Source of the DNA: Embleya scabrispora DSM 41855
Lineage (GTDB): Bacteria > Actinomycetota > Actinomycetes > Streptomycetales > Streptomycetaceae
DNA: 32,092 bases
NCBI RefSeq assembly: GCF_000372745.1
Contig: NZ_KB889732.1
Span: 100-32,191, forward strand
Direction: 5' to 3'
A model generated the notes under the pieces. It worked only from the letters and a program-made list of their open reading frames with translations, was not told where the DNA came from and made no database searches. Both the position numbers and the translations under genes were made by a program. How positions within the stretch are numbered: position 1 is the stretch's first letter; each line of letters begins with the position of its first letter. Of the stretch, positions 1 through 32,092 are shown one piece after another.

Positions 1-219
1 CGCATCGCCGCCCGACGAGGCGGCAGACGAGCCCTGGTCGCGGTCATGCACAAGCTCGCCATCGCCGTCTGGCATGTCCTGCACGACAACGTCCCCTACC
101 GCGACCTCGGCACCGACCACTTCACCAAACGCAACCCCGAACGCGCCATGCGCCGCATGGTCAAAGAAGCCAACAGCCTCGGCCTGACCATCCGCTTCGA
201 CCCCATCCCAGCCACCTGA
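1..219 (+). CDS. IS110-family transposase, C-terminal part (cut by window start)
   Basis: The frame is open from base 1 to a TGA at 217-219, giving 72 residues. It reads as the end of an IS110/IS116/IS902 transposase: an Arg-rich stretch, then ALVAVMHKLAIAVWHVL and a PYRDLG motif. This matches the end of the C-terminal Transposase_20 region, which carries the catalytic Ser in this family; that Ser lies outside or at the edge of the visible part. IS110 elements use a RuvC-like DEDD domain plus a Ser domain, and a bridge RNA from a non-coding end. Here only 6 bp separate the transposase stop from the stop of the convergent neighbour, so the right end of the element is very short or lost. The family call is fairly firm; completeness cannot be judged. 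Confidence 0.8.
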   Translation, partial: RIAARRGGRRALVAVMHKLAIAVWHVLHDNVPYRDLGTDHFTKRNPERAMRRMVKEANSLGLTIRFDPIPAT

Positions 220-225
220 CGAACG

Positions 226-777
226 CTATTTTCGTGTCAGCTCCTCAATGTGCACGAGAGAGTCATAAGGCGAGGGCTGCTCCGCCTCTGCCACCGAATC
301 GTCCGCTTCGTCAAGGTCGGCATCGTCGTCATGCCCGTCCTCCGGCTCGGCAACGGACGGGTCCCACAACTCCACGCCCCAGGTGCCGGCGAATCCCACG
401 AGCAACCTCGAGCGGTCACCGAAGTCGGCCCTGACCACCGAGTCCATGCCGCCCTCCTGTGCGCTCAGCCGTACTTTGCCCGTCTCCAGGTCCCACATGG
501 CGAAGCCTTGGCGGTCGCCTCCACCGCCGATCACGATCCGGCCGTTCACCATTGCGGCACCGAGCGCAGTGAGGTCCGTGCGGGGGAAGTCCTCGTCCGG
601 GACGTCGAGTTCGAACCGGGCCCAGCGGTCGCGGGCCGGATCCCAGGTACACGCAAGCCGGTCCTTTCCGGGACTGCCGACGAGGATCAACTTGCCGTCG
701 AGAGTTACGAGATCGAAGTCCATGATCTGGTGGCAGGACGGAGGCAGGCTGGAGATCAAGGGAGAGTGAACGGTCAT
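226..777 (-). CDS. Hypothetical protein, WD40/Kelch-like propeller fragment
   Basis: About 183 residues from ATG 777. The frame stays open upstream to a GTG at 924, but that stretch has weaker third-position G/C, so 777 is preferred; no strong ribosome binding site marks either. Blade-like units are visible: LVTLDGKLILVGSPG, then CTWDPARDRW, then MVNGRIVIGGGGDRQGFAMWDLETGKV, then a GVELWDP unit. Each has the hydrophobic strand, turn and Trp-Asp pattern of beta-propeller repeats. About three blades are too few for a closed propeller, so this is probably a fragment or a small relative of the WD40 proteins common in actinomycetes. The last 30 residues are strongly acidic (Asp/Glu-rich). No catalytic residues are recognised. 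It converges on the IS110 remnant, which may have truncated it. Confidence 0.55.
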   Translation of the reverse strand: MTVHSPLISSLPPSCHQIMDFDLVTLDGKLILVGSPGKDRLACTWDPARDRWARFELDVPDEDFPRTDLTALGAAMVNGRIVIGGGGDRQGFAMWDLETGKVRLSAQEGGMDSVVRADFGDRSRLLVGFAGTWGVELWDPSVAEPEDGHDDDADLDEADDSVAEAEQPSPYDSLVHIEELTRK

Positions 778-1335
778 GGCGAACACCCTGCCAGTCCCCT
801 CTGACGCTCGGATCGCCAACGGTCTGCTCAGCACACCGGTCCGGGCGGCGGCCAGCCGCCTATCCACGCGCCCTCTGAGTTCCGCTTCAACGGCAAAGCC
901 AAGGACTCTGGACTGAACCGGCACGAAGCTTTGACCAGGCTCTGGTACAAGTCCCGGAGCACTGTGCGGCGTCGCCGCGATCTTCGCATGAGGCCGCCCC
1001 CGGAGGTGCGATGGGCTCGGGGGCGCCAGGGGTGGGAATACATCTCGTCCACGAGATCGGCCTGGACGTTGACCGCGAGTGCTTCCCGGGCGCGGGAAGC
1101 CTCGATCCGGCTCGCGTGCTCCGCCGCCTGCACACGTCGGTCGACGGCTTCGTCATCGACGAACGTGTGGCCGGGATCCGCAGGCGTCTGCCCCTGCACT
1201 GACAGTGCCCTGACCAGCAGGGTTACGCGCACACTGGAATGAGGCAAGAGGTTGGGGGAGGCCATTCCGCCTCCAACCGACGTGATGGCCCGGGAAGCCC
1301 ACCGTTGACTTACCGCCGAGAGGGCGTTGCCGACC
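778..1335. other. Intergenic stretch without a convincing gene
   Basis: About 560 bp between the propeller-like gene and the phosphatase. Both strands are open in places. The best candidate is a minus-strand frame (828-1265) with a helical segment (AEHASRIEASRAREALAVN), but it has no ribosome binding site, no recognisable family and poor third-position bias at its ends. It may be an eroded gene. The promoter of the phosphatase presumably lies near 1200-1320; no clear -35/-10 pair was identified. Confidence 0.4.
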
Positions 1336-3879
1336 GTGACAGAGGAAGTCTTGGCCTCCGCCGGGGTGGCGATGGTCGCCGTCTACGTGGTGGACGAAGA
1401 GGTGTACGGGCTGCGACTGACCGAGACGGTCGGGGAGAGTTCCGCCGCCGCGTACGGACTGTCGCCGTGGTACCCGCTGTCCGGGGGCTCGCCCATCGCC
1501 GACGTGTTCCGCGCCGGTCGCCCGCTGTGGTTGTCCTCGGCCGAGACCGCAGCCCCCGACGGCGGTGCGGGCGCGCCCGCGGCCGGCGCCTCGCTGGGCG
1601 CGCTGCCCCTCGACGTGGACTGCAGGCGCCTGGGCTGCCTGGTCGTGGTGGACCGCACGGGTGACGGCTTCGACGCCCGGCGGCGCGGCCTTCTGGAACT
1701 GTACGCGGGGGAGGTCGCCGTGCGTCTCGAAGCCGGCCGTGCGGCGAACGGAGGCCCCGAATCCGGCGAAGCCCTCGCCGGTGCGTCGGGCGGCACGACC
1801 GACCACGGTCGCGTGCAACCCGACGTCCCTGGCGACCTCCCGGGCGGAGCAGCCGGCGGTGGATCCGGCGGCGGCGTGGACGGAACCGCGGCGGCCGGCC
1901 GGAGACGGTCCCGGACGCCACTCGACCCGGCTCCGGATGGCAACGACACCGGGTCTTTCACCTTGGTCATGAGCACGGGGCGGATCCAGGCCGACGAACA
2001 CGTGCTCAACCTGGTCGGTATCGCCCCGGATGATTTCGACGGGCGGGTGGAGACGTTGTTGGCGTACACCGTCCCGGACGACCTGCCCGCACTCATGTCG
2101 GTCGTCGAGCCGGGGCATGCGATGCCGGGCGGTCGGGAACTGGAGTTTCGAATCCGCCGACCCACAGGCGAACTGCGGTGGCTGCAGCTGCGCTGTCGTG
2201 TGCTGCTGGACCCCTCGGGCCGGCCGGAGAGGCTGCTGGGCGTGCTCGTCGATGCCTCCCACCTGCGGTCGAGCACCGACGAGGTCGCCATCGTGCAGCG
2301 GCTGTCCGCCCTGCTGGCGACGGCGATCGCCGTGCGCGACGTCGGCCGGAGCCTGGTGACCGCACTTCGAGAGCCGCTGGGGGCCGACCGGCTGGCGCTG
2401 TCGGAGTTGCACGGCGGCCGACTGGTGACCACCTTGCTGGACCCGCCGGAGCCCACGGCGTGGCCGGAGATCTGGCGCAGCGAGTGGCGGCCGGAGCGGC
2501 CCGACGCGCCGACCGGCGCCCTGCCAACGTTGACGGCTGCGCTCCGCGACGGCACCACATGCCTGTGGGAGACGAGTACCGGCCTCGAGCCCGGCCTCGA
2601 CGGACTCGGCCGCGGCGGTCTCGCCGTACTGCCGCTGCCGTGCGACAACCAAGTGGTCGGCCTGTGCCTGCTGGGCTGGGACACGCCTCACCGGTTCGGC
2701 ACGGAGGAGCGCTCCCTGCTGACCGCCACCGCAGGTCTGGTGGGGCAGGCCCTCGTACGCGCCCGGGCGTTCGCTGCCGAGCACGAACTCGCCGCGATGC
2801 TCCAGCGCAGCCTGTTGCCCCGCAAGCTCCCGTCGCTGCCCGGCTGCGTGACCGTCGCGCGCTATCTACCGGCGACCGCGGGCCTCGAAGTGGGCGGCGA
2901 CTGGTACGACGTCATTCCGTTGTCGGACCGGTTCGTCGCGCTCGTCATTGGCGACGTACAGGGACACAGCGCCAAGGCTGCCACGGTGATGGGCCAGATC
3001 CGCACCGCGATCCGTGCCTACGCTGTCGAAGGCCACCCGCCCGACGTGGTCGTCTCGCACACGAACCGTCTGCTCGCGGGCATGGAGACGGACGCCTTCG
3101 CCACCTGCTGCTATGTGGCTCTGGACGTGGAGGAGGGCGACGCCTGGTTCGTACGGGCCGGGCACATGCTGCCGCTCGTGCGCGAGCCGGACGGCACGAC
3201 CCTGGAGGTGGAGACCGAGGGCGGGCCCCCGCTCGGCGTGCTCCCGGACGCGGAGTTCCCGCTGACCACGGCCGCGCTGTCCCCCGGGTCGGTACTCACC
3301 CTGCTCACCGACGGTCTGGTCGAGTCCTCCAAGCTCCTGCTGGAGGATGGCGTCCGGCGGGTCTGCGAAACGCTCTCGGCGGCGGATCCGTCCGACGTGG
3401 ACGGGATGGCCGACGAGCTGATCCGCAGCGCCGAGGCCCGCGACGACGACGTGGCGCTGTTGCTCATGCGCTACGACGGGCTGACCGCGCGCCCGCGGCG
3501 CGCCGGTTGGGCGGTGTGGCGGCTTCCCGACGCGGTCATGCACGCGCGCCGCTTCACCGCGCGCACGATGCGCGCCTGGCAGGTGACCGAGGAGACCGAC
3601 GCCATCCTGCTCATCGTCTCCGAACTGGTCACCAATGCCGTGGCGCACACCCAGGGCGAGGTACGCCTCGACCTCACCCTCGCCGGCGACCGCTTCCGTG
3701 TCGCGGTAAGCGACTCCTCGCCGCGCACACCCGTCAAGCCGGCCAGCGTCGACTGGGAGGCGACCGGCGGTCGGGGGCTGCTGCTCGTCGAGGCGATGTC
3801 GGAGGCGTGGGGCTCGGTGCCGCTGAGCGGCGGGAAGCAAGTGTGGGGGGAGGTGCTCCTCCCCCCACGGGGGGCGTGA
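1336..3879 (+). CDS. GAF-PAS-GAF-SpoIIE phosphatase fused to RsbW-like ATPase domain
   Basis: An 847-residue multidomain regulator. A degenerate GAF domain (about 1-140) is followed by a Gly/Ala-rich linker, a PAS fold (about 210-315), a second GAF (about 320-480), a PP2C-type SpoIIE phosphatase (about 485-715) and a C-terminal HATPase_c domain (about 725-847). The phosphatase metal motifs are present: GGDWYD with D522, GDVQGHS, LTDGLVE with D659, and RDDDVALL at 702-708. The ATPase has an N-box ELVTNAVAHT (N767) and a G2 box GGRGLLLVEAM. Such fusions dephosphorylate anti-anti-sigma factors (SpoIIAA type), while the kinase-like domain resembles anti-sigma factors. GTG 1336 is preferred over TTG 1327, because the AGAGGG box lies only about 2 nt before the TTG. 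There are no membrane segments, so it should be cytosolic. Confidence 0.93.
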   Translation: MTEEVLASAGVAMVAVYVVDEEVYGLRLTETVGESSAAAYGLSPWYPLSGGSPIADVFRAGRPLWLSSAETAAPDGGAGAPAAGASLGALPLDVDCRRLGCLVVVDRTGDGFDARRRGLLELYAGEVAVRLEAGRAANGGPESGEALAGASGGTTDHGRVQPDVPGDLPGGAAGGGSGGGVDGTAAAGRRRSRTPLDPAPDGNDTGSFTLVMSTGRIQADEHVLNLVGIAPDDFDGRVETLLAYTVPDDLPALMSVVEPGHAMPGGRELEFRIRRPTGELRWLQLRCRVLLDPSGRPERLLGVLVDASHLRSSTDEVAIVQRLSALLATAIAVRDVGRSLVTALREPLGADRLALSELHGGRLVTTLLDPPEPTAWPEIWRSEWRPERPDAPTGALPTLTAALRDGTTCLWETSTGLEPGLDGLGRGGLAVLPLPCDNQVVGLCLLGWDTPHRFGTEERSLLTATAGLVGQALVRARAFAAEHELAAMLQRSLLPRKLPSLPGCVTVARYLPATAGLEVGGDWYDVIPLSDRFVALVIGDVQGHSAKAATVMGQIRTAIRAYAVEGHPPDVVVSHTNRLLAGMETDAFATCCYVALDVEEGDAWFVRAGHMLPLVREPDGTTLEVETEGGPPLGVLPDAEFPLTTAALSPGSVLTLLTDGLVESSKLLLEDGVRRVCETLSAADPSDVDGMADELIRSAEARDDDVALLLMRYDGLTARPRRAGWAVWRLPDAVMHARRFTARTMRAWQVTEETDAILLIVSELVTNAVAHTQGEVRLDLTLAGDRFRVAVSDSSPRTPVKPASVDWEATGGRGLLLVEAMSEAWGSVPLSGGKQVWGEVLLPPRGA
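3843..3868 (+). terminator. Perfect 11-bp hairpin over the end of the phosphatase gene
   Basis: GTGGGGGGAGG (3843-3853) and CCTCCCCCCAC (3858-3868) form a perfect 11-bp stem with a TGCT loop inside the last codons of the phosphatase. The right arm can instead pair with GGGGGG at 3869-3874 (CCCCCC-AC-GGGGGG). The two structures exclude each other, as in an attenuator. There is no T-tract, which is common for actinomycete terminators. It sits between the phosphatase and the sugar importer and could set read-through between them. Confidence 0.6.
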
Positions 3880-3941
3880 GGCGCGGCAGGCTGGAACGGC
3901 CTGCCAACGGACAGCGGAGTATTGTCGGATCAGGTGTCCTG

Positions 3942-5090
3942 ATGTGCTCCTGGATGGCTGCCATGATGCGACGACACGGCCCCGTACGAGGCGCTGTCGG
4001 GCGTGCCACCATCGCCGCCGCGGTGGCGTCCCTCATCGCCGGCCTGGCCGCCTGCGGCACGCTGGAACCGGCCGCGGCACCGAGCGGGGGTGACTCGGGC
4101 ACGGGGGGCTTCTCCGTCGGCCTGTTGCTCCCCGACACCCACACCGCGCGCTGGGCCACCGCCGACAGGCCCCTGATCCAGACGAAGGTCGAGGAGCTGT
4201 GCCCCGACTGCGTGGTCAAGTACGCCAACGCCTCGGGGGATGTGGCCACCCAGCAGCAGCAGATGGATTCCATGATCGCCAACGGGGTACGAGCACTGAT
4301 CCTCGACCCGGTCGACTACAAGGCGCTGCGCCCCTCGATCACCCGGGCACATGACGCGGGCATCCCGGTGGTCTCGTACGACCGCCTCGCGGAAGGTCCC
4401 ATCTCGGCGTACTCCGGTTACGACTCGGAGCAGATCGGCAGGCTCCAAGCCGAGGCGCTGCTCACGGCCATGGGGAACGGGACGCACGAACCGCAGATCG
4501 TGATGATGAACGGCGACCCCACCGACCCGAACACCACAGCTTTGCAGAGGGGTGCGCTCTCCGTCTTCAAGGGTAGGGCGAAGATCGTCAAGTCGTACTA
4601 CACCGGCGGGTGGATACCGCAGAATGCCTTCACCAACATGTCCGCCGCCATCGCGGAGGTGGGCCCGGACCGCCTCGACGGCGTCTATTCGGCCAACGAC
4701 GGCCTCGCCTTCGGCGTCCTCACCGCCCTCAGGGCCGCCGGCATCAAGCCGCTGCCGCCCATCACGGGCCAGGACGCCAACCGCGAAGCCGTGCAGCGGA
4801 TCGTCGCGGGCCAGCAGTACGTCACCGTCTACAAATCCTTCGTCTCCGAGGCCGATGCCGCCGCCGAGATGGCACTCGCCCTGGGCCGCGGTGCGTCCAT
4901 CGACGCCATCGCGAAGGACCGCGTCGGCAACGACACCAGCAACGCAATACCCGCCGTTCTGGGTCCCCTGACGCCCGTGACCGTCGACACCATCGAGAGC
5001 ACCCTCGTCGAGAACGGCGTGTACACGATCGCGCAGATCTGTACCCCGGAGCTCCGGGCCGCCTGCCGGGAGGCGGGACTCACCACCTGA
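3942..5090 (+). CDS. Sugar ABC transporter substrate-binding lipoprotein (XylF-like)
   Basis: A 382-residue periplasmic-binding-protein-like sugar receptor (type I, XylF/RbsB superfamily). The N-terminus has basic residues, a hydrophobic stretch and the lipobox LAAC with Cys38, so it should be a lipid-anchored protein outside the membrane. Typical marks follow: VGLLLPD, then DPVDYKALRP and GIPVVSYDRLAEG, then GYDSEQIGRLQAEALL, GDPTDPNTTALQRGA, and the hinge/ligand segment VYSANDGLAFGVL with TGQDANREAVQRI. These are closest to xylose-binding proteins, but the true sugar cannot be fixed from sequence. ATG 3942 has an AGG 7 nt upstream; ATGs at 3963 and 3966 would give a cleaner signal peptide and are real alternatives. 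It is the first gene of a three-gene importer operon. Confidence 0.93.
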   Translation: MCSWMAAMMRRHGPVRGAVGRATIAAAVASLIAGLAACGTLEPAAAPSGGDSGTGGFSVGLLLPDTHTARWATADRPLIQTKVEELCPDCVVKYANASGDVATQQQQMDSMIANGVRALILDPVDYKALRPSITRAHDAGIPVVSYDRLAEGPISAYSGYDSEQIGRLQAEALLTAMGNGTHEPQIVMMNGDPTDPNTTALQRGALSVFKGRAKIVKSYYTGGWIPQNAFTNMSAAIAEVGPDRLDGVYSANDGLAFGVLTALRAAGIKPLPPITGQDANREAVQRIVAGQQYVTVYKSFVSEADAAAEMALALGRGASIDAIAKDRVGNDTSNAIPAVLGPLTPVTVDTIESTLVENGVYTIAQICTPELRAACREAGLTT

Positions 5091-5123
5091 TCGCCACCGG
5101 TCTCGGCGAAGGAGATGGTCCAC

Positions 5124-5909
5124 GTGACAACGACGCCGCTGCTGGCCCTGCGCGGGATCTGCAAGCGATTCGGCGCCCTCCACGCGCTCACGCGCGTCGA
5201 GTTGGAGATCAACGCCGGGGAAGTCGTCGCCCTCGTGGGCGACAACGGAGCCGGCAAGACCACCCTCGTCAAGGTGATCACCGGTGCCGGCCCGGCCGAC
5301 GAGGGTGTCATCGAGTGGAACGGCCGGCCGGTGCGGATCGCCCGGCCGCGCGATGCCCAGTCGCTGGGCATCGCGAGCGTCTACCAGGAACTGGCCCTGT
5401 GCGAGAGCCTCGACGTGGTCGGCAACCTCTTCCTGGGGCACGAGATCTGCCGGGCGGGCGTGCTCGACGAGGTGGCGATGGAGCGCCGCGCGAGGGAGCT
5501 CGACCTGCTGGACGTGCTGTCCGTCCGTATCCCCAGGACGAGGGTGCCGGTCGCCTCGCTCTCCGCGGGGCAGCGGCAGGCGGTCGCGATAGCCCGGGCG
5601 CTGCTGAGCGAGCCCAAGATTCTCATTCTCGACGAGCCCACCGCGGCGCTGGGCGTGGGGCAGACCGCCCACTTCCTCGATCTGATCGAGCGGTTGCGGG
5701 AACACAGCCTCGGTGTCCTGCTGATCAGCCACAACCTCGGCGATGTCAAGGCAGTCGCGGACCAGGTCGCAGTGTTGCGCCTCGGCCGCAACAACGGGTT
5801 CTTCGACGTGCTGACCACGTCGCAAGAGCAGATCGTCTCGTCCATCACCGGCGCCACGGACAACGCCGTGACCCACCGGAAGACGCGGCCGTGGGAGGCG
5901 ACACGGTGA
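5124..5909 (+). CDS. Sugar ABC transporter ATP-binding protein, single domain (XylG-like)
   Basis: A 261-residue ABC ATPase that powers the adjacent sugar permease. Walker A is GDNGAGKT (about 39-46), the Q-loop sits in VYQELALCE, the signature is LSAGQ (146-150), Walker B is ILILDEP with D170/E171, and the switch His is in LLISHNLGDV. The enterobacterial relatives XylG and RbsA carry two ABC domains in about 500 residues; here there is one, as in FrcA-type and many actinomycete systems. AAGGAG (5109-5114) directly abuts ATG 5115 but lies 9 nt before GTG 5124, so GTG is the likelier start. The gap from the binding-protein stop is about 33 nt. Its TGA overlaps the permease GTG start. Confidence 0.94.
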   Translation: MTTTPLLALRGICKRFGALHALTRVELEINAGEVVALVGDNGAGKTTLVKVITGAGPADEGVIEWNGRPVRIARPRDAQSLGIASVYQELALCESLDVVGNLFLGHEICRAGVLDEVAMERRARELDLLDVLSVRIPRTRVPVASLSAGQRQAVAIARALLSEPKILILDEPTAALGVGQTAHFLDLIERLREHSLGVLLISHNLGDVKAVADQVAVLRLGRNNGFFDVLTTSQEQIVSSITGATDNAVTHRKTRPWEATR

Positions 5910-7192
5910 CCGGCACGGAAGCCTCGGGCGACATCGATCGCAACAGGGCTGGGGTCGTCACCGGTCGGCCCAGCGCTCGCGACCCGAGGATCGGGGACCG
6001 CCCACCCGGTCTGAAGGGCCACGCGAGCGACTTCGTCCTCAGGCTGCGCAGCGGTGAACTCGGCTGGGTTCCGGGCGTGTGCGCGGTCATCGTGATCTGG
6101 ACGACCTTCCAACTCCTGGACCACCACTTCCTGTCCCCGCGCAATCTCTCCAACCTCAGCGTGGACATCGTCGGCACGGGGCTGATCGCCGTCGGGCTCG
6201 TCTTCGTTCTGCTGCTCGGCGAGATCGACCTGTCGGTGGGTGCGGTCAGCGGACTCGCGGCGGCGGTGTTCGCCGTGCTGAACGTCAACAGTGGCATGCC
6301 CGAGTGGCTGGCGGTCGCCACCGCGGCCCTCGTCGGTGCCGGGATCGGTGCCCTTCAGGGGTTCTTCTTCGCCAGGATCGGCGTACCCGCCTTCGTCGTC
6401 ACCCTGGCCGGCCTGCTGGTCTGGAACGGCTTGATGCTCTACGTCCTGGGCGCCAACGGCACCATCAACCTGCATGCCAACGGTCTGGTTTCCGTCCTGA
6501 CCGAACGCTATTTCCACAACCGGGCCGTCGCGTACGGGCTCGCGGCGGTCGGCGCCGCCGCGTACTTCCTCGCCTCGTACCACGACGAGCGACGCCGCAG
6601 GGCGGCCCGGGTCTCCTCCCGCTCGCTCGGCGAGATCGCCGTGCGCACCGGCGCCGTGGCGGTGATCGGCTTCGCGGCGGCGTATGTGCTGAACCGGTTC
6701 GAGGGCCTGCCCTTGGCGCTGCTGATCTTCCTGGTCTCCGTCGTCGGCCTGGACTTCGTCCTGCGGCGCACCAGATACGGGCGGAAGATCTTCGCCATCG
6801 GGGGCGGTGCCGAGGCAGCCCGCCTCGCCGGTGTCAACGTGGTGTGGATCCGCGTCTCGGCATTCGCGGTCTCCGGGACGCTGGCCGCGTTCGGCGGGCT
6901 GTTCCTCGCCTCGCGCGTCGCTTCGGTGGGACAGACCTCAGGCTCCACCAACCTGCTGATCGACGCCATCGCGGCGGCCGTCATCGGCGGCGTCAGCCTC
7001 TTCGGCGGACGCGGCACGCCCTGGTCGGCGCTGCTCGGTGTCCTTGTCGTCCAGTCGATCGCCTCGGGGATGGTGCTCATTGGCGTCCAGACGTCCGTGC
7101 AGTCGATGATCACCGGTGGCGTGCTGCTCGCCGCGGTGGTTCTCGACTCGCTCTCCCGCCACTCTCGGAAGTCGCACGGCGTGGTGTTGTAG
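5906..7192 (+). CDS. Sugar ABC transporter permease (XylH-like)
   Basis: A 428-residue integral membrane permease of the BPD_transp_2 (RbsC/XylH) family. A hydrophilic N-terminus of about 45 residues precedes many hydrophobic segments. Family marks include the LSPRNLSNL region, GEIDLSVGAVSGL (the conserved EIDLSVG motif), GVPAFVVTLAGLLVWNGL, and near the end the AIGGGAEAARLAGVNV coupling region, DAIAAAVIGGVSLFGGRGT and GVLVVQSI. A charged insertion (HDERRRRAARVSSR) between membrane segments fits the longer XylH type rather than RbsC. GTG 5906 overlaps the ATPase stop in a GTGA, with GGGAGG 7 nt upstream, so the two genes are translationally coupled. The substrate is probably a pentose or related monosaccharide; this is inferred from family. 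Confidence 0.93.
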   Translation: MTGTEASGDIDRNRAGVVTGRPSARDPRIGDRPPGLKGHASDFVLRLRSGELGWVPGVCAVIVIWTTFQLLDHHFLSPRNLSNLSVDIVGTGLIAVGLVFVLLLGEIDLSVGAVSGLAAAVFAVLNVNSGMPEWLAVATAALVGAGIGALQGFFFARIGVPAFVVTLAGLLVWNGLMLYVLGANGTINLHANGLVSVLTERYFHNRAVAYGLAAVGAAAYFLASYHDERRRRAARVSSRSLGEIAVRTGAVAVIGFAAAYVLNRFEGLPLALLIFLVSVVGLDFVLRRTRYGRKIFAIGGGAEAARLAGVNVVWIRVSAFAVSGTLAAFGGLFLASRVASVGQTSGSTNLLIDAIAAAVIGGVSLFGGRGTPWSALLGVLVVQSIASGMVLIGVQTSVQSMITGGVLLAAVVLDSLSRHSRKSHGVVL

Positions 7193-7920
7193 CCGAGGCC
7201 CGCACAGATGCCGACATCGCGTAACAGGGTGGCGGCAGGGGGTGCCTCCATGTCTTCGCCCCGGCCCTCGCCTTCCTCGCTGTCGGTGGGTCGAGTTCCG
7301 GTGTGGGTGGTTCCTGGCGAGCGCGGCGTAGGCGCTCCGAGCGTGCGTCCGCGGCTTTGGCAAGCTGATCGAGACGCGCTGGGCAGTCCCCGAGTGCCTG
7401 ACGCTGTCGGGTTGCGCCGTGAGGCGCTGTGGTTCGAGTGGAGGTGAGAGACCACCGGCTCCGGCCTGGCGCAGCAGGCCGGTGTAGCCGAGGGCAGCCT
7501 GATCCGGGTGGTGCCGGGGAGGGCGGGAGCGGCCCTGACAAAGCCGGAACGTACCAGCGCTGCCAGATGGTGCGGGTCCGGCGAGCGAGACGAAGAGGAG
7601 TACGCGAGGAACCGGCGCTATTACGTCCTTCAATCCCGACACCGGCTCGAACCTGGCGGACCTGGGCCGGGCGCGGTGCGTCTCGTCGTCCGGCGGACGG
7701 CGAGGAACTCCCACGAACGTATCCAAGAGCGTGCGTGGGAGGCCACGAGGAAGGTCTGCGGCGTACTTGTGGCAATGCCGCTGGGATACAGCCGGGCTCC
7801 TACTTCGACGAACGAACCACAGTGAACACGGGAACCGCCCGATCACAGCTCCGCGTTCCTCACCTTCCATATGAGGAAGGTGGATAGGCGCACCGACAGC
7901 CGAACGGATCGAGCGGGGCG
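7193..7920. other. Geneless stretch after the sugar importer, probable mobile-element debris
   Basis: About 730 bp without a gene I can defend. A plus-strand frame at 7508-7825 is open, but its composition and lack of recognisable motifs argue against it. At 7861-7882, CACCTTCC and GGAAGGTG form a perfect 8-bp stem around ATATGA, with no T-tract. Together with the fragment at 7921-7974, the block could be the structured 5' part of a group II intron. That reading is an inference; no domain V could be identified. Confidence 0.35.
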
Positions 7921-7974
7921 GAGCCGCCGGGTCCGAAGGCAGGCGGCAAGAAGCGCCCACTGGGCATCCCGATG
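7921..7974 (+). pseudogene. Short group II intron reverse-transcriptase-like fragment
   Basis: In one frame the bases read PKAGGKKRPLGIPM, ending at 7974. This closely resembles the conserved segment of group II intron-encoded proteins, usually IPK-x-GGK-x-R-x-LGIPT, at the start of the RT domain. The expected upstream Arg-Arg-x-x-I is missing and the frame leaves the family right after the Met. So it is at most a remnant, cut by the junction with the minus-strand gene whose stop is at 7981. The match is only about 14 residues and chance similarity is possible. Confidence 0.35.
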
Positions 7975-7980
7975 GCGGTT

Positions 7981-8847
7981 TCATACTGCGCCTCCTGCGG
8001 TGATGGTTTGGGTTTGTGGAGTGTGCGTTCTTGTCTGAGCGGCGAGTTGACGGCAGACGGTCTCGTTGTCGCTGGTCCAGGGGACGCTGAGGCGGCCGCC
8101 CTTGCCTCGGTGGGTGTCCAGGCGGCCGCGGGTGATGCTGTAGTAGAGGGCGCCGGGGCGGATGCCGAGCCGTGTGGCGATCTGCTGGATGCTCAACTCA
8201 CCACGAGCCAGGGTCGTTTCGGGCAGAGGGCGACTGCCCGGGCCGGTGGGGCCGGGATGCCTGGGCCGTTCCAGCTGGGTGCGGACGTCGGATTCCACCT
8301 GATCGTTCCAAGGGATGATGACCCGGCCGGTGGGGCCATGGCGCGCGTGCAGGCGTCCGGTGCGGATCTGGTAGGCGACGGCTGCGGGCGGCACCCCGAG
8401 GCGGACGGCGGCCTGCTGGACGCTGAGTTCACTCTCGTCGCGGGTGGCGGCCGGCAGCGGACGGCTGCCCGTGCCGGTGCGGAAGAACTGCTTTGGGTCG
8501 GCGAGCCGGCCGCGGCAGTCGGCCTCGATGGCGTCGTTCCAGGGGATTGCGACGCGGCCGGCGTCGGTGCGGCGGGTTTGCTGGCGTTTGATGCGGATCC
8601 AGTAGTAGACGTCGTAGTCGTGAACGCCGAGGCGGCCGGCCGCGTCCTGCACGGAGATCTCGCCGCTGTGGTCGGCGTCCGTGATGGTGCGGGCACCGGG
8701 ACCTGCGGGGTTGAGGTGTCCGGAGCAGGCGATGCGACGGCGGCAATCGGCCTCGATCTCCGCCGTCCAGGGAACACACCAGCGTCCGCTGCGGTCCTGA
8801 CGAGCCGGCAGCCGGCCGTGGGTGATCCAGTCCCTCGTGGCGGTGTT
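7981..8847 (-). pseudogene. Tandem helix-turn-helix module protein, 5' end lost
   Basis: The frame reads continuously from about 8847 down to TGA 7981 and holds four copies of a module of about 65-75 residues. Each copy has a helix-turn-helix half of the LSVQQAAVRLGVPPAAV type, a Y/W-I-x-x-GRL wing, a G-R-[VLW]-x-[IV]-PW strand, and E-x-[DV]-x-R. The first copy retains only its second half (DWITHGRLPAR, then VPWTAEIEADCRRRI). The modules resemble MerR/HTH_17-type DNA-binding domains and may come from a recombinase or transposon-associated protein; I cannot name a family. A GTG at 8652 lies inside module two and would give a 223-residue, three-module product. Upstream of about 8850 the homologous frame disappears and a HEAT-like frame starts, so the gene is fused to foreign sequence or frameshifted. 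Linkers share a GSRPLPxxT motif. Confidence 0.55.
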
Positions 8848-8849
8848 CC

Positions 8850-9082
8850 CTCGCCAGTTGCGCGATCGCCAGGACCAGGCCGGCCCGCAGGCGGGGAACC
8901 TCCTCGACGCGGAACCGCTCGTGCAGGGCGGCGGAGATCTCCCAGGCGCGGCCGGACGACGCCGCCAGGACGCACGCCGCCTCCTCCCGCACCCGCGGAT
9001 CGAGGTCGTCCAGGAGGGCGATCGGGATGTGCGCGTCCGCGGCCCCGGGCAGCTCTTCGCCGATCGGGGCCACGACTACGAC
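8850..9082 (-). pseudogene. HEAT-repeat protein fragment
   Basis: About 78 residues in one minus-strand frame look like alpha-helical HEAT repeats: ALLDDLDPRVREEAACVLA, then AWEISAALHERFRVEE, then PRLRAGLVLAIAQLAREH. The DPxVRxxAAxxLA pattern is typical of actinomycete HEAT/PBS-lyase-like proteins. No start codon with a ribosome binding site is visible, and the frame breaks at about 8850, where the tandem helix-turn-helix frame begins. It is best read as a scrap of a larger gene joined to its neighbour by deletion. An original HEAT/HTH fusion broken by one frameshift is the alternative. Confidence 0.5.
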
Positions 9083-9122
9083 GTGTACCGCAGACCGCTG
9101 TGGAAACACGGGATCGAACCGG

Positions 9123-9830
9123 TCATTGCACGCCGCGGCACGCCCCACGGCTCGGGGCGGAGCTTTCGACGGCTCCGGGGAGGACGAGGCCGTGCTCGTA
9201 GGCGAATACGACAGCTTGGACGCGGTCGCGGAGGCCGAGTTTGGCGAGGATGCGGCTGATGTGGGTCTTGACGGTGCCCTCGGAGAGGAAGAGGGATCCT
9301 GCGATCTCGGTGTTGGACAGGCCGCGAGCGAGTTGGGCGAGGACTTCGCGTTCGCGGTTGGTCAGGGCGTCCAACTCGGTGTCACTCTCGGTCGATGCGG
9401 ACTCGGCGGTGACGTAGCGTTCGAGGAGCCGGCGTGTCACCGTGGGCGCGACGACGGCTTCGCCGCGGGCGATGATGCGAATCGCGGACAGGAGGTCCGG
9501 GGCGAGGGTGTCTTTGAGGAGGAAGCCGCTGGCGCCCGCTTGGACCGCGGTGTAGACGTATTCGTCGAGATCGAAGGTTGTGAGGATCAGCACGCGGATG
9601 TCGGTGGTCGAGTCGCCACCGCAGATGCGGCGGGTTGCCTCCACGCCGTCGACGTCGGGCATACGGACGTCCATCAGAATGACGTCGGGCCGGAGTTCGA
9701 GGGCCAGGGCTGCTGCTTCGGCCCCGTTTTCGACTTCACCGATGACCTCGATGTCGTCGGAGCCCTCCAAGATCATGCGGAAGCCCGTGCGTACCAGGGC
9801 CTGGTCGTCGGCGAGGAGAACTCGGATCAC
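9123..9830 (-). CDS. NarL/LuxR-family response regulator
   Basis: A 235-residue two-component response regulator. The receiver domain (about 1-120) has the acidic pocket in LLADDQ, the phospho-acceptor D54 in VILMDVRMPD, T85 in LTTF, and K106 in GFLLKDT. The C-terminal LuxR-type helix-turn-helix (about 160-222) has LTNREREVLAQLARGLSNTEIA and the recognition segment GTVKTHISRILAKLGLRDR. GTG 9830 overlaps the TGA of the upstream sensor kinase (GTGA), with GAGGGG about 8-12 nt before it. The last 15 residues (ESSAPSRGACRGVQ) look like a non-homologous extension and may reflect the rearranged junction downstream. It probably controls the divergent envelope operon starting at 11279; this is inferred from position. 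Confidence 0.95.
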   Translation of the reverse strand: MIRVLLADDQALVRTGFRMILEGSDDIEVIGEVENGAEAAALALELRPDVILMDVRMPDVDGVEATRRICGGDSTTDIRVLILTTFDLDEYVYTAVQAGASGFLLKDTLAPDLLSAIRIIARGEAVVAPTVTRRLLERYVTAESASTESDTELDALTNREREVLAQLARGLSNTEIAGSLFLSEGTVKTHISRILAKLGLRDRVQAVVFAYEHGLVLPGAVESSAPSRGACRGVQ

Positions 9831-11134
9831 GCGGCACGCCCCTCGATGGGCAGCGTCGCGCGGACAGTGAAGCCGCCGTCCGGGCCGGGCCCCGCGGTGA
9901 AACCGCCGCCGAGCGTGCGGGCGCGCTCCCGCATGCCGCGCAAACCGTTGCCTTGGCCGTCATCGCGCACCGTGCTGCGCCCGTTGTCGCTGACTTCGAT
10001 CGTGACTGCCCCGCTGTGGTAGGAGAGGACGACGTCTGCGTGTGCTCGCGGTCCTGCGTGCTTGATCGTATTCGTGAGCGCTTCCTGGACGATGCGGTAG
10101 GCGCTCGCGTCGACGGTCGCCGGGAGAGTGACGGGTGCGCCGCGGACGGCCAGGGACACGTGCGTGCCGGCCCGGTTCACCTTGCCGACCAGATCCGGCA
10201 GTTGTGCGAGTCCGAGGGGCGGGCCCCAGGCGTCGTCCACGCCCTCGCCGACCGCGTCCAGCACGCGGCGCATGTCGGCGAGGGAATCGCGGCCGGTCGC
10301 GACGATCGCTTCCAAGGCCGTGCGAGTCTGGGCGGGCCGCTTGTCCAGAGCCACGGCGGCGCCTTGGGCCTGGATCACCATGACCGACAGGCCGTGTGCC
10401 ACGACATCATGAAGCTCGCGGCTGATGCGGGCGCGTTCGGCGGCGGCGGCGAGGGCCGCCTTCTGGTCGCGCTCGCGTTCGAGACCGTCGGCGCGCTCGT
10501 GCAGCTCGGCGAGGTAGGCGCGGCGGCTCCGCGCGCCCGCGCCGATCGCCCAGGCTCCGACCAGTACGGAGCCCATGACGTACAAGCCGCTGACGTTGCC
10601 GGTCCAGGTCATTCGTCGGGACGCCATCTGGGGTCCGTCGGGGCCGGTGACTCTCAACGACGGTGCCGAGGGCGGCGGCTGGGTGCCGAATCCGGGAGAG
10701 GGTCTGTCGTCGACGACGTTGTAGACGCTCAGCCCGGTCGCGAGCGTGAGCAGGCCGACCAGCACCCCCATGGAGAGCTTCCGGTCGTACCGGTTCGCGA
10801 CCGTGCACAGCAGGATCGGCACGCCGAGGTCGACGAACGCCGACGGCAAAGTCAGCGTCAGGTTGATTCCGGCCGACGCGATGCACGCCGCGAGCATCGG
10901 CAGCGGCCACCGGCGGCGTAGTGCCACCCCCGTTACCGCCAGGGCCGTGGCCGTCCACCACACAGCCACCTCCGGGGTTGACGAGCCGTCGCCGTCCCCT
11001 GTTTGGTCGTGCACGACCCCGTCCGGGCTGCCCAGCACGAGATACAGCGCCAGCAGTGCGGACGCCAGCGCAGCGTCCCGCACGGCCGGGCGGCGCACCC
11101 AGGCGCGGGCAACGGTGGTCAACGACTTCGTCAT
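9827..11134 (-). CDS. NarL-type sensor histidine kinase
   Basis: A 435-residue membrane histidine kinase. The N-terminal half has about five or six hydrophobic segments (for example AALASALLALYLVLG and VGLLTLATGLSV), with an extracytoplasmic loop of about 40 residues rich in Pro and Ser between about 141 and 180. HisKA_3 starts near 233 with RISRELHDVVAHGLSVMVIQ and the phospho-acceptor H242. The HATPase_c domain has the N-box EALTNTIKHAG, the D-box VSDNGRS and the G-box GNGLRGMRERA. It pairs with the response regulator through a 4-bp overlap. Kinases of this architecture next to an ABC exporter often sense envelope stress or cell-wall antibiotics. The ligand here is unknown. Confidence 0.95.
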   Translation of the reverse strand: MTKSLTTVARAWVRRPAVRDAALASALLALYLVLGSPDGVVHDQTGDGDGSSTPEVAVWWTATALAVTGVALRRRWPLPMLAACIASAGINLTLTLPSAFVDLGVPILLCTVANRYDRKLSMGVLVGLLTLATGLSVYNVVDDRPSPGFGTQPPPSAPSLRVTGPDGPQMASRRMTWTGNVSGLYVMGSVLVGAWAIGAGARSRRAYLAELHERADGLERERDQKAALAAAAERARISRELHDVVAHGLSVMVIQAQGAAVALDKRPAQTRTALEAIVATGRDSLADMRRVLDAVGEGVDDAWGPPLGLAQLPDLVGKVNRAGTHVSLAVRGAPVTLPATVDASAYRIVQEALTNTIKHAGPRAHADVVLSYHSGAVTIEVSDNGRSTVRDDGQGNGLRGMRERARTLGGGFTAGPGPDGGFTVRATLPIEGRAA

Positions 11135-11172
11135 GAGTCCGTGAGTCTAGGCGCGGCCGGGTAAGCGCCGCG

Positions 11173-11188
11173 TCTGTCGAAAGACAGA
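11173..11188. promoter_or_regulatory. TCTGTC-GAAA-GACAGA inverted repeat between divergent operons
   Basis: A perfect 6-bp inverted repeat with a GAAA spacer lies in the 144-bp gap between the kinase and the lipoprotein genes. As DNA it could be an operator for the response regulator, since NarL-type regulators bind short inverted repeats. As RNA it would be a GNRA-capped hairpin in the kinase leader. A second small repeat (GACCC-CTTC-GGGTC, 11220-11233) lies nearer the lipoprotein gene. Function is inferred from position only. Confidence 0.4.
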
Positions 11189-11278
11189 TTCCGGGCGCCG
11201 CCGAATACATCGCACGGCTGACCCCTTCGGGTCGGATGGCAGACGCGTCCGCAGCCGCTGCCGCCCGAAGGTGGTGGC

Positions 11279-11887
11279 ATGACCCGAACCCAGACCCTGA
11301 ACCCCCGGATCCGCCGCGCCGCCATGGGGCGTCCGAGCCCCGCACGCCTGGCGATCCGCATCGGCATCGGCGCATTCGTCGTCCTCACGGCGGTGGGCTG
11401 CGGCTCCTCCGACGACGGCGGCAGTCAGGTCGCGAGCGTGGCCGGCGGCAGTGGCATGCCCAGCGAGCAGCCTCCCGCGGGCGACAAGGACCCGGTGAAG
11501 TTCGCCCAGTGCATGCGCGAGAACGGCGTCCCGGACTTCCCCGATCCGGCCGACGACGGCTCGGGCCACCTGCGGATGAGCGTCCCCGGCGGCGGTACGA
11601 ACGCCACGGCGGTCGACGCCGCCATGCAGAAGTGCAAGGCGTACATGCCCGGCGGAGGCGAAGCACCGAAGGCGGACCAGCAGCAGGTCGAGCGCCAGCG
11701 CGAACTGGCCAAGTGCATGAGGGAGAACGGCGTGCCGAACTTCCCCGACCCGTCGTCCGAAGGCCAACTCCCGAAGTTGGACGAGTCCTCCGGAATCGAT
11801 CCCGCGAACCCCGCGTTCCAGGCCGCCGAGAAGGCGTGCGCCAAGTACCAGCCGACGGGTGCGGCGCAGCAGCAGGGGAAGAAGTGA
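11279..11887 (+). CDS. Lipoprotein with duplicated CMRENGVP motif
   Basis: A 202-residue secreted lipoprotein. An Arg-rich N-terminus, a hydrophobic segment and the lipobox TAVGC (Cys41) indicate lipid anchoring. The mature part contains two copies of a module. FAQCMRENGVPDFPDP with Cys78 is followed by Cys119, and LAKCMRENGVPNFPDP with Cys146 is followed by Cys187; the Cys spacing is 41 residues in both. This suggests one disulfide per module, or a repeated metal or ligand site. I know such CMRENGVP lipoproteins from actinomycete operons with ABC exporters, but no function is established to my knowledge. ATG 11279 has GAAGG 7 nt upstream. The stop overlaps the adaptor start in a GTGA. Confidence 0.88.
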   Translation: MTRTQTLNPRIRRAAMGRPSPARLAIRIGIGAFVVLTAVGCGSSDDGGSQVASVAGGSGMPSEQPPAGDKDPVKFAQCMRENGVPDFPDPADDGSGHLRMSVPGGGTNATAVDAAMQKCKAYMPGGGEAPKADQQQVERQRELAKCMRENGVPNFPDPSSEGQLPKLDESSGIDPANPAFQAAEKACAKYQPTGAAQQQGKK

Positions 11888-12978
11888 GCACCCGGAGAAG
11901 GCGACGCCGGCTCGGGCGGGTGATCGGTTCGGTCGCGGCGGTGGGCGCGATCGGTGCCGGCGCCGTGGCAGCGAGCGGCTTCGGCTTCGACCATGCGTCG
12001 GACTCCGGTACGGGCAGGGGCCGCAACGGCCTGCCGGCGGCCACCGCGCCGGTCACCCGGCAGACACTCATCGATGCGCAGACCAAGAATGGCACGCTCG
12101 GCCACGGCAGCAACACGTCGGTGACGAACCGGCTGAGTGGAACGATCACCAGCCTGCCTGCGGTCGGAACCACCGTCGAGCGCGGTACCGGGCTGTACGG
12201 CATTGACAACACGCCTGTCGTGCTGCTGTATGGCGCCCTCCCCGCCTACCGTGCGCTCGCGCCGGGGATCAAGGGCGTCGACGTCAAGCAGTTCGAGAAG
12301 AACCTTTGGGACCTGGGCTACCGCGACTTCACCGTGGACGAGGAGTACACGGACGCGACGGCGACCGCCGTCAAGAAGTGGCAGAAGTCCGCAGGTCTCA
12401 CCCAATCCGGGACGGTCGAACTGGGCCGCGTCGTCTATGCCGCCGGCCCGGTCCGCGTCGACGCCCACAAACTCCAAGTGGGCGCGGTGGCGCAGCCCGG
12501 CGCGGCCGTCCTGACGTACACCGGCTCGGTGCGCGTGGCCACGGTCGACCTCGCAGTGTCCGACCAGCGGCTCGCCGTCCAGGACGCGGCCGTCGAGGTC
12601 ACCCTGCCGAACGGAACCAAGACACCCGGGAAGGTCGCCGCCATTCAGACGGTCGTCGACAGCGGCGACGGGTCCGACAAGGACTCCGAGCCGCAGACGA
12701 AGATCGAGGTCACCATCTCCCTGGACGACCAGAAGGCCCTGGACGGGCTCGACCAGGCCACCGCCGGCGTCGCGTTCACCGCGTCGCGCCGTGATGGAGT
12801 CCTCACCGTTCCCGTCGCGGCGCTCCTCGCACTGGCCGAAGGCGGCTACGGCGTCCAGGTCGTCGAGGGCAATGCCACGCGGCTGGTCGCGGTGCAGACC
12901 GGCCTGTTTGCGGGCGGACGTGTCGAGGTCAGCGGCACCGGGCTCGGCGAGGGCACCGTAGTGGGGATGCCGTCGTGA
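11884..12978 (+). CDS. Peptidoglycan-binding membrane-fusion (adaptor) protein of an ABC exporter
   Basis: A 364-residue protein starting at GTG 11884, which overlaps the lipoprotein stop. A very basic N-terminus ([10 protein letters not shown]) and a hydrophobic segment (about 12-35) anchor it in the membrane. A PG_binding_1 domain lies at about 135-185 ([20 protein letters not shown], then [15 protein letters not shown]). It is followed by barrel-sandwich-like strands typical of membrane-fusion adaptors ([16 protein letters not shown], then [16 protein letters not shown]). The C-terminal part ([22 protein letters not shown], then [12 protein letters not shown], then EGTVVGMPS) resembles the end of HlyD/MacA-like adaptors. 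It likely couples the MacB-like ATPase and permease to the cell wall. It is co-translated with the ATPase through another GTGA overlap. Confidence 0.9.
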
Positions 12979-13634
12979 GCCCGGTCGTCGCCCTGCGCTC
13001 CGTGACCAAGACGTACCCCGGCGGAGTCACCGCGCTGCGCGAAGTCAGCCTCGATATCGATCCGTGCGAACTGCTCGCCATCGTGGGCCCGTCCGGGTCG
13101 GGCAAGTCCACGATGCTGAACCTGATCGGCACTCTCGACCGGCCTTCGACCGGCAAGGTGCGCATCGACGGGCACGACGTGGCAGAGCTGTCCGACCGAA
13201 GGCTGTCCACCCTGCGGTCGCGGCTGATCGGCTTCGTGTTCCAGCAGTTCCACCTGGCGCCCGGCGAGTCCGCGCTCGACAACGTCGCAGACGGGCTGCT
13301 GTACGCCGGTGTGCCGCTCAAGGAACGCCGGCGCCGGGCTGAGGCCGCCCTCGACCGGGTCGGTCTCAGCGACCGGCTGGACCACCGCCCACACGAACTC
13401 TCCGGCGGGCAGCGCCAGCGCGTCGCGATCGCCCGCGCGGTCGTCGGCGAACCTCCGCTGCTGCTCGCGGACGAGCCGACCGGGAACCTCGACTCGTCGT
13501 CCGGCGCGGGCGTGATGACACTGCTGCGCGAACTCAACGCCTCGGGAACCACCGTCGTGGTCATCACCCACGACCGCGAGATCGCCGCGGCCCTGCCCCG
13601 CCAAGTCGCCATGCGCGACGGGGCGGTGGTCTGA
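12975..13634 (+). CDS. MacB/LolD-type ABC exporter ATP-binding protein
   Basis: A 219-residue ABC ATPase starting at GTG 12975, overlapping the adaptor stop. Walker A is GPSGSGKST (38-46), the Q-loop is FVFQQFHL (about 88-95), the signature is LSGGQ (142-146), Walker B is LLLADEP (162-168), the D-loop is NLD, and the switch His is in VITHD. The length and the [10 protein letters not shown] motif place it in the MacB/LolD/FtsE group, which works mechanically with four-helix FtsX-fold permeases rather than classic importers. It pairs with the permease that begins one base after its stop. Confidence 0.95.
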
Positions 13635-13635
13635 C

Positions 13636-14841
13636 ATGGGCAAGTCCACGCTGACTCCGGCGCGCCTACGCCCCCGGGACGTGCTGCGCGTCGGCGGATC
13701 CGGACTGCGCACCAGGCCGATGCGCGTGTTCCTGTCAGCCCTCGGCATCGCGATCGGGATCGCGGCGATGACCGCCGTGGCGGGGATCTCGTCCTCCAGC
13801 CGAGCCGAGTTGGACCGCCGACTCGCCGCCCTGGGCACGAACCTGCTCACCGTCGCGCCGGGGAATACGTTGGCAGGCGAGTCGGCCACGCTGCCCGACG
13901 AGTCCGTCTCGATGATCGGGCGCGTCGGACCCGTCAGCCAGGTCGCCGCCACCGGCGCGGTCACCGACGCCAAGGTCTACCGCAACGACCGTATCCCCCA
14001 GGCGCAGTCCGGCGGCATGTCCGTGCGGGCCACCAACCTGGACCTGCCGCGGACCGTCGGCGCCACGGTCGCGGCGGGGACGTGGCTCAATGCCGCGACC
14101 GAGGGCTACCCGGCCGTCGTCCTGGGCGCCGACGCCGCGAAACGGCTCGGCGTCGGCGCGCCGGGACCGGACATCCGCGTCTACCTCGGCGACAGTTGGT
14201 TCACCGTGATCGGCATCCTCGAACCCGCGCCGTTGGCACCGGAGTTGGACGCGGCTGCCATGGTCGGCTGGTCGGCCGCCCGGACGTACCTCGGCTTCGA
14301 CGGGCACCCGACCACCGTCTACGCCCGCGTCGACGACGCGCAGGTGGAGTCGGTCCGCGACGTCCTGGGCGCCACCGCAAACCCGAAGGCACCGAACGAG
14401 GTCAAGGTGTCCCGCCCATCCGACGCACTCACCGCGCAACGCGCCTCCGACGAGGCGTTCACCGGCCTGCTGCTGGGACTGGGCGCGGTCGCGCTCCTGG
14501 TCGGGGGCGTTGGGGTGGCCAACACAATGGTCATCTCGGTGCTGGAACGCCGGCCGGAGATCGGGCTGCGCCGCTCGCTCGGCGCGACGCGAGGCCAGAT
14601 CCGCACCCAGTTCCTCGCCGAATCGCTGCTGCTGTCCGTACTCGGCGGCGTCGGCGGAGTGGTCCTCGGCATCGGCGTGACGACCCTGTACGCCGCCACG
14701 CAGTCGTGGCCCACCGTCGTCCCGATCTGGGCGACCGCAGGAGGCATCGCAGCGACGCTGATCATCGGCGCCGTCGCCGGCCTCTACCCGGCCATCCGCG
14801 CATCCCGGATGGCCCCCACCGAGGCACTCGCCGCGCCGTGA
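13636..14841 (+). CDS. MacB/FtsX-fold ABC exporter permease
   Basis: A 401-residue membrane protein. The first transmembrane helix (about 30-52, VFLSALGIAIGIAAMTAVAG) is followed by a large extracytoplasmic MacB_PCD-like domain (about 55-265). Three C-terminal helices form the FtsX domain: LLLGLGAVALLVGGVGVANTM, then LLLSVLGGVGGVVLGIGVTTL, then GGIAATLIIGAVAGLYPAIRA. The coupling motif LERRPEIGLRRSLGAT and the closing RASRMAPTEALA are characteristic of MacB-type permeases. With the ATPase and adaptor it should form a tripartite envelope transporter for a peptide, antibiotic or lipoprotein-like substrate; the substrate is unknown. ATG 13636 is one base after the ATPase stop. Confidence 0.94.
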   Translation: MGKSTLTPARLRPRDVLRVGGSGLRTRPMRVFLSALGIAIGIAAMTAVAGISSSSRAELDRRLAALGTNLLTVAPGNTLAGESATLPDESVSMIGRVGPVSQVAATGAVTDAKVYRNDRIPQAQSGGMSVRATNLDLPRTVGATVAAGTWLNAATEGYPAVVLGADAAKRLGVGAPGPDIRVYLGDSWFTVIGILEPAPLAPELDAAAMVGWSAARTYLGFDGHPTTVYARVDDAQVESVRDVLGATANPKAPNEVKVSRPSDALTAQRASDEAFTGLLLGLGAVALLVGGVGVANTMVISVLERRPEIGLRRSLGATRGQIRTQFLAESLLLSVLGGVGGVVLGIGVTTLYAATQSWPTVVPIWATAGGIAATLIIGAVAGLYPAIRASRMAPTEALAAP

Positions 14842-14904
14842 ACCGGCGGTGCGTGTCTCGGAGCTCCGCAGTCACACGAATCCATCCCTGAGAGGGAACC
14901 CATC

Positions 14905-16377
14905 ATGACCTCCGCACTTGCCCGCCCGGCCCGCCACCGCAGGCGGCGCCGCTCCACCGGGATCGCCGCCTCCGGGCTGGCGCTCCTCCTCGGCACCGGA
15001 GTGGTGACGTACGCCGACCCGTTCGGCTCCACCGCCCAGGCCGCGTCGTCCGTTCCGCCGTGCGTGGCCCAGGACGACAACGCGTCCGAGCCGGGGCCGC
15101 CGTCCGCTCCGCAGGCCACCACGACCACCACGATCCAGCAGGTCTACGAGTGCATCTACGCCAACTCGTACTACGGCCCGGCCATCGACAGCCGCGAAAT
15201 GCTCGCCTCCGCCTTCAAGTACCTCACCGGAGAACTGCAACGCCGCAACACCGACCGGCCGACCGCCACCATGCCCAAGCTCACCGGGAACAAGGGCCGC
15301 GACTGGGAGGCGTTCGCCACGACCTACGAAGCACTGCTCGGCACCTTGCCTGACGACGCCGCGCTGCGCCAGGCCGTCGCCGCCGAAACCATCAAGGGCC
15401 TGATCGAGTACCTGCGGGAGAACCACGCCGGGTGGATCAAGGGACAGCCGGGCGCCGGCGGCGCGCCCCGCTACACCCTCGGTATCACCGAGTCCCCGTC
15501 CGGGCGCCCGACCCCCGACATGCGCGACGCCCAACCGCCGTTCTTCATCAAGACCGTCGGCCCCGGGTCGCCGGCCGAAAAAGCAGGCCTCAAACCGGGC
15601 GACATCCTCACCACCGTCAACGATGTCCCCGTGGTCGTCAACGGCGCGCTGACCCCCGGAGCCGTGGACTGGCTCCACCCCCGGGGCGCGGACAAGGTAC
15701 GCCTGACCGTTCAGCGCCCATCGACGGGCAAGACCCTGACGGTCGAGCTCCAGGCCGCGGTCGAACAGCCCCCGGCAAGCGAGAAGGCAACCATCACCCT
15801 CCTGCCCGGCGGCCTCGCGAAGGTCAACCTGCCCAGCTTCCACCCCGGCTCGGCCGACGACGTCCTCAACCAGATCGCCAAACTCCGGGAGACAACCCAG
15901 CTCCGCGGCCTCGTCATCGACGTCCGCGGCAACACCGGCGGACGCGGCGAAGACGTCATCAAGCTGCTCAGCGCCTTCGTCCACGGCAAGGTCACCAGCA
16001 ACGAATGCGGCCTCCGCAAATGCACCGCCAACCACACCGACGACACCGTTCCGCTGCTCAATCTCCCCATGACCCTGCTCACCGACGGCCTGTGCGCCTC
16101 CGCCTGCGAGGACTTCACCAGCGCCGTCAAGGACATCGGCATCGGCAAGATCGTCGGCGGCCGCACCGCCGGCAAGATCTCCGGCAAACCGATCCCCTAC
16201 CTGCTCAACGACAACAGCGTTCTGCTCCTCCCCATGAAGCACCACGCCTCCGCCAACGGCCAGGTCATCAACGAGATCGGCGTCGCGGTCGATCACGAAA
16301 TCCCGACGACCGCCCAGGACCTGTCCGCAGGCCGCGACCCGGCCCTGGAAAAGGCAACGCAACTGCTGACCACCTAG
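14905..16377 (+). CDS. S41-family PDZ protease (CtpA/Tsp-like), secreted
   Basis: A 490-residue protein with an Arg-rich N-terminus and a hydrophobic export segment (about 22-50, ending near AQAAS). A PDZ domain lies at about 200-265 (FFIKTVGPGSPAEKAGLKPGD, then ILTTVNDVPV). The Peptidase_S41 domain follows (LVIDVRGNTGGRGED). The catalytic Ser is S399 in DGLCASACEDF and the general base is K424 in GRTAGK. The spacing of 25 residues equals that of the Ser/Lys dyad in tail-specific proteases. It should act outside the membrane, perhaps processing envelope or lipoprotein substrates of the neighbouring exporter. A GAGAGGGAA site precedes ATG 14905; the gap from the permease is 63 nt. The operon ends at the hairpin 16386-16426. 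Confidence 0.93.
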   Translation: MTSALARPARHRRRRRSTGIAASGLALLLGTGVVTYADPFGSTAQAASSVPPCVAQDDNASEPGPPSAPQATTTTTIQQVYECIYANSYYGPAIDSREMLASAFKYLTGELQRRNTDRPTATMPKLTGNKGRDWEAFATTYEALLGTLPDDAALRQAVAAETIKGLIEYLRENHAGWIKGQPGAGGAPRYTLGITESPSGRPTPDMRDAQPPFFIKTVGPGSPAEKAGLKPGDILTTVNDVPVVVNGALTPGAVDWLHPRGADKVRLTVQRPSTGKTLTVELQAAVEQPPASEKATITLLPGGLAKVNLPSFHPGSADDVLNQIAKLRETTQLRGLVIDVRGNTGGRGEDVIKLLSAFVHGKVTSNECGLRKCTANHTDDTVPLLNLPMTLLTDGLCASACEDFTSAVKDIGIGKIVGGRTAGKISGKPIPYLLNDNSVLLLPMKHHASANGQVINEIGVAVDHEIPTTAQDLSAGRDPALEKATQLLTT

Positions 16378-16385
16378 CCCCTGGT

Positions 16386-16426
16386 CCTGCGCACTCGCCG
16401 GACAGCCATTTGCGCGAGTGCGCAGG
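16386..16426 (+). terminator. Perfect 13-bp terminator hairpin after the protease
   Basis: CCTGCGCACTCGC (16386-16398) and GCGAGTGCGCAGG (16414-16426) form a perfect 13-bp stem with a 15-nt loop, 9 nt after the protease stop. No T-tract follows, as is usual in high-GC actinomycetes. It should end the five-gene envelope operon. Confidence 0.75.
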
Positions 16427-16667
16427 CAGGAGGTCAGCGAGGATCGACGGACGGCCATCGATCACGGACGCGCCTTCGGGGCAACCCCGACGGGTACGAA
16501 TCGTGTGCCCGACGCACCACCTGAACGCGAGAAGCGTCGGTCCCGACCGGGTTCACGGTCGGGACCGACGCACGTGGCGGGCCCGGGCGGGCCCGGGACA
16601 GCGGGCCCCGCACGGGTGACCCGTGAACCCGTCGGCCCCCGGGTGGATACATCCCGGGCGCGGTCGC
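16427..16667. other. Geneless, hairpin-rich stretch
   Basis: No gene is supported here. It contains the strong hairpin 16534-16571, a tandem repeat of GCGGGCCCGG at about 16577-16597, and an odd palindrome CACGGGT-G-ACCCGTG at 16611-16625. The open minus-strand frame is only the read-through tail of the truncated IS630 transposase. Confidence 0.45.
16534..16571. terminator. Perfect 15-bp hairpin
   Basis: GCGTCGGTCCCGACC (16534-16548) pairs perfectly with GGTCGGGACCGACGC (16557-16571) around an 8-nt loop (GGGTTCAC). It is stable on both strands. It could be a second, bidirectional terminator between the protease operon and the minus-strand debris, or the end of a lost mobile element. No gene ends immediately beside it. 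Confidence 0.55.
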
Positions 16668-16958
16668 GGGTCCCGCGCGAGCGTCCAGATCTGCCAAGCC
16701 GAACGCCTCCGGACCGGCCTCGAGCACCGCCGCCACGTTGGCGGACCGCTCGTGCGACACCCGCCGCCGAGCGCCCGACGGACCGGCCGACCGCAGCGCG
16801 TCCGCCCCACCATCCACCCACCCGCGATGCCACGTCGACACCACCTGCGGGGACACGCCCAGACGGCGCGCCACCTCCGCCTGCGACACACTCCCGGCGA
16901 ACCAAACAGCCGCCCGCAACCGCATCTTCTCCCGGCGTTCCCGCTTCACCGGAGTCAT
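16668..16958 (-). pseudogene. IS630-family transposase, N-terminal fragment with frameshift
   Basis: ATG 16958 opens about 91 residues matching the N-terminal winged helix-turn-helix of IS630-type transposases: EKMRLRAAVWFAGSVSQAEV, then ARRLGVSPQVVSTWHRGWVD, then GGADALRSAGPSGARRRVS. At about 16685 the reading frame changes: the next expected residues (WTLAR) appear in another frame and homology then stops. The DDE catalytic region is missing. It is a dead scrap, truncated at its 3' end next to the 16611-16625 palindrome. An alternative start at 16973 adds five residues. Confidence 0.75.
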
Positions 16959-16974
16959 CCCCGAGACCCTCATA

Positions 16975-17292
16975 CGCCGAGGATGCCCTCATTCGACACA
17001 CTGTCCATCGGATGTCGGCTCGACGCGATCCGACCGGCGGGCCGGACCGAACACGGCCGTGAACTCCTCCAGCGCTACCGGCATTTGGCGACGCAGCACA
17101 CGCTGTGCACCAAGCGTCGAGGGGTTCGCGGCACAGGAGTTCGGCGAGGGGTGTGGGGTTGCTCCGGTAGCGGTCCAGGCGGTTTCGGCGCGTAGTCCGC
17201 CAGCGTGGGCGAGGAGTCGGCGGATGGTGGCGTCGCCGCAGGGGGCGTGGCCCATGATCGTGGGCAGGTAGGCACGGACGAGGAGTGCCGCC
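16975..17292 (-). other. Scrambled coding remnant of unknown origin
   Basis: Minus-strand reading gives coding-like pieces in two frames. One is AALLVRAYLPTIMGHAPCGD with a following ATIRRLLAHAGG (about 17295-17200). The other is RRNRLDRYRSNPTPLAELLC with REPLDAW (about 17190-17110). Both have strong third-position G/C but need a frame change between them, and neither has a start with a binding site or a family I recognise. The same bases carry the upstream part of the plus-strand XRE scrap at 17293. I treat it as eroded sequence. Confidence 0.3.
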
Positions 17293-18046
17293 ATGGCGGA
17301 CGAACTCGGCACGCTGCTGCGCCGATTGCGAATGCAGTACGGCGGGTGGGCGCGGTGGCGGACGGCCGGGGCGCGGCGACCGGCAGTGGCGGCACGGTCC
17401 CCGGCGCCGCCGAGACGGGCGGCGCTTCGGCCGGCGGTGGAGCCGAAGCCGCGTGGCGGTGGGCCCGGGGCGGGGCGACGACGAGTACTTCGACAACCGC
17501 GTCGGTCTTCGGAACGGCCCGGGCACGACCGGTGATCGTGCTGCCGCGGGGAGCAAGTACGCGATCGCCGACAGGATCGGGTCGGGCCGCCCGCGCGAGG
17601 TCGACGCGTACGGTCGCCGGGGTCGTGGCGAACCTGCGCAGTGTCCGGGCATGGTGGGTGGGGAACGCGCCGAGGCGTGCCCGCACGTCGTGGTCGGGCA
17701 GCAGTGCCGCGACGGCGGGGAGCCGGCGTCCGCGCAGGTGTATGCGTACGTTCGGGTCCGCCATCAGGTTGCGCACGTACGCCGCCCGCGAGCGGTGTTC
17801 CGCGACCAGCCACAGCACAGAGTCGGGGTCGCGGCGTACGCCGACCACCGTCCGACGGCGACGCCCCGTGGTCCGCCCGGTCGTCTCCGGCACCGCGTGG
17901 TGCGGGAGCACGCCCAAGCACGCGAGTGTCCGCATCGGCGGGTTGAGCACCCATCGTTCGAGGCGGCCCATGCGGATCTTGCGATGCCGGGCGTCGGCCG
18001 TGTCCAGGGTTGCCGCCTGGGTGTGTGTTGTCGGTGCGACGGTCAT
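17075..18046 (-). CDS. F420-type nitroreductase/quinone reductase-like protein with abnormal tail
   Basis: From ATG 18046 the first 150 residues (to about 17597) match the deazaflavin-dependent nitroreductase family (Ddn/DUF385): VLNPPMRTLACLGVLP, then ETTGRTTGRRRRTVVGVRRD, then LWLVAEHRSRAAYVRNLMAD, then PNVRIHLRGR, and TVRVDLA near the usual family end. Members bind F420H2 in a split-barrel fold and reduce quinones or nitro compounds. The frame then runs on for about 170 residues of Pro/Ala/Arg-rich sequence to TGA 17075, unlike any family member I know. The natural stop was probably lost by rearrangement, so the functional part is 17597-18046. The start lies 218 bp downstream of the co-directional AraC gene. 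Confidence 0.6.
   Translation of the reverse strand: MTVAPTTHTQAATLDTADARHRKIRMGRLERWVLNPPMRTLACLGVLPHHAVPETTGRTTGRRRRTVVGVRRDPDSVLWLVAEHRSRAAYVRNLMADPNVRIHLRGRRLPAVAALLPDHDVRARLGAFPTHHARTLRRFATTPATVRVDLARAARPDPVGDRVLAPRGSTITGRARAVPKTDAVVEVLVVAPPRAHRHAASAPPPAEAPPVSAAPGTVPPLPVAAPRPSATAPTRRTAFAIGAAACRVRPPWRHSSSVPTCPRSWATPPAATPPSADSSPTLADYAPKPPGPLPEQPHTPRRTPVPRTPRRLVHSVCCVAKCR
17293..17343 (+). pseudogene. N-terminal scrap of an XRE-type regulator
   Basis: ATG 17293 is preceded by GAGGAG at a spacing of about 8 nt and reads MADELGTLLRRLRMQYG. This is the typical start of actinomycete XRE-type transcription factors, which normally continue with LTQEELA and the helix-turn-helix. Here the sequence leaves the family at residue 18 and becomes Gly/Arg-rich. 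So an intact translation start is joined to unrelated DNA. The match is short, but the start signal makes it more than chance. Confidence 0.45.
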
Positions 18047-18264
18047 GCGCCCCGCCCCCAACACGCGGCGGCCGACGACGGGAGCGCGTCGGCCGCCGTC
18101 CCCCGTACGCGACTCACCGCCGGTGTGTGCAGCGCGCCCCACACCACCGCGCCGGTACCGGTGGGTGACCACGAGAGGACGGCTACCGCTTGGCCGACGT
18201 GATTGGGGACGAGGGATTGGTAATCGGGTCATGTCGGCACCGAATTGCCCGGCGGATTCCCTCA

Positions 18265-19182
18265 CTACCGCCGCGCTGCTGCCCGGTACGCTCCCGGCGG
18301 CATCCCGTGGCGTTCCCGGAACACCCGGTTGAAGTGGAACGGGCTGGCGAAACCCGAGGCAGCGGCGACTCGTTCCACGGACAGATCGGTGCCTTCGAGG
18401 AGCCGGGCGGCATGCCGCAGACGGGCCTCGCGCAGGGCCCGCATCGGCGACAGTCCGAGCTGCCGGGTGAAGAGGTGGGCGAATCGGGACGGGGAGAGCA
18501 CGACGCCCTCCGCGAGGGAGCCGACCGTGTGCGGGGCGGCCGGGTCGGCGTCGATCAGCGCCTGGGCCCGCCGTATCCGGGGGTCGACGCCAGGGATGTC
18601 CGCCGACGCCCTCGACCCGGCAGCTGCGAGCAGCACGACCTCCTCCAGGGAGCACAGCGCGAGTTCCCGCGCCGCCGTGCCGTGCGCCACCACGACGGGA
18701 CCGTCGCCGGGCGTGGCTTCGACGGCCCGGGCGGGCGGCGCCCCGGTGCCGGTCCAGCGGGCGTCGGCGAGCATGCGGTGCAGCGCCGTGTCGATCCTGC
18801 CGTGCAGGGCGGACGGGACGGGCCCGACGACGTATGTCCCGTCACCTGCGCCGTACGGGCGCAGCCAGGCCGCCCAGGAAGGCCGGGCCTGGCAGTGCGC
18901 CCACCAGAACCGCCAGTGCCGCTCCCCCGGCGCGACCGTGTAGCCCTGCGGCACGCCGGGTGCGAGGACCACCAGATCGCCCACGCCCGCCCGCACCTCG
19001 GCAGAGCCCTGGCGCAGCCGTCCCGCGCCGCCCGTCGTCCAGGTGAACAGCCAGCTGTCGGAGCCGCGCGGCCGGTCGACGCCGTAGCCCGCGGCCTGGT
19101 CGTAGCGTCCGATCACCACCAGCCCCCGCGGCGGCGAAGGATCGCCGACGGCAGCAGTCACGGGCAATCCGTCAGCACGCAT
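18265..19182 (-). CDS. AraC-family transcriptional regulator
   Basis: About 305 residues. The N-terminal half is a cupin-like sensing domain (WLFTWTTGGAGRLRQG, then VGDLVVLAPGVPQGYTVAPG, then RHWRFWWAHC). The C-terminal 100 residues are the double helix-turn-helix: VGSLAEGVVLSPSRFAHLFT, then GLSPMRALREARLRHAARLL, then SVERVAAASGFASPFHFNRV and FRERHGMPPGAYR. GAGAGG abuts ATG 19188 but is 6 nt before ATG 19182, so 19182 is the likelier start. It is divergent from the dioxygenase gene, with a gap of about 70 bp that must hold both promoters. It is therefore the probable regulator of that gene. Sugar-type effectors are common for this cupin, but the ligand is unknown. Confidence 0.93.
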   Translation of the reverse strand: MRADGLPVTAAVGDPSPPRGLVVIGRYDQAAGYGVDRPRGSDSWLFTWTTGGAGRLRQGSAEVRAGVGDLVVLAPGVPQGYTVAPGERHWRFWWAHCQARPSWAAWLRPYGAGDGTYVVGPVPSALHGRIDTALHRMLADARWTGTGAPPARAVEATPGDGPVVVAHGTAARELALCSLEEVVLLAAAGSRASADIPGVDPRIRRAQALIDADPAAPHTVGSLAEGVVLSPSRFAHLFTRQLGLSPMRALREARLRHAARLLEGTDLSVERVAAASGFASPFHFNRVFRERHGMPPGAYRAAARR

Positions 19183-19251
19183 GGTCATCCTCTCGGTACG
19201 CGTCCCGACCTACTGTGAGGCACGGCGGACACCGGACCGAGGAGCAGACGC

Positions 19252-20079
19252 ATGACAGCCATGGACAACAGCATCACCGGCGCATCCATCCTGCCGCAGG
19301 CCGGGCGCAGACGGTTCGAGGAGGAGGGCTACACCCTCGTACCCGGGCTGTTCCGGCCGAGCGAGGTCGAGCGGCTGTGCGCGGAGTTCGCGGCACTGCA
19401 CGCGGCCGGCCCCGTCCCCGGGCACTTCGAGCCCCGGACGTCCGCGGACGGCGCCGATCCCCTGCTCGCCCACCCACGTGTGATGCATCCGCACGCGATC
19501 AGCGCGGCGGCGCGGGACGTGCTCCTGGACCCGCGGCTGCGGTCCGTGCTGGAGGTCCTGCTCGGCGAGGAAGTGCTGGCCGCGCAAAGCATGTTCTACT
19601 TCAAGCCGCCGGGCGCCCGGGGGCAGGCGCTGCACCAGGACAACTTCTATCTGCGAGTGGAGCCGGGCACCTGCGTGGCGGCGTGGCTGGCGTGCGATGT
19701 GATCGACCGCGACAACGGCGGCCTGGAGGTCGTGCCGGGCACCCACCGGATGGAGCTGTTCTGCCCCGAGGAGGCGGACGAGACGCTGTCCTTCGCCCGC
19801 GAGTACGTGCCGCCGCCCCAGGGACTCACCGCGGTGCCCGTCGACATGGCGCCGGGCGACGTCCTGTTCTTCAACGGCAGCCTGGTGCACGGCTCGGGAC
19901 CGAACCGTACCGCCGGCCGCTTTCGCCGCTCCTTCATCGGGCATTACGTCGGCCGTTCCGCCGAGCGCATCGGACACCACTACCGCACGCTGTCGATGAG
20001 CGGCGAGCGGGTCGCGCTGCCGGAGAGCGAGGGGAGCGGCCCGTGCGGCACGGAGTTCGCGCCGCACGGACCCCATTGA
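19252..20079 (+). CDS. Phytanoyl-CoA dioxygenase (PhyH)-family oxygenase
   Basis: A 275-residue Fe(II)/2-oxoglutarate oxygenase of the PhyH family. The metal triad is visible: H128 and D130 in LHQDNFYL, and distal H213 in NGSLVHGSGPN. A 2-oxoglutarate-binding Arg follows in RFRRSF (R225 or R226). N-terminal family features are GYTLVPGLFRPSEVERL and MFYFKPPGARGQALHQD; the core includes GGLEVVPGTHRME and MAPGDVLFFNGS. GAGGAG lies about 8 nt before ATG 19252. The substrate is unknown; many bacterial members act in secondary metabolism or on amino-acid- or sugar-derived compounds. The divergent AraC regulator suggests inducible catabolism rather than a biosynthetic cluster. Confidence 0.93.
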   Translation: MTAMDNSITGASILPQAGRRRFEEEGYTLVPGLFRPSEVERLCAEFAALHAAGPVPGHFEPRTSADGADPLLAHPRVMHPHAISAAARDVLLDPRLRSVLEVLLGEEVLAAQSMFYFKPPGARGQALHQDNFYLRVEPGTCVAAWLACDVIDRDNGGLEVVPGTHRMELFCPEEADETLSFAREYVPPPQGLTAVPVDMAPGDVLFFNGSLVHGSGPNRTAGRFRRSFIGHYVGRSAERIGHHYRTLSMSGERVALPESEGSGPCGTEFAPHGPH

Positions 20080-20095
20080 CCGGTTCCCGGCGACG

Positions 20096-20113
20096 AAGCC
20101 GGGGTGCGGTGCA
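20096..20113 (+). terminator. Small hairpin after the dioxygenase
   Basis: CCCGGC (20096-20101) and GCCGGG (20108-20113) form a 6-bp stem around GACGAA, 16 nt after the dioxygenase stop. It is a weak candidate terminator with no T-tract. Confidence 0.35.
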
Positions 20114-20169
20114 CCACCAGCGCCCCCGAATCGCCCTGTGGGCGGCCGGTGCGGGGCCGCTGACCGTGA

Positions 20170-21978
20170 CACGCCACCTACCAGTCGCTGGGCGCCGTCC
20201 TGACCGCCCACCAGGGCGCCTACGGCCTGGCCCTGGCCGGGTTCGACCTCGTGATCATCGACAAAGCCCACCGCACCAGCGGATCCATCGGGAAGGAATG
20301 GGCCGCCGTCCACGACAACACCCGACTCCCCGCCGCACGACGCCTCTACCTCACGGCCACGCCCCGGGTCTGGGAGCCGCCCGGGAACAGCGCCTACAGC
20401 GAAGCCACCACGTCGGACACCGACGCCGAGCTGCCCCCGGCCCTGGCCGAGGACGACGTGTGGGAGGACCCCGACCTGGTCGCCGGCCGGGACGATGCCG
20501 GCGGCGACGCCCCGGACCGGGAGTGGGACGACGAGGGCGAGGACGATCGGCCGGTTCGCGTGCGGGGCGGACGACCCGTGCACTCGGCCCTGCCCGCCCG
20601 CGCGGTCGCGTCCATGGACGACGAGACGATCTACGGCCCCGTCGTCCACCGTCGAACTCGCCGCGGGCGCCCGCATGGGCCTGATCGCGAGGCCGAGGGT
20701 CGTCGTCGTCGAGATCACCGACCCGCAGATCCAGGAGCTCGCGCGGGCCACCGGCAGCGCCCTCAACCGAGGCCTCGGCCGGCGGCGCATCGAAGAGGTC
20801 GAGCAGTACCGGGCCGCGCGCCTGGTCGCCCTGCAGACCGCAGTCCTGCGCGCCACGGCCGACGACGACCTGGACACGGTCATCGCCTACCACTCCCGCA
20901 CCCTGGAGGCCCAGGCCTGCGCCGCGAGCCTGCCCGACGGCGCCGTCCGACTGCACCGGGACGACCCGAAGCGTCATCCCGAACCGGTGTGGGCGGACTG
21001 GTTGAGCGGCGAACACCCCAACGACCACCGCCGCGACGTCCTGACCCGCTTCGTCGAACGCGCCGACACCCACGGCACCATCGCCCGGCGCGCGGTCCTC
21101 AGCAACGTCCGCGTCCTGGCCGAAGGCGTGGCTTGCGCGCCTGTGCGGTCGCCTTCATGGACCCCAAGTTCAGCATCGTCGAGATCGTCCGGGCCATCGG
21201 CCGAGCCCTGCGCCAGAATCCGGGCGAGGGACGCACCGCCACCGTCATCGTCCCCGTCTTCCTCGCACCCGGGGAACGACCCGACGACATGCTCGTCTCC
21301 GACAGCTACCACCCCCTCGTGCGAACCCTCCACGCCCTGGCCGCGCACGACGCCCGCGTCCTGGACATGCTCGCCACCCCCGCCCCCAGCGGACCCAAAA
21401 CCCGGACGCGAGCGATCGACATCGACGACACCGACTGCCGAACCGCCGAACCGCCGACGCCGGCGAGCACATCGAGGACCGGGACGACGTCGAGCCCGGT
21501 GACGGCGACCAGGACGACGCCGGCGTCGAGGAGCGGTTCCTCGTCCGGTTCATGACCGACCGCGACCCCACACTCCTGCGCGACTTCATCAACCTGCGCG
21601 TGATAAACCCGGAACGGCGGGACCGGCGGCGCGGCTACCACGCCGCGAAACGCCGGCACACGGCCCACGGAGACCTTCGGGTCCCGTTGGAGAGCATCGA
21701 CTACGACACCGAAACCGGGACGTCCTACCCGCTCGGGCAGTGGGTCGGCGACCAGCGACGCGCCCGCGCGGCCGGGTCGATCACCCCGCACCGGATCGAG
21801 CTGCGCGCGCGAAGGGCACCTGGCCGTGCCGCGCAAACACGTCAAGACCGTCGAGGCGGGCGGTGAGGCGCATGCGGTGAAGCTGGGTGTGGCGTTGGCG
21901 AACGCGCGGCAGCGGCGGGCGACATGGCCGGCGGAGCGGGTGGAGGCTTTGACCGGGCTCGGGATGCGGTGGGCGTAG
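20170..21978 (+). pseudogene. Helicase with helicase-associated (HA) domains, multiply frameshifted
   Basis: Homology begins abruptly with HATYQSLGAV and continues as AGFDLVIIDKAHRTSGSIGK, YLTATPRVW and MDDETIYGPVV. It shifts at about 20650 into a second frame (RPRVVVVEITDPQIQELA to LSNVRVLAEGV). At about 21130 it returns to the first (AVAFMDPKFSIVEIVRAIGRALRQ, motif VI). At about 21450 it enters a third (RFMTDRDPTLLRDFINLRVI and HGDLRVPLESIDYDTETG). At about 21805 it returns to the first and ends in a typical HA-domain tail (GHLAVPRKHVKTVE to EALTGLGMRWA) with TAG at 21976-21978. The N-terminal Walker A region is missing, and motif II is DKAH instead of DEAH. Such helicases are common on actinomycete plasmids and islands. 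It is clearly dead. Confidence 0.88.
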
Positions 21979-22014
21979 CGCCGACAGGCAGGAATCGGGC
22001 GTCGGCCTCGGGCA

Positions 22015-22071
22015 CAACCCCTCCGGAATACAGTCCCAGAGTTCAAGGCATCCGCAGTGTGTGAGGGGTTG
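22015..22071. terminator. Inverted repeat between convergent helicase pseudogene and nuclease gene
   Basis: CAACCCCTC (22015-22023) and GAGGGGTTG (22063-22071) are a perfect 9-bp inverted repeat with a 39-nt spacer. It spans the stop of the nuclease gene and lies just after the helicase stop. It may act as a bidirectional terminator; the long spacer makes this uncertain. Confidence 0.35.
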
Positions 22072-24070
22072 GGCGACCGATCGGGAGGACTCCTACAACG
22101 ACGAGTCGTGGGGTTTCCGTCGGAGTGCGGGCGTGGTGCGTGATCCAGATGCGGTCGTGGACGTCCGAGTAGCCGGAGTGGTGGTTGCTGTGGTCGCCGA
22201 CGATGAGCATCCCGAACGGCGGGCCGGTGGCCGTGTAGTTGGTGGCTTGCGCCAAGTAGACCTGTTCGACGGTTTCTCGGGCGGATCGGCTCTCACGGCG
22301 TTTGACCTCGATCACGAAGCGATTGCCGGGTTGGGGTGTGTAGGTGATGTCGGTGCGCCCGCCGGCGATGTCCATGATTTCTCTCTGGACGGTTCCCGGG
22401 ATCAGGGTGCCGCTCAGGTGCTGGTGCAAGTCGTCCTGCAGATGCTTTTCGGGCCACGGGCGCACTCGTCCCTCGTCGTCGGGGCGGGGTGGTCCGAGGT
22501 AGGCCGTGCGTTCGCCGTAGAGGTCGGCTTGGGCATCGAAGCGGTCGTACATGAAGCGCAGGAACTGTTCGAGCAGGGTGGTGAATTGGTGTGATTCCGG
22601 GGGGCGCCACGCGGGGCTGGCACGGAGCGTTTCGAGGAGCTCCTCGAGGTGTCCGTCGAACCGGTGGTTGCCGGTGGGGGTGTAGCCCAGGCGTGCGTGT
22701 CGTAGGTGGTCCTCGACGTTGTCGAGGAACGTCGCGTCGAGGTCACCGGGAAGGGTGCGCAGGAGTTGGGCCAGTTCGGGTCGCCCCTCGAGGGCTTTTC
22801 CCGGCACCGCGGCTCCCGTCGCGGTCTCGTGTGATGCTCTTTCTTGGATGGCGTGGAGCAGGGCGATGGCGTCCGGGTGCTCGGTGAAGCGCTCGTCGTG
22901 CAGCAGGGCTTGTTGCAGTTGGTGGCGACGGCCTTCGTTGCGGAGGAAGGGGGCTTCGATGGTGGGGGCGACGAGTGCGCTGATTCCACCGGTGGGTGAA
23001 TCGGTGGGTGCGTGGATGGAGCGGCTCGCAAGGTAGACGGCGAGCAGGTCGTTCAGGGCTGCGGCGGGCTCGTACCAGCTGGGTTCGGTCAGGCGGGTTG
23101 CGGCGACGCGTAGGGCGGTGACGAGTCGGGCCCATGCTCCTTGGGCGAGGCCGCGGGCGCTGAGCCAGTCGAGTTCGTGGAGGCCGAAGGTCCATGCGGT
23201 GAGGTCGTCGAGGGTGGTTTCCAGGGAGTCGGTGGCGTTCTTGAGGCGTGTGCGGGTCTGGTCGGATCCGGGATCGTGTTCGAGGGCGGAGAAGGCCAGG
23301 ATGGCGTCGATGGCGGCGGCGCGGGCGTCGAGTCGGTTCTCGTTGTCGTGGTCCAGCCGGGTGAGTCGGAGCAGGGCCCGGCCGAGGTGGAGTTCGGTGT
23401 CGGCGCGGTCGCCGGCTTGGAGGTTGCGGAGGTCGGCCTGGGCGAGTTCGAAGCCGGCGTCGGCGCGTGTGGCGTGGGGCAGGTCGGCCCGGTTCTCGAT
23501 GGTGGTGAGGACGTCGAGGAGGGCGGGCTCGTCGAAGTGGTCGTGGGCCACGCCGATGAGGATGGGGAGTCGCTCGAGGGCATCCACCGGTTCGCCGCCG
23601 GTGATTTCGGTGAGGAGCGCCAGTAGCCGGTGAGGCCTTGCCTGGCCGGAGATCGCGAGACGAAGCATTCCCGAGATGGCGGGTTGGGCGTATGCGGCGT
23701 GGTCGTTGTCGGGTTCGAGTGCGGTCTCTGCGTGGGTGGTGAGTCGGCGGGCCGGTTGGTCCCCGAGGCGGGCGAGCAGGGCCGGTCGTTCGCACAGGGC
23801 GTCGATGGCGGCGGCGAGTACCCAGGCGGCGTGTGGGCGGGTGATGCCCTGCACGATCGCGGCGAGTAGGGGGGCGGTTGTGGTGTCTTCGAGAGCGTGG
23901 GCTGCGGCGTGGACGAGGTAGCGGAGCTGGGGGCCGGCGGCGAGGGTGGGTGCCTCGGTGAGGGCGGCGTCGCGGCCGCCGAGGTCGTCGAGGGTGGGGC
24001 CGGCAGCAAGGTGGTCGTCCGTGGCGCGGGTGGCCCAGGCCTGGAGCGCTCGATCGACGGTGTGTGCCAT
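22043..24070 (-). CDS. Large helical-repeat protein with C-terminal PD-(D/E)XK nuclease domain
   Basis: A 675-residue protein of unknown family. Residues 1 to about 440 are almost entirely amphipathic helices with many Leu/Ala pairs (HEAT/TPR-like solenoid). About 440-540 is a charged linker region. The C-terminal part carries a nuclease pattern: E564 in QREIMDIAGG, D574 in GRTDITY, E588 and K590 in FVIEVKRRE, and Q608 in VYLAQATNY. This is the E-x9-D-x13-E-x-K-Q order of PD-(D/E)XK enzymes of the Mrr/restriction type. It has no signal peptide or membrane segment. AGGAGG lies about 5 nt before ATG 24070. The upstream frame ends at 24117, 46 nt away, with an ATPase-like tail, so the pair was probably an ATPase-nuclease operon, plausibly anti-phage. 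The gene itself looks intact. Confidence 0.85.
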   Translation of the reverse strand: MAHTVDRALQAWATRATDDHLAAGPTLDDLGGRDAALTEAPTLAAGPQLRYLVHAAAHALEDTTTAPLLAAIVQGITRPHAAWVLAAAIDALCERPALLARLGDQPARRLTTHAETALEPDNDHAAYAQPAISGMLRLAISGQARPHRLLALLTEITGGEPVDALERLPILIGVAHDHFDEPALLDVLTTIENRADLPHATRADAGFELAQADLRNLQAGDRADTELHLGRALLRLTRLDHDNENRLDARAAAIDAILAFSALEHDPGSDQTRTRLKNATDSLETTLDDLTAWTFGLHELDWLSARGLAQGAWARLVTALRVAATRLTEPSWYEPAAALNDLLAVYLASRSIHAPTDSPTGGISALVAPTIEAPFLRNEGRRHQLQQALLHDERFTEHPDAIALLHAIQERASHETATGAAVPGKALEGRPELAQLLRTLPGDLDATFLDNVEDHLRHARLGYTPTGNHRFDGHLEELLETLRASPAWRPPESHQFTTLLEQFLRFMYDRFDAQADLYGERTAYLGPPRPDDEGRVRPWPEKHLQDDLHQHLSGTLIPGTVQREIMDIAGGRTDITYTPQPGNRFVIEVKRRESRSARETVEQVYLAQATNYTATGPPFGMLIVGDHSNHHSGYSDVHDRIWITHHARTPTETPRLVVVGVLPIGRPTPHTLRMP

Positions 24071-24116
24071 GGCCCCCTCCTCTGGCGGGTCGCCCCAGGT
24101 TGGAACGGATGCTCGA

Positions 24117-24330
24117 TCAGAACAGGTGCTCGTCGGTGCTGGTGATGATGTGGTCCTGCGGGAGGATTCCTTCGACCAGGTCGGGCTGAGCCGTGGTCAG
24201 GATCACTTGGAGGTCCGGGAGTTCTTCGGTGGTCCTGTGCAGCGGCCCACGCGGTGGCCCACGGGGTGACGATCAGGCCGTCCGGCGTCGTCTGCCCGAT
24301 CCTCGCTCGGGGACGGGCAGCCCCGCGATC
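24117..24330 (-). pseudogene. C-terminal remnant of an AAA/SMC-like ATPase
   Basis: The last 40 residues before TGA 24117 read TEELPDLQVILTTAQPDLVE, then GILPQDHIITSTDEHLF. This matches the end of AAA/OLD/RecF-like ATPases, where Walker B and D-loop are followed by QVILTTHSP and a switch residue; here the usual His-Ser is Ala-Gln. Just upstream another frame reads GQTTPDGLIVTPWATAWAAA, which fits the same protein after a one-base shift at about 24240. Earlier domains (Walker A, signature, Walker B) were not found. The gene is truncated or heavily eroded. Its position directly upstream of the nuclease gene suggests a former two-gene unit. Confidence 0.5.
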
Positions 24331-24688
24331 GAGGTGGCAAATCCCGGATCCGGGCTGGGTGTCGAGGAGGTTGTGAGGACTCCGCAACGCCAGTTCCACT
24401 GCTCGCCGGCCGATGAAGGCGCCCGAAACAGGGAAATATCGCCGGACAAGCTTGCGGCCGACGTGGGGCAGAAGACGACGAACGTCGTCGCACCAACATC
24501 CTCGCACCGACCGGCATGCCCATCGGCCGCTGTGTCCGACCGCGCGTTCAAGACCACCGTCCCCGCCCCCACCCCGCGCGGCCACCTTTGGTCCGGGCGC
24601 CGACTTGGCCTCGGTATCGATTGGGCGTGATTCCTTCGGGGCATGAATCCCCCTGTCGCACATACGACTTCTTCGAATCGGAGGGTGA
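24331..24688. other. Intergenic stretch upstream of the hexosaminidase
   Basis: About 360 bp with no gene I can support. Open minus-strand frames continue from the ATPase remnant but show no recognisable motif. A short hairpin GACGAC-GAAC-GTCGTC occurs at about 24473-24489. The hexosaminidase promoter should lie at about 24560-24680; no confident -35/-10 pair was seen. Confidence 0.35.
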
Positions 24689-26212
24689 GTGACCGACAGG
24701 CCGAACCTGATTCCCGCACCGCGTCGACTGGAATTGACCGGAGGCTCGGGGCCGCTCGGCGACACGGTGGAGCACCGCGTCGATCCGGAACTCGGGCCGG
24801 AGGCGTACCGGCTCACCGTGGCGGCCGACCGGGTGGAGATCGTCGGTGGCGACGACGCGGGTGTGTTCTGGGGGCGGCAGACCCTGCGCCAACTGGGCGG
24901 CCCGAACGCCTTCCGTCGCGCGCCGCTGAGCCGGGAGCCGGTCGTCGTCCCATACCTCATCGTCGAGGACGCGCCGCGTTTCGCCTGGCGGGGCATGATG
25001 CTCGACGTCGCACGGCACTTCATGGCCAAGGACGACGTGTTGCGCTACGTGGACGTACTGGCCGCGCACAAGCTGAACGTGCTGCACCTGCACCTCACCG
25101 ACGACCAGGGGTGGCGCGTCGAGATCAAGCGGTATCCGCGGCTGACCGAAGTGGGCGCGTGGCGGCCCCGGACCCGGCTGGGCTGGGGAGAGCCGGCGCT
25201 CTGGGACGAGCGTCCGCACGGGGGCTTCCACACCCAGGACGACCTGCGGGAGATCGTCGCCTACGCGGCCGAGCGGCATGTTCGGGTCGTACCCGAGATC
25301 GACCTGCCCGGGCATTCGCAGGCGGCCATTGCGGCGTACCCGGAACTGGGCAACGCCGACGTGGTGGACACCGGTGCGCTGGGAGTGAAGACCGATTGGG
25401 GCATCAGCCCTCACGTGTTGGCCCCCACCGACGCGGTGATCCGGTTCTACGAGGGCGTGTTCACCGAGATCCTGGAGCTGTTTCCCGGAAGGTACGTGCA
25501 CATCGGCGGCGACGAGTGTCTCAAGGAACAGTGGCGCGAATCACCCACCGCCCAGGCCCGCATCGCCGAACTGGGCGTCGACGACGAGGACGGTCTCCAG
25601 TCCTGGATGATCCGCCATTTCGACCACTGGCTGGCCGAACGGGGGCGCCGACTCATCGGCTGGGACGAGATCCTGCAAGGCGGTCTGGCCCCCGGCGCGG
25701 CGGTCATGTGCTGGCGCTGGTACACCGGAGGCATCGCCGCCGCCGAGGCCGGCCACGACGTCGTGATGTGTCCTCAGCAGGAGGTCTACCTCGACCACGT
25801 CCAGTCGGCGGACGCGGGTGAACCCGTTCCCTTCGGCTGGGTGCACACCTTGGAGGACGTCTACCGGTTCGAACCCGTACCACCACGGCTGACCGGCACT
25901 CCCCACGCGGCACACGTTGTCGGAGCCCAAGCCAACCTGTGGAGCGAAGTCACCGAGAACCGGGGCCGCGTGGACTATCAGGCGTTCCCCCGCCTCGCGG
26001 CCTTCGCGGAAGCGGTGTGGTCCACCCTGCCGCACCCGGACGAGCGCGACTTCGACGACTTCGAGCGCCGGATGCACGAGGCGCACTACGCCCGCCTGGA
26101 AGCGCTGGGCATCGCCTACCGACCGCCCGCCGGCCCACACCCCTGGCAACAACGCCCCGGCGTCCCCGGCCGAATGCACCACAAACCCCGCCGCCCATGG
26201 CACACGGCCTGA
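24689..26212 (+). CDS. GH20 beta-N-acetylhexosaminidase
   Basis: A 507-residue glycoside hydrolase of family 20, releasing terminal beta-linked N-acetylhexosamines by substrate-assisted catalysis. An N-terminal GH20b domain (about 1-95) includes AYRLTV and GVFWGRQTLRQL. The barrel begins with RFAWRGMMLDVARHFM, followed by NVLHLHLTDDQGWRVEIKRY, RVVPEIDLPGHSQAAI, and the catalytic pair D275-E276 in HIGGDECLKE. Active-site aromatic residues follow (WDEI, MCWRWY, GAQANLWSE). GGAG lies about 5 nt before GTG 24689. Unlike secreted Streptomyces chitobiases it shows no signal peptide, so it probably acts inside the cell on imported chitobiose or similar oligosaccharides. It is monocistronic here, with no transporter beside it. 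Confidence 0.95.
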   Translation: MTDRPNLIPAPRRLELTGGSGPLGDTVEHRVDPELGPEAYRLTVAADRVEIVGGDDAGVFWGRQTLRQLGGPNAFRRAPLSREPVVVPYLIVEDAPRFAWRGMMLDVARHFMAKDDVLRYVDVLAAHKLNVLHLHLTDDQGWRVEIKRYPRLTEVGAWRPRTRLGWGEPALWDERPHGGFHTQDDLREIVAYAAERHVRVVPEIDLPGHSQAAIAAYPELGNADVVDTGALGVKTDWGISPHVLAPTDAVIRFYEGVFTEILELFPGRYVHIGGDECLKEQWRESPTAQARIAELGVDDEDGLQSWMIRHFDHWLAERGRRLIGWDEILQGGLAPGAAVMCWRWYTGGIAAAEAGHDVVMCPQQEVYLDHVQSADAGEPVPFGWVHTLEDVYRFEPVPPRLTGTPHAAHVVGAQANLWSEVTENRGRVDYQAFPRLAAFAEAVWSTLPHPDERDFDDFERRMHEAHYARLEALGIAYRPPAGPHPWQQRPGVPGRMHHKPRRPWHTA

Positions 26213-26394
26213 ACACCCGCCCACTCGCGTTTCAGCCGGGCGCTTCACACGTGGGTCCCGCCGGTAGGTGCGCAGCCGGTTCGCGGCCGGCCGGGAACAC
26301 TCGGGCCGGTGCGCCGTTCCGCCGGGTGACATGGGCAGGTTCCGCCCGCGTCGACCTGCGGGAGGTCTCGGGTCCGGCCGGGACGACGGGCCGC

Positions 26395-26640
26395 TGATCG
26401 CGTCGCCGACGGGTTTGGCGCCGAGTACGCGGAAGAGCACGGCCATGATCGCGGCGTTGTACGCGACCAGCCATCCCTTCCAGCCGGCCGGCGTCGCCGC
26501 CGCCTTCGGGCCGCCGACCAAGTACACCCCAGGGGTACCACCGCGCACAACGACGCGATCGCCACGAACACCGCCGCATCCGCCGCGGACCAACTCGCCA
26601 AGTGGTCGGCCGCGTGGCCGAAGCCGCCGAGGTGAGCGCT
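26395..26640 (-). pseudogene. Membrane protein remnant, GAP/Sap-like C-terminus
   Basis: Two frames together give a plausible membrane protein end. HAADHLASWSAADAAVFVAI with SLCAVV (about 26630-26545) continues after a frame change at about 26540 as GVYLVGGPKAAATPAGWKGW, then LVAYNAAIMAVLFRVLGAKP and VGDAISG (to about 26395). The WKxWLVxxNAAxMAVLxxVLGAKxxGD ending resembles the final helix region of the GAP (Sap, sulfolipid-1-addressing) family. No start or proper stop remains. The family call rests on memory of the motif and is moderate. Confidence 0.4.
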
Positions 26641-26654
26641 GAGGTCATGGCGGC

Positions 26655-27150
26655 TTGACGGCAACGGGCCGGCTCGAGGTTCGGTTCCTCCAGGCACTGG
26701 ACGTGCGCAGTGAGCGGCTCGTCCGGAGCGGGCAGGCCGAACGGGCGCACGCGTGCATCGTCGAGGCAATGGGCGAAATGAAAAGCCGTAGCGTGACGGC
26801 TACCAGGCAATTGCCTGGCACAGCCTCGGGCCCGCCTGCTCGCGTCGGGAGCGCCGGAAGCAGCGCTGACCGCCTGCCGGGACGCGGCACAGCTCTACTG
26901 CGACAGGGCGCGCGCTCATCGGGATCGGCGCGGGGAATTGGAGGAAGAGGACGACTGGGACGACGATCACCGCTACTCCGTGGCGTACCTGCTCGAGCGG
27001 CCATGCGAGGAGTTGAAGTCCTCGCGAATGAAGGTCCGTCGAACCGAGCAGAATCTGCACGACGCCCTGCTCCCCCTGAGTGCCTGCCTGGAGCGGCTCG
27101 ACCGCACCGACGAGGCGGCGGCCGGCCCCGAAGCCGCCGCGCCCCGACTG
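26655..27150 (+). pseudogene. TPR-like helical protein remnant in two frames
   Basis: The 5' piece (26655 to about 26800) reads LDVRSERLVRSGQAERAHAC, then IVEAMGEMKSR. After the palindrome at 26803-26818 a second frame reads ARLLASGAPEAALTACRDAA, then QLYCDRARAHRDRRGELEEE, then YSVAYLLERPCEELKSS and LHDALLPLSACLERLDRTDE. The helical, Ala/Leu-spaced pattern resembles tetratricopeptide-type repeats. The two pieces need a frame change exactly around the palindrome. No ribosome binding site or natural stop was found. It runs into the transposase remnant downstream. Confidence 0.4.
26803..26818. repeat. Perfect 16-bp palindrome at a frame break
   Basis: CCAGGCAATTGCCTGG is fully self-complementary. 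It sits where the TPR-like remnant changes frame. It may be a scar of an excised element or a regulator-type operator by chance; no flanking direct repeats were noticed. Confidence 0.5.
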
Positions 27151-27181
27151 AATGATGAGTCCAAGGGCATGGTGACGTGCA

Positions 27182-27412
27182 GTGGTCGTAGGCGGTCGGT
27201 GATCGCTGGAGAGGTTGACCCGTCTTGTCGTTGTGCCGGATCGCCGCGGTCAGGGCGTGGACGCGACCGAGGATGGGGACGGCAATGCCTGCGCGGCTCT
27301 TGCCGCCCGTGTCGTTCCAGGTCGAGCCGACCTTTGCAGGTCTGCCCGATCGACTCGACGACCTGCCACGGCGGTTCGAACAGGCGGTGGTGGGGATGAT
27401 CGACGCCGGGTG
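27182..27412 (-). pseudogene. Transposase C-terminal remnant, possibly IS982-like
   Basis: Minus-strand reading gives LFEPPWQVVESIGQTCKGRL and DLERH in one frame. After a one-base shift at about 27310 it gives GKSRAGIAVPILGRVHALTA, then AIRHNDKTGQPLQRSPTAYDH in another. The pattern (KGQLDLERHGGRT, ALTAAIWHN, RSLTAYDH-stop) is familiar from the ends of actinomycete transposases, which I associate with IS982-type elements. The natural stop after DH has been lost (TGC instead). Catalytic DDE residues are not covered except perhaps the final Glu. It is dead. Confidence 0.5.
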
Positions 27413-27498
27413 GATATCCGTTGTCGCGACGGCCGCTCGGCGTGCGAGGATGCGCAGCGCATCACAGACCGACAGCACAGCACGTTGGAGGATCCGGC

Positions 27499-28494
27499 AT
27501 GTCGACCGCGGCTCCGTCGTTTCCCGTGGGGGTGCCCGCTCATCCCGAACTCCTCGAGCGGGGGCACCCATTCCGGCAGTGGAAGACCTGGCGGATCCCC
27601 GGGACCGAGCTGACCTTGACCGGATACTCCCGTGCCAACGACAAGACGTTCTTTCACATCCCGGAGCTGCGGTGTGCCTTGGACGCGGGGCTGTGCGAAG
27701 GGCGCCGTCCCGACACCGTCTTCCTTACGCACACGCACCACGACCACGCCAAGGACCTCGACTTCTTGGCCGCGAGGCCAGGCGGGACAGACATCTACCT
27801 GCCCGCCGACGCGGTGCCGCACGCGGAGTCGTACATCCGCTCGTGCGCCGAACTCAATCATGGGACGGCGTTCGACCCCGACCTCATGGGTCACCGGCTG
27901 CACGGCGTGCGCGATGGCGACGAGTTCGCGTTCGGGCGCGCCGGGCACCGGGTGCGGGTGCTGGAGTGCCTGCACAAGGTGCCGTGCGTCGGGTACGCGT
28001 TCTCCGAGCGGCGTAAGACGCTGCGTTCCGAATTCGAGGAGCTGCGGCGGACGTTGGTCGCGGAGGGCCGGGGCGCGGAGTTCGGCCGGGTGATGGCCGA
28101 GCGTCGCAAGCAGGGGGTGGAGGTGGACGAGGAGGTCCGGCGGCCGCTGTTCGCGTACCTGGGCGATACGCACACCGACGTGTTCGAGCGCAATCCGTGG
28201 CTGTTCACGTACCCGGTCGTCATCACGGAGTGCACGTTCCTCGACGACGCGGAGCTCGCGCGAGCGGATCGGGTCGGCCACACGGTCTGGAGCCGACTGC
28301 GGCCCATCGTCGATGCGCACCCGGACACGTTGTTCGTACTGATCCACTTCAGCCTGAGGTACTCCGACCGCGAGGTCTTGGAGTTCTTCGCACGGCACCG
28401 GGCGCAAGGGCGGGCCCCGATGCCGGACAACGTCGTGTTGTGGGCGCATCCGGAGAGCCGGCTGCCCGAGCAACATCAGCAGCGTGATTCGTGA
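27499..28494 (+). CDS. RNase Z-like MBL-fold metallohydrolase
   Basis: A 331-residue metallo-beta-lactamase-fold protein. The metal motif is H78-T-H80-H81-D82-H83 in FLTHTHHDHAKD. Further metal-ligand motifs are the HKVPCVGYAF region, D in YLGDTHTD, and the late His in LIHFSLRYSDREVLEF. The HFSLRYS segment and the HxxPxxGY region resemble the tRNase Z group. A cap-like insertion (EELRRTLVAEGRGAEFGRVM) sits where RNase Z has variable elements. It could be a tRNA 3' processing enzyme paralogue or a hydrolase of other substrates; the longer N-terminus favours the latter. GGAGG lies 7 nt before ATG 27499, which excludes the upstream in-frame start at 27421. A hairpin follows 4 nt after the stop. 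Confidence 0.9.
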   Translation: MSTAAPSFPVGVPAHPELLERGHPFRQWKTWRIPGTELTLTGYSRANDKTFFHIPELRCALDAGLCEGRRPDTVFLTHTHHDHAKDLDFLAARPGGTDIYLPADAVPHAESYIRSCAELNHGTAFDPDLMGHRLHGVRDGDEFAFGRAGHRVRVLECLHKVPCVGYAFSERRKTLRSEFEELRRTLVAEGRGAEFGRVMAERRKQGVEVDEEVRRPLFAYLGDTHTDVFERNPWLFTYPVVITECTFLDDAELARADRVGHTVWSRLRPIVDAHPDTLFVLIHFSLRYSDREVLEFFARHRAQGRAPMPDNVVLWAHPESRLPEQHQQRDS

Positions 28495-28497
28495 GGG

Positions 28498-28531
28498 ACC
28501 CCGCCGACACGCTCGCGCGTCCCGGCGGGGT
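28498..28531 (+). terminator. Hairpin terminator after the metallohydrolase
   Basis: ACCCCGCCG (28498-28506) and CGGCGGGGT (28523-28531) form a perfect 9-bp stem 4 nt after the metallohydrolase stop, followed by TTCCC. It is a convincing factor-independent-like terminator for that gene. Confidence 0.7.
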
Positions 28532-28681
28532 TCCCGCAGTCGCACGCGTTGCGCGTTCTCGCGAGCAAACCGAGCGCGGAAGCAGGGTTCGGGCGGCCTT
28601 GGTCCGCCGGCCGCAGCGCCGGGTGGCGGTCGTCGGCCTGCCAACCACGGATCCGCGACACGGGCGGGATGGAGTGGCGGT

Positions 28682-28704
28682 GGGTGGGTGGGTGGGTGGG
28701 TGGG
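28682..28704 (+). repeat. (GGGT)n tract, predicted G-quadruplex
   Basis: Six GGG runs separated by single T residues occupy 28682-28704. Four or more G3 runs with 1-nt loops form very stable parallel quadruplexes in DNA or RNA. It lies about 150 bp after the terminator of the metallohydrolase gene, in no gene. It is also a simple repeat prone to slippage. Confidence 0.85.
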
Positions 28705-28861
28705 ATGCGACGAGACTGCTGCACGTTTGCCTCGTCCTGACCAGCCACGTTCATCGCGTCAGAGCCAGAAGCGGCCACCACTCGAAGGAGCGAAGGCCCT
28801 GAACCGAGGTTGTCCCGTCGCAATGCAAATGTCGATTGCGACGCCTACGAGCCGGGCGGTT

Positions 28862-28908
28862 GCCATGTCGTTGAGAACACGAGTTCTGCTGTTCGCAAAC
28901 GACATGGC
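28862..28908. repeat. Nested inverted repeat (11-bp outer, 5-bp inner)
   Basis: GCCATGTCGTT (28862-28872) and AACGACATGGC (28898-28908) are perfect complements with a 25-nt spacer. Inside, AGAAC-ACGA-GTTCT forms a second hairpin. The whole could fold as an interrupted stem on either strand, or represent paired protein-binding half-sites or ends of a lost element. No gene covers it. Confidence 0.6.
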
Positions 28909-29066
28909 TTCTGCGGAAGTGGCGAGAGCGAATCGTGGGTGCCGAGGATGCTGTAGTGCCGCGCGAGACGGCTCGCCGGTTCTGCTGCGGTCGGCAGGTG
29001 GAACGCTCGAGCGCCGAAGCCGCCAAGCCGGCCGCCGGCCGAAGTTTGATCGCTCCCGCGCCGTTG

Positions 29067-29336
29067 TCAGGGCCGGAGTTGCCGTGCCTGCGGGTCGAAG
29101 CAGTTGAGGCCCAGCGACGAGGCGACTTCCGCTGCGTGGGCGGATGCCTCCTCGGCCGTGCTCCAGCTCATGGGGAAGTAGATCAGCGGGCCGCAGGCAG
29201 CGCCAATCGGCGGCCCCGCCGACCAGGGCGAGTCCTCGTCGTCGTTCTCCGTGGGATCCGGCCACCGGTCCGACAGCGCGGCGACGAACGCCGTGATGCG
29301 ATCCACCGGGGGGACGACGGGCTCCTCCGTGTCCAT
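29067..29336 (-). CDS. Small conserved acidic protein of unknown function
   Basis: An 89-residue soluble protein from ATG 29336. It has an N-terminal acidic helix (RITAFVAALSDRWPDPTEND), a DEDSPWS motif, a central strand pair (GPLIYFPMSWSTAEEAS), and the tail AHAAEVASSLGLNCFDPQ. The order of elements is familiar from short actinomycete proteins that occur near polymorphic-toxin or SMI1/KNR4-type loci, so an immunity-protein role is possible. That is a guess from resemblance. There are no Cys pairs, membrane segments or catalytic motifs. No strong ribosome binding site was identified. It has no same-strand neighbour. Confidence 0.65.
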   Translation of the reverse strand: MDTEEPVVPPVDRITAFVAALSDRWPDPTENDDEDSPWSAGPPIGAACGPLIYFPMSWSTAEEASAHAAEVASSLGLNCFDPQARQLRP

Positions 29337-29547
29337 GTTCGCAGCCGGGCCCTGTCCGAAAAACGCGAGGCCCCTCAGGAGCCGTTGTCCCCGTCGACGC
29401 GGACGGCATTAGCTTGTGCTTTATGGTCTGACCTCGAACGCAGGCCCGAATGTGATCACCCGGATGGGTATTCGCCGGACATGAAGGCGGCCTTCGGCTG
29501 ATCCTGTGCTCCGACCAAGGACGCACTCGCCGGGCCACCACCGGGCC

Positions 29548-29990
29548 CGGGGGTTCTACGCGGTCACCACCGACGAGTTGCACCCACGGTGGCCGCAGAG
29601 CGCGGAAGTCCTGGTCCGCACCGAGGCCTTCGCCGAACCCCCCGCGCCCGCCTGGGCGGAGCAGGCCGCGCTCGAACTGCCGGGGTTGAACGTGGTGGTG
29701 GCCACCCAGGGCGAAGGCCAGCACCTCGTGCGGCTGCGGGACGGCTCCCTGTGGGAGGCGTCCGCGACACGTGCGTGGGGACGACCCGGCCGTGGCTGGA
29801 TCCCGTGGTCCTGGGATCCGCGGTCCATCTGTGGCCGGCGAACGGAGGCGGCACCTCGGCGTTGCGCGGTGGGATCCGGGTGCGAACGGGCGACCGGGAG
29901 GTCCACGTCGTTTTCACCGAAGGGTCACCCCGGAGGCGCGTGTTCCAGGCGTTTGCCCGAGGAACGATCGTGGCGACGTCGAGGCTCGAA
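29548..29990 (+). pseudogene. Frameshifted hypothetical gene
   Basis: The first frame reads GFYAVTTDELHPRWPQSAEV, then LVRTEAFAEPPAPAWAEQAA, then LNVVVATQGEGQHLVRLRDG and SLWEAS. At about 29775 the coding-like signal moves to another frame: TRPWLDPVVLGSAVHLWPAN, then GGGTSALRGGIRVRTGDREV and HVVFTEG. Third-position G/C is high in each piece. No start with a binding site, no clean end and no recognised family were found. It may be a single broken gene. Confidence 0.35.
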
Positions 29991-30318
29991 ACGCCGATGT
30001 CGGATGCGGTCGAGCCTGGGCGGTTTCCCCCGATTCGCCTGCGGAAGGTTGGGGCGGCGAGGGTGGGTTGCGGGGCGTGCCCAGCGAGCGGGTCGAGGAC
30101 CGGATGCTGCGGAGTGCCGGTGGCGGGGATGCCCGGCACCGGCGAGGCCGCCCGAATCCGGCCTGGGACTGACTGCCGGTCATACCCGGGGGGATTGCGG
30201 AACCTGCGGATCCGCCTGTGCGGTTACCCGCTGCCGGGGCCTCATGCCTTTCGGAGGGGGCGGCTCGTCCGTCTCCGGAGTGACGTCAACTCTCCGAGAT
30301 CCCAAGAGACTGTGGTCC

Positions 30319-30876
30319 GTGAAAACGATCAACAGACCCCGCCAGAACGGGACTTCACCCGACACCGAGCGGCCCGTCCCGAGATGGGCCGTCGTCACCG
30401 CGCGCGCGATCCCGTTCGTGCTGCTGCCCCAGTGCCTGTGGCGGCTGCCGTACGCCTTCGACTTCAAGATGGGCATGATCGATCCGAACTCGCCTGCCAT
30501 GCCGCCGTGGTACTGGGCCGTCCCCTACGTCTTCGGTCTCAGCGTGCTGACGGAGGCACTGGCACTGCTCGCCTTCGGCCTGGTGCGACCGTGGGGCGAG
30601 GTGGCACCCGCATGGTTGCCGATCATCGGCGGGAAACGCATCCCGCCCCTGGCGGCGATCATCCCCGCCACCATCGGTGGCCTGGTCCTGACCGCCGTCT
30701 GGGGAAGCGCGCTGCTCGCCTGGCTCCACGTCCCGGGATTGCACGCCCTGGGGTACTCCAACGGCTGGTGGGAGTTGCTGGCAAAGGTGTGCATCATCCC
30801 GGCGACGCTGTGGGGCCCCATGCTCCTGGCCCTGACCTACGCCTACTACGTGCGTCGCTGCCGACCAGCCCGATGA
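30319..30876 (+). CDS. Four-helix integral membrane protein of unknown function
   Basis: A 185-residue membrane protein. Four hydrophobic segments are clear: WAVVTARAIPFVLLPQCLWR, then WAVPYVFGLSVLTEALALLA, then LAAIIPATIGGLVLTAVWGS, and VCIIPATLWGPMLLALTYAY with a basic end (VRRCRPAR). The first loop contains FDFKMGMIDP. The pattern matches small uncharacterised actinomycete membrane proteins; I do not recognise a named family. GTG 30319 with AAGAGA about 10 nt upstream is the chosen start; GTG 30280 in the same frame is an alternative. The frame stays open far upstream, but that part belongs to other debris. Confidence 0.75.
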   Translation: MKTINRPRQNGTSPDTERPVPRWAVVTARAIPFVLLPQCLWRLPYAFDFKMGMIDPNSPAMPPWYWAVPYVFGLSVLTEALALLAFGLVRPWGEVAPAWLPIIGGKRIPPLAAIIPATIGGLVLTAVWGSALLAWLHVPGLHALGYSNGWWELLAKVCIIPATLWGPMLLALTYAYYVRRCRPAR

Positions 30877-31203
30877 GAGCCACCGAGTCGGAGACTCGGC
30901 ACCACAACGACCCGCAGGCGCCATCACATTGCGAACCATCCGGGCCGGCCGTACCTGGGCGTGACGGCGTTCGCGTGATCGTGCGCTGCCCGGCAGCATC
31001 ACCAGGGCACGCTGGTCGACCCTGGGCGCCTTCACCAGCACCGCCGACGGCTTCGGCCCGACCATCCACGACAAGGTCGGCGGCCACGGCCACCCCGGTC
31101 GCAGCAGCCGCGGCCCGTCTCACCTGCTGCAACCGGCTCACAAGCTCGACTTCCGTTCCGCGGGCACGCACAAGGAAACCATCCGCGGCCGGGTTCGCCG
31201 CGC
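30877..31203. other. Intergenic stretch without a gene
   Basis: About 330 bp between the membrane protein and the minus-strand ORF ending at 31204. Open frames exist on both strands but show no ribosome binding site or motif; no strong terminator-like hairpin was noticed. Confidence 0.4.
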
Positions 31204-31494
31204 TCACCGACCTTGGTTCTTCGCCGCGCGGCGGGAGCACAGGAGTTCGAGCGTGAGGAGGATCAGCGAGACGGCGACGATGACGGCGACCATCGGCAAC
31301 AGGTATCGGTCGACATTGGTGAGCGCACCCGGCCGCCCCGGTCGAGTCGACCACGCCGGCACTGAGAGGATCCTGAGAGGCGGGGGTGCCCACGCTGTCC
31401 GCAGGGCCTCGCCACCGGTGTGAGTCTTCTCCGGAGGGCCCGGTGACGAGGCGACCCTCGAACAGCGGGCGTGATGCCGGGTGGTCTTCGTCAT
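31204..31494 (-). CDS. Possible small single-pass membrane protein
   Basis: A 96-residue frame from ATG 31494. The last 35 residues contain one good transmembrane segment (LLPMVAVIVAVSLILLTLEL) followed by a positively charged end (SRRAAKNQGR), which would stay in the cytoplasm. Third-position G/C is high in that part. The first 55 residues are Pro/Arg-rich and there is no ribosome binding site at the ATG, so the true protein may be shorter or a remnant. There is no family assignment. Confidence 0.3.
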   Translation of the reverse strand: MTKTTRHHARCSRVASSPGPPEKTHTGGEALRTAWAPPPLRILSVPAWSTRPGRPGALTNVDRYLLPMVAVIVAVSLILLTLELLCSRRAAKNQGR

Positions 31495-31722
31495 GGTCGC
31501 CAAGTCCGCAGGGTCGGTCTCTCGGGTGTTCCGGCGTTCCCCGCGGCGGTCCGGCCGCACCGAGGGCGAGCACCGTGGATCCGCGAGTGGCGTGCCGCCG
31601 CCGGCCGGGCCGGCGGTCGGCGGCCGCCGCACCCTCCGTCCCGCGCTTCGGCTCCCGTTGGCTACCGGCCCCCTTGACGTGGCCGGGAGTTCGGAGACCG
31701 CGTCAGCGGCGAAGGCGCGGGG

Positions 31723-32092
31723 TCATGTGTCGCCGCCGGTGGTGTCGTGCGGTGGGCCTGGGGGACGGTTCGGTTCCGACGGCAGTACGACCCGGAACAG
31801 CGCTCCTCCGCCCGGTGCTTCGTCCACGTCAACGCTCCCGTGGTGGGCGGCCACGAGTTGGTGCACGATGGCCAGGCCCAGGCCCACGCCGCCGGAGTCG
31901 CGGTCGCGGCTGGGGTCCAGGCGTACGAACCGGCCGAAGATGCGGTCGCGTTCGGCGGGGGGCACGCCGGGGCCGTCGTCGGCCACCTCGAGCACGGCCG
32001 TGTGTCCGTCGGGCGACGGGGCGACCGTCAGGCGTACTGCGGAGGAGGCGTGGGTCGCGGCGTTGTCGGCGAGGTTGCGCAGGACCTGGGCG
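31723..32092 (-). CDS. Sensor histidine kinase, C-terminal ATPase domain (cut by window end)
   Basis: The frame enters at the window edge and ends at TGA 31723 (122 residues visible). It is the HATPase_c domain of a HisKA-type kinase: the N-box LRNLADNAATHAS, the G1 box EVADDGPGVP, the F-box DRIFGRFVRLD, and the G2 box SGGVGLGLAIVHQLVAAHHG. It ends with the usual FRVVLP strand plus a Pro-rich tail of about 20 residues. The membrane and dimerisation parts and the partner response regulator should lie beyond the window. The substrate signal is unknown. Confidence 0.9.
   Translation of the reverse strand, partial: AQVLRNLADNAATHASSAVRLTVAPSPDGHTAVLEVADDGPGVPPAERDRIFGRFVRLDPSRDRDSGGVGLGLAIVHQLVAAHHGSVDVDEAPGGGALFRVVLPSEPNRPPGPPHDTTGGDT

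What the first reader, a model, noticed from the sequence alone, without database searches (positions are those of the whole stretch)
22043..24330. Helical-repeat/PD-(D/E)XK nuclease gene with an eroded ATPase partner: candidate defence system
The intact 675-aa protein joins a long helical solenoid to a restriction-type nuclease motif (E564, D574, E588, K590, Q608). The gene just upstream ends with an AAA/SMC-like tail 46 nt before its start. ATPase plus nuclease pairs are a recurring plan in phage defence, and a helicase pseudogene lies next door. I cannot place the fusion in a named system.
Basis: partly seen in the sequence, partly recalled or inferred. Interest (0 to 1): 0.7.

Follow-up and report, generated by a model that had tools for sequence, protein, structure and literature searches.

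The report
Leftover nuclease of broken Lamassu defence
The gene is the intact DNA-cutting part (LmuA) of a known anti-phage, anti-plasmid defence system called Lamassu, whose two partner genes are gone here except for the last 41 codons of one; an intact copy survives on a plasmid of a related soil bacterium, so this looks like a relic rather than a new system.

Summary
The C-terminus is predicted to fold as a PD-(D/E)XK nuclease. It has a name: LmuA of Lamassu, PADLOC E 1.3e-164 end to end. The upstream tail is the last 41 codons of LmuB. The 16 other full-length LmuA genes found in 394 family genomes all have LmuB and LmuC directly upstream. A 96%-identical stretch (DNA) lies in an intact LmuC-LmuB-LmuA operon 13 kb from the end of a linear Embleya plasmid. 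In the window that identity stops at 24242, inside LmuB; slivers of other genes follow. Own-genome searches find no intact LmuB or LmuC, only a broken Lamassu relic of another lineage. So this is an orphaned effector of a broken Lamassu operon, probably inert. Mildly notable: the nuclease is C-terminal, not N-terminal as described for LmuA.

The parts
22043..24070 (-). LmuA, intact 675-aa effector (N-terminal helical solenoid, C-terminal PD-(D/E)XK nuclease)
   Evidence: PADLOC PDLC03853 LmuA E 1.3e-164; 95% amino-acid identity to LmuA of an intact operon on Embleya plasmid NZ_CP108778.1
22046..22609 (-). nuclease domain, residues 488-675
   Evidence: codons E564 22379-22381, D574 22349-22351, E588 22307-22309, K590 22301-22303, Q608 22247-22249 (positions by arithmetic from the start codon; residues invariant)
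24071..24116 (-). 46-nt gap between the LmuB remnant and LmuA
   Evidence: the gap in the Embleya operon is 47 nt (12954-13000 of L126)
24117..24242 (-). LmuB remnant: last 41 codons plus stop
   Evidence: LmuB model, E 8.5e-7, on 24120-24272; 122 of 123 nt identical to the end of the Embleya LmuB
24243..24618 (.). scrap DNA beyond the break: sliver like a PCMT-type methyltransferase (about 24242-24285) and a 39/40-nt sliver like an IS110-type transposase (24493-24531)
   Evidence: Pfam of the two similar genes
20092..21978 (+). convergent helicase pseudogene (helicase-associated, HA, type), in several frames, with a gap of about 540 nt relative to the Embleya plasmid helicase; a neighbour, not shown to be part of the system

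Best explanation
A disabled Lamassu operon. In intact relatives LmuC, LmuB (an SMC/Rad50-like ATPase with two CxxC pairs, as in a zinc hook) and LmuA are encoded in that order. LmuB/LmuC would sense foreign DNA and switch on LmuA, whose C-terminal PD-(D/E)XK domain would cut DNA and stop or kill the infected cell. Here a break inside the 3' end of LmuB removed LmuC and all but 41 codons of LmuB and joined the rest to unrelated scrap DNA. LmuA stayed intact, probably because it parted from an intact plasmid copy recently. Without a partner it is most likely inert. Shown: family, operon order in relatives, sharp break, invariant catalytic residues, predicted fold, no intact partner found in this assembly. 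Inferred: DNA cleavage, activation by LmuB/LmuC, inertness when alone, and how the break arose.
For: LmuA model match over the whole protein. LmuB tail. LmuB and LmuC directly upstream of 16 of 16 other full-length LmuA genes in 394 sampled family genomes (LmuB E 1.5e-131 or better, one of the 16, G161, in two pieces). Intact orthologous operon on NZ_CP108778.1 with PADLOC matches for all three genes and 95.95% DNA identity over window 22031-24242, ending inside LmuB. Own-genome searches for LmuB and LmuC give only this tail, a frameshifted relic on contig C163, and weak hits. C163 belongs to another Lamassu lineage: main segments of its LmuB/LmuC are about 47-61% to the L032-L036 group against about 33-40% to L037-L040, while the window LmuA (58-59%) and LmuB tail (63-66%) are closest to the latter group. 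Nuclease fold. LmuA dS to the plasmid copy is 0.080 against 0.318 for the neighbouring GH20 gene in the same two strains.
Against: The nuclease is at the opposite end from the published LmuA description (effector N-terminal; PMC10586767, passages). No activity data. LmuA shows no decay at conserved sites: it keeps 48 of 50 columns, against 46 for L043 and 43 for the more divergent L047, and its dN/dS to the plasmid copy is 0.26, close to 0.18-0.24 in four pairs of LmuA from complete operons. That would also fit continued function.
Confidence: 0.9

Rival explanations
1. LmuA is still used: it works alone or with a different ATPase of the same genome.
For: Intact frame; against the plasmid copy the nuclease domain has 17 synonymous and 3 non-synonymous differences, the solenoid 23 and 28 (Fisher P 0.003, no such contrast in the three reference pairs tested); no resolved amino-acid change in the nuclease domain on the window branch, 1 unresolved; the two indels that separate the two LmuA genes are in frame.
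Against: Small counts and a contrast noticed after the fact. Resolved solenoid changes fall evenly on both branches (9 and 8, 9 unresolved), so they do not mark partner loss. The two other near-complete LmuA genes that I saw without a complete LmuB/LmuC are damaged: an in-frame stop at codon 12 in S. hygroscopicus (L116; a later start could bypass it) and a frameshift in a Rhodococcus plasmid (L133). Recency explains intactness as well.
Confidence: 0.07
2. The LmuB break is a misassembly and the strain has a whole operon.
For: Draft genome of 190 contigs.
Against: A misjoin should leave the rest of this LmuB and LmuC on other contigs; only the C163 relic of a different lineage is found. Listed completeness 98.34%.
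Confidence: 0.04
3. The C163 LmuC-LmuB piece and the window are two halves of one split operon.
For: Their LmuB breaks look complementary: residue 617 on C163, 629 in the window, in L037 numbering.
Against: The halves fall in different Lamassu lineages, and C163 LmuB/LmuC are frameshifted.
Confidence: 0.01

Closest known systems
Lamassu, LmuC-LmuB-LmuA form (PADLOC models PDLC03872, PDLC03864, PDLC03853; a Lamassu with LmuC is called type II in PMC8565338, passages)
   Same: LmuA matches end to end; the LmuB tail matches; relatives keep the full operon
   Different: LmuC and nearly all of LmuB are missing here; the nuclease is at the C-terminus, not the N-terminus as in the published description (PMC10586767, passages)
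Lamassu operon of Embleya sp. NBC_00896 linear plasmid NZ_CP108778.1
   Same: 96% DNA identity from the LmuB tail through LmuA; a convergent HA helicase follows LmuA in both
   Different: that operon is complete; the window helicase is broken, 92% like another Embleya helicase copy for most of its length, and at its end more like the plasmid one (79% against 75% DNA identity, over unequal lengths)
McrC of McrBC
   Same: closest solved fold of the nuclease domain (6ut7, E 5.1e-4; 6hz4, E 1.8e-3)
   Different: 13% and 12% identity; the upstream partner in relatives is LmuB, not McrB

Membership tests
Lamassu | LmuA homologue, full length | tested here: met
   PDLC03853, E 1.3e-164, residues 3-673 on positions 2-653 of 655
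Lamassu | LmuB SMC-like ATPase in the operon | tested here: not met
   only 41 codons at 24120-24242; no intact copy found in the assembly. Present beside 16 of 16 other full-length LmuA genes
Lamassu | LmuC (type II form) | tested here: not met
   only fragments on contig C163 and two weak hits elsewhere; found upstream in 16 of 16 relatives (the L036 stretch as I took it holds one stop)
Lamassu | effector domain at the LmuA N-terminus (as described in PMC10586767) | tested here: not met
   nuclease core at residues 541-626; the catalytic columns lie at the C-terminal end in the 16 aligned relatives too
Lamassu | LmuB with ATP-binding site and zinc hook (in relatives) | tested here: met
   G97, K98, S100 and C384, C387, C405, C408 invariant in 16 of 16 LmuB; the meaning of the motifs is recalled
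Lamassu | anti-phage or anti-plasmid activity | not testable with these tools
   needs an experiment
PD-(D/E)XK nuclease superfamily | core fold with the acidic/lysine motif | tested here: met
   (predicted structure; one Foldseek match at or under E 0.001)
McrBC | McrC nuclease with an McrB AAA+ GTPase partner | tested here: not met
   fold resemblance only; the partner in relatives is LmuB
Gabija or Septu (ATPase plus nuclease) | match of this protein to their PADLOC models | tested here: not met
   LmuA is the only PADLOC family reported for this protein up to E 10

The most novel reading that the evidence does not exclude
An orphaned LmuA nuclease that outlives its sensor and stays under selection, acting alone or with a different sensor, as a scavenged effector in end-of-replicon regions.
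Probability: 0.07. Interest if true: 0.5.

Novelty: new member of a known kind. Interest (0 to 1): 0.25.

Why it matters
It turns an unplaced gene into a named relic and offers a natural experiment: an intact LmuA without LmuB/LmuC, and a 95%-identical LmuA that still has both. Comparing the two would test whether LmuA is harmless without its sensor. The family also shows a Lamassu effector with its nuclease at the other end of the protein. Its plasmid-borne members in Streptomycetaceae mostly lie near record ends, which fits the published enrichment of Lamassu at Streptomyces chromosome ends (PMC10482375, passages).

Tried and rejected
Split-operon idea: one search suggested that contig C163 holds the missing front of the operon; one search showed a different Lamassu lineage, so it was dropped.

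Family libraries: Pfam and NCBIfam give nothing meaningful for LmuA (best E 0.29 and 0.21). Profile search of solved structures by sequence: best E 0.24. Foldseek of the whole model gives mostly helical-repeat proteins with low TM-scores, none at or under E 0.001, with McrC at rank 32; the nuclease was clearer when modelled alone. No record in the phage collection matches LmuA. A first scan of named genomes with the single protein found no relative.

Junction origin: DNA searches around the window break and the C163 break in four genomes of the genus showed no clear mobile element; near the window break there is only an IS110-like sliver about 250 nt away. Two structural papers on Lamassu cited in PMC12799240 are not held. 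The library has no paper with both 'Lamassu' and 'PDDEXK'.

How often such genes lie near any locus by chance was not measured.

LmuB model breadth: at E 0.001 it also rings in 6 of 14 control genomes and 107 of 394 family genomes, so I used only matches of E 1.5e-131 or better beside LmuA.

Full report
Observation. The minus-strand ORF 22043-24070 is intact and encodes 675 residues. AlphaFold2 gives a helical solenoid for about residues 1-525 and then helix, three strands, helix, strand with those residues in place (pLDDT 80.2, pTM 0.57). The C-terminal 188 residues modelled alone (pLDDT 83.8, pTM 0.84) match McrC best (E 5.1e-4, the only match at or under 0.001). Weaker matches include Cdn1, NucS/EndoMS, OkrAI, Hjc and EcoRV, which I recall as PD-(D/E)XK enzymes, among some unrelated proteins. 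The upstream open tail ends 46 nt before the LmuA start, as stated.

Identity. PADLOC's only reported match is LmuA (PDLC03853), E 1.3e-164, over residues 3-673; its two parts also match separately. The upstream 51-codon open stretch matches the last 42 positions of LmuB PDLC03864 (E 8.5e-7). Of 394 genomes sampled from the family, 28 have an LmuA match: 17 full length, this one included, and 11 partial or weak. The 16 other full-length copies all have an LmuB match (E 1.5e-131 or better; one, G161, in two pieces) whose end lies within 130 nt upstream, and LmuC upstream of that (one LmuC stretch as I took it holds a stop). The 16 LmuB relatives keep invariant G97, K98, S100 and four cysteines in two CxxC pairs.

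The intact orthologue. A plasmid search found 29 records; the best is 94.7% identical in protein, on the 325-kb linear plasmid of Embleya sp. NBC_00896. There LmuC, LmuB and LmuA stand in order, annotated as hypothetical proteins and matched by PADLOC, and are followed by a convergent 'Helicase associated domain protein'. Window 22031-24242 aligns at 95.95% DNA identity. It stops at 24242, at codon 687 of the 727-codon LmuB, and different sequence follows. That sequence holds a sliver like a PCMT-type methyltransferase and a 39/40-nt sliver like an IS110-type transposase. On the other side, window 20092-21811 of the helicase pseudogene is 92% like another Embleya helicase copy, while its last 55 codons are 82% like the plasmid helicase in protein. 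So the LmuA island looks like a scrap of about 2.4 kb with foreign joins on both sides; the helicase-side join is the less certain. That this strain is an Embleya is inferred from these identities; no tool named it.

No partner. Own-genome searches for LmuB and LmuC return this tail, one relic on contig C163 where LmuB and LmuC lie in several frames, and weak hits of E 4e-4 or worse (LmuB) and 0.7 or worse (LmuC) elsewhere. C163 looked like the other half of a split operon, but its LmuB and LmuC belong to another lineage. So remains of two different Lamassu operons lie in this genome.

Age and selection. LmuA dS to the plasmid copy is 0.080, against 0.318 for the GH20 gene beside it in the same two strains, so this LmuA parted from the plasmid copy more recently than that neighbour from its counterpart. 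dN/dS is 0.264, against 0.175-0.239 in four pairs of LmuA from complete operons. By majority of outgroups, 9 amino-acid changes fall on the window branch and 10 on the plasmid branch, of 29; by the strict rule 5 and 3, with 21 ambiguous. The nuclease domain has 17 synonymous and 3 non-synonymous differences, the solenoid 23 and 28 (Fisher P 0.003); three of the four reference pairs were tested and show no such contrast. This was noticed after the fact on small counts. It does not separate continued use from a recent loss.

Other orphans. S. hygroscopicus ATCC 21589 (L116) has an LmuA with a stop at codon 12, which a later start could bypass, and no LmuB or LmuC match in the 4.1 kb before it. 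A Rhodococcus plasmid has a 105-residue LmuB tail followed by a frameshifted LmuA, with no LmuC match of note. Six distinct shorter LmuA pieces were compared (L048/L121, L049, L050, L051/L125, L135, L136): five keep the C-terminal end and one does not; L136 is cut by the start of its record. Smaller pieces (in G031, G157, G020 and G022), some of them N-terminal, were not examined further. The damage in the two other near-complete orphans favours decay over retention, weakly.

Location. Of the 25 plasmid records listed, 20 are Streptomyces or Embleya; 16 of these 20 lie within 30 kb of a record end, against 5.3 expected for uniform placement. Four further records were not listed, two rows are near-identical S. 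longwoodensis plasmids, one place is cut by the record start, and topology was seen only for the records that I opened. This agrees with the published end enrichment of Lamassu in Streptomyces (PMC10482375, passages).

Mechanism. From the review passages (PMC10586767), LmuB is thought to be the sensor and the system to act by abortive infection through LmuA. A 2025 paper (PMC12799240, passages) states that oligomerisation on sensing activates Lamassu effectors. I infer the same for the intact relatives, with DNA cleavage by LmuA, and expect the window LmuA to be inert without LmuB and LmuC. None of this was measured.

Noticed in passing
contig C163 of the same genome, L066 about 8480-10900 (minus): A second Lamassu relic of another lineage: LmuC and LmuB broken into several frames, no LmuA match, next to an HA helicase piece.
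   Followed up: yes
L112, L113, L114, L039/L118, L116, L131, L126, window, L066: An HA-type helicase recurs beside Lamassu genes, in several cases just upstream of LmuC on the same strand, in others convergent after LmuA. Background rate not measured.
   Followed up: partly
20092-21978: The helicase pseudogene may be a hybrid: most is 92% like one Embleya helicase copy, its end is nearer the plasmid helicase. Similar helicase DNA occurs many times in this genome.
   Followed up: partly
24689-26212: Intact gene of GH20 (beta-N-acetylhexosaminidase) type, named from the annotation of weaker hits; 89.5% DNA identity to Embleya sp. NBC_00896 over 24619-26212.
   Followed up: partly
7413-7836: Similar to an annotated IS1380-family transposase of a Rhodococcus plasmid.
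   Followed up: no
L133 7638-10042: Rhodococcus sp. 008 plasmid: an LmuB tail of 105 residues followed by a frameshifted LmuA, the same kind of truncation in another genus.
   Followed up: partly
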